NCBI GenBank assembly: GCA_963931925.1
Contig: OZ007582.1
Location: 27,577,014-27,641,013, forward strand
DNA: 64,000 nucleotides
Origin: Onchidella celtica
Taxonomy: Eukaryota; Mollusca; Gastropoda; Systellommatophora; Onchidiidae
Direction: 5' to 3'
A program made the position numbers and the translations under genes. Below the pieces are notes generated by a model. The model made no database searches, was not told where the DNA came from, and saw only the letters and a list, made by a program, of their open reading frames with translations. This document shows, piece by piece, positions 1-64,000 of the stretch. Each line of letters begins with the position of its first letter. Position 1 is the stretch's first letter.

Positions 1-824
1 AGACAATCTCAATCTATATCATGCATATTGATGGTGTTGTGCTCTAACCTGTAACTGCAAAAATTGACTAACTCATTTTTTTAGCTAAAAAATAGTCACC
101 ACGCCTTTCCGGGGGTTCCCTATTCAAATGGAAAGTCTACACGCACTATAAATAGCAAAATTGAGCACGCAACTGGCTTTGAAGCCTTCAATAGTTACAA
201 TTCTAACCGTGTGTGTGGCTTTTCTAATCGTGTAACTGATTTCTGTGGTGGAATTTTGTAGTGCTCTAGTCATGCGTATCTCTAACTGCGTAAGTGCCAG
301 ACAATACTTTGTGTGATAACCGCGTAACAGGATTATCCAGCTTAAAGACCTGCATTTAAAAAAAAAATATTTATTACGACAGAAAGACACGTTTTGTTTG
401 ATTAATACGACCAAAAAGATATAGTCCTGTATAAAAAAACTCGCAAAAAGATGTTTTTTTTTCGTCTCCAGGAAAACAATCCCAAAACCAGTTACACAGT
501 TAGAGTACAACACCACTGATATAGTACTATGCTGCCGCACAAGGCAGAACGACATAACTGGCCTTTTTCTACTTTACTGTCTCTATGAACTTGTCTCACA
601 CATAATTCTTCTGTCAATGGCAGACGGACATAGCTCCTAGCAAAATACATGCAGTACATGTAGTTTCCAAAACAGAAATCAAGAACAGGGGCCAACAGCT
701 TTAGGCTGAGGCCCCCGAGACACAAAAGGAACTCAACACACAGTAAGGTTAAGCAAATGGACAATTGCAGTGGCGGTGGCAGGAAAACTGAAGTGCATGC
801 TCAAAATCAAAACTACTGATGTAT
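1..824. other. No gene recognised
   Basis: AT-rich sequence. The open frames up to 143 codons on minus have no recognisable motif or codon bias. Nothing else seen. Confidence 0.6.
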
Positions 825-1065
825 CCATCAACCCACCCACCTACCCGCTAATGAATCTTCCAACCGACCTACTAACCAAACTCACTTACCCACCTACCAA
901 TCTTCCAGCTTACCGACTTACCAATTAACCTTCTCAAATACCTACCAATGTTATTTCATACCTTCCCATCTCCTACCTACCAACTTACTAACCAAACTAC
1001 TAACCCAATTACCTACATATCTACCAACCTACTTACCTATATAGCCATCACCCTACCTATCCACC
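825..1065 (+). repeat. Degenerate CCTA/CCAA-rich repeats
   Basis: Short units such as cccacctaccaatcttcc and ctaccaacttactaacc recur without fixed period. Confidence 0.75.
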
Positions 1066-1300
1066 TAACAAACAACAACAAGAGCAACACAAAAATATAA
1101 TACAAAAATTGACTTGAAATAAATTCTAAGACGAAATTTAACCAGTCCACAAATAACAGAGATTCATTTGTTACAATTACAATCAGTAAATGATAAAAAA
1201 GAGTAACAGTTCATCAGCCCAAGATACAAGTGTCCTATATTCCTTTGGTCCTATGGTTGTCACTGTGCATGCTTGATTGAGGGTGAGAGAGAGGGGGAGT

Positions 1301-1500
<200 letters not shown>

Positions 1501-1559
1501 AGCGAGATTGTTTAAAGTCTGAGCTCCTCTAAACAGGACATAATGACTGTCATGACCAG

Positions 1560-2950
1560 ATTGTGACACCCACTTTATATACGGCCCCCAGCTTTTGTTT
1601 GCAGCCGCTGAGCGGTGGTAATATTTCGTGCTGGCGTGCGTGAGTATGTAGTGACTCGGCCACGTGCATTAGTCCGTGAAGTGTGAGATCCAGTGGTTGA
1701 ACGTGTGCACATGAATGTGTCAAAGTTAACTTGCCGGCTGACTGGAGACTACTTCTCCAGTGTCAAACGGATAAGTCTTACCGTGAGGACATTCAGAGGT
1801 TCCCTACTTGAGTGGTGGAAAGTTGGACAGATATATATGTTAGCCTGGTGTCATTGTTGATTGACAGCCATGATCCATGATTTCAACTAAGCTTTTTCCT
1901 TCTGTCCCTGGCTGTGCACGCCAGGGCTAATGGTACGTAACAACTCAACAGTATAACCGAGACGAGCGTGTCAACTTGAGCTCGAACTAAGAGAGGCTGA
2001 AAGAGTGGAGCCTCCTGATTTGAGATGGAATGTGTGAACCCAAGCTGTTCTGACGAGACTGGGTGTTGCCAGTCCATCAGAGATCTAGATTAGATCTACT
2101 ACATAAATTCTTTATGATATTATATTAGGAAATTGTGCTTGTTGTAACTATCATATATTACATTCCATAGATCTGGGAATCTAGATCTAGGTTTTGTGTT
2201 TAGTGAATAACCACTGCGCCTATGCAATCCTCCATTGCGGGCTAGGCCAGTGCATAATTGAATTACTTAATACTGTTGCATTATAGTAGATTAGGATAAG
2301 TTAGGATTACACTTGAAGAGCTTTGAAGTCATTTAGTTACAGTCAGACGACTACAGTCATTTGTATTACTATTTTATATCTTATGTATTGTCATGGTTAG
2401 TTAGTTAGGTAATAAACTCCACGGGTCTGCTCATCATATACACAGTTGTTATTTATTACAAAATTGATTTACGTGTCCTGACCTCTGTCTATTGCTTGGA
2501 GAGCATGAGTGCGAGTATACAACTAAAACCTCTTGAAGTACAACAAATGCAGTCGAACAAAAATTCAACCATGCATCCAGGTCGGTAGATAAGACCAGCA
2601 CCCCACATAACACCTGAGGGGAGAAATTTAGATAGCAGACCTCGACTTCAGGAGCGGACACCTTTAACGCCGTTCATGACATCTGGAGGGGTTAGCCACT
2701 TAATTAAACCCCCCGGATGATCATGACATCTGGATAGGGACCCCTAAGAACCTTTAGTTAATATCGAAATGTGATATTTAATTTACTAATGTATTATATA
2801 TTAATGTCATTCTTTTGTTTAAATTTCATACGTTGGCCCGCCGAACACGGGCGAGAGGAAAGAGCTACACGACACCATCTGTGTCTACCTAAGACCTTTG
2901 GAATCCGTTATCAACTATAATTTTTAGACAAACTTTAGACTGAACTTAAT
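1560..2950. other. No gene recognised
   Basis: Short palindromic gatctagat clusters around 2080-2190 and a catgacatctgga direct repeat at 2676 and 2721. No coding signal. Confidence 0.6.
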
Positions 2951-2952
2951 GG

Positions 2953-3070
2953 CTGTTGTTAGCTAGGGGACTGCAGTTTAATTACAATGCCGAACAGAGA
3001 AAATACTGACTTGGATTCCTTGCTCTGCTACAGTTAATAATGTAAAATACCATAAATCCTTTAACGCCAG
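2953..3070 (+). mobile_element. Family-A MITE, copy 1 (diverged)
   Basis: It shares the core gttgttag..gggactgcagt, ttaattacaatgccgaacag, agaaaatactgacttggatt and gctctgctacagttaataat with the other copies. The right terminal repeat is worn. Orientation is defined by the agagaaaatactgagt core. Confidence 0.7.
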
Positions 3071-3189
3071 CCTGGAATTAATAGGGTATATCAGATGTTA
3101 ACTGAAGTCCATTGATGACATGAAGTGAATTTTTGTGAAAAGTGGACACAGAACACTTGTAAATTGGGGTGACAAATTGACCGGTAGCA

Positions 3190-6100
3190 GGATTTCTCAT
3201 ACTCTATTTGCCAACACCACTGTCAGGCCAGAGTTTTCTGCTATTGTATGACAGTACACAATACAGCCTGCTACTGTCACCCCCACTGTCTTGTGGGTCA
3301 TCTCGGGAGAGAGGAAGACTAGGGGAAGGTAACCCTGAATACAAATACCACACTGCCTTGTGTGTTGCTATGATAGCAAAGGCTATGGGAGTAAACCCAG
3401 ACAGAAAATCAGGAGTGGAGACCCGAAGGTGGTTGTCAGGGAGAACTGCATCAAACTGGCTTCCAGCATCTCCTGCAGCCGGACTAGTTCCAAATGTATT
3501 GACCTGGTCTCTCCCTTGGGTTTAACTAGAATGGCAGAGAGAGGGGTGGTGCCTCTGGGCAAAGCACCATCTCTTAAAAATAGCCCAGGCAAGGCAGCAA
3601 AACGAGGAGGCGTTTGCTCGGGCTTGGCAAGCGTCTGTCTCTCCTCTATAAGCCCACCCATTTCCGATTTGGAGAGGACACTCCAGCCATCCGTTACGGA
3701 TGGGCACAACACGGGAGGTGGCAGTTACCGGTGATAAGCTCAATCCATTTGGCGTACGGATGAGCGCCAGGGGTCCCCTCTGTCGGTGGGAGCGGCTTTT
3801 CAGCTGCATTGATCAACTACCGCCCGCCGTAACCTGGGCAGCCCCCAGGCAGTTGGGTGTTGTTCCGCCACGTCAGCCTGCTTCATAAGGTGGTTGGAGC
3901 TAGACCAAAAGTCAAAAAGCTGACGTAAAGTGTGCACCTGGCAAAAACAGAAAAATACTAAAACTTGGTACCTGGAACGTCAGAACAATGCGCCCAGGCT
4001 TGCAACAGCAAGATCTCACTAATATTGACTCCATCAGGAAATCCCAAATTATTGATCGAGAACTTCAGCTACTAAACATCGACATCGCTGCCCTTCAAGA
4101 AACTCGACTTCCCGACTCCGGGTCAGTCAAAGAAGAAAACTACACCTTCTTCTGGCAGGGCCTTAGCAGCGAACAGCCGAGAATCCACGGCGTGGGCTTC
4201 GCCGTAAAAAACTCCCTTATCAATTCGATCGCAACTCCAATTGGAGTGTCAGAACGCATCATGACACTCAGACTGAACACTCGGTCTGGTTTTACCAACA
4301 TTATCTGTGTCTATGCCCCAACACTTACCTCCTCTGACGAAACCAAAGACATTTTCTACGAGGCATTGCAGAGGACTCTCCACAACATCCCTCTCACCGA
4401 AGGCCTGCTAATTCTGGGTGACTTTAACGCTCGAGTGGGAGCAGATCACTCCGCATGGCCAAAGTGCATTGGGCACTTCGGCATTGGCAACATCAACGAA
4501 AACGGGCAGCGCCTTCTGGAGCTATGCTCCGTAAACTCATTATGTGTTACAAACACGTACTTTGACCTTAAGAGATGCCAAAGAACATCATGGCGCCATC
4601 CCAGGTCTGGCCATTGGCATCAATTAGATCTTATTCTCTCAAGGAGGAAGAGTTTGGGCTGTATAAAAATAACTCGTTCCCTCCACAGTGCTGACTGTGA
4701 CACCGACCATGCACTGGTAGTCAGCAAAATCAAAATTTCGGCCAAGAAAATATACAGATCAAAAGCCCCTTCAATCCCTAAGATCAATGTAACAGCAATC
4801 AGAGATGAATCAAATAGAAAGTCATTTGAAAAGTTATTTGCTGAAAGCATGGATAATGTCACCCAATGTGACTCGGTAGATGAAACTTGGAACACTCTCA
4901 GTTCAAAAATTCATGACTGTGCCATCAAGTCTTTTGGACAGCATAAAGTTTCAAACAACGACTGGGTAGCCCAGAACAGCGAAATTCTCCTACCTCTCAT
5001 TGAGCAAAAGAAATCTGCTTTCAATGAGTATAACAAAAATTGCAATCAGAGTACAAAAACTTGTTTGAAAAATGCAAAAGCTAAACTTCAGCTGGAGGTA
5101 AGACGTTGCGCCAACAAATACTGGACAGACTTGTGTAACAGCATACAAGAGGCAAATGAAAAGGGAGATATGAAAACCGCCTTTAGTCAGATGAAAGTAG
5201 CTCTTGGGCCAATCATCACCAAGAGCGCCCCACTTAAGTCTGTAAATGGTGAACCCATCACAGATAAAAATGAACAACTGAATAGGTGGGTAGAGCATTA
5301 CTCTCTGTTGTATTCAACTGAGAAAAATATTCCACCAGATTTTAAGGAACACCTCCAAAAACTGCCAATAATGGCCGAACTTGACGCTGAACCTTCCTTA
5401 GTCGAGCTTTCCAATGCAATCGACCACCTGTCTGCTGGAAAAGCCACAGGAAGTGACAACATTCCTGCAGAGGTATTAAAAGACCTAAAAGGCCCACTAT
5501 TACCACACCTGTATAATCTGTTACTGCAGTGTTGGAAAGAAGGCGTGATACCACATGATATGAGAGACGCCAAAATTGTCACACTTTACAAGAACAAAGG
5601 AGACAAAGGCGACTGCAACAACTATCGAGGCATATCCCTCCTCAGCATTACTGGAAAGGCTTTTGCTCGCGTCATCCTCTGCCGCCTTCAACAACTGGCG
5701 GAAAAAGTCTTACCAGAAACACAATGTGGCTTTCGAAGCAAACGATCAACTATTGACATGATATTTGCACTTCGGCAAATCCAAGAAAAATGTAAAGAAC
5801 AAAACAGGCCGCTTATAACATGCTTTGTGGACCTAACAAAGGCTTTCGACACCGTAAGCCGATCTGGCCTGTATGCAGTCCTTAAATCCATAGGCTGTCC
5901 ACCAACATTGCTAAAACTTATTGCATCCTTCCACACTGACATGAGGGCATGTGTCAACTTTGAGGGCTGCACATCCAATTCATTTGCTGTAAACAGCGGT
6001 GTGAAGCAGGGATGTGTTCTTGCTCCTACCTTATTTGGTATATATTTTGCAGCCCTACTCAAGAATGCCTTTGGTCAATGTTCAGGTGGAGTACTTATTA

Positions 6101-7170
6101 ACACCAGAGTGGACGGCTCCATTTTTAATGTTGCCAGACTAAAAGCAAAATCTCGTACAGAGCATATTATGTTACAAGAGCTCCTCTTCGCAGATGATGC
6201 TGCAATCGTGGCCCACGATGAAACCACGCTCCAGGCTCTCATCAATAGCCTTGCCAAAGCCTGTGACAAATTCATGCTAAAGATCAGTGTCTCAAAAACT
6301 GTAGTTTTGACACAAGGCTTGAGAAACCCCAACCCAATCATGCTGAATGGCTCTCCTCTGGAGCAAGTGGGAAAATTCTGCTACCTAGGCTCAACCATCA
6401 GTGGTAGCACAGACATAACAACTGAAATAAATGCCAGAATAGGAAAGGCGGCCACAGCTTTTGGCAAACTCTCAAAAAGGGTGTGGAACAATAGCAAGCT
6501 GACCATCAAAACAAAGGTACTCGTGTACCAAGCTTGCGTCCTAAGCACCCTGCTGTATGGCTCAGAGACATGGACCACCTACTCCAAACATGAAAGATCC
6601 CTCAACTCCTTCCACCTGCGCTGCCTACGCAAAATTCTCAAGATCAAGTGGCAAGACAGGATCTCAAATATCGAAGTTCTGAGCCGAGCCAACATTCCAT
6701 CAACTCAGGCTCTCCTAGGCAAAAAAAGACTGCGGTGGCTCGGACATCTCCACCGTATGGAAAATGATCGCATCCCCAGACAAATTCTCTACGGGGAACT
6801 TGCTACTGGCAACCGACCCAGAGGTAGGCCACATCTGCGATTCAAAGACACTTGCAAGGTCACGATGAAAGCATTCAACATCGACCCCAATGAATGGGAG
6901 AACCTTGCAAATGATCGAAGCAGATGGAGACAAAAATTGCGCAGTGGCACGCTCGCAATAGACTTCAAGGCAAAAGAAACATACCTGACAAAACGACAGA
7001 GGCGGAATGAAAACACTCGCCAAAGTGAACCCAAAAGACTGACCTGCAATCACTGCCATCGCACTCTCGGGTCAAACATTGGTAGAATAAGCCACGAGAG
7101 AAGCTGTCAGTCAAAGTGAAAGTGAATATTCTAGCTGCTAAGACCGTCTGTAAAGACGCTAAAGGCCATA
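3190..7170 (+). mobile_element. Non-LTR retrotransposon (LINE), ORF intact, possibly full length
   Basis: A ~0.7-kb GC-richer leader (about 3190-3903) precedes one long ORF (3904-7119). A short 3' part follows, with a perfect (TA)n run and a small hairpin (agaccgtct/aagacgct region, 7140-7160). The ORF has endonuclease and reverse transcriptase domains with no stop or frameshift, so the copy looks young. I cannot fix the ends: no clear poly(A) or target-site duplication is visible. A relative of the same clade is the 3' fragment at 53593-54060. Confidence 0.8.
3904..7119 (+). CDS. LINE ORF2: AP-like endonuclease + reverse transcriptase + C-terminal zinc finger
   Basis: The open frame runs from 3904 (TAG at 3901) to TGA at 7117-7119. 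The first ATG is 3988, but the conserved endonuclease start TWNVRTM ends exactly with that Met, so the native start is upstream and probably not AUG, or arises by read-through. Numbered from Met 3988 (1043 residues), the endonuclease residues are E38 (QETR), D145/N147 (LGDFNARVG), D214 (HQLDLIL) and D240-H241. The RT carries GKATGSDNIPAEVLKDL, YRGISLLS, DLTKAFDTV, SGVKQGC and the catalytic FADD at 734-737, then FCYLGSTIS. The C-terminal part (RLRWLGHLHRM...RGRPHLRFKD) leads to a finger C1020-x2-C1023-x12-H1036-x3-C1040. The element copies itself by target-primed reverse transcription. The clade (RTE/CR1-like group often annotated as craniofacial development protein 2-like) is not resolved. Confidence 0.9.
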   Translation, partial: TKSQKADVKCAPGKNRKILKLGTWNVRTMRPGLQQQDLTNIDSIRKSQIIDRELQLLNIDIAALQETRLPDSGSVKEENYTFFWQGLSSEQPRIHGVGFAVKNSLINSIATPIGVSERIMTLRLNTRSGFTNIICVYAPTLTSSDETKDIFYEALQRTLHNIPLTEGLLILGDFNARVGADHSAWPKCIGHFGIGNINENGQRLLELCSVNSLCVTNTYFDLKRCQRTSWRHPRSGHWHQLDLILSRRKSLGCIKITRSLHSADCDTDHALVVSKIKISAKKIYRSKAPSIPKINVTAIRDESNRKSFEKLFAESMDNVTQCDSVDETWNTLSSKIHDCAIKSFGQHKVSNNDWVAQNSEILLPLIEQKKSAFNEYNKNCNQSTKTCLKNAKAKLQLEVRRCANKYWTDLCNSIQEANEKGDMKTAFSQMKVALGPIITKSAPLKSVNGEPITDKNEQLNRWVEHYSLLYSTEKNIPPDFKEHLQKLPIMAELDAEPSLVELSNAIDHLSAGKATGSDNIPAEVLKDLKGPLLPHLYNLLLQCWKEGVIPHDMRDAKIVTLYKNKGDKGDCNNYRGISLLSITGKAFARVILCRLQQLAEKVLPETQCGFRSKRSTIDMIFALRQIQEKCKEQNRPLITCFVDLTKAFDTVSRSGLYAVLKSIGCPPTLLKLIASFHTDMRACVNFEGCTSNSFAVNSGVKQGCVLAPTLFGIYFAALLKNAFGQCSGGVLINTRVDGSIFNVARLKAKSRTEHIMLQELLFADDAAIVAHDETTLQALINSLAKACDKFMLKISVSKTVVLTQGLRNPNPIMLNGSPLEQVGKFCYLGSTISGSTDITTEINARIGKAATAFGKLSKRVWNNSKLTIKTKVLVYQACVLSTLLYGSETWTTYSKHERSLNSFHLRCLRKILKIKWQDRISNIEVLSRANIPSTQALLGKKRLRWLGHLHRMENDRIPRQILYGELATGNRPRGRPHLRFKDTCKVTMKAFNIDPNEWENLANDRSRWRQKLRSGTLAIDFKAKETYLTKRQRRNENTRQSEPKRLTCNHCHRTLGSNIGRISHERSCQSK

Positions 7171-8193
7171 TATATATATTTGCCTGCTAGTTGTTGGAAA
7201 AACTTTTCTCGGGGTCTGAAATTACTCTTTTTGTAAAACGGAGTACCTATATTCATAACTTCAATGGTATTGCCCACAAAATGGGCTGACTCTGAAATTT
7301 TCATAAACCGCAATTTTTACTTATAATGCAGACGATGCCCAGCTATATCATATCTATAAATATCATAAAGATTCAGCTAATAGAAATAAAGGAAATAATG
7401 CTTCAAATAAAATGGCCAACTATATTGGTCCTTTTGTTTCACAATACAAAAGGGCTAAGACATCCTCCGTCTGAGTCAGTCATCATCAAACTCCTCGTAA
7501 CACAAAGAGGCCAACTCCAGAAATGCTTAACAATGACGTTATTTTTGACAAAAGCGTAAATTTTTTTGCACTCCATGTTTTTCTTGATGCTTTTCTTACA
7601 ATATGCTAAAGCTGGAGTTGACATGGTCATAAACAGTTGAAATCAAACTGTTTTTAGCCTCTCCTGTAAAATTTACTTCTTCTGACGTGGCCCATCTGTG
7701 GCCGACACCATTGACTTGGCAGTGACATTGCAGCAGGTGCAAGAATGAAAATGAACACAATCACCCCTTTCCCAGGATCTAACAAATCAAAGCAATGATG
7801 ATAGACATTTTGAATGAAAACAGGAAAAAAAACAACAAAAAACAACATCATTTCAAACAAAAGGAACGGATTGGAATCGAAAAAAAACAAAACAAAAACA
7901 AAATAACAAAGCAAACAAACAAAAAACTATTTTAAAGCCCAGCATAACAGTGCTGATTTGACTTTAGCCATAGTTTCTAGAACACTGACATAAAAGTTGT
8001 AAAAATTCTGTTGGAGCAGTATGGAACAGTTGGCAGGTCTGAAAATAGCATATACATATACCATTACTTCCTTGCTGACATTATCAAATTTTGCCATGGT
8101 TATGAGATGGCAGCAGAATAAAACTGACTCAGTCTCAGCTGTTACAAAATTCACCAGCACTAGTCCCTCATTTCTAGGCAGGGAAAATGCATC
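7171..8193. other. No gene recognised
   Basis: AT-rich, A-run rich (7820-7920). Minus-strand frames of 77-86 codons are Phe/Val-rich shadows of A-runs. Confidence 0.6.
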
Positions 8194-8483
8194 AAACTGA
8201 AAGGCTTGTCAAATACAGTCAGTCCTCCGTGCTCAGGGCTTATTGGTCAACACATTTCCACCATGATTGTGATCAGTAAGATTAATAATAATGGTGACAA
8301 TGACAACAATGATTACATCCAGCTCAGTCTCCATTGGATCAGCTCATTGTGTTCATTTAAGTTTTAAGCAATCTTCAAAAAACAATTGTTATGGATATAA
8401 AGCACAGTCATCCGTTTTTGCTCCCTATGACAAGTCAGACAAGCCCTGAGCACGAGGGACTGTACTTGACACGCTTTCAGTTT
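8194..8483. mobile_element. Foldback element F1
   Basis: Inverted arms of about 48 bp: left aaactgaaaggcttgtcaaa, then tacagtcagtcctccgtgct and cagggctta; the reverse complement of the right is aaactgaaagcgtgtcaagt, then acagtccctcgtgctcaggg and cttgt. The spacer is ~190 bp, AT-rich, with no ORF. Confidence 0.8.
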
Positions 8484-9827
8484 AACAAATCTTAATTCTT
8501 CGGTGGGCACAGTCAATACTCTGTAATTTTCAGAATTTAAAAATTAAGAGACAAGAAAACTAGATCAGACCCACTGACTTTATGCAATGTGCTCTTAAAA
8601 TAACTACAGTGAAATTCGTGCGATTAAATGGTTTGCTGGACATTCTTTTTGGAAAGTTCTTTTTAATTTTCTCATTGGATAAACAGAAATACATGCATAA
8701 CCAATTATTTCATGAAATGTAACCTACAGAAACCTCTTTTTGTCAAACGGTGGCAGCACTTTTCCACCCATATTGATTCACAACAATCACATTGAAAAGT
8801 GACTATAAATTTAACCGGTATTTAAAGCGTTTTGTCTGTAATCATGTTCTAAATGCAGTAATGCAGAACCTCTTTTTCAAAACATGATTTCACTTCCATG
8901 ACGCTTGTGGATTAATACTATAATTATAATCTTAATATATGTTATCACATATTATTATTTCAAACCATATACATCGGTTTTGGTAAAAAAGTTATATGTA
9001 TTATTTATATATTCAGTTGCCACGATGTAGTTACATATAAATAGCAATTCCACTCTGACAATGAAATGTTCGTGATATTTTCGGTTAAGTATGCCAAAAT
9101 GTGCCAAAAGGAAGAAAATTCATTTCCGATCCTGTGGCATTGCAAATTTCAAGTTTTGCAATAAAGAAAAAAATAAAGAAAAAACCCCGGAACATTTTGT
9201 ATCTTTTTTTCAAAATGCTGACAAATATTGGACATTTACATTACATTCGCTGCACAAATCCATACCACATAAGTATATCTAAGCTTTATAATTCATCAAC
9301 ATACACAAACAGTGTAAGTCAGTCAAACCTAAAATATCAATGCATATATATATTTCTTCAGCCATGTGTGCAGTTCTTAGGCCAGCTAGATTTTTCTTCA
9401 GTCACTTTCAACACATCCGCAACAACACTCACACATTCTGAATAACACAATTTCTAAACGTCCCAACCCTTGAAACATGAAATTATCACAAAATCAAAGT
9501 CAATTATAAAAGCAATACCCAAACAGAGACAGAGCAATGAAAGCAAAACAAAACTATTCCAGACAGAAAAACCAAATCCACCTACCCTAAATTAATTTGT
9601 TAGTGAAAATAACTGTTCTGCTTAATTAACATCTGAAACCGACACCACTGACTATATGCCAGTAAAAAGCACTTTCATCATTTTTCCTACAAACTCTTAC
9701 TGCAATCAGCTTTCTGTACTGGGATCAATCGTGCTCACATTTTCACAGACACTATAACCTCAAGTTCAATCAAAAGAGTAAAGATAAATCTGTTCCTTGT
9801 GGCAATAATTTATATGGTCTCCTGGGT
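8484..9827. other. No gene recognised; lies beyond the SLC35B1 3' end
   Basis: AT-rich. It may include distal 3' UTR of SLC35B1, but no clear AATAAA on minus supports that. Confidence 0.5.
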
Positions 9828-10146
9828 CAGGGGTTGGCAACCAGCAGCTCGTTAGCCAAACTGTTTCATGACGAAGTAATATACTTTTGATAACCACAAA
9901 AGGGTAAATGTCTCAAATTTGACCTATTCACCCCTTCAACATGATACCAATGACACATGAATTTTAGCTTTCATCTGCGACTCATTCCTTTTCTTAACTG
10001 CCGCTAAAAAAGTATCTTTAAATGACAAAAAATGCTACCAGTGTGTAGACAGACTTTCATCTGTGTTGCGGCTCACTCTTAAAGCTGAATTCTACTGAAA
10101 ATCTCAATTATGGCTCTTCTTCCCCAAAAAAGGTTGCCGACCTCTG
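9828..10146. mobile_element. hAT-type MITE next to the 3' end of SLC35B1
   Basis: 319 bp. Terminal inverted repeats are caggggttggcaacc (left) and cagaggtcggcaacc (reverse complement of the right end), a common hAT terminus. Flanks are tcctgggt (9820-9827) and tcctaggt (10147-10154), an 8-bp target duplication with one mismatch. No coding capacity. It begins about 58 nt downstream of the SLC35B1 stop codon. Confidence 0.85.
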
Positions 10147-10204
10147 TCCTAGGTTGACAAATGTGTTCTGTACAACAATCCATTATTTAATATTTACTGT
10201 ATCA

Positions 10205-10408
10205 TCAACTGGCCTTCTTTCTCTCTTTGCCGTATATGGAATCCAAACCCAGGCCCACAAAAACAAGTGATGTGCCGACCCATTGGCGACCAGACATGGG
10301 GTTTTGGAATATCAGGACGGAAGCTAAAATGGTGAAAAACTTGCGAGTGGTTGTGATGATTGAGCATGTCAGAGGACCAAAACTTGTCACTGTGATGAAA
10401 ATGAACAT
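10205..10408 (-). CDS. SLC35B1: SLC35B1 exon 7 (stop codon)
   Basis: 204 nt including TGA at 10207-10205. The acceptor is CTCCCCAG|ATG. It encodes [20 protein letters not shown], then [11 protein letters not shown], the QWVG.SLVF.GLGLD segment and the terminus [12 protein letters not shown] fits the C-terminal KKxx rule for COPI-dependent ER retrieval. An ATTAAA sequence lies only 14 nt past the stop (10191-10186). I see no better polyadenylation signal nearby, so the end of the mRNA is open. Confidence 0.95.
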
Positions 10409-13400
10409 CTGGGGAGAGAAAGAGATACAAGAATACATTTTACAATGCTAGATTGATTAACCCCTTGAATGTCGACAGCATTCTGTGATGCATAATTTCT
10501 TGTATATCGACAGTGGATTGTTTTTGTGCAATTATAAATTTTTTGACATTTGATAAGTTTTGTTTTTATTTGGCAATTCACTTTTGGAGTGGCAAAAAAA
10601 AACCCCAAAAAAACATCAAATTACAAGCAACAAGGTTTATAAAAATCATGGCAGTATTGCTTTAGCATTGAAAGGACTACGGCTTAGGCAAAGGTTAGTT
10701 TACATAGTTTATTGCATATTAGATGGACTCAGATAGGTGGTGGGTGAGCTGTAGTACAGCAAGACACATGATTAAGGTTGGGCAAATTTAAGTAAAATGT
10801 ATATCTGTTTGTTTCTTTGTTTTGTTTGTAAACTCTTTAATCCCATTTGGGAAATTTTGCCAGTGCAGCGCGGGTCAGCAGTTTTGTTTCGGGGGGAAGT
10901 TGGGATAAGTTTTTATTTAATTTTTGCCTGAGCAGCCTGCTCTTCTCGATTTCCAATGCCAAGATATCCTTAACGTGCGCAACGTGCACATGGGCCCTCC
11001 CAGTTTTTCCTCCTTATCCAAGGAGATTAAACTGCTCTATCCTACACGATCAAGGACAAAAAAATACGGGGAAATCCCAAAATTCCAATGTGCCTGCACC
11101 GATCAGGATTTGAACCTGGCCCCTTCGGCATTAGAGGCGTGCACCTTGCCTCTAGACCACCGTGTCCCAAATCCGTGCTGAGCCCTATGTCTGTAACAGT
11201 GAACAGACACAGCAGATCTCTAGCATAGTGGCCTCGGATTGAACTAGACCTCAAGTACAAGGAGATTAGTTAGCATTCCCATTACAATGCAGGAGACTGG
11301 TGCAAAGGGAAGTAACCATGTGAATGATCTAATACAGTCAATAGTTGAACCTCTTTTCTGTTTTACAATACTCTTACCAGTAGATTATTTTGTGCCATTT
11401 TTATAAGGCTGTTGACAGGAGCGTGTGGTATTTCACATTTATAAGCCACTGCTGAACAGTGAATACGTCTCAGTCTTTTCTCTATTTGGCTTTGTAATCA
11501 GACTACGTGTCCTTAACAACATTCTTTTCATAATCCGTTATTTTAAACCAATATTGCGTAGCACAGCGTATCAAAAACTGCAGTGCAGATCCTGCCTAAT
11601 GCGCTCTGCAGTGCCCTGGCCAGCAGAGTTCGACAAAGTGTTTTCAAGCTTTACTGGCAACTGGACTTGTCCATAAAGTAAACAACATGATCTGTCATCT
11701 GATTTTAGACAATACTCTTCTTCCTAGTGACAAAAGAAAAGTTCTACCTACTGTCTGCTTCCTCTGGCAATTTTTTGATGCTTTTGTTTTATAAACACAG
11801 CATTCTGAGTACTTTTACAATTTATCTAGGGGGTATGGGATGAAACAAGGACTTCAAATGATATAGATTTATTACTTATAGATACACTGTGGAAAGACAT
11901 GAAAAGAATTTGGAGTGAAACAGCTGAATCGAAACTCGGGAAAAGAACGAGGAAAACTCCCAAACCATACATCAGTGAAGAAGTGATAGAGCTTGCAAAA
12001 AGAAAGAGCAAAGCCAGAAAACTTAGTAAACAAGATGAATATCATGCACTGAAGAAGGAAATCCAAACAAAGATCAGAAGAGACAAGAATGCATGGTTAG
12101 AAAGAGAGTGTGCAAACATAACAGAATGTAATACACAAAGAAAGTCAAAAGAAATGTTTGAACAAATAAGAAAAGTAAAAAAGAGGGATTTCCAACCACA
12201 GAACTTGAGTCTGAACAACAAAGAAGGCACAACACTGACAAACACAAAAGATGTGCTCTCAAGATGGCACGAATACGGCAAGATGCTGTTTGCGGACAAC
12301 ATCAGACCAGACCCGAGGGACCTCCAACAACCAGACTCACAACAGATAGATAAAGAACCAGAACCTCTCTTGGAGGAAGTACAGGCTGCAATAAAACAAA
12401 TAAAGAATGGAAAATCCCCTGGATTAGACAACATACCAGGTGAACTCCTGAAACATACCAGCGAATCAGGAATAAAAGCACTCCACCAAATGATCTGCAA
12501 AATTTGGCAGACAAATGAATGGCCAACAGACTGGAAGCTACAAGAATTCGTCATGCTATACAAAAGCGGCAATGTCAAAGACTGTGGAAATTATAGAACC
12601 ATCGCCCTCATCAGTCACACCAGCAAAATCCTGCTCATCATCATACTCAACAGAATGAAATCTAAGGTAGAAGAGGAACTATCAGAATGTCAAGCTGGTT
12701 ACAGGACCAACAGAGGAACCGCTGACATGCTCTTCATACTACAAATAATGATTGAACAGATAAGAAGCAATGGAAACGAAGCCTTCATCACGTTCATAGA
12801 CTACAGCAAAGCGTTCGACAGTGTTAGGCACCATCACCTGTTCGATATAATGATTAAGATGGGATTCCCGAAACACCTTGTGACCCTCATCGCTGCACTA
12901 TACCACGAACAAAAGGCAACGATTAGATGGAACAATGAGAACTGTCCATATTTCAACATCGAGAAAGGAGTCAGACAGGGTTGCATACTTTCACCTCATC
13001 TTTTCAATATTTATACTGAGCAGACCATGAGAAACGCAGACATAGAAGATATGGGAATAAAGATCGGAGGCCGAAACATCACAAACCTTCGCTACGCTGA
13101 TGACACAGCTCTTATGTCAGATAACATCACCAGCATGAAAAGAGTGTTGCACAGAGTGGATGAAGCGGGCAAGACAGCAGGCCTACACCTAAATGCTAAG
13201 AAAACGAAAGTCATGCATACTGGAACAGGGCACCATGAACACCAGGAGATACTAGTAAACAAAACAGCACTAGAAAAAGTGACTGATTTCAAATACCTAG
13301 GATCACATAAATCGCAAGATGGAAGCTGCTCAAAGGACATAAAAACAAGGATAGGAATGGCAAAACACAAAATGGTTCAACTAAACAACATTTGGAAGGA

Positions 13401-16400
13401 TAGAGGCACACCAACGGACCTCAAAGTGAACATACTTAAGTGCTTGATCTGGCCAGTCCTACTATATGGTTGTGAAGCCTGGACACTCAAAAAGGCAGAC
13501 ATAACAAGATTGGAGGCAGCTGAAATGTGGCTTTACAGAAGGCTACTCAGAATAAGTTGGACAGAAAGGAGAACAAATACAAGCATCTTAGAACAGCTTG
13601 GCACCACCAGAAGAATAACACCTGAAATAAATAAAAGAAGACTTGCATACATCGGCCACGCGGCCCGAAACAAAAGCACGGCCCTTATGATATCAATCCT
13701 TCAAGGAAAGACAGAAACAAAGAGAAAACAAGGAAGACCACCCATTACATATCACGATAACATCAAGAAAGTCAGCCAGCTGGAAATAAGTGAACTAACT
13801 AGGAAAGCTAAGGACAGGATTGGGTGGAGGAGATTTTGTCGTGACATCCACTGTAGCAGCTAACATCGATGACGATGAAGCCGACAGGTGACAGGTGAGG
13901 TGACTTATAGAATGAAAACAGTGATAGTGATGTAGAAACAAAAAATGAAAATTCAAAAATTCACATTCTAATTATTTTTTAACACATAAAGATTTTCATA
14001 ATTAGAGTAGAACCCCTGTGGGTGAGCCTGCGAAATCCATGGTCTTTCTGCCAGAACTCCACAGAACAATCAAACTTGCTGATGAGATGTATATATCTAA
14101 TTAGCTAATGATAAGCTCATGGTCTTGGGAAAAAACTTTAAATCTTTGTATCTACGGTTGACAATTAATGACCATAATTTTGTTTACACCAGATAATGAT
14201 GAAAAGGAAAAATCACGCAGTAAGATGGGATGTTAAAAGAAATTTTCTTGTTGAGCAATGAGACAATTGTAGTTCATATCAGTTCTGAGCTTTGACACGT
14301 TTTACTCACATAAAGTTACAACTATACCTGGAGCTTGAAGTGTTAACGGCAATAATGCATGTTGCATGGTTCACTGATTAGGAGTCTTACCCATTTAAAA
14401 ACCGAAGATGCGACGGGAGCCCGCAATAGGGTAAAATTTCACCTTCACATATAATGCGACCCCTGACTTTGCATAACTCGCAAGGTCTTTGGTCATATGT
14501 ATCATAAAGAGCAGGAAACATAATACTAGACAAATCCTATTGATGACAAAAAACAACTCACCTGCCCCAGAGCTGATGCTAAACTAAAGCTGATCATATT
14601 GAATAAAACATAGGGATATCTGCTGGCAAATGGGATAAACTCAAACAGCTCTCCAGTGACCACCAAACCTGAGGAACAAACAGATGATACATGTATAATT
14701 GCAATTTACAAATACAATACAGGCACAAAATATTTCAATATGATACAAATTATTTAAGCTCATAGATCATCTGCATTTCAGATTTACCATGATCCGCAGC
14801 TGTTTCCTTCTACATATCACCCATAGATCACATCGTGGGCCGGCTGTTCGAACCTCGTTAAAACTATCTTGTGGCTGTTGTTATGGAACTAATGGCCAAA
14901 TGGACTACTGGTTAGTGGTCCAATGACAAAGCCAAACAGAGAAAATACTGAGTTGTGTTCACTGCTCAGCTATAGCTTTCTATGTAATATACTACAGTCC
15001 CATAACAACAACATCACAGGCTATTTTAAAGATGTTCCAACAGTCTTCCGATGACATGATCTTCCAAATCCAGATTCTTTTGAAATTGTCATTTTGTATT
15101 CAGAAGTTTCTGGTATATTTGTTACAAAATTGGCAGAGAGAAATGAAACATGTCAGGCCCAGCACGCAAAAGTCAGTTCTGACTGGCCAATTGGTTGGAT
15201 GGTGATGTCATGACACTTGAATTTCAACAAGAGCTCGCACACCAGCCAACTGGTTGGATCTCATTGAAATGCAGTGCTGTGACGTCACCGTCCAACCAGC
15301 TGGCCGATCGAAATTGACCAGTGCCCACCTAGGACAAGAGGTTTCTAATGCATATAGACGTGGACATATGGCTTAGTGGGAGAGGAAATCTGTCACTGAA
15401 CCAGGCGGATGGACAGACACACAAGTAGATGTAAGGAAAGACAAGCAGACTGACATACTGACTGAACTAATACTAACAGATCAATAAAGACAACTCAAAT
15501 ATGAAGGCAGTTTTACGAGAAAAACCACAGCACCCAATCATCACTTGCCACATTATTTACTTAAAACCAGCCAAAGTAAATGAGAAAACATTGCATTTCA
15601 GTTTGGAGAATAGGAAACACATCAACACGCTAACAATCATTTTGTGCATGCAACAAGCAAGACGATAGACAGAGTATAACAGATCAATAGGACAGGACAA
15701 GACCCTATCAGAGGTGTCCACAGACCACCCACAGACAAGCTTGACAGATAATATATCACTTGCAACAATCACCATTTACAAACAGCTGGCCATTTATCAG
15801 AAAAAATTATTAATAGACAACACAGCCGCATTATTTTCCTACAACCAGCCATATAACAGAGAAAAGATTGACAGATAACACATATCACTAGCCACTGTAT
15901 TTACACATAGCTAACTATACGATAGAATAAAAAGATTAATAGATAACACCAATGGCCATGCTATTTACCTATAGCCAGCCATACAACTGAGAAAAGATTG
16001 ACAGATAACATCATGTTGTTAGCCCCTGTCCTGTGATAAGATCTCATCCTGTCCTGTGAAGCACCAGTCAGTCCATCCAAAGTCAAAGACACAAGCTGTG
16101 GGGGTACAAATTAAAACTCTTAGATTAACAGAGACTACTGGAGGCTGTCATGGGAAAGAACCCCTGTCAAACAAGTGTTCTGGCCCTTGGCTCCCTTACA
16201 CTGTCTGAAGTGGGGAATTACAAACATAATCAATGATCAATGTTGGGCCTTCCTTCAGCTCTTTAGGAGGGAAATCAGCTATGGCAACGGAAGCTGATTC
16301 CTAAAAGAACAGTATTGTGATTTTGTGTGCCTTTGAATGAAATACTCTTCTTGAATATATGTACATGCAGTTGTTTTTGTTTTTTTTCATCACCAAGGCG

Positions 16401-19400
16401 GAGCACGGCGGTTTCAGAGCGGATCACTTAGTTAATGGCATTCCTCGCCAAGCCCGTCGGGTCAGGCACGGGTCAAGTTACCTGAGCCCAACTGGGCTGG
16501 CTTGCTGTAATATCGCTGCTATGTGCTATTACGTATGCGTTGAAAAAATACGCCTGAGCTTCACAGTTTAAGTCAAGTAATAAATGTGAAGATATCAAAA
16601 GAAAGAGTTTTAATGCTCTTAACAGACATATAATTTTCATGACAAAGTATAAATATGCATACAACGAGGAAGCGCTTGAAACAAGGGCATATGTAGTGGA
16701 AGGTCAGTCACAATATAATATGTTTTAAAAAAATTCATATTAAGAAACTGACACTTTAAAATCATGCCTTTTAAAATTCAACTCAAAGCCCACTGATTGA
16801 CCTTTCACACAAACTTACTTTTAGCGCTAGACGTCTTCAAATGCGTTGTCAGATTCCATAATTTACTACATAGATAATGTGCTAACAGGATTTATACACA
16901 GAAACTTATTCTCTCCGGTAACTTTCCAACCAAAACTCCACGGTAATAGAAACAATGTGAATAGAGCACCATTGTTCACTCACTGAGGTTTCTCACGATG
17001 CAAATTTCTACCTACAAGATCTAACAACGCACTTGAAAACACGGAGACACATTGTTAAAATTCCCACAAAACACTATGGATAGCCCCTGTGACGGAATCT
17101 TTACCGTTGTGACTTGTTTCTTCAATTATTTTTCTGTTTTTTGTTTTTGCCGGGGAATCAATGATTTCAGCTCTAGTTGTACTTGTAAAAGATGTTCGTT
17201 CATGGCTGTCTTTAGCCCTGTATGTTCATTTCTTTCTCCTGATGCTTTTGTCTCAATTTTTTAATTGTCGAATTTAGTTGCTCCCCGTCCGGTTCTCTTT
17301 CTATGCTGGATAATTGTCCTGTTCTCGATAAGTCGGGGCAATACGTTTCAAAAATATGGAGTTTCGGTGTTATTTTGTAGGGCAAACATATTTTCCATCT
17401 CCAGATAATACTGTGTTTTGTCTGCCATGTCTTGGTCCTGGATGGGCCCAGTGGGGACAAGAATGTGAAATAAATGTGTGGGCTTCGGAGTAGCACTTAT
17501 TACATGTACTGAACTTCTTCCTGATTATGTGTGTAGTGTCAATAGTGGCTTGAAAGTCGTGTCGGTGTGGTTGCCATGGGTGTTATTCGTTTCGTGTATT
17601 TGTGACAGCGATTTACTATAAAAGGTCGGCTATGGTAAATTCAAATGATGCGACATGTGGGATTCAAAGCCTGTAGATTGTGTAGATTTCTTCTGTGGTG
17701 TCGTTCTTTGCTGAGTTCGCTCGCCACAAGCTTTACGCAGATTGTTCTCACTTGTTCAGGCTGTTCGTATGGTGTTGGTGGGAGAGTTTTGTTGTTCAGT
17801 TATCAGGAAATCGATATCTAAACAATGTTGCTAAATTGTATCATTGCTAAGTATTTCAAGTCCTATAATTTCCACCGTTTAATAGGAGTTTCTCTTTGTT
17901 TTTCTCACCGTTTAACTCAGGTGACACAACTTCACCTACTGATAAGTCATTTATTTATGCACGCCTAATGACAATTCTTTCTTTACTACACGTCTTAACT
18001 GTTGCCGCAAGTGAAGAAGCAACTATGACCAACTTTTAAAGTATCAATTAATTTATATGAATTTATAAAAACAAAATAAATGAAAAATCTGACCAGAAAT
18101 TACACACACTTTTCAAAACTTGCTCAAGATTGAATGAATAATGCAATCACAACCGGACAAAGACAAGGACAGAGAGCAGGTACTGAGCTTTTAATTGATA
18201 TCTCGCACTTCCATGTTTTCATGAAAGGTTCAGTGATAGAAAGGCTAACAAAACGGCCAATTTTTAAATTTCGCGGCATCCGATAAGGTTTAGCGGCGGC
18301 GGTACCTGTGTGCCTGTCAAGACAGGGATCGGCCGGTGATTAATGACCTTCCCGCGGGCGAACTAAGTGATCCGCTCTGGTAGTGAGAATAAACTGCCGT
18401 GGGAGACCAGTCGGAAAGACAAAACTACATTATTACAGAATGAGACTCAGATTTGGATGTCTAAATGTATTTCAGATATCCAAAGACAAGTACAAAGTGG
18501 GTCATCTGCTTTTGTATCTGAATACCTGGACTGATCTTTTAAACTGGATATCGAAACCTAAATCTGGACTTGCGCCCACCGCTACATACCACAGACAACT
18601 CACCAATAAAATTTCTCCGGTGCCCACAGCATGATGGTCCTCAGCTGCTGCAGGTGCTTTCTGGTCCTTGTACATGAACATAGCAACTCCACTAACAATC
18701 AGCAGAACACAGAAGTACTTGGCTATAGGATATCTCTTTCCAGCAAACAGGACACCAAGTACCATCACTGGTATGGGTTTGATGGATTTACCCAAGACCT
18801 GACACAAGTAATAAAATAAATATTTCATATGGGATGCAATGAAAAAGATGCAAAATGGCCTTTCAGTAAAAATTAAGACAATCTCAAACTACCTGTGCGC
18901 ATAACTGTAACATTACACAGCTGCAGCAAATCAGAACAAATATGCTGTAGCGAAGATGCTTAGAATACCAAGGCCAAATAAGTCAGGAAACCATCTGAAC
19001 AAAGCATTATTTACACACCTGAGAAAAGTATCTGTCAGACTTCAAAACAGATGAACAGACAGCATACCAAATTCATTTCTGCGCTGCAACCACCATATCC
19101 TACCCTGACTCGCTCCCTGCTATCTCAGCAGTTTAAAACAGAAAACAAGAAGTTCGGAGTTGTGCTGCTCGTAGACAGTGAAAATAGCATTAATATTTTC
19201 CAGCTGAAAAGTTGTTGGCCAATATCACAATTTGGCCAGCGGTCCTTTCCGGAGTATTCCATGAGATGCATCACCTTTTCTATTTTAGCGAAATTCTCTG
19301 AATCAAAGGAGAGTTGACATTTGATTTCAGTTTCCACCATAAAAACAGCAGAACCCCTGACCTTTCAAGAAATTTAGGGGTTGAAATGTGCCGATCATCT

Positions 19401-22400
19401 AGTCATCATTTCTATCCAAGAAAAACCTCTGAAAGTTGTATTCTTTTTATACAGATATACATGTACACATATTTCCTGTCAAAAACAATCTAACAAAACT
19501 TAACAGACATCAGACCCAAAGAGAAGAGAGAAACAAGTGAAAAAATAAACAGACTATGAAAATGAAAGTGATGAACAAGGAAAAGAAGAAGTTGGAGAGG
19601 AAAAAAAAAGGTCAGAAAAGAGATAAGAAAAATGGAAGGACAAAATCAAAGTACTCACCTGTGTAGGATATGCAACATGCTGGAGAGCATGGTTGCTGGC
19701 CAACATTGCACCCAGATACGTCAATGAACACATAGCGTACAAGGTTTTGGGAGTGGTGTCTCTCTCTTTTGCGAAGAAAAGCATGGCTGTGGACATAAAC
19801 AATAGAAGCACGACCATTTTTTATTAAATGTTTCGTTGTCTGTATGATAAACCTGCACATTGTTATAAACAGCATCTTCTGTTTTGTACACATTTGAAAT
19901 CTGCAAGCCATTACCTTAATATATTCCTGAAAATTTGAATCATTTTTTTTGTACAAACACATCTTCTCTGTGTCCAATTGGCACATCTCGTCACCGTTCC
20001 CCAAACCTGTAGTAACTCAAAAATTTGAGGTCGCTTTTTATACATAAGATATTCAACTACATTCAAAGCTGCATTGAATTATCTTGGTTTTAAATAAGAA
20101 CCTAAGCTGAAAAAATAATCGAAACTTTCAAAACTTTACGTAACTGGACCAGTGTTTTGCTTCTCCTGAAAAGTCGCCCAAACCGATTACCACAGTTTTC
20201 TTTTACTTTTTAGCAAACTGTAATGATTCTTTTCCTGGCTGAATGGCCAGTTGACACATCATAATGGGTAACCAGCATGACAAAGCTCTCCTGATTAGTG
20301 ATTCTCCCCTAATAGAGAGATTCCCATTATATATGACGAAATGACATGATATTGAGGGGTACATCATTATCTCGGAACTAGGCTTCAAAGACACATCTTT
20401 ATGCATTATGGAAAATAATGACAGCAAATTAAAACATTACGGTATAATACAACTGTATTCTAAGCTTGCATAGTGGTCAGTGAAAAATCTAATTAATGTG
20501 CCTGACAAAATGAGTGTGGTAGTTTCATCGTCATTCTCTTCAGCATTTTCCAAAACCAAAGAGCTTCAAACTATACCAGATATATCTATATGTGGACCTT
20601 CAGCATGCAGCAACTTTAAAATTTGACGAATTCTGGCTTTTAGTACTGTCTTCATCAGTAAGGATAGTTCACTATTTACATAACTGGGGAGTGATTGATG
20701 ACACTATCATCACCAGATAATATTGTCATGTTATTTAACTGCATGGTTAAATTTATAAGATATATAATTCTATTATGGTTGTATTATATTTATAAATACT
20801 AGCCGCTGCGTGCAAGATAAATCTTGCATTTTCTTCATAGGAAGCCCAACTGTATTATCTATATCTAAGCTACATTAAAAGCAGCATTTGGATTCGATGT
20901 ATTCGATATAATGACCAATAGGAGTTACCTAGGAATACACAGATGTGACTACATCGATATTCTGCGACTACTGTGTAAAGAGAGGCCATGGACGTAATTT
21001 CCGGTCACACTTTTCGGTTCCATCTGATGAAAATGTGTCTGTTTTTGCAGCTCAAAAAATTTTAATATAAATAATAGTAATGAGTAATTTTGGTTAAAAA
21101 TGAATTTGTCCACGTAACTCTTCATCAAAAATTGATGCAGTACACCAAGTATCATAATTTTTTATGGCATAGTCGCAAAGTTTTAGCTGCTTACTTACAG
21201 GTTCACCCTCTAGCTGAATTATAGTAAGATATATTATGTAATTCATTTTTCACAACATGTCATGGCTGCATGGACAGAGTTCTTCACTTGCAATATGGCA
21301 TTAAATGAACTCATTATCCAGGTGGTATTTTCATCACTTCTTTTTACCCCTACACTAAATCTAAATTTTCCTTAAAGAGTATAAATTTTAAAACAATAAC
21401 TAAAATACTTTTGCATATTATGGTATATATAATTTGTACGATGAAAATTTGTTGGAACCTGAATAAAGTTTCAATTTATTATATTATTATTGCCATGTTA
21501 TTAGAAACAGAAGAAAATAGATTCTACATCACCTGTTCAGCATTATTATATATAGATCTAGTATTCTTTGTAAGAAATTCATTTACATTCACCCAAAAGT
21601 AACAACTAACATTAAATGGAAATATCAATGACAGCCAGTGATCCATTTGCACAACTGAATATTCTTTGATGAATGTTTAGGCCACATTTGGAGATGTTTA
21701 GTGGTACAGTTCTGGGAATGTGGTAAGCTATGTAGGCCTAATGATTTATAATTACCTTTGCCTTAGTTAGAGACACTACATCAACTAGAAAAAACTGCAG
21801 GATTTTGTCAAGAGAAACTACAATGTAAACATGCACCAACTTTCATTAAACTCAGCAGTATTTAATTACAACTCACTTTTGGATAAATTAAAACCTTTAT
21901 AATCATAGTATGTACAACATTTTCTGATTTCAATGGCTTCTGGCTTTGGCTGGTTATGTGGTACCAATCTTGGCTCAGTACACAGCCATGGCTGGTTGTT
22001 AAACTGAGTTATTAAATTAAACTGTATACATAAGTACATGATGAGTCAAAACAATTAAAAATAAAATGGCAGTGTACACTGGGTTTATTTTTACTGTACT
22101 ATTAGCTAAATTAATATCGCAACTTACCTAGCCTGGCATATATGGAGTTGATAATGCACTGTACACAGACAAGTGACAGAGTATAGTGAAACTTCTCCTG
22201 CTTTTCTCCTTCTCCATATTTGCCTTTGGTTCTGATATGAAAAAAATAAATTTTTATGATTAAAGTTTACCCGTTCTGTCTGAGAAGACTGACATTTTAA
22301 TTGTCAGTATCAACATAAAACATGGCCACTGCTGTACTGAAACAATTTTTAAAAAACGCACACTGTTGTAACTGGTGTTCAATAGGCCTACATGATGTTA

Positions 22401-22850
22401 CGGTTCGTATCCTCAAAATATTTCACACAGGAAACAGGGTTGAGTCTGCGACCATTCGGATCAAATGACAGTGTTGACAGTGTCCATGAAACTAGTAATA
22501 TTACTATTACAGTGTTAGGAGCCCACTTGTGTTAAATCACGACACGTGCAAGATGAAAATACGAACATGCATAGATCTAATCTAGATCTAGGTCTACATG
22601 TTTAAGAGGAGAAAAGATGTACAAATATTGTATTAGAAAATCTCAAACTCTTACATCTAAACGAGTGATTTACATACATTTTTTCTTGCAGAATTCCATA
22701 GTAGAAATAACAAAAGAAGATGCCTGCCGCACAAACGATCAGCTTTTTATTGCTTGGCTCTCCCATCTTCCCTGATTCACTTGTTGTCTTGGCCTCGTTA
22801 TCTGCAGCTGCCGTGACACCTGCTGGCTGGGCCGCTTCTATATCAGACAT
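10205..22850 (-). CDS. SLC35B1: SLC35B1-like ER nucleotide-sugar / ATP-ADP exchanger, 7 coding exons
   Basis: The CDS is the join of seven minus-strand exons (22850-22678, 22231-22128, 19786-19659, 18798-18604, 16095-15969, 14668-14562, 10408-10205), 1038 nt including TGA, giving 345 residues against 322 for the human protein. Every junction is GT-AG and the phases agree (2,1,0,0,1,0). Recognisable family stretches in order are [13 protein letters not shown] and [13 protein letters not shown] (residues ~45-70), [50 protein letters not shown]...ASALGQ, and [20 protein letters not shown] near the C-terminus. This is the UAA transporter family, with about ten membrane helices. From family knowledge, SLC35B1/AXER sits in the ER membrane and exchanges ATP for ADP, and it was earlier described as a UDP-galactose transporter homologue. 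The protein ends KKAS, a canonical KKxx ER-retrieval signal. The first ~35 residues form a hydrophilic extension longer than in vertebrates. Intron 6 carries a LINE in antisense. I am confident of the identity; the UTRs and transcription start are not defined. Confidence 0.95.
10834..11168 (-). mobile_element. tRNA-headed SINE, copy 1 (SLC35B1 intron 6)
   Basis: Read on minus from 11168: a gtggtctagaggcaaggtgc A-box-like head, then GGTTCAAATCC, a perfect Pol III B box (11104-11117 region). The body is conserved in all copies (gttggaatt..., cttggaaatcgagaagagcagg, ttaacgtgcgcaacgtg) and the 3' end is gcaaaatttcccaaatggga. It is antisense-neutral in the intron, in the same strand as the gene. 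Confidence 0.8.
11408..11520 (-). mobile_element. Family-A MITE, copy 2 (SLC35B1 intron 6)
   Basis: The minus strand has gttgttaaggacacgtagtc, tgattacaaagccaaataga, gaaaagactgag and cactgttcagcagtggctta. Ends are inverted repeats (gttgttaaggacacgtagtc against ctgttgacaggagcgtgtgg). Confidence 0.75.
11830..13920 (+). mobile_element. 5'-truncated LINE inside SLC35B1 intron 6, antisense to the gene
   Basis: An open RT frame begins at 11830 (TAG at 11827). The endonuclease domain is absent, so the insertion is truncated at its 5' end. The 3' sequence after the stop (13864-13920) contains the short gacgatgaagccgacaggtg-type tail common after such ORFs. It lies wholly within the 4.15-kb intron 14561-10409 and points opposite to the host transcript. 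Precise borders and target duplication were not found. Confidence 0.8.
11899..13863 (+). CDS. LINE reverse transcriptase ORF (endonuclease missing)
   Basis: 654 residues from ATG 11899; the frame is open upstream to 11830 (DTLWKDM...), so the ATG is internal to the original ORF. A Lys/Arg-rich linker (residues ~15-110) precedes the [60 protein letters not shown], and catalytic YADD at 399-402, then [12 protein letters not shown]. The C-terminal part has [23 protein letters not shown] and KRKQGRPP. There is no zinc finger, unlike the LINE at 3.9-7.1 kb, so this is a second family. No internal stop is present over nearly 2 kb, which suggests recent insertion. The enzyme probably cannot retrotranspose itself without its endonuclease. 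Confidence 0.88.
   Translation: MKRIWSETAESKLGKRTRKTPKPYISEEVIELAKRKSKARKLSKQDEYHALKKEIQTKIRRDKNAWLERECANITECNTQRKSKEMFEQIRKVKKRDFQPQNLSLNNKEGTTLTNTKDVLSRWHEYGKMLFADNIRPDPRDLQQPDSQQIDKEPEPLLEEVQAAIKQIKNGKSPGLDNIPGELLKHTSESGIKALHQMICKIWQTNEWPTDWKLQEFVMLYKSGNVKDCGNYRTIALISHTSKILLIIILNRMKSKVEEELSECQAGYRTNRGTADMLFILQIMIEQIRSNGNEAFITFIDYSKAFDSVRHHHLFDIMIKMGFPKHLVTLIAALYHEQKATIRWNNENCPYFNIEKGVRQGCILSPHLFNIYTEQTMRNADIEDMGIKIGGRNITNLRYADDTALMSDNITSMKRVLHRVDEAGKTAGLHLNAKKTKVMHTGTGHHEHQEILVNKTALEKVTDFKYLGSHKSQDGSCSKDIKTRIGMAKHKMVQLNNIWKDRGTPTDLKVNILKCLIWPVLLYGCEAWTLKKADITRLEAAEMWLYRRLLRISWTERRTNTSILEQLGTTRRITPEINKRRLAYIGHAARNKSTALMISILQGKTETKRKQGRPPITYHDNIKKVSQLEISELTRKAKDRIGWRRFCRDIHCSS
13921..14561. 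other. SLC35B1 intron 6, exon-6-proximal part
   Basis: Nothing recognised between the LINE and exon 6. Confidence 0.6.
14562..14668 (-). CDS. SLC35B1: SLC35B1 exon 6
   Basis: 107 nt. The acceptor is CCTCAG|GT and the donor GGGCAG|GTGAGT. It encodes [20 protein letters not shown], then [24 protein letters not shown] and SALGQ are conserved in SLC35B1. It ends in phase 0. Confidence 0.93.
14874..15011 (+). mobile_element. Family-A MITE, copy 3 (SLC35B1 intron 5)
   Basis: The core agccaaacagagaaaatact, then gagttgtgttcactgctcag, with inverted ends gctgttgttatggaact and gttgttgttatgggactgta. The left part has a small extra segment. Confidence 0.75.
15174..15328. mobile_element. Family-B palindromic MITE, copy 1 (SLC35B1 intron 5)
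   Basis: ctgactggccaattggttgg, then atggtgatgtcatgacactt pairs with the inverse of the right half (gatcggccagctggttggac, then ggtgacgtcacagcactgca). The centre holds gagctcgcacaccagccaac. The element is one long imperfect palindrome. Confidence 0.78.
15555..15968 (-). repeat. Degenerate ~65-bp repeats copied from SLC35B1 exon 5/donor
   Basis: On minus, exon 5 ends tgttatctgtcaatcttttc... tatggctggctatag|gtaaat. The intron then repeats this at about 65-bp spacing. The copy ending near 15845 has tgttatctgtcaatcttttc, then tctgttatatggctggttgt and aggaaaat (GT of the donor changed to GA). The copy near 15910 has tgttatctattaatcttttt and keeps gtaaat. Weaker copies lie near 15785, 15735 and 15560. 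I count four to five intronic units plus the exonic one. Confidence 0.8.
15969..16095 (-). CDS. SLC35B1: SLC35B1 exon 5
   Basis: 127 nt. The acceptor is CCACAG|CTTGTG and the donor ATAG|GTAAAT. It encodes [20 protein letters not shown], then [20 protein letters not shown] and AI. This is the conserved cytosolic/helix 6 segment with DGLTG.SQD. It supplies the first G of the Gly codon shared with exon 6. The 3' half and donor recur as degenerate copies in the following intron; see the repeat entry at 15555-15968. Confidence 0.93.
16404..16433 (+). repeat. Left half of a 2-kb-spaced inverted repeat (SLC35B1 intron 4)
   Basis: cacggcggttt then cagagcggatcacttagtt (16415-16433). The last 19 bases are an exact inverse of 18361-18379. 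Both lie in intron 4. Confidence 0.75.
18361..18404 (-). repeat. Right half of a 2-kb-spaced inverted repeat (SLC35B1 intron 4)
   Basis: On minus: cacggcagttt, a 13-base insert, then cagagcggatcacttagtt. It pairs with 16404-16433. Candidate ends of a ~2-kb DNA transposon without a visible transposase. Confidence 0.7.
18604..18798 (-). CDS. SLC35B1: SLC35B1 exon 4
   Basis: 195 nt, 65 codons, phase 0 at both ends. The acceptor is TGTCAG|GTC and the donor TTATTG|GTGAGT. It encodes [20 protein letters not shown], then [20 protein letters not shown] and FMYK, followed by a variable Ala/Glu/His-rich loop and GTGEILL. The KS.KPIPVM..GV motif is diagnostic for this subfamily. Confidence 0.94.
19659..19786 (-). 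CDS. SLC35B1: SLC35B1 exon 3
   Basis: 128 nt. The acceptor is CCACAG|CC and the donor ACACAG|GTGAGT. It encodes a 43-residue segment containing [20 protein letters not shown] and ending YPTQ. The family has the same YPTQ at the entry to the next helix. It ends in phase 0. Confidence 0.93.
19787..22127 (-). other. SLC35B1 intron 2
   Basis: 2.3 kb, AT-rich. 20040-20190 resembles the sequence flanking the 40-bp repeat at 60.4-60.74 kb, so a dispersed repeat lies here. No other feature. Confidence 0.65.
22128..22231 (-). CDS. SLC35B1: SLC35B1 exon 2
   Basis: 104 nt, too short for ORF calling. The acceptor is CAG|AACC and the donor CTAG|GTAAG. It encodes [20 protein letters not shown] followed by [14 protein letters not shown], which aligns with the first lumenal loop and helix 2 of SLC35B1. 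It leaves one base (G) that completes Ala with CC of the next exon. Confidence 0.92.
22678..22850 (-). CDS. SLC35B1: SLC35B1 exon 1 (start codon)
   Basis: This exon encodes 57 residues plus two bases. It starts with ATG at 22850, followed by a hydrophilic Ala/Thr/Glu/Lys-rich cytosolic segment and the first membrane helix containing [13 protein letters not shown]. The donor reads AT|GTATGT. The split codon AT+A gives the Ile of ITKGKYG, which matches the family. The base at -3 of the ATG is T, so the Kozak context is weak, but no in-frame alternative gives the conserved start of helix 1. Confidence 0.93.
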
Positions 22851-23000
22851 AAAATGGGTTAGCTAATCAATGCAACACTTGTTTCCCGAAACGCTAACGT
22901 GTCGCTGGTCTACAGTATTTGTATCGACTTCCGGGTTTACACATCAGCAGTACACGGCGTGAAATGAATGCCATTGGACGAAAATGACTCTAAACTGGGA
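22851..23000 (-). promoter_or_regulatory. Likely 5' UTR / promoter region of SLC35B1
   Basis: The 150 bp upstream of the start codon are richer in CpG than the surroundings (gaaacgctaacgtgtcgctg, cacggcgtg) and have no TATA box. Assigned by position only. Confidence 0.3.
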
Positions 23001-25163
23001 GATCTGGTGAAGGGGTTTTCCAATAAGGACTTCCAATAAATGTCCCACCTAAAAATAAATGAGGGGCTTCAATCCGTACGGTGTAATACTCGAGCAGCAT
23101 GCTGGGGTTTTTTTTCGGGGAGGGGATAATCAGCAGAGGATGTTTGTGGCGAGTTTTAATATATTTTTTTAATATTGGACAAATTAATTCCTCATTAGGC
23201 TTACCTCCAATCTGTTGCAATGAATTTTTACAGTTATGCCACAGATATAGCTCTGTCTGCTTGGAGCCCTGGAGTGGAGCCTGTCAAAGTACTCCAGCAA
23301 CCAAAGCTTTATGGATGTCGTAAATGTGCCTGTCTACTAGTTCATTCTTCCATTTGCCCTGGGAACCTTCCAGCCTCTCCCAAAGGCCTGGTGGATGCGA
23401 TTAGAATGGGTATAAATAAAGAGAAGTCCTAGAGAGAACAAAAAATGTCACATAATCCAACATGAAGACCAAGGAGGAAACCGGAGAGGAACAATGGATA
23501 ATGGAAGAAACAGTTATGTTTAAAAAGGAAAAGGAAGATCTATGGAGATAGAAGGAAAGAGAGCATGTGGGCCCTGTGCAAAAGTAGAAAAACAAATTTA
23601 CATGCTTTCAGAAACAGTGGCCAGAGCTGATCAGTGTGAGAGTTTAATGGGGAAATATAATTCTTTCGGCTCTTAATGAATCCTCTGGTCTATGTGAACA
23701 GGTTTAGAAACAAAAGAAGCAGTTATGCTAATGCTGTCTCAGTTGCTTCCCCAGCCAGCAACCCTATGAAATCTGACGCGCAGGATTGATGTCAAGTTTG
23801 CACTCAGATTTGCAAGTAACAGCACCGCTCCGATGCTGGTTTGATGGAGCTAGGGAACCTACACCTATGGAAATCCTATAAAATCTTACGTCGAACTGAA
23901 GTTGTTTTACTGGCAGGATTCCACAAATCATTTTCAAAGATAAAACAGAACTAAATGTACTGTGCAACAAGAATAATTGCCAATATTTCAATGCCTCTGT
24001 AGTAAGCAAATGCCCAACAATGTAAAACGAAGTTTGAATGTTGTTTCATGTTTTAAAATAGTTACTGGCTTAATTATCTGTATGAAATTTATTCTCAGCA
24101 TCAGGAACAAGGATGTAAGATAAATGTTTAACATGGATTTCGTATTGAGTCAGTACATGTATTGTGACAAATATGAACTATTATTACTGATTACAAACTT
24201 TGCTATGTTTTTCTTCTCATTGTCTTTCAAAATTTCTCCTGGCAAAATACCTTCTGTTAGAATTCGGAAGTAAACTTTCACCAGAGAAATAAATCATATT
24301 TAGTATACACAACAAACACATAATATTATGCATGTCTTAGCCCAGAAAACAATTATGGTTGCATTTCAAATAGTTGCACCCGTCCAGGTCATAACAGGAA
24401 GTCATGAGGGGGCATGGCATCCCACTCTCCATCTTCTATTTTCAATCAATAATTTATCGACTCACGATTTACACACTGCCAGCGTATAGTTTGCGCTTAC
24501 TTGGTGACTCATCGTTCACAGCCTTTAACCAGTGGTTTATTTAGAGTGTTAAAGTGAGAAGCGACTGTCCTGGAGCGATAAGCAAACAGTCTTTCCTCTC
24601 TCGAATTTGGCTGCCTGCTCTGTCGTCTGATTATTTGGATGCCCTTCCTCCTTGGATTGGTGAGTATCGCAGTTTTAAATGAAAATTCTAGCATACTGGT
24701 GCTGCACATTTCAAGCCGGGTGCTGAACAGCATAGAGCAGTAGAAATTGATTTTTTTTTTCAGTTCAGGAAAGACTGAATATTTTGGACGTCACTCGAAC
24801 ATCAATCCCATCAATCCATCATGATCATTTTTATTACATTTTTATGTCATTTTTTTTTCTTTTCTAAGCAGTGACCGTTCACCAAAATAATCAGAAGCGC
24901 GAACAGGAGACTCATATCCAGTTATTCTTCTCAGGTGATGAAATGAAAGTGGAACAAGTTAAGCAATTGCAGCCTTCATTCATTAAAAATTTCCCAAATA
25001 TTATAGGCTTACTTTTTTGTACCAGAATCGTCAGAACGAGCTGAATGTCCTCCTGAGTTGTTAATGGTTACTGGATTCTGTGGGGTTTGTGTTTGTTTTT
25101 AATGGTGATGGACGAGTTTCCTTGACTACCATTTTAGGTTGCATCTAGCATTATTATAAGTTA
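23001..25163. other. No gene recognised
   Basis: Mixed AT-rich sequence upstream of SLC35B1. Splice-like motifs near 24660 and 24871-24935 do not give a coding path. Confidence 0.55.
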
Positions 25164-25167
25164 TTAA

Positions 25168-25407
25168 CTCTTTCAGGATGCCAGTGTTAGGGTCTTCAGT
25201 CAGGTCTGGGTGTTATTAATTTTTTCCCGCTTTGGGAAAAAACAGCATGGGTCAGAAAGAGGCTTACAGAAAAAAAAGTATTGGTAGTAAAGTAAAATGT
25301 TATATATCAAATAAAAGAAAATTGAATGTAGAATACCATAATATTGGCGATATGTCCAAACGCATTTTTCACTGGCGCCAATAAATTGGTGATACATCCC
25401 GAAAGAG
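25168..25407. mobile_element. piggyBac-type MITE with TTAA duplication
   Basis: 240 bp flanked by TTAA at 25164-25167 and 25408-25411. Terminal repeats are ctctttcaggatg (left) and ctctttcgggatg (reverse complement of the right), 12 of 13 identical. The interior has no transposase. Confidence 0.85.
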
Positions 25408-25411
25408 TTAA

Positions 25412-27299
25412 TGCATCGCCCAACCTTGTTATAAAATTTGATGTCAACCTGTCTGTACCTAGCTCAGCACTCTGGTTAGTCTATGAAAGATGAAGAAGCC
25501 GTAAAAGGCATAGTGGCTGTTATCTTGCCACAGTTCCATGAAACCCCTGTAAACTCAAACTCAAAATTCAGTGGAAGAATCATCATAAGTTCAGTTAAGG
25601 TTGATTTACTCCTTTTGAAGTGGAGAAACTGGTCTAAAAGATTCATATGATATACATTTGTATGACTAACCTAATGTTGATTTTTAATCAGCGGCCAATA
25701 ATGACTAATCACCAGGAATGAGCTCATTAACCATTTAGTCAGTCACTGTGTTATTTGTTATTATGGTATCATTTTTCATTGTAAATAATTTTATGTTCAC
25801 AGTCATTCAGTTCTTTGCCAAGTTTATTAATTATTCATTGCACCAGCTCCAGCTGATTAATAAAAGAAGGATAATTTGATTCTAGATAGTGGAATCTTGT
25901 TTTTTGACAGATTGGGTTAAAAAAGAGAAGGTTAATTTTATTTTTATGGATCACAAGAGCACATTTCTACCAAAGTCCAATTTGAAAAAACATTGGGTGT
26001 GAAATCTGTGACTTGTAGATCTCATGCAAAGTTGTCATCAAAAGTTAAAGAGCTGTAACCAGACTTCCCAAGTAAGTATACATTAAGGACAGTAGCTGAG
26101 AATCGTTAACTGTTAAAGCCATCAGCTAGAAGCTTTCAATATTAAAATTTTGTGTGCCATGGAATAGGTGATATTGAGAAAGTGCCGTTGATTTAAACCT
26201 TTTAGTTCTATTCCTTGAAGTATCTAGTTTTGATGCTAAACTAAGTCTACATTCAAATTCTTTCAAGCCATTTGCCACAGGCTTATCATCATAGTTGGAT
26301 GCTTCCCGTCTTAAATTTTATTATCCTTTTGCCAAGATCCATTCTATGCATGAATAATTATCTCCTCTTCATCATATAAGGGTTCCCAACCTTGGGTAAA
26401 TTTGGCCTACCCAGGGACGCTAAATTTGCTGACTCTGGATTCGCACATGTAATTATATGCTTGAGCATAAAAAAGTCAAAATAACATTGTAATAATTATG
26501 TGCTATTTTTGTTGTTATTGTTATTTGAACTTAAATAATATTTTAACATTTGCCCGTTATCGCTTGCTTTATTGTGGAACAAGTGTGAAATCAAATTGCT
26601 GAACTCAACAGAGGTGGGGGTAAATTTACTTTCAATTTAGGTCCTGGGGCAAACGGGATGAAACGGGTTGGGAACCCTTGCTTTGGGCTACAAGTGAAAC
26701 AGTTGAACAACTACATGTAGTGTTATCAAAACATTTGTCTTCTTCCATTGTTCATTCCCTGTAATCTTTATGAAAGCTTACTAAAATTTAATTTGCTGTT
26801 AATGATCCCCTTGGGGGTCGGGTGAGGGGAGCGTCTTGTCAATCTGACAGGAAACCAGGCCAGATCGATTTAAAGAGGCCCTACTCATGCAAGTTATTTT
26901 TGTGTGAAAATTTAAAAAAGAACGTACCCTCTTCAGTATCCACCTTCTTGTGCAGTTCGTACTATGGTGGGGGGAGGGAAAGGGGGATCCCATCTTTTTT
27001 TTAAAATTATTGGCATCAGTATCTATTTTCGCTGCGAAAACTTTCTGTTGAATTTATTTGAAATTTTGCCTAGGTTCCTATTTCACACTGAACCTCATGG
27101 AACTGATTTTGCGTTTGTTAACACTGTAACCTAATTTTGAGTTGGCCTCTTTGCGCTTAGTAAAAAAAATAGTTAGTAGATCGAATAATTAAATGAAATA
27201 TTTCTACAATACCAAACTGTGAGAAACACTGTACTATACATTGTTCAATATTATGTGTACTTTAGTGCGTGGAGTATTGTTCGCAGAGTATAATTACAT
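25412..27299. other. No gene recognised apart from the hAT-like MITE at 26378
   Basis: AT-rich intergenic sequence. Confidence 0.55.
26378..26680. mobile_element. hAT-like MITE
   Basis: The inverted ends aagggttcccaacc (left) and aagggttcccaaccc (reverse complement of the right) resemble the common hAT terminus with GGTTCCCAACC. About 300 bp, no ORF. I could not see a matching 8-bp flank duplication. Confidence 0.65.
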
Positions 27300-27515
27300 G
27301 CATCGTTTACCCATTAAGTGGTCTCGTCACAGAGTTCTGCATAGAGCATATGAAAAAGTAAAACACTCTTTGCCTCTGTAGCGGTGCGGAGTGGAACAGG
27401 TGCCGTGGACAAGTATACAGAGGCAAAGAGTAGTTCTACTTTTTCATACGTCATTTTCCGGAAAATTGCGGAGCATAGCGGATGCTGCGGACAAGACCAC
27501 TTAAGGTGAATACAT
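27300..27515. mobile_element. Foldback element F2
   Basis: The inner arms are near perfect: atatgaaaaagtaaaacact, then ctttgcctctgta, against its inverse tacagaggcaaagagtagtt, then ctactttttcata. Outer arms (attaagtggtctcgtc / gacaagaccacttaa) also pair, with ~30 extra bases on the right side. The loop is about 40 bp. Confidence 0.8.
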
Positions 27516-27527
27516 CGAAACTCTGTG

Positions 27528-27590
27528 TCGTGACGTCAGCATCCAATTTGTTGGCCGATCAAAATTGGCATGTGGGCGACGGGTCCAGTG
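27528..27590. mobile_element. Family-B MITE half copy
   Basis: tgtgtcgtgacgtcagcatc, then caatttgttggccgatcaaa and attggc, which is the right half of the family-B palindrome. The left half is missing. Confidence 0.55.
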
Positions 27591-27937
27591 TTAATTTTTT
27601 CACACACTCTCTCTCTCTCTCTCCCCTCTTTTCACTGCCAGTTGTTACCTAGTTTAGCATCGTGTGGCCAGTCCAACTAATACGAGATTTCATTGAGCTC
27701 AGAACACAAATCCTCTCAAAGCCCCAGCGAAACTAGAGTTTTAATTAAATCAGAATAGCGAAAAAAATGGCATTTTTTTTTTTTACATTTTCATTTTTGA
27801 TATCTGTCTGTGAAAACTTAATGGAGAGTTGGGCTTTGCTAAGGTGCTGTCATTCTTTGTGAAACTCTTTTTACCTGCCTCCCCTTCCTCTTTCTGTCTC
27901 TCTCTTTCTCCCATTCCTTTCTCTCTGTTTGTCTGTC

Positions 27938-28078
<141 letters not shown>

Positions 28079-28199
28079 CTGTGTCCTTGCATTTCATTTT
28101 ATTATCTAACATGTTAGCTCTGGATGAGACTGGGAAAAAATTCTCAATGAGTTGCAGGCACCTTAGTATTAGTCATATCCCTTGGACGGTTGGGGGGCT

Positions 28200-29439
28200 C
28201 AGGGGGGTCTTGCGCGTCTTCTGACCTGTTCCCTTTATACTAGTATGTCATTGTGTCCTTGCCCTAATAGAAAATGACCACCACGGTGTCTTTGCACCGC
28301 ATGGCGTAACTTGGCACATTCTCCACCCACCACCCCACCTCCGCTCTGAAAGAGTTGCACATCTCTAAAGATAAAATATGGGTTGAAAAAGGTTGAATGT
28401 TTCAGAACCCGCGTTAGAATAAATAAGGAAATGCTTCAATTGACCACAAAAGAATTGGAAAGGAAAAAAATAAATAAATACTGTAAAACGACAAGCTTTC
28501 GGTACTGTTAGATCTCAAGGTGGGGCACATACACCGCCGATGGGGCGTGGCGATATTTTGGTGGCGTGTGGGACTTCAGAATGGGCCCTAGGGGTGTATA
28601 ATACTGTATTTGTCCAATCATGGTGGTGGTTTTTTGCTTTTTGTTGTTGTTGTTATTGAAAATTGAAGTGGAGTGTGGGACAGTAAAAAAGGTTGAGAGA
28701 CACTGTGGTAGACCTTCTTCAGGCAAGTAAAATGAAAACATCAATTGTATTATGGAGCCCGAGGGTGAATATGTAAGCCCCTAAAACTTTGTGACTACTC
28801 GGTCAAAAATCATGAAATTTTGTGCACTGCCTCAGTTTTTGATGGCCGATTAAGTGAACACACAGATTTTTGGACAAATTCAGTCTTAATATTACAAATT
28901 TACCTGTACTTATTTACACGTTTTTGAGCTGCAGAACGAAACAAAACACACCATATTATTATAAGAATAACGTAATTATTTTTGTCAAGTGCAATCGAAA
29001 AGTGTGATTGGAAATGTCTTCTTTGCGTCTCCTTAAAAACCGCTGGTTGAAAATCAACTTTAAATCTCACATCAGTGGAGAGAATTAGTCAACGGGCCAA
29101 CTACTTGTAACAGTTACCTCAAAAAAGCTAAGATTTCCTGCCTAGACAGGGAAGGAGGTCTGTCGGTCCAGACCTGTCACTGTGAACTCCCCGTAATGAA
29201 AGAAAATGGAGTGACTTTGTTGGATCATGTGGACAAAATTAATTGTTTCCACAGTGAGGTTTGGGGGAAATTAATATTTGGATTAGGATTCTGCTTCGCT
29301 TGCCGGTTACAATTAATGGTTTCAGTGAACCAAACTTATAAACAGAGGCTAGAAAGGCGAAAGTCCCCTTTTCACCCTCAGCCAACCGGTCCTCCTCAGG
29401 GCGTTTTTTGTTAAAAAAAAAAAAAGTTAAACTATAGCA
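28200..29439. other. No gene recognised
   Basis: Contains an isolated hAT-like terminus (aggttgagagacactg, 28690-28705) whose partner I could not place, and (TTG)n at 28640. Confidence 0.5.
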
Positions 29440-29721
29440 CAGCGTCTCTCAACATTCGCCCCACTTGAATTTAAAAGGAAAATGCGCCCCACTATGATCG
29501 AACCAAGAACGCATGTCGCTGGCTTGGTTGCGTATAATCATTTATTAATGTTGTGCATCTGTTAAGTTCGATGCTAAACTAAGAATCCATCAGCACAACT
29601 TAAACCAAGAACAAGTTATCCATACAGTCATGATTTTTAAATACACTATGAAATTAAAGATTTCTATGAAAAATGCCTACACCCCATTCTAAAGTCCCAT
29701 GCCCCACCTTGAGAAACGCAG
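29440..29721. mobile_element. hAT-like MITE
   Basis: The ends are cagcgtctctcaac... and, inverted, ctgcgtttctcaag...; both are followed inward by a cgcccca-like G/C stretch (gccccac on both sides). 282 bp. Flanks share tatag (29433-29437 and 29722-29726), a partial duplication. Confidence 0.65.
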
Positions 29722-31189
29722 TATAGAACTTGAGTGTGAGTAGTTTCATTTTGAAGGGTGCAGAAAAGGAACGCAAACTCATTGCGTGCCATGAATATTT
29801 CCATGTTTGCCGATACAGGAAGAAAATAGTGGGGGAGATGAACGAAGACTAACTACAGTAGCAACATTTATGAACAGAAAGCCGACTTTCTTCTTCCCGA
29901 AACAAAATAGCCTAGCATTCGCGTGCACCGATACATCGGTGATTGGCACAAACGTGACCAATGGAAGAACCGATATATCGGTGCCTGGCACACAAAGAGT
30001 TTAGAAAGAATAAACTTTATAAAAGATCTGTGAGTTACACGTAGTCCCTGGCCAAAGTCATCATTACCGGAAATTCATGATTTGTGACTGTGTTTGCTTT
30101 TCCTTTGCGTTTGTTAACCTTTTGAAACCCGTGGTTTTGAAGCGAATTTCCTTCTTTCTTTGTGGATGGCGGACGCCGTGAGTCATGCCTTCGGTGTCGC
30201 CGGGGTTCTAGAAGGTGTCAAGAAGTTAAAGGGCGAAACATCTAATGAAAGAATCCACTCTTCCTATCAAGGTTGTCATCTGTTTCGCTCCATTTGACGA
30301 GTTTCTTACCACTGTATTCAATGGTCAAGGCTGGGAGGGGGTTGGTAGAGTAAGGAGAGAAATTTAACGCCGACTGTGTATTACCCTGAACTAATTAATT
30401 AGGCCGGTGCAGTCTTTGGGCTTTAACTTAATTAAGTTTCCATTACCATTGATAGTACAAGCATTTTGACAACGCCCGTGTGTTTCTTTTCGATTCTGAC
30501 ATTCTTCCATAGATGGGCGGTGCATGGCCATCACATTAGTTTTGATTTGCCTTGGAATGAAAGTACATCGGTTAATCTGTGAGGCTGTGACTGTTGATGT
30601 GTCCTAGAAATTTCAGTTGCCTCTGTCTTATTGTTTTAATTAATGATCTTTTCAGGTTAGAGTCTCGCAATACTGATTCATTTGATTTTTTGGCCCTCCA
30701 TGAAATTCCCAATATTCTCCTAATACGCCACATCTCTGCTGCTTCCAGTTTCCTCTCACACTACATTTCACACTACATCTCGCACTAAATCTCACTCTAA
30801 AACATAGACAAAAGAGACTTGACTCAATGCGCCAACAGCCATAGCACCTCTGTCTACGCTAAACATCGGCGTGATTGTACATTTATACCAGTGTTGTCCT
30901 AATGTTTCTGGCCTGAAAAGTTATCAGTTTTTATCAGTCGATCGATAACAGTGATAATATCGGCAACTACGTCAAAGATCAGGCGATTAAAACCATGATA
31001 AAACCACGATAATGTGAAACTGGTTTGCCTGAGGAACAGTGATGAAGGATGGTGGCTGTGATTAATTATTGTACGAAATCAGAGATCTGCAATTTCCTTC
31101 TTCATCAACAGCGACAGGTTTATCAACATTTAAGATATCGCCAATATCTGATGAAACGCCAGTGCATTTTTTCCCTTTTACTCATTCTT
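29722..31189. other. No firm gene
   Basis: Contains paired ccgatacatcgg (29928-29939) and ccgatatatcgg palindromes (29971 region) each followed by a tg..tggcacaaa motif, and the weak first-exon candidate at 30166. Confidence 0.5.
30166..30177 (+). CDS. Candidate short first coding exon (MADA)
   Basis: ATGGCGGACGCC is followed by GTGAGT, a strong donor, in a locally GC/CpG-rich stretch (30120-30240). If spliced in phase 0 it would join in frame to 34617-34676. The frame also stays open without splicing for 43 codons (MADAVSHAFGVAGVLEGVKK...). Neither reading has a known homologue in my view. Confidence 0.2.
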
Positions 31190-31560
31190 TCTCTTCTCCC
31201 TCAGTCCGTCCTGACTTTCTTTCCCTCTCCTCGCTCTCTCTCCCTCCCTCCCTCACTCCCCACGTTTCTCTCCCCCTCCCTTCCCCCTCTGTCTTTCTCT
31301 GACTTCCCCGTTTTTTTTTCTGTTTTCCTCCCTTTCCCTTGCCGTCCTTCCCCCGCCCCACTCTCTCTCTTTCTCTCCCTCCTCTCTCCTTCCTCTGTCC
31401 CTCCTCTCTCTCTCTGTTTCTGTCTCTCTTCTACCCTTTCCCATCTCTTCCTTTCCTTCCCCCCTCTCTCCGTCTGCCCTCCTCGCCTCATTTTCCTCCA
31501 CATCTCTATCAGTCTATCTCCTCCTCCCTGTCCCACCCCCTCTCCCCTCACACTCCAGAT
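31190..31560 (+). repeat. Polypyrimidine tract
   Basis: About 370 bp almost wholly C and T on plus, irregular (CCCTCC, CTCTCT). Long frames on both strands are compositional. Confidence 0.9.
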
Positions 31561-32513
31561 CTATCCAGGTTCCACCCCAGATATAGACATTTTCACATTT
31601 GAGTAAAATATGGATAGTGAACTACTCCGGTCACAGCCATCCACCCTAGCCCTCCCCTTACCCAAAAGTACATTGAAGGCAATTTGGAATGTAAAACATG
31701 TAGCATAAAAACACGACATACAATTTGTGTATCTATTTAAAAGTCCAATGGATTTTGCTGAAGTAACGAATTTTTTGATGTCGTAAAAACACCGTGACAT
31801 TCCTCTGTCAGCTCTCTGCAAAGAGATAGCTTTTCCCCTGTGTTATGGCAGTATCAGTTCAGAGCAGAATATGATTATTGTTTCTTCAATCGATTCTCCT
31901 GAGTGCCGTGCATAATTCTGTCTGGACTGGCTGTTTTTTTTTCTTAAGTAATCGTATTTCAGCGACACTTTTTGTCGTTGATCATTGACGATGAGTTTGC
32001 CCGCCTTCCTCTCTATTTTTTCTCTACCCCCATTCTCCCTGGCTCTCTGTCTCTGTGTGTCTCTCTTCCTCTCTGTGTGTGTCTCTCTCTGTCTCGCTCC
32101 CCTTACCCCCCCCCCTTTAAAAAAAAAATTCTTTCCTTCTCTCCAACTTCAGCGGATGTTCGTTTATTATACCGAGAGCACGATTTGTCTTTCCTTTTCC
32201 TTTAACTTTTATTGTATCATTTCTATATTATTATTTCTTATGTGAGGTTTTGCTACATACAACTTGTTCATTTTGCCACATTTGCTTCACGCCGTACTGC
32301 GACCCAGCGGATTTTGTGTTGTTGTTTTTTTATGTTGCCGAAGTGCCCAGGCAATGGAGACACTAAATACGTACATGTAGCTGAGTTACCAAGACGTTCT
32401 CTAAGCAATCCCAGCTTACATAGCGCTATCCAACAGTTGCAGGAGGATTCGGTCAGCAGCTAAATTTCCCATGCGTCTTTGGAAAGGCCAATCTTTTCAT
32501 GCTCGTCCAAACA

Positions 32514-32584
32514 CAGGGATTTTCAACTTGGGGTTTGCCAGAACATTTTGGGAATATCGCGATCCTTAATACAAGATGTCCGCA

Positions 32585-32619
<35 letters not shown>

Positions 32620-33150
32620 TCTGTCTGTCTGTCTGACTGTTTGTCCGTCTGTGTGTCTGCCTATCTGGCTGCCTGTCTGTCTGTATGCCCGTCTGCGTGC
32701 CTGTCTCAGTGTCTGTCTGTCTGGCTTTCTGCCTACCTGCCCGCCTGTGTGTCTGTTGCCTGTCGCTTTCTCTCTGTGAATCTCTTTCCCCCTCTCTCTT
32801 TCTCTCTTTCACCCTTTGTATCTCTCTCTCCCTATCTTTGTCTTTCTCTGTGATGTGTATGGATCCGTCTCCCCCCCCCCCTTTCCTCTTTCTTTCTTTA
32901 TGCGCTTGTGTTTTCTCTGTCTGTCTGTCTGCTTCCATCTCTCTTTTGCATATGTATCTTTCTGCCTTTCCATGTTTTTGGGCACGAGGGAGAGGGAGAG
33001 ATAAAGAAAGAGAGAGATAGCAAATTAGCATGGGAGTGAGCAACTGTAATTGTCTTTTGTTGTTTGTATGTTTTGTGTGTGTGGGGCTCCCAAATGATGA
33101 TCAGAACTCAGAATGGGGTCGCGAAACCGAAAAAGATTGAAACCCCCCTG
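32514..33150. mobile_element. hAT-like MITE with a large internal simple repeat
   Basis: The ends are cagggattttcaacttgggg and, inverted, caggggggtttcaatctttt. Flanks are tccaaaca before and ttccaaaa after, compatible with a decayed 8-bp duplication. The interior (32588-32960) is CT/TGTC simple sequence, which makes up more than half the element. Confidence 0.6.
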
Positions 33151-33708
33151 TTCCAAAACAATCGATTTCCTTCAGAAGGGATCCCTGGAACTGATTGTTG
33201 GTTAACATTTCCAACGAATTAACAGATCGAATTTTCTCTTGTTTACTTTCTCAAGTCTGTGGGCCAGACAGTGGAGTGTGATAGTGGAGACTCTGTTTTG
33301 TTGTTGTTGTTGGTTTTTGTAGATTTCTGTGTGAACTGAGCGCTCTGTAGTTCCTGTTTCAGATACATAGAGGTACATTATTTTCCCCCAGGCCCGTGCA
33401 CAGCTGGGAAAAGGCTCAAGCCAGATAGGAAATTTAATCCCCTCTTTCAAATTGCTCATTAAGTATTTTTATGAATCTTCTCTACGATACTGCCTCTTTT
33501 CAGTATCGAAATTCTTTACCCCCTCCCCCCCCTTCCTTTTGCCTCTGTGAGGAGCGGGTAGGTCCCCTCAACATCATAGGCCTCTGCCAGTTGGACCACG
33601 TATTTGAATCTCCGGTTCAGACGGTGAAGTAAGAATTATTTGAAGTTCTTTCTGTCTTGGCATCACGTTTTAAAATATTTTTAACTCTGCTACTGCTGAC
33701 CGTCGATT

Positions 33709-34215
33709 TATAATAATAATAATAATAATAAAGTTCATTTATATAGCGCATATCCAAAGATGCTCTATGCGCTTTACAAAACATGCAGAAACAGACAAAT
33801 CTCATTCCTAGCAACTGACAACACACACAAAGACACACACACACGCACAAACACTATCTCTCCCTCCTGTCTCTCTCTCTCTCTCTCCTTCACACACACG
33901 CACAAAACACCAATACATATCAGACTACACATCAAAGTGTTTTCTGAAGAGATAGGTTTTCACTTCAGATCTAAAAAGTGCCTCGCTTTCTATATTTCGA
34001 ATATTTGGTGGTAAGGAGTTCCATACAGCTGGTGCGCACACAGAAAACGCTCTCTCTCCAAATTTTTTTGTTTTAGCAAATTTAGATTCTAGTAGTTTTT
34101 TATCAGAAGATCTTAATGCTCTAGATGGTTTATACGGATGAATAAAGTTTATAAGATAAAGAGGAGCATTGTTGTACTGACATTTGTGGCATAACACTGC
34201 AATTTTTTTTTGCAA
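33709..34215 (-). pseudogene. CR1/L2-like LINE 3' end with (TTA)n tail
   Basis: The minus-strand frame (34215 to about 33925) reads IAVLCHKCQYNNAPLYLINF, FAKTKKFGERAFSVCAPAVW and NSLPPNIRNIESEALFRSEV, the standard end of CR1/L2-type RTs (WNSLPP.IR....F). The 3' part contains a gcgctatataaatgaac stem-like sequence and ends in an ATT-trinucleotide run (33709-33731 on plus). Upstream reading (34282-34440) is open but separated by stops and not clearly LINE. Heavily 5'-truncated and inactive. Confidence 0.8.
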
Positions 34216-34616
34216 CATTTTTTTTTGTTTTGTTACCTCTGTGCTGCAAGAGCCAAGGTTTTTCAAAAACAAATTTACACATTATTGGACCTTTCGAGAT
34301 AAATTATACATGCTTGAAATATCTAATCGGAAAAAATGATCACTTGCAGCTAAGAAACCGTTCAAAGAGTACAATTCCTTCTTGGCAGCTGTACGGTTAA
34401 TGTATTTCAGTTTTTTTTTGTTGTTGTTGTTTCTAAACTCAGGTTGCGACTTTTCTCCGCCGGAGAACATGACACGTGTTTCCGACATATTTCAGGGTAC
34501 AGACAGCGTATGTCTGGAAGGGATGAATAAATTACCTCCCTGGTCAGTAATGACTGTCTTGTTGTTGCCAAATGTATGAATATTATGTTGTTGTTGTTGT
34601 TGTTTTCACTTTGCAG

Positions 34617-34676
34617 ATATACAAGTGTGGCATGTCCAGCTTCCTGCCCAACCGCGCTTTAGTCTCATGGCCAAAG
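34617..34676 (+). CDS. Candidate 60-bp internal exon
   Basis: Between tttcactttgcag and gtatag the frame IYKCGMSSFLPNRALVSWPK is open and is exactly 20 codons. The flanking bases fit splice consensus, with a T-rich tract upstream. There is no homology I can name, and the donor is mediocre. Low confidence. Confidence 0.25.
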
Positions 34677-35044
34677 GTATAGATACAATAGGATGAGACA
34701 GCTAGCGCATTTAGCGTGATTTGGCACCTCTACTTCGCGGCGAATGCGCGGAAGTCATGAACAATGCCATATTTCACAAAGCCAGTATAGGGAAAATATT
34801 GAATTTTATCAATTGCTTACTGTTCAGCTATTGCTGTAGGCGTTGATTGAAATCACTTATTTTATAACTGTAATTTCAATCGCCGTAGGAAAACTGACAT
34901 TTTTGTGTTTTTAGTCGCAGGAGCACTTTTACAAATCGGAATCATAAATTTATTTTATCATTACATCAAGCATTCTCTTCATGCAGTGCTCCATGGGTGC
35001 ACGATTTTTTAAGAAAAAGGGAATGTCTCATCTTATTTTGTATA

Positions 35045-35391
35045 CTTCTTTAATCCCATTTGGGAAACTTGCCTTAGTGTCATTGTAGCCCAGTTACACT
35101 GGAGCAGACACTGCAGCGCCGGTCGGCGGTATTTTTAGGGGTGATGGGGATGTTCGGCCTGTTCTTCTCGATTTCCAAATGCCAAGGTAGCTTTAACGTG
35201 AGTAATGTGTACACCGGTCCTCCGGGTTTTTGTTCTTGTCCGAGAAGACTAGATTCTCGATCCAACCAACCATAGGATAAGGGACAGGAATTTTCCCGCA
35301 CAATTCTAACATGCCCGCACCGACCGGGATTTGAATCCGGTACCGCCGGCATAGCAGGCGAGCACCTTGCCTCTAGACCACGTGTCCCCAA
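35045..35391 (-). mobile_element. tRNA-headed SINE, copy 2 (near full length)
   Basis: The minus strand from 35391 has gtggtctagaggcaaggtgc, then a GGATTCAAATCC B box, body, and a long 3' domain (cgccggcgctgcagtgtctg, ctccagtgtaactgggctac, aatgacactaaggcaagttt) ending near tcccaaatgggattaaagaa. The 3' domain is shared with copies 1 and 7, so the whole element is about 350 bp. It sits head to head with the LINE fragment starting at 35393. Confidence 0.82.
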
Positions 35392-35392
35392 C

Positions 35393-35885
35393 TATATCTA
35401 GTGTCTTTGGTATGGCTAAGGCAGACACTCTGGCAAAAAATGGCGCAAACTTCCCTCAAGTCAGAGAAAACATAACATTCTCAGAAGCCAAAACTCACAT
35501 TAAGGCAGCCTTGAAATCCAAGTGGAAACAAAGTGATCCAAGCCATGTAACAGACGATGCGATACACTTGCTCAGCAGAAAGAAGCAAACTATCATTTTT
35601 AGGCTGAGAACTGGACATAACAGACTCCGGCAGCATCTTTACAAAAAATTCAGGTTTGGAGAAACTGAGACATGCCCATGCGGAAATTGCCCAGGGAATG
35701 CGGAACATGTCCTCCAACAATGCCCCCTATATAGACAACAGAGGGAAAACAATTGGCCCCGAGGTGCGGCACTACACACTAAGCTATATGGGACAGCAGG
35801 GAATCTCAGGAGCACAGCATCCTTCATAAAGGCTACCGGCCTCCCGATATAAAAAGTCTGACACGAAGAACGCAGAAGAAGAAGC
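35393..35885 (+). pseudogene. I/Nimb-like LINE C-terminal fragment (end of RNase H plus zinc knuckle)
   Basis: An open frame to the stop at 35850-35852 begins with AKADTLAKNGA, the typical end of a LINE RNase H domain. It continues with RLRTGHNRLRQHLYKKF, CPCG...NAEHVLQQCP (zinc-knuckle-like) and the terminus SFIKATGLPI. A (GAA)n-rich 3' tail (35868-35882) follows. This layout belongs to I/Jockey-group elements that carry RNase H. The 5' end abuts the 5' end of a minus-strand SINE at 35391. The rest of the element is absent. Confidence 0.82.
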
Positions 35886-36599
35886 TAAGCGTTTGTAGTG
35901 AGTCCCAGTTGTACTGTCGAGGTCCGTTTCTGTGGTGTCAGACGTGATGTTTTCGATTAGTATGGTCTTCGCTAGAATTGCCAGCATTTTTAGGTCCCCG
36001 GGCTTTCTGTGTTTGCGTGTCGTGAGTGGACATCTGGACATTGGGTTTTATCGTTGTGGCCACTTTCAGAGCAGTTAAAGCGTCCAATTTCGGGCTCTCA
36101 GGAATGTTGGTCCACTTTGCTCACACAGCGACTGCATGCGAAGATGGAACATTCGAGAAGCTTGGTTGCCCTGGTGAGCGCTACTCTTAAATATCAGTTT
36201 CCCTTTCCAATCCCTCTCCATCACGTGAGTGTGTTTGGGGGGTGGGGGGGGGGGGTTACATCTGAGTTTTGTGTGCCTCCTCCACCGTCTCGTCCCGTCC
36301 ATCCACCCTGGCCTCTCTGTTTCACTGTCTGTTATTTTTCCATTCCATCCGTGGTTTATTGTACTGTAGAACGAAAGTGCCACTCCCAAATCCACTGCCA
36401 GCTCCTGTTACAAAATTTACTACGTACATGCCATGTTCGATACGCCGAGAATTAACTCAGTTTGACAGAAACGCGTGCGCGAGCTAATTAAAATGACGTC
36501 AATGTCTGCGTGGAGACCCTCATCTCCCCCACCCAAACCATCCACGGTATAGGCTAAAAGGCCAAGTCTAGACATGTAGCCCCCCCCCCCTATTAGCTG

Positions 36600-36745
36600 A
36601 TTTTTGATTGGCCAGCTAATTGGACGGTGATGTCACGACATTGAGTTTTATTGAGATCCAACGGGGTGGCTGATGCGCGAGGTTTCATTGAAACTCAGTG
36701 TTGTGACGTCATCATTCAACCATTTGGCCGATCGACGCCGGACCG
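36600..36745. mobile_element. Family-B palindromic MITE, copy 2
   Basis: attggccagctaattggacg, then gtgatgtcacgacattgagt on the left; its inverse on the right is atcggccaaatggttgaatg, then atgacgtcacaacactgagt. The centre is tggctgatgcgcgaggtttc. Confidence 0.78.
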
Positions 36746-36902
36746 AGTGGCCAAGTTGTTGCCTAATTGAAAAGCATGAAAAGGATTAAAAAATATTTAT
36801 GGAAATAAAATATAAGTTCCTTATTTGGCAGTCGAATCTCCTCTTTTTATTTCAAGTTTTGGCCTCAAAATGTTGTCTTCCAGTTCCATGTTCCCTCTTG
36901 CC

Positions 36903-37483
36903 CTAGGGCCGGATTGTGATTTTGTAGGCCCCTGGGCTACAGATTCTGTGAGGCCTTCAGTGGTAATTAATAAAAGCACGGATTTGGGATTCTGGAGATC
37001 GGTTTATTCAACTTCTAAAATATAATGTCAACTTCACCCCCCCCCCCCACACACACACACCTTTAGATGGATGCAATTGTAACGCAACCAAAAGAGAAGA
37101 GCTGTTGTGATTTTTTCGAAACTGAAATAAGTTTTTGAAATATTACGTAACATTTATTCGTCAAGGTTTATCAGCATTAAAATTCAAACATTCGTTTTGT
37201 GTCATTTCTTGGTAACGGTCGGTAAAGTGTAAATCGTTGAGAACATCATTTTCAGTTGCTATGACAGCTAGTCTGCTAAGTCGCCATTGTGTCATTGTTG
37301 ACCTGAGTACATTTAACTATGCTTAAAGGCCGGAGAAACTATTTGTTTCAAGGAGAACGATGTGCAGTAAAAAAATTAAAATAAGGTTTTGATATTCATA
37401 ATTTCGTTTAGTCTTTGGAGGCCCTCAGCTGGTGGAGGCCTCTGGGCTGCAGCCCATAAAGCCCTTGCCTCAATCCGGCACTG
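36903..37483. mobile_element. hAT-like element, long inverted ends
   Basis: The left is agggccggattgtgattttg, then taggcccctgggctac. The inverted right is cagtgccggattgaggcaag, then ggctttatgggctgcagccc. Flanks cctcttgc (36894-36901) and cctcttgg (37484-37491) match in 7 of 8. No transposase frame remains. Confidence 0.7.
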
Positions 37484-37890
37484 CCTCTTGGAAGTTTTAA
37501 TTGGCCAATGTTTGCCACTATTGGTCACGGAGTGGCAACATTTAATCTTGTTGGACACGACTGGATTCCTGTGAGTTCTACAAGGAAAGCCCAGTCACGA
37601 AAGTACATCAGTACTGATTGAAAGTACATCAAGACAAAACCAGATTTCAGTCATTTTTTTTGCTCATTCGGGAGCAGTAGTATAATATGTGGGGAAGTCA
37701 AAGAGTGATGCAATTTGTTTCATTGCTAGAATAGAAATGTGCACAATAACAAGTATCATGCCTCAAATTGAAGCCATACATGAGAGGATCAGATCCATAC
37801 TTCTCAACATACTCTCCACCTCTCTCGATAGCCACTGTCCACCTTCTAGTAAGGCCACGTATGCCAGCTTCGTACTATAGCGAAACAAAC

Positions 37891-38148
37891 AGGGAACGGG
37901 ATTTAATGACATAGTTAATATATCTAAATTTACCGATGACGTCATGGGACATCCGAACTGTTCAACGAGGTGTTTAAGCACAGTTATTATCCACTTTGTA
38001 AGGGCGATTCGAGGCACAAAGATCAACTGCACATGAAAAGTGTGTACAAAGTCCATAGCTGTGCTTAACCGCCGCGTTGAACAGTTCAAATGTCCAATGA
38101 CGTAAATCTAAATTATTATAGTAATTGTGTCATTCAATCCCGTTCCCT
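37891..38148. mobile_element. Foldback element F4
   Basis: Arms are ~90 bp (37891-37984 and 38059-38148): agggaacgggatttaatgac and, inverted, agggaacgggattgaatgac; further in, gacatccgaactgttcaacg and gacatttgaactgttcaacg; ending in ttaagcacag on both. The loop is ~74 bp. Non-coding despite a 108-codon minus-strand open frame. Confidence 0.88.
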
Positions 38149-38228
38149 ACACATGTAGAAGATCGTGTTTTCATCTGCAATTCGCCCCAACAACCTACCC
38201 TAGCTAGATCTGTGTCATTTGTCATTAA

Positions 38229-38466
38229 CCCTTAGAAGGCGATAGGGCCGATTTCGGCCCAATTATTTTACAGTGAAAAAGACGATGGGGCCTGGTGTCA
38301 TGGTCTTGTAACCCATCGGAATGCTTATTTCATAAAATCTATGGATGGATCTGTACAATCATATCGGTGGCGGATTTTCCTGCTGCCGTAAACATATTAT
38401 TATTTTCTGTCCTGTCAAGCCCTGTCTTAGATGGATAACATCCATAATACCCCCGTCTCCACAGGG
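38229..38466. mobile_element. Possible piggyBac-type MITE
   Basis: 238 bp between TTAA at 38225-38228 and TTAA at 38467-38470. The ends are cccttagaagg and, inverted, ccctgtggaga; only the first four bases clearly match. The size is close to the element at 25168, but the sequence is unrelated. Probable rather than certain. Confidence 0.55.
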
Positions 38467-38792
38467 TTAAGGTTCCATGCCATTTTACTTCATGTGTTAC
38501 GTCTGTTGCGTAACGAGTTCTGACAGGTTCATGTAATCATCCATACGATGCGTTTATCATGTATGTCTCTTAGACGCTATGTGACAAATGAATTTCCCTC
38601 TTGGGGTGGTAAATGGATGTCATGTCAAGACAAGGAAGTTATAATATTCTGTCGGTTGCAAAACAAACTGAAGCAGCCAATAAAGGCAAACACGGAAGGG
38701 AAATTTCCCGGGGTTTTTTAGCTCTTTATTTTAGGAGGTTCGGGCTGCTCTTGGCGTTTTCACCTGACTTTTCTTGTTGTTGTTTCTGTGTG

Positions 38793-39115
38793 TTTTTGTG
38801 GTAGGGATTAGTTTTTGTGGTAGGGATTAGTTTTTGTGGTAGGGATTAGTTTTTGTGGTAGGGATTAGTTTTTGTGGTAGGGATTAGTTTTTGTGGTAGG
38901 GATTAGTTTTTGTGGTAGGGATTAGTTTTTGTGGTAGGGATTAGTTTTTGTGGTAGGGATTAGTTTTTGTGGTAGGGATTAGTTTTTGTGGTAGGGATTA
39001 GTTTTTGTGGTAGGGATTAGTTTTTGTGGTAGGGATTAGTTTTTGTGGTAGGGATTAGTTTTTGTGGTAGGGATTAGTTTTTGTGGTAGGGATTAGTTTT
39101 TGTGGTAGGGATTAG
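38793..39115 (-). repeat. Perfect 19-bp tandem repeat, 17 copies
   Basis: The unit on plus is tttttgtggtagggattag. The array is 323 bp, exactly 17 x 19, with no mismatch that I can see. The unit equals the 3' terminus (ctaatccctaccacaaaaa on minus) of the SINE copy 3 that adjoins it at 39116. Confidence 0.95.
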
Positions 39116-39366
39116 GTTGTTGTCTATTTAATTTTGCCGGGACAGCCGTCCTTGATAGGCCTGCTCTCCTCGATTTCCAACTGCCCTCCGAGTTTTCTGT
39201 CCGTATCCGAGAAGACTAGATGTTCGATCCTACCTGCCATAGTATCAGGGGCAGGAATCCCCCCCCCCCCCCCCCCAAATCCCAACATGCCATTACCGAC
39301 CGCGAGTCGAACCCGGTACCTTCGGCATGAGAGGCGTGCACCTTGCCTCTAGACCAACGTGCCCCA
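39116..39366 (-). mobile_element. tRNA-headed SINE, copy 3, tail expanded into a satellite
   Basis: The minus strand from 39366 has ggggcacgttggtctagagg, GGTTCGACTCG B box, a (G)17-18 run, then the ctcggagggcagttggaaat and cgaggagagcagg body. It ends at the ctaatccctaccacaaaaa motif, which is then repeated 17 times (38793-39115). Confidence 0.85.
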
Positions 39367-40084
39367 AAGTTGAAGAGAACACCAGAGATGATTTAATATT
39401 ATTATTTTTTTTTTGTATATCGAGGACCATAGGGGAAACTGTCGTAACTCGACTGCTTTTCACAAATTGAGATATTTGGCATGCTTATAGCCACTGGCAG
39501 ACCGCAGATTGTGTGATAAGTTGATGGTTAAATTCTGTAAACAAAGTCTTAAATAATTTTTTATTTTTTTTGTGGTAACTTTTAAGTCTGAGGAAGAAAG
39601 TTATTCCGTTTTTTTTTTTGTGGTATTCTTGAAAAATTAGTAAAAATGGAGTTACGATGGTCTGCCACGCGGCCCTCGATATGTAAACTTCGAGCGAAGA
39701 TAATGCAGAATAAGGAAAATGTTTACATTTTAATCAGTAGGAATAAATTGGAAAGAAAAAAAAATGCGTCCGTGGGCGGAGGAAACGTTTTTTTTTAATT
39801 TTCCATTTCACAAACCCGTATTGGCAGACAAAGAGGTTTTGAGAAATCCTACGTGTCCAAGAATCTGTTTTTGCAGTGATTAGATATATTAGAGGAATTT
39901 TTGTTGGTGTAGGGTTCGCTATTATTACAGTTGTTTGAGCGAGTGTTGATGTCCGCCATACTTTGATGGGGTCAAGAGCAAGAAAAAAGCACGAGCGCGG
40001 GCACACACACACACACAGTCAAGAGAGAGAGAAGGAGAGAGAAGGAGAGAGGGGGAGAGCGTAAGGAACTAGAGAAAGAGAGAG

Positions 40085-40440
40085 ACTAGAGGGATAGAGA
40101 GGCCAGAGAGAAGGAGAGAGAGAGACTAGAGGGATAGAGAGGCAAGAGAGAAGGAGAGAGAGAGAGACCAGAGGGATAGAGAGGCAAGAGAGAAGGAGAG
40201 AGAGAGACCAGAGGGATAGAGATGCAAGAGAGAAGGAGAGAGAGAGACCAGAGGGATAGAGAGGCAAGAGAGAAGGAGAGAGAGAGACCAGAGGGATAGA
40301 GAGGCAAGAGAGAAGGAAAGAGAGAGAGACCAGAGGGATAGAGAGGCAAGAGAGAAGGAGAGAGAGAGAGACCAGAGGGATAGAGAGGCAAGAGAGAAGG
40401 AGAGAGAGAGAGACCAGAGGGATAGAGAGGCAAGAGAGAG
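40085..40440 (-). repeat. GA-rich minisatellite, 40-42-bp unit, nine copies
   Basis: The unit is accagagggatagagaggca, then agagagaaggagagagagag. Starts are at about 40085, 40125, 40167, 40207, 40247, 40287, 40329, 40371 and 40413; units differ by whole GA steps. The long Ser/Leu/Pro open frames on the opposite strand are artefacts of this repeat. Confidence 0.9.
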
Positions 40441-40699
40441 TAGGAAACAGAGAGAGAGAGAGAGACGAAGAGAGGAAGAGGGAAAAAGAGAGGGGGAGAG
40501 ATGTTATCATCTTGGTTCTGAGAAATTAACGGTTATAAATCTTTCTTTCTCTAATTTCTCTTTCTCCCTCATTACGTGTCACGTCTCGGGTGTCGTATTC
40601 TCACCCCTTCTACTAATTTCATTTTAACTATGTCTTTCTCTTATTCTCGTGTGTTTGGCTTCTCACCTTTCCCCGTCTCTCTCCTCCCATGCCAACACT

Positions 40700-40998
40700 C
40701 TTATTTTTTTCCCCTTGTATTCTCTCTCTCTCTCCCGTCTTGTCTGTCTGCCTATGTCTTTCTCCCTCGCCTCCTCTCTCTCTCTGTCTCTCTCCCTGTG
40801 TGTGTGTGTGTCTCTCTCTCTCTCAATGTCTCTCTCTCTCTCTCTATGTCTCTCTCTCTCTCTGTCTCTCTCTCTCTGTCTCTCTCTGGTGTTTCTCTGT
40901 CTACCTCTGTCAGTCCGTTTATCTCTCGGTGTCTCTGTCTCTCTCAGTCTCTGTCTCTTTCGCTGTCTCTGTCTCTCTCGTTCACTGTTTTTCTGTGC
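40700..40998 (+). repeat. CT/TGTC-rich low-complexity tract
   Basis: Runs of CTCTCTGT with short (TG)n and a C-run at 40999-41010. It is the opposite purine/pyrimidine polarity to the GA tract 300 bp upstream (40021-40500), so the two could pair. Confidence 0.9.
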
Positions 40999-42137
40999 CC
41001 CCCCCCCCCCCGGGCACCAACTACAAGGTCTAATTCCACAATTTACTGTGTTTGACTCAACTGTCCTCAACATTTCCTCCCTCCCACCTCTCCAGCCTGT
41101 AGTATACCATGGGCATCATCCCATCCTGCTGTTTCATGTTACACTTCAGTGCGGGCGACGATTTTGGCCCTTTCTGCACTCGAAATGCCAACATGGAGCC
41201 GGCTGAAACGGTGGATAGAAAGACCAGTCGAAATTGGGGCGGTGGGAATGAGAAAAACACGACGTTTGACACACACACTGTGCTCACTATAGATATGATG
41301 GTCCGCGCAGGGCCAGGGGTTCTGATGCCCTTGATGCAACGCAGGATGGTGAACTTTAGACAACACTGAGGTTATGAGAAGTATCGACTTTGTCTGTTTA
41401 GGATTGTAGCATATAAAATACTAAGCCGCTTAAGTCTTGCAACAAACTTTCAACGGCTGTAACTTATGAACGGCTGAGGTTAATTCAAAATTTTTTTTTA
41501 ATGAAGTATAAATATTGTTCCGGCGAAATAAAAATCTGTTATTTTTCTAATGACTTGATGTCAAGTGATGTCCAATCAAACAACAAGATCCAGAACCGCA
41601 CTGTATTCATAATGGTTTTAGCCTGTTGTGTCAAGCGTTTTGACCATTTCTGTCTTGCTTGAAATGCTCATTTAGATCTGGTTCATTTTGGGGGATCGAC
41701 AGAGCTTGAATTAAAGACGACAAGGCTTTTTATTTCATTTAGTGTTACCCCCAGCAGTCCGACAGTTGCAGATACATAATTATACATATACATTTGTTGC
41801 ATGACTTACGCGGCCTAGTGTAGATATTCTATTCTATTCACCCGTTTTGTCGGTCTGTCTGTGTGCGATGTCTACTGTTTTTCTTTTCGTCTTCATTGGT
41901 CACCGCCGTCTCATTCGCACAGGGGCTAAATATTACACCTTATGTTAATTACTCCACCTTTCCCCCCTTCAAGGGGCCGAGCTAGCTTCCAAAGTTGGGG
42001 AGGCTGGGGAACGTAGAGCCCCCCCCCCCCCAAAAAAAAAGACAACCTCAGCGTTTATCAGTTAATCTGTCTCTCCTCCATCTTTCTTCTCTTTTCCTCC
42101 TTCCAGACTTACCTCATCTCTCTGTCTCCCTGCTCGT

Positions 42138-42171
<34 letters not shown>

Positions 42172-42217
42172 GAAGCATTCACGCTCTCGCCCTATTACAT
42201 TCCCTATGTTTATCTTA

Positions 42218-42330
42218 ATAATAATAATAATAATAAATAGAATTTCTATAGCGCATTTCTAATAAAATTATTACTCAATGCGCTGTACATTGCATCAATA
42301 ATTCATGCATACACTTTCCAAATCTCATAC
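42218..42330 (-). mobile_element. 3' tail of a CR1/L2-like LINE or dependent SINE
   Basis: The plus strand shows (AAT)n at 42218-42238, then a tctatagcgcatttctaat segment and a caatgcgctgtaca segment. This is the same layout as the tail at 33709-33780 (ATT run, tatagcgcat, atgcgctttaca). No coding part is retained. Confidence 0.55.
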
Positions 42331-42389
42331 TAAAACACGCACTCTCATCCATACACACTCTCAGTTTCACATCTTCTCCACCTTCACTT

Positions 42390-42427
<38 letters not shown>

Positions 42428-43362
42428 CAGCCCCACTCCTCCAAATTTTTACACCTCCTGAACCAGGAATCCCCAATTACGAGAATCCCATCAACTGCTC
42501 ATCAGGGCGAGAGAAACTTCCAGAAGAAATGGGAAGAGAAAAGAGTCGGGGATATCAGAGACAGAGTGGATTATTGCCCCTGGCCGCATGCCCCATCTCT
42601 GTCCTGTCTCTGGAGCTGTGGCATACGGTACAGATCCTGGATTTAGCGAAACACGACCCACGGCCATCAGATTGCAGAGCAGAGGGTTATTTTCTCTGTC
42701 TCACCCCCCCCCACCTCCACCCTCGGTACTCCCTCGCCCCCTTCCTCCTACGCACTCACACAATGGCTGGAAGTTCGATTGTGTATAATCAATAATTAGG
42801 TCATGATGGCGCCGCGCGTGCATGATGAACGTGTGTGGAGCAAGCCTGATATCGTTACCAAATGCATGAAAAGTCCTCATATATATTTTATTGTAACAGT
42901 GGAAAGTTGGGCCTTGCAGCCGATGGCACTCTCATTAGGAGAGAGATGGAGAGAGAGAGAGATATGGGTGTGGAACAAGGAAAGGAAATAGATTGTGTGG
43001 GAAGGAGAGAGGGAAAGAGACAGACGCACTGACAGACAGACCGACAGGCAAATTTCTGGCCAGTTTCCGAAAAATGTTTTTTTTCCGCCATGTTGGAAAC
43101 GAAAAGATTGTAGTAACCAATAACCTAATCCCGACAACCCCCCCCCCCCCTAAAACTCTCTAACATCATGTCAGTGTGCAAACAAAACGCGGTATGCTCG
43201 CATAGGGCAAATAGTCAGTCATCTTATCTCGTTATAATTGTGTAGCAACAGCTGAGCGGGAGGGTAAACTTGATATAATAATTATTATTATTTTCGAGAT
43301 GTGTCCGAAAAACAAGGTACAAACATTGACTAATGCAACATATTTATAATCACGATACAATT

Positions 43363-43860
43363 AAACCATTCCGCATATGTTACTACTCTGCTCCTTTTCC
43401 ACGACGTCACCACAATGATTGATGCACTTTTCCCAGCGATGCACTAGCGCATAAATACCTTCCTGGAAGAATGTGCCGTGAAGCGACTGTCGCCACCTTT
43501 GCACCGGTAAAAACAGCCACATCAGTGTTGAACCACTTTCCGGATACATGTCATTGAAAGAGCCCAAACAGATGATAATCTGAAGGAGCCAAGACAGAAC
43601 TATGCAGTGGGTGGGGTAAATCCTCCCCCAGCTGTAACGCTGGAAACTGCTCGATGGCGGTACTTTGACACCATTAATAATAATCGTTTTCTGTGCTCCC
43701 TGCAAAACAGTCGCGGCCGACCGGTCTTTCTCGCGGCCATCATACCCCGTTCTTGAAATAGACGTCGGGTGTTTCCAGGGGTTCCGCTTTTTTCATTTTT
43801 ATTGAAACGGGTCAGTGATAAAGCTATTGTGGCATGAGTCACCTTAAAGTCAGAATCAAA
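43363..43860 (-). pseudogene. Decayed mariner-family transposase remnant
   Basis: The minus strand encodes SLHGTFFQEGIYALVHRWEK followed by CINHCGDVVEK, the characteristic C-terminus of mariner/SETMAR-type transposases (..GI..LV.RWDKC....GDYVEK). Further 5' (43600-43860) out-of-phase pieces resemble the WKHP.S and TVL segments of the catalytic domain, but several stops and frameshifts separate them. It is a fossil of a cut-and-paste transposon; no inverted repeats were located. Confidence 0.65.
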
Positions 43861-44055
43861 GGTATTCAAAAAAGTTCTTGAAATGTGTGTTGAAGTTGAA
43901 GTGAGCATTTCGAAATTCACTTCTTTTTAGAGCCGTGCAAGGCACAACATCACCGTTGCTAACCTGAACTCAAGACTCCTAGCGCTGGTGTCAGTTTAAG
44001 CATCGGAGAGAGAGAGAGAGAGAGAAAGAAAGAGAGAGAGAGAGAGAGATGTATG

Positions 44056-45911
44056 CGTGTGTTTACGAGGTTTTTGCATAGATGGGAAAAGCGGAAGGGG
44101 GCAATGATAGAGATGCAAGGTTGTAAAATCTATATAAAAAACGCCACAACATAATTATTGTGCCTCGTCTGGAAATGAAATCTGTAGTTTTTCATCGTGT
44201 CAAATCAGATTCTGAGGAATCATCACTTCGGACTCCAGTGAATTCTAAACTCGTCTCGTTCAAGTCATATACATTTTTTTTTTTTTTTTAGACCTGATGG
44301 GATCGAAAAGCGGATCGTAATTGAAAACTGAGGACAATTATCTCCCATGCATATTCATGAACCTCATGGGAATTGGGAGGGCATCATGACCCAGATCTGT
44401 GAGCCGAGAGATTAGGGGAACTTCTAGAGCTTGGCGTGACATAATAAAATTTGTCGAGATCTGGAATAATTGAGATGACCTCGACGCCACTCGACGTCCC
44501 TGAAAAAAAAGGGGGGGAGTGGAGATTAATTTGTTGCAGCATCGTGAGCCATCCATTTATCCGTCCATCCATCCATCCACCCACCCATTCATCCGTCCAT
44601 CCATCCATCCACCCACCCATTCATCCATCCATCCGTCCGTCAGTCCATCTGTCCACCCATCCGTCCGTCCATCCATCCGAACACCCATCCATCCATCTAT
44701 CCATCCATCCGAACACCCATCCATCCATCCATAACAATAATCTCAGTTTCTATCTACTGACAAGAGCACCCCACAATGACCTTTGAACAGACATTCACAC
44801 TGAAATAATCAAAGCCGTCCACCTTAAAGTTCTTCTATTCCCGAGTGCGCCCTTCCTCATGCACGGTCAACAACGTAATTGTCCACAAATAATAGATAGA
44901 TTCAAATCAAACACTCCTGGCCAACGATTTTCTGGCACACATAAAAATGACAACCAATCCGTGAAAGCAGTGTTTGTGTTGTCAAAACACAAAGCTGGTG
45001 AAAACAAGCCTGCTGTTTGATTCAGCATGATTATTGATTTCTTTAGTTTGCAGGTAATTGGCTTCGTGTTCATTGAAATTGCATTTACTCTTTTGAACAC
45101 CCATTCGCTGTTATTCATAATGTCAAAATAAGAATCAAATTATTATCCCAAGAGGGAAATTTGTTTTCACAGCGTTTAGCAGCACACTTTGTGTGTTATT
45201 ACAATGCCTTTTGTCACAAATCAATAACAGACGTAACGCATGAAATAGTATGGAACCTTAGGCGTCTAGGTCTCACGTATCATCAATGAAACACAGAATT
45301 TTATCACTGGGCTGCAGTTCCCACAAGAACTCAAGGGGAGAAAAATTATTTTCAGTAATTTCTACAATATATATTAAATCAACCAAATGATCCACGAAAC
45401 CCTCTTAATTATGCCCCCAAGAACAAATTCTCACAAAATCTGAATTTTCCCACAAGCAGAAATGGGGGACGGGACCTGGAGGGTTAACAACATCAGTCTG
45501 GCTACAACGCCCTGTTTTGGGCGAAATAATGCTAAAAATGATTTGTTACATCCTCATAGTGTAAATAGATTATAATCGAACGGTACAATTTTTTTTATTT
45601 TTTCTTGGAAAATCGCAAAACATATACATGTGTAATAAACATTGCCTGTACCCGATTTAAACAGTACCACGTCATGTTGCCGACATAAATGCTAAAGCAA
45701 TCGGTAATCGAGCGCTGCACAGATGGTTGGACTATCAGTGGTTTAAAGTTCCCGGTACGTCTATTTTACTTCCTAGTTTGTGTGAAGGCCCGTTCAAAGA
45801 TGGTAATGGTTTTAGGTCTTTATCTTTAGGACTTTCGCTGCTTTTGGCATTTACATCTCCCGTTTTTTGTTTTTATTTATTTTTTAAATATTTTTTTGTT
45901 CATGTTTTTGG
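44056..45911. other. No gene recognised apart from the CATC array
   Basis: AT-rich; nothing coding. Confidence 0.55.
44554..44735 (+). repeat. (CATC)n microsatellite, interrupted
   Basis: Tandem CATC/CACC/CGTC with several interruptions (gaacaccc, ttcatc). Confidence 0.93.
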
Positions 45912-46172
45912 AGTACTTTTTGTGGTAGGGATGTTTTTTTTTTTTAATTTTGCCTGGGTAACCGGCCTTTTTTTTTAGGCCTGCTCTTCTCGACGTTCCG
46001 CTGCCATGGTATCGTTAACATGCGCAACGTACACACGGGCCCTCCGAGTTTATCTTCCCTATCTGAGGACAGGATAGGTGCTCGATCCTACCTACCACAG
46101 GATCAGGGACAGGGATTTTCCCCCTAAATTCCAACATGCCTGCACCTTGCCTCTAGACGACCGTATTTCCTA
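45912..46172 (-). mobile_element. tRNA-headed SINE, copy 4, head deleted
   Basis: The body on minus is well conserved (cgagcacctatcc, cccgtgtgtacgttgcgcat, gcagcggaacgtcgagaaga) and the tail is ccctaccacaaaaagtactc. The tRNA head has lost the B-box region: ggtctagaggcaaggtgcag jumps directly to gcatgttggaattt. One tail unit only is present, unlike copy 3. Confidence 0.78.
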
Positions 46173-46826
46173 AAGACGGTAATGGGGCCGAGGCCAGGTG
46201 GGAAATGTAGGCCCCCATTTCAAAATGCTCGTCAGGTAATTCTGTCTTTTTAAGATTCTTCTTTCTAGCTGAAATATTTTGTGCGACTGGGCCCCTGGTG
46301 ACTCTTCTTATAATATCAAATTGTTAGAAGTATAGGCCAGACCTGGATGCTGGGGGCCTGATACTTGATAGTAATATTAGACTTGAAGTAGAGCTTGTTT
46401 GTTTTAAAAAAAAAAAAGGGGGGGGGGTTACCAAACAAAGTTAGATCTACCTTGCATTGAACTAATCAACCGATATTTGGATAAAGTCACTGGTAAAAAG
46501 CTATGTGTTTTGCTTAGCATGTAAACTTGCAGTGTAATGACTAACCCATCTAGATCTAAGATAGTGTGGTCTGAAGAGACAAGTGAGAAATGACTCGGGA
46601 TCAAGATGGCACCTAAGGTCATTCAATTCATACTTATCGTATCTCTAGGACAGATTCCTGATGGTATTGTTGACATGCTGTGTCATCTTCTACATTCGTG
46701 CGTGACAAGCGCTTGCCGGAAAAAGTTCAGGAATTTTTTTGTGTGGCCTGGTTCCATCCCTGCAAACTCATATTAAAGCCCTTCAGCATGTAGACCCGTA
46801 GACTGCCCATGTCTGGTATAATGAAT

Positions 46827-46922
46827 GTTGTAAGGGGACCGTAGTGTAACTGTAAAGCCAAATGGAGAAAATACTGAGTTGTGTTCATTATTCAGCAATG
46901 TAAAATTCTACGCGCTTAACAG
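46827..46922 (+). mobile_element. Family-A MITE, copy 4
   Basis: gttgtaaggggaccgtagtg, then taactgtaaagccaaatgga and gaaaatactgagttgtgttc; right end degraded. Confidence 0.75.
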
Positions 46923-47117
46923 CCTTAGTTGATATCACCAGGTAGTCGCATTATGAAATTGACGAGTTCCGAATGCGTTGGGATTGAAATATCGATCATC
47001 GGATGGTTCGATTATCGACAGGACCCTGATAAAACACCTTCTTAAGCCCCGTCCCATCTGTCACGGTATTTATTTTTTGGCCCTACCGTCGCGTTCCGTT
47101 GTGTGTGTGCTTTGATG

Positions 47118-47232
47118 CGTCAGAAAACATATCTAGTGCTGGTATGAAGCCTAAGGGAGTCTCAGAAATTAACCCCTAGTGGAACACGTTGGTCTTCAGG
47201 CAAAGTGCTCGCCTCTCATGCCGAAGGTACCG
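47118..47232 (+). repeat. 115-bp exact direct duplication (copy 1)
   Basis: Identical to 49016-49130 over 115 bp as printed (cgtcagaaaacatatctagt through gccgaaggtaccg). It includes 62 bp of non-SINE sequence plus the first 53 bp of the SINE head. Confidence 0.93.
47180..47232 (+). mobile_element. tRNA-headed SINE, copy 5, head only
   Basis: Only the head is retained (gtggaacacgttggtcttca through gccgaaggtaccg). The sequence then changes to unrelated bases where copy 6 continues into the B box. It is part of an exact 115-bp duplication with 49016-49130. Confidence 0.75.
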
Positions 47233-47639
47233 TGGTTGACGCGTGGAGTTACGTAGAGTCAGAGTTTGGAGATGTCGCGCTCATGTGAAGAACACACAAC
47301 ATATTGTCGCTGGCCCTCTCACGAAACTGCAAAAAGGAGAAGAACATAATATTTATACAGGAAAAAAACAACAACAACTGTTTGACTTCAGATGACAGTT
47401 TATTCCTTATCCTCAGTATGTTTTAGTGGGTGATTGGTGGCCGCTTCTGGTAGGGTTTCCTTCTGCCTTATCGTTCTGTTATTATTCTGTCGATCGACTT
47501 GGTTTTTTTCCTGGTACCATATGGTCGTTTTTGTGTTGACCTGCTTTCTCTTGGCTCAGCCTCAGACCGTGGGGTCAAATTGGGTTTTGTTTGCACGGTG
47601 AATTGCGCGGAATTGTTTAGGGTGGAGGCGCATTAGACA

Positions 47640-47815
47640 AGCCTGTTTAGCGTCATGTATTGGCTCAGTACGCGAGAGCTCTCTTTCCGCCAGCCGACTC
47701 AAGCTGGTTTTGATGCGCCTTGAATTAGTGAGACAGCCCTGTTTCAGTCTGGCCAATGCACGAGGTCTGGTTAACTCCTTAGTTCACACGTCAAACTAAA
47801 ACCCAGACAAAACGG
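47640..47815 (+). repeat. Diverged dispersed repeat, copy 1
   Basis: Shares with 61930-62122: gcgagagctctctttccgcc, gccgactcaagctgg, agtgagacagccctgtttca, gtctggccaatgcacgaggt and a gtcaaactaaaacccagac end. Order and spacing are conserved. Class unknown. Confidence 0.75.
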
Positions 47816-47837
47816 TTTTTACCCAGTGTGTCACCAG

Positions 47838-48008
47838 CCTTAGGGTTGAAACAGACCAAGGCGGCTGTAGGCGCCAAACTTATGCATCACACTAAAACAC
47901 TACTCATTGCCCATACCGCGCCGGCGTGTTAGTGTGATGCATAATAATTAGGCGGCGAGCTACCAGTTTGGTGCCTACACCAGCCTTTGTCTGTTTTATC
48001 CCTTAGGG
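47838..48008. mobile_element. Foldback element F5
   Basis: The left is ccttagggttgaaacagacc, aaggcggctgtaggcgccaa, tatgcatcacactaaaacac. The inverted right is ccctaagggataaaacagac, aaaggctggtgtaggcacca, tatgcatcacactaacac. The right arm carries 24 extra bases. The element abuts TTAGGGTTAGGG-like sequence at 48003-48014. Confidence 0.82.
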
Positions 48009-48014
48009 TTAGGG

Positions 48015-49015
48015 CTAGGGCTAGGAACAGCGTACCCTGTAAACTTCGAGGGTGCGCGGCTACGCAGTCGCTGTATTGTGGCGGCGCGCATCAAAATGTT
48101 GCCTTTTATTTTAATTTACAAAATCCGATTGTTTTGGCCACTGTACATTTCCGTCACTTAAAATATTTGTGTTCAAAGCATCGAAAGTACCGGTCAGTGG
48201 TTTTGAAAAGCTAGAGGGGATGTTGGTCAGGAACAGGTTTATCTAATTAGCCACAACAGCCTTATCACTGGGGACTTCACCACAACACCATTTCAGACAA
48301 TTTGCCTTAAGTAAAGTTGGTAACAAAATCCTATTGTGGTCGTTTGGGCTACATGGCCCAAGTGGTGGGATATTTAGGTCAAGATAACTCGGGATGGCCG
48401 CACTTGGTGTAATGCCCTGTTCTATACCACTTTTTCACTCTGTTTGTTGTCTGTCTAGTCAGTGTCTGGACATTAAGTGACAGTCTTCACGTGGGTGTGA
48501 GCAGTCCACTCACAAACCGATGCTCCCAGACCAGACAATGTTGGGTCACACAGGCAGTCTCAGCCCACGTCCATCAGTGGATTTTAGACATACCAAAACA
48601 CATCGATGGACTTTGCCATAAGTATTGGAAAAGCTTTGCCGGATAGTCGTCTAGACAAACCCATTTAACTCTTGGAAACCCGGCAAATAACGGGGTCGGG
48701 GGCCAGTCTGTAATTTTTGCCAACTTATCTATCTCTTCTACAAACGAAGTTTTTTTTTGTCCATCCACTGAAGTCAGGTATCAATTTCAAATCTCATTTT
48801 GTAGAAAAAGTTGTGTTTTGAGGTATTCCAGCTGAGTCCCCCCCCCACCCCTCCGAAAAAGAAAACAACAAAAACAGATTCCACTCCTCGGGTGAAGTGA
48901 GCTCAGAATTATTCAGACTTACTGGCTTTGTCTTCGTATTATGGGTTTGAGACGTTAATTAATAGTGAAATGATAGAGACAGATATATATGTATATTATA
49001 TGTTTTACTCCGGCT
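48015..49015. other. No gene recognised
   Basis: A possible single piggyBac-like end (ttaactcttggaaacccgg, 48665) with no partner seen. Nothing else. Confidence 0.5.
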
Positions 49016-49130
49016 CGTCAGAAAACATATCTAGTGCTGGTATGAAGCCTAAGGGAGTCTCAGAAATTAACCCCTAGTGGAACACGTTGGTCTTCAGGCA
49101 AAGTGCTCGCCTCTCATGCCGAAGGTACCG
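49016..49130 (+). repeat. 115-bp exact direct duplication (copy 2)
   Basis: Partner of 47118-47232. Here the sequence continues into a complete SINE. Confidence 0.93.
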
Positions 49131-49372
49131 GGTTCAACTCCCGGCCGGCGCAGGCATGTTGGAATTTGGGGGAAAATTTCTGCCCTTGATCCTGTGGTAG
49201 GTAGGATCGAGCACCTAGCCTTCTCGGAAAAAGGACGAAAAACTCGGAGGGCTCGTGTGCACGTTGCGCAAGTTAAATACATTAGTAGTTGGAAATCGAG
49301 AAGAGCACGTCTAACTAGGCCCGCGCCCGGGGGTAAAATTTAAAAAACAATCTAATCCCTACCACCCCCCCC
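49076..49372 (+). mobile_element. tRNA-headed SINE, copy 6
   Basis: The head acacgttggtcttcaggcaa is followed by GGGTTCAACTCCC (B box, 49129-49141), the body (gcatgttggaatttggggga, gtaggatcgagcacctagcc, gttggaaatcgagaagagca) and a ctaatccctaccacccc tail. The 62 bp upstream of the head is also duplicated at 47118, so it is not simple unique flank. Confidence 0.83.
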
Positions 49373-50173
49373 CCCACACACACAAATCCAGAACAAAAAA
49401 AGAAAGAAAAAGAGAGGTGCACATGCCAAGGGCAGAGATCTTCCTTAAACGAAGACCTTGACACAAATATTAACCGCCAAATCACCAGAACTCAACACAT
49501 GAATACTGGGCGCAAAAGTGCAGGCCTGTCTTGAAGAAGATGTAGAGTGTGCACCAAATGATTAAAGAGTCGAGATCTATGATTACCATTCATCTTCCAC
49601 AGTAATCCGGATAAAAGGTTTGATTGATTACACAGAACCATACCAAAATAATATGTGATCAAACAAAATAGTGTAATTTTGGGCTGGTATCGATTTCTGG
49701 ATTTCCGACGGTATGAAATATGCAAACTATACCGATGTTTTAACTTCCACCGATTTTAAGGGGATGTTATTCCTATGTTCAGGGGACATAATTCTGATTT
49801 CCGTTATGTTCTTGTGCCAGGAAGTAAATGTTCTGTTGTGGAACTTATCATTTGTTAATGAGCTCCACCGACAACGTTGAAATAATATCCGACTTCTGTC
49901 TTTGTTTCACAATGTCGGTTGTCTCAGTCCCCCATCCCCCTTTTTTCCACCCCTCCAACTCCATTTTCTCCCTGGTGTGATAACATCCACTTGTCTATGA
50001 ATTTGCCATCTTATCAATACACGATCAAGCGCTAGCAATCTGGCATGTGTATCAGCGAGATGTCCAAGATATGGTTACTTTCACACGTGTCTGGCCACGG
50101 GAGTCGAAAGGCGGCTGACATGTACAATGCTAAATTACATAATATTCTGCCCGATGTCACCGAACGCATAATG

Positions 50174-50505
50174 TGACACGTTGGGCTGGCATTTTTCTCA
50201 TATTTTCCTCTCCCTGATCCTATGGCAGGTGGGAAGGCTCGAGCACCTAGTCTTTTCGGAGAAGGACGGAAAACTCGGATGCACGTTAAAGATACATTGG
50301 CAGTTGGAAATCGAGAAGAGCAGGCCTAACACGGCCGCTGCCATGGGCAAAGTTAAAGAAAAATAATCCCTACCACCATCCTTCCCTCCAAAGAAAAAAA
50401 AAAAACACCGACCGGCGCTGCACTGTGGCGACGGCGTGTCTGCTCCAGTTGTAACTGTACTGCAATGACACTAAGGCAAATTTCCCAAATCGGGTCAAAG
50501 AAGTA
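50174..50505 (+). mobile_element. tRNA-headed SINE, copy 7, internally deleted head
   Basis: The start of the head (acacgttgg) joins directly to the body (ctccctgatcctatggcagg), so the B box is gone. The rest is long: gttggaaatcgagaagagca, a taatccctaccaccatcc motif, an A-run, then the 3' domain caccgaccggcgctgcactg and acactaaggcaaatttccca. It shows that the ccctaccac motif is internal to the longest form of the element. Confidence 0.8.
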
Positions 50506-51369
50506 TACAGATGTAATAATAATAGCAGATAATACATGTCATTGTAATAATAGCACATCAGTGTCAGCTCCTGTGCTATTCCTTTAATGCGGTTACAACC
50601 AGGAAAGCCAGAACCAAAGGCTGTGGCAGCTCTCTGATGATGTCTGATGTAGCCGTCTCTGGTTGTGTGACAGCTGGTCTCCCCTGGGATGCTCTGGTGC
50701 CCAGCACACATCCATGCAGTGCCAAACATTCAAAGACAGAGCGATGGTATAGTCTCTGGGGAGAGGCCGTGGAGATACATGCAGCAAGATATAAATCTTG
50801 GAACTTCGTTGTTGTTTTTTTCACTCTTGTCTGTATTCCGTGGATACTCGAAGCTTTAGCCAAGAGGTCTGTGGAACGAAATCCCCACTTATATTGAATC
50901 GAAATTTCATTAGGCACCCCATGGGGACGATCTAAGTAATATTTGGGTGAACACACCTAAACCATATTGTGGTTTAGATGTGTTCCGCAAGGGAAAAAAT
51001 TAAGTGTGCACATTCTTTATCACACACGTTTATCTTTTCGGATGTTTTGTTACACGGTAGTGCTGCATTGTTTCGTCGTCCAAAGAATTTCATTTCCACT
51101 TCTGTATTAAAAAAAAAAAAAGACACCAAAAAACATCCTTCTCTTTGGGTGAACGAATCAAATATTCCGTCCCTGGCACCATTTACATTTCATTTTCGCA
51201 TAAAATTAAAACACAGTTTAGACACAAATGTGCAATATTTAAAATGACAAATTGGTTATTTGTGATTGAATTCTATACTAGAACTTTCATGCAAAACAAC
51301 AACAGCAACAACAGATTTTCCGCTGACTGTGCGTAACCGAGTGACGAGCTTCAGCTCTGGTCTCAGTGC

Positions 51370-52460
51370 CTACAGGGAGAGAAAAGTCATTTCTTGCATG
51401 CTGAATTGATGATGCTGTTTGGACCAACGTTTGTCTCTGTGTTGGCAGTTCTGTCTGTCGGGGCTTGAGGAGGGGACGGGAATACGTGGAGCACGACAGA
51501 ACTTGTGGAACAGCGTGGTCGTTCTCGCACTGCGCTCTGTGGTCATTCATAGATTTATCTGTGGGAGAGAAATCTTGCCGTCCTGTTTTTGCATGTTACA
51601 TTGATGGTATTATTATAGACGTGGATGTTTGCATCTGTGTTGGCTCTCGTGTCTGGCGGGACATGGGGAGGGGGTGAGAATTTGGAAAGGCACGGTTGTT
51701 CGTGCTTTGTACTCTGGGGACACTCACAGATTCAGATAATGGAGATAAATGGTGTCGCCCTTTCTTGCATGTGACACTGATAACGCTATGTAGACACCGG
51801 TGTTGGCGTCTGTATTGGCGCTTGCGTCTGATGGGGCATGGGGGAGGGAGGCGAGAACATTAACCTTGGAACAGCATGGTCGTTTCTGCATGCAATGTAC
51901 TGTGGGGACACTCACAGATTTAGATAATGGAGATAATATTAATGGTGTCGTCCTTTCTTGCATGTGACATTGATAGTGCTAATAGACATCAGAGTTGGCA
52001 TATGTGATGGAGTGTGTCTGACGGGGCATAGCGCGCCCGGGGGAAAGGGTTGAAGGGGGGGGGGCGTACCTTAAGAACGGTAGAAATACTGAAACATTGT
52101 GGCAATACTTCACGCTGTGTGAACATTAAGGGCATGGTGCGTCTTCGCTGGTTTCCGTCTATCAAAATAGTACGATAGTGACGTCACGAGATTGTGTTTC
52201 AGTGAAATCCAACTAGTTGGCTCGTGCGCGAGGTATCAGTGAAACTGAATGTCTTGACATCACCATCCAATCAGTTGGCCGCTGAAAATGGGCCGGTGTG
52301 CGCCTTGTCTTACAGCTTTAGCCAAGGAAGAGAAATCCCGTCTTTTTCTTGGCATGTTATATCCCTTTAATGGCGATGCCGGTGTTTGTCCCTGCAGTAG
52401 GCGCTTGTGTCTCATTCGCACTCCTTTTCCTTCTGTATGCCCACCTACAGTTTGCACTAG
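51370..52460 (+). repeat. Tandem repeat, 176-195-bp units, five copies
   Basis: The anchor ttcttgcatg (or close) occurs at 51391, ~51586, 51762, 51955 and ~52345. Each is followed by a short run, a gtgttggc..ct segment, a gtctg.cggggcatgggg segment, gcatggtcgtt and ggggacactcacagattta. The wider gap before unit 5 is caused by the family-B MITE at 52160-52290. Units are diverged, so the array is old. Confidence 0.82.
52160..52290. mobile_element. Family-B palindromic MITE, copy 3
   Basis: gtgacgtcacgagattgtgt, a ttggctcgtgcgcgaggtat centre and atgtcttgacatcaccatcc, then aatcagttggccgctg. It splits unit 4 from unit 5 of the ~190-bp tandem repeat at 51370-52460. Confidence 0.75.
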
Positions 52461-52549
52461 ATCTTGTGGGCGGCTGGCAGACCAGTACTCTGAAATTCTA
52501 TCTATCTGGCCAATAACCAAATAAGCCTCCCAATAATAGACCTGGGGCG

Positions 52550-52655
52550 CATGAACCGATTTTGATTGACCAACTAGTTTGATAGTACAGTTAGGACATC
52601 GAGTTGTAAGTGCGCATTGGCCGATTTTTTCAGTGGAGACGCCACGACATTTGAA
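52550..52655. mobile_element. Family-B MITE, copy 4 (diverged)
   Basis: gattttgattgaccaactag, then a gtgcgcattggccgat segment and acgccacgacatttg. The order is that of family B but only about half the positions hold. Confidence 0.5.
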
Positions 52656-53372
52656 AGACATTAAGTAAAAACCGTACTCTTTTCCTGTCAATTGGTGACT
52701 TATGCCTTTGTGATTCTATTGGATACTTACATTTTCCTAGATCCTATTGGCGCATTTCATTTTTCTATAAGGGGGTATTACAGTCGACTCCACATAAAAT
52801 GAAGTCGCTTAATGTGATGTTGTTTGCAGCATCGCTAAGCAGGACCGGTCCCTATCAGAAGTACCTCTTTTAGAAGCAGAGGAAAGTGAGACACGCCAGT
52901 TTGGTCATTGTTCTAGCTGTTGCATATTGTTTACACGACGACACGAGGGTCTTAATGGCTGTCTCTCTGTCTCAACAGGTCTAAGTTACAACAACATAGA
53001 GTAGAAGCTTGATCTCTGTGACCGTAGTTGGGATACTGTGCGAGCACAGAGTACCTCAGTAGGTGAGTACTTAAATAGTGGGGAATGTATGTGGAAGAAG
53101 TCATTCTTTTCCTTCACTCCTTCCTACCTCTCCTCTTTTTGTTCGTTGGTCGTGTCTTATTCCAGGATTCTAGTGACATATGTGAGTGTGCATGAGAAAA
53201 CCCACAATATGTCGAAAACATGACATTTTGAGTTCTGTACATATAATAAAAGACAAGACATTTCTGATAAATTGAAGTCAGTGACACCCCTAAAACAAGA
53301 TTTTGAGAAAACGGCATTTAATCCTAAAAGTGGCAATAGCTAATTGACCCATTAATATTGGAGTGATTGCTG

Positions 53373-53480
53373 TTAGGAGACCGTAGTCTAATAACTAAGC
53401 CGGTGTAGCGATCATAGTGAGTAGTGTTCACTGCTCATCTACAGTTTACCCTGTAACATGCCACGGTCCCCTAAACAACA
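53373..53480 (+). mobile_element. Family-A MITE, copy 5
   Basis: Intact ends: gttaggagaccgtagtctaa and, inverted, gttgtttaggggaccgtggc. It serves as the uninterrupted reference for the neighbouring split copy. Confidence 0.8.
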
Positions 53481-53592
53481 GCCAAGTCGGAATTTTTGGA
53501 TCTTGTTAGGAGACCGTAGTCTAATTACAAAGCCTTTATAGAGATCATAGTGAGTAGTGCTCACTGCTCGTCTACAGTTTACCCTGTAACAT

Positions 53593-54060
53593 TGCCCAGC
53601 ATCTACACCATCTTGATGCAGGCCACGTAGTTCGCATGCCAGACTACCGGCTCCCCAAAAAACTGCTGTACGGCGAACTCGAACACGGCAAGCGCTCCCA
53701 TGGAGGCCAAAAGAAGCGCTTCAAAGACACCCTGAAAGCTTCTCTGAAGGCCTTCAACATCAGCCACGACACATGGGAGGTCACCGCAATGGACAGATCA
53801 AAATGGCGTTCAGCTGTCCACAAAGTCGCCAAACTCAGTGAAGCAAACAGAACCGCTGCAGCAGAGAAACGCAGACAGGCCAGGAAATGTGCCAGCAAGC
53901 CCCCGACATCCCTCTCCATCCCATGCCCACACTGCGCCAGAACGTTCCAGGCTCGAATTGGTCTGATTAGCCATCTGCGCACCCACAAAACCCAATCCAC
54001 CTACCCCCCAGGATGACTAGATGGTCCTCGTCGATTCCGACGGACGAACCACACACACAC
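53593..54060 (+). mobile_element. 5'-truncated LINE 3' end with 12-bp target-site duplication
   Basis: The insertion is flanked by accctgtaacat at 53581-53592 and again at 54061-54072. It ends in an (AC)n tail (54050-54060). It interrupts the second of two tandem copies of the family-A MITE: the MITE sequence before 53592 continues at 54073 exactly as in the uninterrupted neighbour copy at 53373-53480. This gives an unusually clean pre-insertion site. Confidence 0.9.
53612..54016 (+). pseudogene. LINE ORF2 C-terminal fragment with C2H2 zinc finger
   Basis: The fragment reads LDAGHVVRMPDYRLPKKLLY, then GELEHGKRSHGGQKKRFKDT, a WEVTAMDRSKWRS segment, and a terminal finger C-x2-C-x12-H-x3-H (CPHCARTF...ISHLRTH). 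It matches the order of motifs at the end of the LINE ORF at 3904-7119 (GHLHRM, GEL, RGRP..RFKD, W....DRS.WR, finger). The last ligand here is His where the 7.1-kb copy has Cys. Everything upstream of the RT tail is missing. It is a dead 3' fragment with no internal stop in the ~134 codons left. Confidence 0.88.
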
Positions 54061-54239
54061 ACCCTGTAACATGCCACGGTCCCCTAAACAACAGCCAAGT
54101 TGGAAGTTTGTGTCGGACCCATATTTTCACTTCAAAGCCGTTTTTCTCAAAATCAGCTCTTTCGACATATTGCGGGTTTTCTCATGCACACTCACATATT
54201 ATGTCGTGTTACTGGTTGGTTCTTCCTCGGTTCCGGTCA

Positions 54240-54510
54240 TTTTTGTGTCTGTCTCCCTGTCCGTCTGTTCGTCTGACCATCTGTCTGTTAGTCAGTTTGT
54301 CCGTCCGCCTGTCTGTCAGTCCGTCAATCTGTCTGTGTATTCGTCGCCCTCTCCGTCCGCCCACCCTTCTGTTTGCCAGTCTGTCTATGTGTCTGTCCTT
54401 CTTATTGCCTGCCTGTTTGTCTGTCCGACCGTCCGTTCACCGGTCTTTCTGGCTATCCGTCTTTCTTTGTCTGTCCTCCGTCTGTCTGTCTGTCTGTGTG
54501 TTTCCTCCCC
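54240..54510 (+). repeat. TGTC-rich low-complexity tract
   Basis: Irregular (CTGT/CCGT/CTGA) sequence such as gtctgtctccctgtccgtct; any frame in it is compositional. Confidence 0.88.
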
Positions 54511-54664
54511 CATTTGCACCAATTAACCGTTATCCTGTCGCCCTGAACACAGAATCAAATTAAAACTTAGAAAACCTTTGTCTAGCACCCAGTCGTCTCC
54601 ACTTGTCAATGGTAAACGGTTTTCACAAGGTCCTGTTTTCTGGTCTCTTGTTATGTTGCCTAGA

Positions 54665-54809
54665 TAAGGCAGATCAAACAGAAAAGTGCCTGTGGGCCAT
54701 AGTATTAGTGTATGCTATCTTAGGGGCCGCATCAGAAGGGCTGTTTGGTCTGGCGCCTAAAAAGACAGAAGTACAGGAAAAGATAAAGGATTTTTATAAA
54801 CTTGGCTAA
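54665..54809 (+). CDS. Candidate 3'-terminal exon of an unidentified host gene
   Basis: A pyrimidine-rich stretch ending tgttgcctag precedes an open frame (one base borrowed from the previous exon) that reads KADQTEKCLWAIVLVYAILG, then AASEGLFGLAPKKTEVQEKI and KDFYKLG, followed by TAA. The composition is protein-like: one hydrophobic helix of about 18 residues, then a charged tail. It is not a repeat-driven frame. I do not recognise the family. It could be a small membrane protein's last exon; upstream exons are only suggested (34617-34676, 30166-30177). Confidence 0.35.
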
Positions 54810-55430
54810 GGTTGATGTTTGTCCATACTTTTTGGTTCCGCGTGAATTTAAACATGTCTCACTAACCTAAATTTTTTGCTGACATGGCAGCTGGATGCAG
54901 CTCTCTTCTTTGTCAGCCCGGATCCATGCAAAACTGACCTTCATGTGCCACAGCTCTTCAAGCGCCTCCCGTCGTGATTAGGAATCAAATATTCATAATG
55001 TCCCGGCAGGGAAACGAGTTCAGTACAAAGTAATGAAAAATTTACAATGTTTCTGATGGCGCGTTGGTGAGTTATTGCTGTCCGGAGGATAGACATCGCC
55101 ATTCCGCGGGTTATTGTTATTGTTGTGTTATTCTTTTTGTCTTGTTGTCATTGTTACTGTTGTTATTATTGTTGTTGTGTTATTTTTGTTGTTGTCGTTG
55201 GCGCTGTCGTTGTTAATGTTGTTTCTAAGTTATTATTTTCACGAAAACTTATTCAAGTGAGATTGAAATGGAAAACAACATGGTTGATTAGAGCCGAGTT
55301 CAGTAGGATCCCACAAAAATGCAGATCGTGGAAAGCTCTCTCTCTTGAAATTTCAGCTGTGACATTGTACATTGTGCTCAGGTTCATGATTTGCCATGTC
55401 AGGCAAAGGCGCGGCCGGCGGGGTATTAGG

Positions 55431-55789
55431 CAGTGGCGTATCGTGCATTGCCAGCAGCCGGGGGGGGGGGGGGGATTCCCTTCCACCAGTCCGGTGCTGA
55501 ACATCTTTACCCATTCCCCCTCTTCCCCCCCCCCAAACACATGTACTGTATTTTGAGAAAATGCTGATATACATATGACCACAACAAGCGAGAAAAATAC
55601 AGTACAATGTGTTGTGGCAGTGTTTACTTGCTCCGCTATATTCAAAACCTGTGCAGAATATTCGAACATTGGGAGATTTACTGTTTGAGGGTTAGGGCAC
55701 GTAATTTTTAATTTATTATTCCTTTTTTATATATTAATGTTTGCTCCTAGGGCAACTGCTCCTGGGGCCCTGCCCACTCCACGCCATTG
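55431..55789. mobile_element. hAT-like MITE (CAGTGGCGTA ends)
   Basis: The left is cagtggcgtatcgtgca; the inverted right is caatggcgtggagtgggcag. Flanks gtattagg and ggtatagg are similar. A (G)14 run and a C-run lie inside. 359 bp, non-coding. Confidence 0.65.
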
Positions 55790-56739
55790 GGTATAGGAGA
55801 GAAGAGGAACCCGGGGGTGGGGAGGAGGGGATGCGTTCTGTCTAGTTGGGATAGCAAGCGAAAATCTGACCATGGAAATGGTCACTGCAAAACTTGCTGT
55901 ATAACGCGACTCTAATTTTTGTTTGGTCTATCTCCAGTTTCTGAAAAAGTGAAGATCTTTTAGTGTGTAGAAGAGGTATAACAAAATGCCCATTTTGTCA
56001 CTTGTTTAAACTGTTGTGGCACTTATCAAGCTGTTTCACAGTTCCGATTTATTCTAACTCCTTATCATAACGGTTGTTGTTGGGGGCCTGCAGTCTGTTG
56101 GCACGGCGGCTGAGCATGCGCGATTGCAAATATTTCCTTTTGGCACGCCAGCCGAGCATGCGCAGTCCTGGAAGAACGAAACAAGTGACCTTGGGATTTC
56201 TGACGAAACAGGAAGTAAAATTTTAAAATTTTGCAGCACACAAAGTCATCCTGTGACGTCAAGTGCAACAAACCAACAGCAGTATTGTGGAACGTTCGGT
56301 CTTGGATTCCCGGGTTTCCCTCGACCCACTTTGAAAAGGCAGTTCTAGATGGAAGTGAAACCGCAATGATCATGACGACTTACCGAGTTCCGTTTTTTAT
56401 GTTTATAGGAGTCTTTATTCCTTGTTTTGTTTTGTTTTTTTAAAATTAATGATCTTGTATCGAACCAAAGAACTGGAGAGAGTAGGATGAATTTTGGAAA
56501 TTACTGATGCGCTGCTCATCTGTTTTCATCCGTTTTTCATCTCAAGCCATGTTAGTATTGGGGGCTGGCGTGTGAAAAAGCTGGAAACCACTGTTGCTGT
56601 GGAAAGTCACAGACACTCGTGGGAGTAATTGTGTCTTGGTTTGTCCGTGTACAGTGAGTGCATGGCGCTCGTAATTGTGTGAGTTGATTTGGGTGGGATG
56701 TAGACCTGGAATAGAGCATCGGTGAGAAGGCATAGGGAG

Positions 56740-57030
56740 GTTAATGTGGTGGGTGGGTGAGTGGATGGGTGGATGGATGGATTCGTGAATGGATGGATGG
56801 ATGAGTGAGTGGGTGGATGGATGGGTGGATAGATGGGAGGTCGGGTGAGTGGATGGATGGATGGATAGATAGGAGGGCGGGTGAGTGGATGAATCGGTGG
56901 ATGGATGGGTGGGCGGGTTGGCGAGTGAGTGGATAGATTAATGAATGGATGGATAGATGGATGAGTGAGTTGATAGGTGGAGGGATGGATTGATGAGTGG
57001 ATAAATGGATGGGTGTATGGATGGATGGAT
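56740..57030 (+). repeat. (GGAT)n microsatellite, interrupted
   Basis: GGATGGAT/GGGT/GAGT runs; scattered units continue to about 57310. Confidence 0.92.
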
Positions 57031-57656
57031 GGATTGTGGCTGGGCAGTTTGATAGATTGCGAATGAATGGCTAGATGGTTGGAAGAACAAAATTAATAGA
57101 TAATTAGATGCATAATGGGTCAGGGAAGGTTGGAGCAATGACTGGAGATATGAAAAAGCGACAGGAGTATTGGTGTCAGGTCAGATATATGGCAAAATGG
57201 AGGGATGGATGGAAGTAGGGAAATTAGCCGGATGGATGAATATTCATGAGGGGGATTGACGGCAGATAGATGAATAATGTAGATGAAGGCGTGATGGATG
57301 GGTGGTTCATGACGTGTGAGAAGAATATTTGAACGATAAACTGGTGAATGGGTCAGACTGGATCATCGTTCGTTGTTGTTTCTCCTTCGCAAGCGAAGAT
57401 GAGCATGAACTTCACACTGGCTGGGTCGGTAGGTGGTTAATAAGTCAGATCCGGGTTCTGAATTGTGGATGGCACTGGGTCAATGGTGTAGCTGGTGCTG
57501 TCCTGGTGTAGGTGGGCTTAGGTGCCTTTTCTTTTCGTTTCGTTGCTGGCATTTCAGAGTGGCCTTGACGATCTCCTGCTCCTCCTAGGCGGCGACACCA
57601 GAGCGGACACCGCTCCGCAATGCTGGGCGATCGGAGGCAAGAGCTTTCCACGTGTG

Positions 57657-57825
57657 AGCATCCATCCATCCACTCACCCGCCCTCCCATCTATCCATCCA
57701 TCCATCCATCCATCCACTCGCCTGCTCTACTCACCCACCCACCCATTCACCCATTCATCCATCTATTCACTAATCCATCCACACACCCATTCATCCATAC
57801 ACCCACCCACTCACCCATCCATCCA
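57657..57825 (+). repeat. (CATC)n microsatellite, inverse of the 56.7-kb array
   Basis: CATC/CACC units, the reverse complement of the GGAT array about 0.7 kb upstream. The two could form a long imperfect hairpin. Confidence 0.92.
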
Positions 57826-58426
57826 TTAACCTCAATGCGGCAGTATCATCCCTGGATCACCCGTGGATTGATGAAATGACAAAGGGAGGACTTGAGGATG
57901 GATAGGCAGAACAAAAGGGGTCAGAGTTTGAGTTTGGAGAGAGCACGTCGACACGGTAACGGTCATATCGGGCTAGAAAGAAGCGAGGCAGTGGACAGAC
58001 TCTACTAGCAATGATAGGACAGAATTAGTCCATATATATCAGGAACGCCCCCACTAACCACAGGCTGAACGAAAGGGGAAGAGATAGAAAAAAAAAAAAA
58101 AAGAAGATAAAATGATGTATCTATCTTATTACTAAAAAAAAAAATTTAGTGGTGGGAGTATTTCATTAATATTATGGTATAATTTTCCCCCGTTTTTGTT
58201 TTTTTGCTGCAGTCTAGATGACAGTTTCAAAAATTATAAAATTAGTTTTCTTAAGTGTCAACTAATCCAGCCTAATCGCTTTTGTATCGACCGATTGAAG
58301 TTGAATCAGGATTTTAAAATAAAAAGTTGGAAAAACGTAAAATGCAATGATCTTTGTTTCGGCTCCCTGTGATAAGCCCACCGCATTGGAAACTAAAGCA
58401 TATGCGTTTAATTCTGTGCGCGCGAT
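57826..58426. other. No gene recognised
   Basis: Intergenic sequence with A-runs around 58088 and 58134. Confidence 0.55.
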
Positions 58427-58717
58427 TTCCCCACCAGAAATGAGTCCGTAGTGCTCTGATGCGCATGCAGTCTGTAGAAAGACTGCAGAATTTGGGAAGC
58501 TTTCTAGACCAAAAAGAGAGGGGAGACAGAGAGAACACGAAAACACGACGGTTTATCCCAGACTAGCTGAGGCGCCCGGCATTATCCGAGTAAACCTGTG
58601 AACCCACCGTTCTATCTCTCTCTCTCTCTCTTCGGTCTGGAAAAACTTCCCGTATCCTAGAGCCTTACTACAGATTTCATGGGCACCAGCATACAGCGCA
58701 CTCATTTCTGGTAGGGA
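58427..58717. mobile_element. Foldback element F6
   Basis: The left is gatttccccaccagaaatga, then gtccgtagtgctctgatgcg; the inverted right is aaatccctaccagaaatgag, then tgcgctgtatgctggtgccc. Further in, agtctgtagaaagactgcag, then ttgggaagctttctagacc pairs with aatctgtagtaaggctctag, then acgggaagtttttccagacc. A short CT run lies in the right arm. Confidence 0.75.
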
Positions 58718-59249
58718 TTTGCACTTTCGCTGTCTTTCAGTTTCAACTTCGAAACAAACATAATGCACATGCGCAGATTCAATGAAAACTTAAAATTGCG
58801 AACCATGACTTGAAATAGATCTAAATTGGGGAATCAATAAATTTCCAATAAAAAAACCTACACCGATTTGAGACTTCTATTAAAAACTGTGCGCCCTTAC
58901 ATCCATTCTGATGCACCAGATACAATTTGAAATCAGAGTGCTGAGTGGTTCAGAAGCCTTTTGCAACGAAAAATCTCAAGTCCACAAATATAATATAGTA
59001 TAGATAATGCCGGGTACCTCGTCTAGTTGTTTTTTGTTTTTTTTTTGAAGGCAACTCCGTTGCCGCAAATTTCTGGTACCTGATGGACTATTATCGACAT
59101 CTGTGAACACTGTTGTGGTTTGTTGTTTGCAGTGAATGTTTTATTCACGACTGTTTCTTGTTATCTCACCACCACCACCCCCACCCCTCACCATCGCCAG
59201 CCCTTCCCCTTCCCCAAGATATCCTCGTCCTCCTCCCATCGGCACGCAT

Positions 59250-59410
59250 CCTCACATGCACATGAGCACGCACGCACGCACACACATGCACACCCACCCG
59301 TACACAAACATACACACATATACATGCACTCATTATACAGACAGGCACACGCACGCGCAATCACACACACAAGCACACCCACTCACACCCAACCACACGC
59401 ACACACGTCT
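59250..59410 (+). repeat. (CA)n-rich low-complexity tract
   Basis: CACACG/CATGCA/CACACC mixtures. A complementary GTGT-rich tract lies at 59820-59955. Confidence 0.9.
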
Positions 59411-59819
59411 CCGCGTTGAAAACAAATTTAAAAAAAATAAAAAAATAAATAAATAAACGAACAAATTTGATCCTGTACAGTTCTGACTAACATGGGCCCC
59501 CGCTTACCCCCCCCCCCACCCCCCAAATCACACACACCCCTTTCTCCCCGCCCATAGTTCCTATAGTTTTGCAACCTGCTGTATCGACCAGCTATGGCCT
59601 TGACATTGCCATAGTTAGATGGCGTTTTCCAGCCGGAAACTGGGCACCCGTGGGTATCCGCTCATGATTTATTGATGAGCAATGCTTTGGTTCAGGTTTC
59701 AAGTGAAATTCTTGTTTATGATTGAATTCTTTTAGCCTGTGTCAGTCAGAACTATTCAGGATCGAATCTTTTCGTTTATTCAGTTGCTTTTTAAGTTTTA
59801 ATTTTCTTTTCAAAGCAAA

Positions 59820-59955
59820 AATGTGCGCGTGTGTACTTTTGCGTGTATGTGCATGATGGTGTGTGTGTGCCTGTCTATGTGTATGCGTATGTGTGTGTGC
59901 GCGTATGCATCTGCGTGCGTCTGTGCGTGCATGCTGGTGTGCATGTGAGTATGAG
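59820..59955 (+). repeat. (GT)n-rich low-complexity tract
   Basis: GTGTGT/GCGTGT/GTATGT mixture, in inverse polarity to the CA tract at 59250-59410. Confidence 0.9.
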
Positions 59956-60135
59956 CGTGGAACGAGAGAGAAGGCGGAGAGGAGGGGGAGGGGTGGCATG
60001 CTGACAGCACAATTTCAGTTTTGTGTCGCTTTCCAGTGGCACAACCTGATACGCATGATCGAACAGCGGAAGGAACTCGAGCCTTGGACACTGGGTGTAC
60101 TGTATGGAACCTCGTTGCGCAACTTCGAAGTAATG

Positions 60136-60240
60136 GCTGTTGTCCTTGATTATTTTACATTATAAGCCATTGCTGAAAAGTGAACTCAACTCGGTACTTT
60201 CTCTATTTCGCTTTGTAAATAGACTACACGCCCCTTAGAA
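60136..60240 (-). mobile_element. Family-A MITE, copy 7
   Basis: The minus strand has ttctaaggggcgtgtagtct, then atttacaaagcgaaatagag, aaagtaccgagttgagttca and cttttcagcaatggcttata. Confidence 0.72.
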
Positions 60241-60480
60241 CATTCCAGAAAGGATACTTTAATTTTTTATTTTTTTTAAAAAAGGAACTTTCTTACCGTG
60301 CTTTTGTGAAAAATATTGTATTCGAATAATACACAATCATGTTTACAATGCTCAGAGAACTGATTGTATGAAATCTCTTGTACAACTTTTCACATGGACA
60401 AATTCTATTTTCATAAAGTTCTGTAGTCAAAGTCGCATCGAATGATCTTGGTTAAACTCCCAAGCCGAATTCCAAACTTT

Positions 60481-60680
60481 TAAACATTCATTATAACAAG
60501 ACCAGCTGTACTGCAAGGATTAAACATTCATTATAACAAGACCAGCTGTACTACAAGGATTAAACATTCATTATAACAAGACCAGCTGTACTACAAGGAT
60601 TAAACATTCATTATAACAAGACCAGCTGTACTACAAGGATTAAACATTCATTATAACAAGACCAGCTGTACTACAAGGAA
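60481..60680 (+). repeat. 40-bp tandem repeat, five copies
   Basis: The unit is taaacattcattataacaag, then accagctgtactacaaggat. Only two differences are visible (G for A in unit 1, last base of unit 5). Flanking sequence (gcatcgaatgatcttggtta before; ccttctcctgaaaagtagcc after) also occurs around 20070-20190, where the unit is not amplified. Confidence 0.93.
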
Positions 60681-61285
60681 GCATTCTTTTCCTTCTCCTG
60701 AAAAGTAGCCAAAACGGATGATATTATTCCGTGTGAAGCTAGAACGCGTTTTTACTCGCTGAGAACGAGTATTGAATTCATTATCGAAGGTGGCTGGTGG
60801 GTATTTCTGGTAGGGTCGTATCTTTCTGTTACATTCTGTCTATCGCCTTGCTTTTTCCTAGCACACTGTCTCCATTATCGTGTCGACGTCTTTTTTCCGA
60901 ACTCAAACTCAAAATCAAAACTCAGTATCAGTTTTGGAGGAGAGCGAGAGAGAGAGGGACCGGTGTAGACAATGTTCATTACATTTATTTCTTTCCCCGA
61001 AAACAGAATTGCAAGAACAACAACAAGGGAATAATAATTAGATTTTGATGATAATGTTGCAAATTTCGTGAACTCCCATCCCCGAGGACGAAAAGACAAG
61101 ACGTTACTAAACGTCGCCGTCACAGAAATCAATAAGTCATTTCGTTAGTAAAATGAGTCGTCGAATTTGTTCTGGGAGATCCATTATCTGAAGACCGTCG
61201 ATACTCACGAAATCAATTGTTGTGTAACGGAGCCGAAGCTTTTGTATCCTGTTATTTTGTTTTAAAACTGTAATCCAGGATTTTT

Positions 61286-61563
61286 GTTCATGTAGAAGTC
61301 CAATCTTTGTTTAAGTAGAAAGGTCCAATATCTTTTCAAGTAGAAAAATCCCATCCTTCTTCGTTCAAGTGGAAAAGTCCAATCTCTCTTCCTTCAAGTG
61401 GAAAAGTCCAGTCTCTGTGTCCAAGCTTTCTTTGTTCGAGTAGAAAGGTCCAATCTCTCTTTCTTCAAGCTTTCTTTGTTAAAGTAGAAAGGTCAAATCT
61501 CTCTCTGTCTGTGTAAGTAGAAAAGTCCAGCCTCTCTTTGTTCAAGTAGAAAAGTCCAATTTC
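61286..61563 (+). repeat. Degenerate 23-44-bp repeats, nine units
   Basis: The motif caagtagaaaagtccaatct, then ctctttgtt recurs nine times (near 61291, 61314, 61341, 61369, 61398, 61439, 61483, 61515, 61546) with variable spacers. Confidence 0.85.
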
Positions 61564-61929
61564 TACACAACTCTGAACTGTGATCACTTGTAGGTGATTG
61601 GGAAGGGGAGGCAGGGTCTAATGGCGCGGCTTGTGCTCAGGATCCATCCATATAGTACAAATTATTATGGTGCAGCGAGGGAAGGGGTGGGGGCTGATAC
61701 CAATGTATGAGAAAAGAGGGGTCTGGGGCAGCGCCCGTACGCATTTGAATTGTATTAATCTTGAATGGAAGAATTTGATTTGATTTTTTTTTTGGAATGC
61801 AATATGATGTAAACAATTGCAAAAAATGGCAGTTTGTGCATAAGACTATGGTTGTTTAAGATCGAATTTGAAGAGTTCAGAGCGTCATAATCGCTAAAAA
61901 AAAAATACCCAACAACAACAGAAGCCTAG

Positions 61930-62122
61930 TGGCGCGCGTAGTCAAGTCTATTTTGCGCCTCTTTTGTCTGAACGCCTCGCGAGATCTCTCTTTCCCCCGG
62001 CTGACTCAGAATAGCTTTCTCGTGCCCTTATTCGTGAGACAGACTAGTTTCAGTCTCGCCAATGCTCGAGGTCGCGGCTAATTCCATAGTCCACATTTTA
62101 TATCCCAAACTATAAACCCGAG
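61930..62122 (+). repeat. Diverged dispersed repeat, copy 2
   Basis: Partner of 47640-47815: gcgagatctctctttccccc, ggctgactcagaatagctt, cgtgagacagactagtttca, gtctcgccaatgctcgaggt, aaactataaacccgagac. Confidence 0.75.
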
Positions 62123-63619
62123 ACACAGGGTCCAGGATGAATCAATTCGTCATATCCCATCCGTCGGCATGCGCGCGTATCGTCCGATATCAACAATGCA
62201 ACAATTCGCACCACACCCCTTCATTATTGAATTAAAAAGGGTGGTACTCGCCGTATTCATACGCGCGCGATTTGTGGACATTCAGTGGGAGAAGGAAAGG
62301 TTCGTCTCGGTATTCTGTGACTCGGCTATAATCAGGAGAGCCTTGACTCTGCGCGCCACTTACCAGCGATTAGGCGAAGGGCGTTAAGATACCGTTACAA
62401 AAAGTTTGCATACGAATAGTATTCGGCATGCCCTTGAATAAGATGTTGATTACCAATAATGCTCTTCTCTTCAAACTCCAGCTGTTTCCCAGCTCTTCGC
62501 CTCAAGTTCTTGCTATAATATTTTCTGCTCGAGGTGACTCACATGTATATCTTGCTGATCATTGTGCGGATTCATTCCGGTGGCGAAGTTAAACATGGAC
62601 GATCGATTTTGCAAAGTAACGAGAAGCAGTTTATTTTTTCGTTAATGTGGCTCACACCTCTGAATCTGAATGTCTTTAGTGTAGGAGAATTGCATAGGAC
62701 TGTTGAGCTGTGTTTTCATGTGTACGGGAACGGAAACGGCATAGGGGAGCGTCAAAAACCCCTCAAATACTGAAATAGAAGGAATATTTTCAAGTACATA
62801 GATACAGAGGGTCATGATCGTCAACGCCTACCGGCAGGGCACTTAATGATGATGATGATGATACGGAAAATATGTTGGTTATATACATGTATGATCTATA
62901 AAAAAAAATACATCTGATAATGGCAAGTGTGCTAGTCACTTGAGCTGGACATGGGTTAGTGGTTCTCAGCATGGGCGATGTCGGCCCCTTGGGAGCGATT
63001 TTGATTTCCAAGAGGGAGCGAAAACGAAGAAAATGGCGACAAGGGAAGGAAAAACGATGAAGGGGGACGTTATTTGGGGAGGGGGCAGGAATGGAGGACC
63101 ATTCGGGAGTAGATATATGGCAGCTGCTGATTGGTTAAACTGCATCTGTAGATGGGTTTTATGAACAGAAAATGCCCGGTGTTTCTTTTATATGTATTTG
63201 ATAAAGAGTATGGATAATCAACACTCGTATTGTCATAAACAGACCACAGAGTCGGAGAAACAGAAACTTTGTGTACAGTCTGTCACAAATCCCAGACTGG
63301 GAGATGTAATAAGTTATGACAGGACAACAATCACGAACAAACAAGTTTAACACTTAACAGAACAATCCATCAGACTCACACATTTATTAAACATAATTAT
63401 ACAGATAATAGCGCAATTACATACATTATATTATTGAAATTAACTGCCGTACAACGGCCTTATTCTCACACGCACTCTCCCTCGGATCCACAACCCGGTA
63501 GTTCCTCCTAAAGGCACTTCGGCCTCAGCCTCTCCCCTCCGGGTCTTAATAGCACAATAATTCACTGGCACCGCAGTCTCTCAATATCACCTTCCTATTG
63601 TCATACACCTTAGCATTCC
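62123..63619. other. No gene recognised
   Basis: Includes (GAT)n at 62846-62861. No frame with convincing coding character. Confidence 0.55.
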
Positions 63620-63740
63620 CCTAGCACCTCAGCAGGGCAATAACACATTATCATTTCAATAGCCCATCAACATGGCAATAGTACATTATTAGTTCACTAG
63701 CCCATCAACATGGCAATAGTACATTATCACATTCACGCTC
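63620..63740 (+). repeat. ~38-bp direct repeats, about three units
   Basis: agcccatcaacatggcaata, then gtacattat occurs at 63661 and 63699. A weaker unit (agcagggcaataacacatta) precedes at 63629. Confidence 0.8.
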
Positions 63741-64000
63741 ATATCTACGTCCCTGTCCGTGGCCTGACTGCCACGACTTTATGTGCCTCTACTGTCCTGC
63801 ACTGACAGCCTCACTTCTGGCCTATGTGTGGCCTCCGGCCCTATGCTGGCCTATCCCCTGTGCTCATCGAGGTGGCTCTGCGGCCCGTCCCCGACACCTA
63901 CAAGAATAACATTACATTGGTATAATGCCATACCATTTCGATTCACTCCACCTCTCCTTACAACCCATGAAGCGTACACACAATAGTTCACATTTCACTC
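63741..64000. other. GC-richer end of window, unassigned
   Basis: CT/GGCC-rich sequence (gcctatgtgtggcctccggc and similar short repeats). It may belong to a repeat that continues past the window. Confidence 0.4.

Follow-up and report, generated by a model that had tools for sequence, protein, structure and literature searches.

A border minisatellite in SLC35B1 of Onchidella celtica, probably old and derived by tandem duplication of the end of exon 5 and its splice donor

Results

The end of SLC35B1 exon 5 and its splice donor recur in four degenerate copies within the adjoining intron 5 in the window, i.e. the whole stretch of 64,000 nucleotides of Onchidella celtica DNA analysed here. Judged by homology to the human protein, this array was seeded by the exon end and its donor, so that copying ran from exon to intron. 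Very probably it is a small and old minisatellite that goes back to a ~64-bp segment, spanning the exon 5/intron 5 border, which was duplicated in tandem; repeats of this type are known as 'mirages'.

The SLC35B1 gene and the border of exon 5

SLC35B1 lies on the minus strand of the 64-kb window. The translation of exon 5 (41 protein letters, then (I)) matches human SLC35B1 residues 177-219 with an E-value of 8.6e-12 and aligns free of gaps up to residue 219; the putative exon-intron border was set from this homology and the reading frame. Three further frames (18502-18888, 10205-10447 and 19554-19820) matched the human SLC35B1 chain, and the frames matching human residues 64-114, 108-181 and 247-321 lie on the same strand and in order. 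The PF08449 domain scored above the cut-off in frames 10205-10447 and 18502-18888, and below it in frame 22602-22862. What we take to be exons 2 and 6 were placed by motifs and the reading frame only. With these borders, intron 5 covers 14669-15968 (1300 bases).

15969..16095, minus strand: SLC35B1 exon 5, 127 nt, ending in phase 1, found by human SLC35B1 homology; its last ~50-58 nt are part of source unit A
15963..15968, minus strand: real exon 5 donor, TAG/GTAAAT, with intron base 1 at 15968
14562..14668, minus strand: SLC35B1 exon 6, located by motif and reading frame

As placed, the six identified donors read AAT/GTATGT (exon 1), TAG/GTAAGT (exon 2), CAG/GTGAGT (exon 3), TTG/GTGAGT (exon 4), TAG/GTAAAT (exon 5) and CAG/GTGAGT (exon 6). 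The exon 5 donor is the sole one without a G at position +5 and should therefore lean on its G at position −1.

A second SLC35B1 locus was sought with PF08449 in the genome. Two of the 15 matches were the window's own exons 4 and 7, and the remaining ones, matches at the level of the family, lie on contigs 3, 5 and 6; exon 5 itself gave no match, hence this search is blind to a partial second SLC35B1 copy. On contig 6 (14.09-14.14 Mb; loci L034, L035 and L041-L044) the matches include what appears to be a pair of UAA-transporter gene copies ~30 kb apart, as though duplicated in tandem. The window also holds a reverse transcriptase frame of 677 residues (11830-13863, plus strand; RVT_1 E 6.5e-38) antisense within SLC35B1 intron 6, and an open frame of 1071 residues (3904-7119, plus strand) that, like non-LTR retrotransposons, combines an endonuclease domain with a reverse transcriptase domain (RVT_1 E 3.9e-33). 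No structured RNA family was found in 14500-17000 at E-values up to 1.

Four copies of the exon end in intron 5

The first-pass annotation had proposed that the exon 5 end and its donor were copied four to five times into intron 5. Tandem Repeats Finder reported an array of 2.8 copies with a period of 64 and a score of 171 at 15832-16010, and a repeat search found copies spaced 63-66 bp apart, plus one at 215 bp. The repeated segment, unit A, comprises the last ~50-58 coding bases of exon 5, the donor and ~10 intron bases. It is followed by four intronic copies, B to E, with a period of ~64 bp (15957-15549).

15958..16027, minus strand: unit A, the exon end, donor and first intron bases
15895..15957, minus strand: unit B, with decoy TGT/GTAAAT at 15904-15899
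15830..15894, minus strand: unit C, with GAAAAT at the donor position (15838-15833); identical to A at 53/65
15767..15829, minus strand: unit D, with decoy TTT/GTAAAT at 15779-15774
15741..15766, minus strand: 5' half of unit E
15594..15732, minus strand: inserted dispersed repeat, 139 bp, SINE-like, with target-site duplication 15733-15743 / 15583-15593
15549..15590, minus strand: 3' half of unit E, with decoy TAA/GTAAAT at 15560-15555

Local scores of exon 5 against C (66) and B (29) were reached by 0/500 shuffles each, those against the 5' half (29) and the 3' half (26) of E by 0/500 and 1/500, and that against D (15) by 193/500. Whole units were then compared pairwise, each pair against 1000 dinucleotide shuffles. 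The scores of A-B, A-C, A-E, B-D and C-E were reached by none of these, those of B-C and C-D by one each and that of A-D by five; two of the ten pairs, B-E (175/1000) and D-E (296/1000), were indistinguishable from chance. Exon 5 alone thus misses D, whose connection with the exon runs mostly via B and C, with both of which it pairs above shuffles. Identities were 53/63 for C-E, 53/65 for A-C, 48/66 for A-E, 41/60 for B-D, 40/61 for A-B and 39/60 for A-D, and over all units ranged from 57 to 84% (differences of 16-43%).

A further candidate, F (15480-15548), shares GCAAGTGAT with E; its score was reached by 74 (against E) to 469 (against B) of 500 shuffles, so that four of the four to five copies originally counted are supported and the fifth is rejected. 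With 253 array bases as query, a search of the 1.14-Gb genome returned one candidate and one match, the array itself, although strongly diverged copies could escape such a search. An inverted repeat pairs exon 5 with the dispersed element inserted in unit E.

A dispersed repeat has split unit E

The first-pass annotation had let the array run through 15555-15968. Positions 15594-15732 do not belong to it, being an inserted dispersed repeat. The element is flanked by an 11-bp target-site duplication whose two sides agree at 8/11 positions (chance 0.0012), and its flanks carry CAAGCTTGTCT and CAATGTTTTCT, each a version of the array unit's CAATCTTTTCT. Since both flanks are versions of CAATCTTTTCT, as a target-site duplication would be, unit E was complete when the element landed, and its splitting makes the array older than the insertion.

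A first look at the genome yielded 358 candidates for this repeat. Scoring was confined to the best 40, every one of which matched, the window copy included. In an alignment of 30 loci with the window (29 distinct places, since L004 and L013 coincide), conservation begins and ends near the borders of 15594-15732. We call the element SINE-like because its end resembles a short repeated tail (CAAACT). At 27/137 positions the window copy departs from the majority sequence, which is further than 26 of the 29 other places do; this ranking serves as a guide only since the loci were chosen by likeness to the window copy. Both the insertion and the array that preceded it are thus probably old, as far as such sequence divergence can tell.

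No copy retains a complete donor

The hexamer GTAAAT is intact in B, D and E; the first-pass annotation, which had it in at least one copy, understated its retention (three of the four intronic copies, exact) and was right that the best copy, C, is changed at this point, to TAG/GAAAAT. In B, D and E the −1 G is missing and in C the GT, and no copy has AG/GT whole. Predicted pairing with the U1 5' end amounted to −6.7 kcal/mol for the real donor, −1.9 for B, −1.6 for D and −4.0 for E. Stretches of introns 2, 3, 4 and 6 contain 618 GT sites, of which 298 equal or surpass B in U1 pairing, 350 equal or surpass D and 117 equal or surpass E, and 25 are as strong as the real exon 5 donor. In intron 5 that strength is reached by a single one of 112 further GT sites; strong pseudo-donors were not significantly fewer there than in these other introns (p 0.16). 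The true exon 1 donor (−3.2) comes out weaker than the E decoy, and the energy is therefore a rough guide by which the E decoy cannot be called dead.

Read-through past the real exon 5 donor gives AIGK-stop, with an in-frame TAG at 15963-15961, and any use of a decoy would therefore truncate the protein. The first-pass annotation had held that the decoys must be silenced or tolerated. Given that their predicted U1 pairing is weak and ordinary among intronic GT sites, and that B, D and E have lost the −1 G, special silencing need not be assumed; exon 5 is presumably spliced correctly, and the copies are presumably neutral.

GTAAAT has been kept at precisely this position more than drift alone would lead one to expect, which counts against a neutral array. 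Between A and the copies it is the best-kept hexamer, at 23/24 letters (2/65 windows reach that). One could therefore argue that the GTAAAT copies owe their retention to weak U1 binding, which, downstream of a weak real donor, would adjust the splicing of exon 5 or protect the intron from premature polyadenylation, and that the real exon 5 donor, alone among the six identified in lacking +5 G, might profit. We consider this unlikely. The predicted pairing (−1.6 to −4.0) is as weak as is usual for intronic GT sites, TTATCT is conserved equally well, and B and D share ancestry, so that the retained hexamers do not represent three independent events and are no strong evidence of selection. A specific form of the idea, that the copies, once without the −1 G, can bind U1 unspliced and thereby assist exon 5 with its weak donor or keep the intron safe from early polyadenylation, appears decidedly improbable; if true, a border minisatellite would have turned into a splicing regulator.

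Direction of copying and order of the units

The exon segment is colinear with human SLC35B1, which makes the exon ancestral and the copies its derivatives, and bears out the earlier proposal that exonic sequence became an intronic satellite. A different relation between array and intron is conceivable: intron 5 itself might have been born when an exonic segment containing AGGT was duplicated in tandem, a published model of intron gain (outlined in parts of PMC4974935 and PMC3629103) that would account for AG/GT at the exon end and tandem copies in the intron. This model predicts that the start of exon 6 (GTTTGGTGG) follows the GT, and no unit runs into the downstream exon after AGGT. The units instead continue with GTAAATA or a near match. 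An intron start must therefore have been part of the segment when it was duplicated, and we regard such an origin as very unlikely. The reverse order, in which the exon end was assembled from an intronic satellite that already existed, would fit the confinement of the repeats to the intron side, yet is hardly credible, given that the gap-free alignment of the exon segment with human SLC35B1 to residue 219 means that this segment predates any such array. Chance resemblance or an error of assembly might be read into the weak likeness of D to the exon (193/500 shuffles) and the B-E and D-E scores, which do not rise above shuffles, but can practically be dismissed, as A-C, A-B, A-E, C-E and B-D beat all 1000 shuffles and copies differing by 16-43% are unlike a read-duplication error.

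Within the array derived from the exon, neighbour-joining with 1000 resamplings grouped B with D (969/1000) and C with E (924/1000), and 5/8 of the gap-free two-state informative sites favoured the split ACE/BD. B C and D E thus have the look of two copies of a single dimer, (B C)(D E), an order that is well supported. C and E have AGTGATAT in common where the exon has other bases, which points to an ancestor of both within the intron.

C differs from A at 12/65 positions, fewer than B, D and E pooled (60/187, p 0.04), and these differences are concentrated outside a 43-nt core (4/43 within, 8/22 outside, p 0.015). A conversion tract from the exon into C is possible on these figures; both contrasts involve small numbers, were selected post hoc and come from a single haplotype. 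We also considered a coding role for C. By eye, it has one synonymous and three replacement changes relative to A over the last 13 full codons, approximately as expected without constraint, and it has no donor; a coding role was therefore rejected.

Discussion

Tandem duplication of the border segment, which we favour as the origin of the array, would have proceeded as follows. A first duplication would have placed one copy of the border into intron 5, and the intronic copies would later have doubled as a dimer, from (B C) to (B C)(D E), before the interspersed repeat inserted in unit E. We infer slippage or unequal exchange as the mechanism of duplication. As the copies lie downstream of the true donor, the spliceosome would keep to the original and the copies would leave with the intron; free of coding constraint, they would drift and lose the bases needed to compete. 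Besides the retention of GTAAAT, the energy of the E decoy, the closeness of C to A with its hint of conversion, and the chance-level B-E and D-E scores count against this explanation.

Repeats of this kind are known, and the SLC35B1 array is a degenerate member, ordinary in kind. As described in passages of PMC3087553, amphioxus 'mirages' are tandem duplications of intron-exon borders that are spliced regularly, many of their units containing AG/GT, with unit sizes of 150-160 bp in BflGb6, 157 bp in BflGb9 and 10-72 bp in Adh3. Further amphioxus cases named in part of PMC3902484 are TnC and PGBD5, the repeats of PGBD5 being imperfect. Like these, units A to E span exon and intron sequence at a border (here placed by homology and reading frame), more than two of them are similar beyond chance, D being the weakest, and splice signals occur in many, with GTAAAT in 3/4 intronic copies. 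As in SLC35B1, it is the 3' end of an exon that is copied in BflGb9, whereas in BflGb6 the identity between units is 81-100% and haplotypes differ in how many units they carry (both according to sections of PMC3087553); SLC35B1 units are 57-84% identical, split by an insertion and seen in one haplotype.

In human, a minisatellite sits at an exon end of the 6-16 gene. This 6-16 (IFI6/G1P3) minisatellite supplies multiple splice donors (Turri 1995, as cited in the relevant part of PMC4526556), and two downstream units are used as donors to give three mRNA species (same part of PMC4526556), in contrast to SLC35B1, where use of a decoy leads to a predicted stop. Human segmental duplications contain internal tandem repeats (mean 30 bp, 4 copies), some at exon-intron borders; these differ in being variable and mostly primate expansions, and some are said to form novel introns (from portions of PMC2812944). 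Intron gain in fission yeast and potato likewise involves tandem duplication around splice signals (excerpts of PMC3629103 and PMC4974935), although the SLC35B1 sequence shows no intron gained. Among the literature matches listed, with the gene name used in part of the searching, we found no report of a border repeat in SLC35B1. Intronic minisatellites of C. elegans have reportedly been linked to alternative splicing in one paper.

The first-pass annotation had called the case uncommon, which holds in a small sample, while the kind itself had already been described as 'mirages' (in passages of PMC3087553). The sample comprised 22 entries, 15 PF08449 loci and 7 window exons, of which L037 and L040 repeat window exons 7 and 4, leaving 20 distinct exons; the loci are Pfam match extents rather than full exons, some come from apparent gene duplicates, and copies were sought from 40 bases beyond the exon onward. 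One of the 20 has a border repeat, exon 5 itself, with a downstream score of 86 against a maximum of 25 in 60 shuffles. L043 (29 against a shuffle maximum of 27) shows a slight excess from a pyrimidine-rich stretch, and the remaining entries of this control do not surpass their own shuffles.

Repeats that span a border put the spliceosome's choice between almost identical donors to a natural test, and the SLC35B1 array is somewhat instructive in that each copy is short of one competing feature and the inserted element marks the array as not recent. The outcome can be read within one intron: copies that keep GT are without the −1 G, and the copy that keeps the −1 G is without GT. Should the same losses recur in relatives and the array be dated, this would show on a small scale how decoys decay, in a further animal lineage.

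The window also holds other tandem repeats. A minisatellite at 38792-39115 consists of 17 copies of a 19-bp unit with 100% matches and is very young or homogenised; a repeat at 60480-60679 has 5 copies of a 40-bp unit with 99% matches; and a purine-rich array at 40072-40457 (42/82-bp, 93-94% matches) perhaps has a higher-order period.
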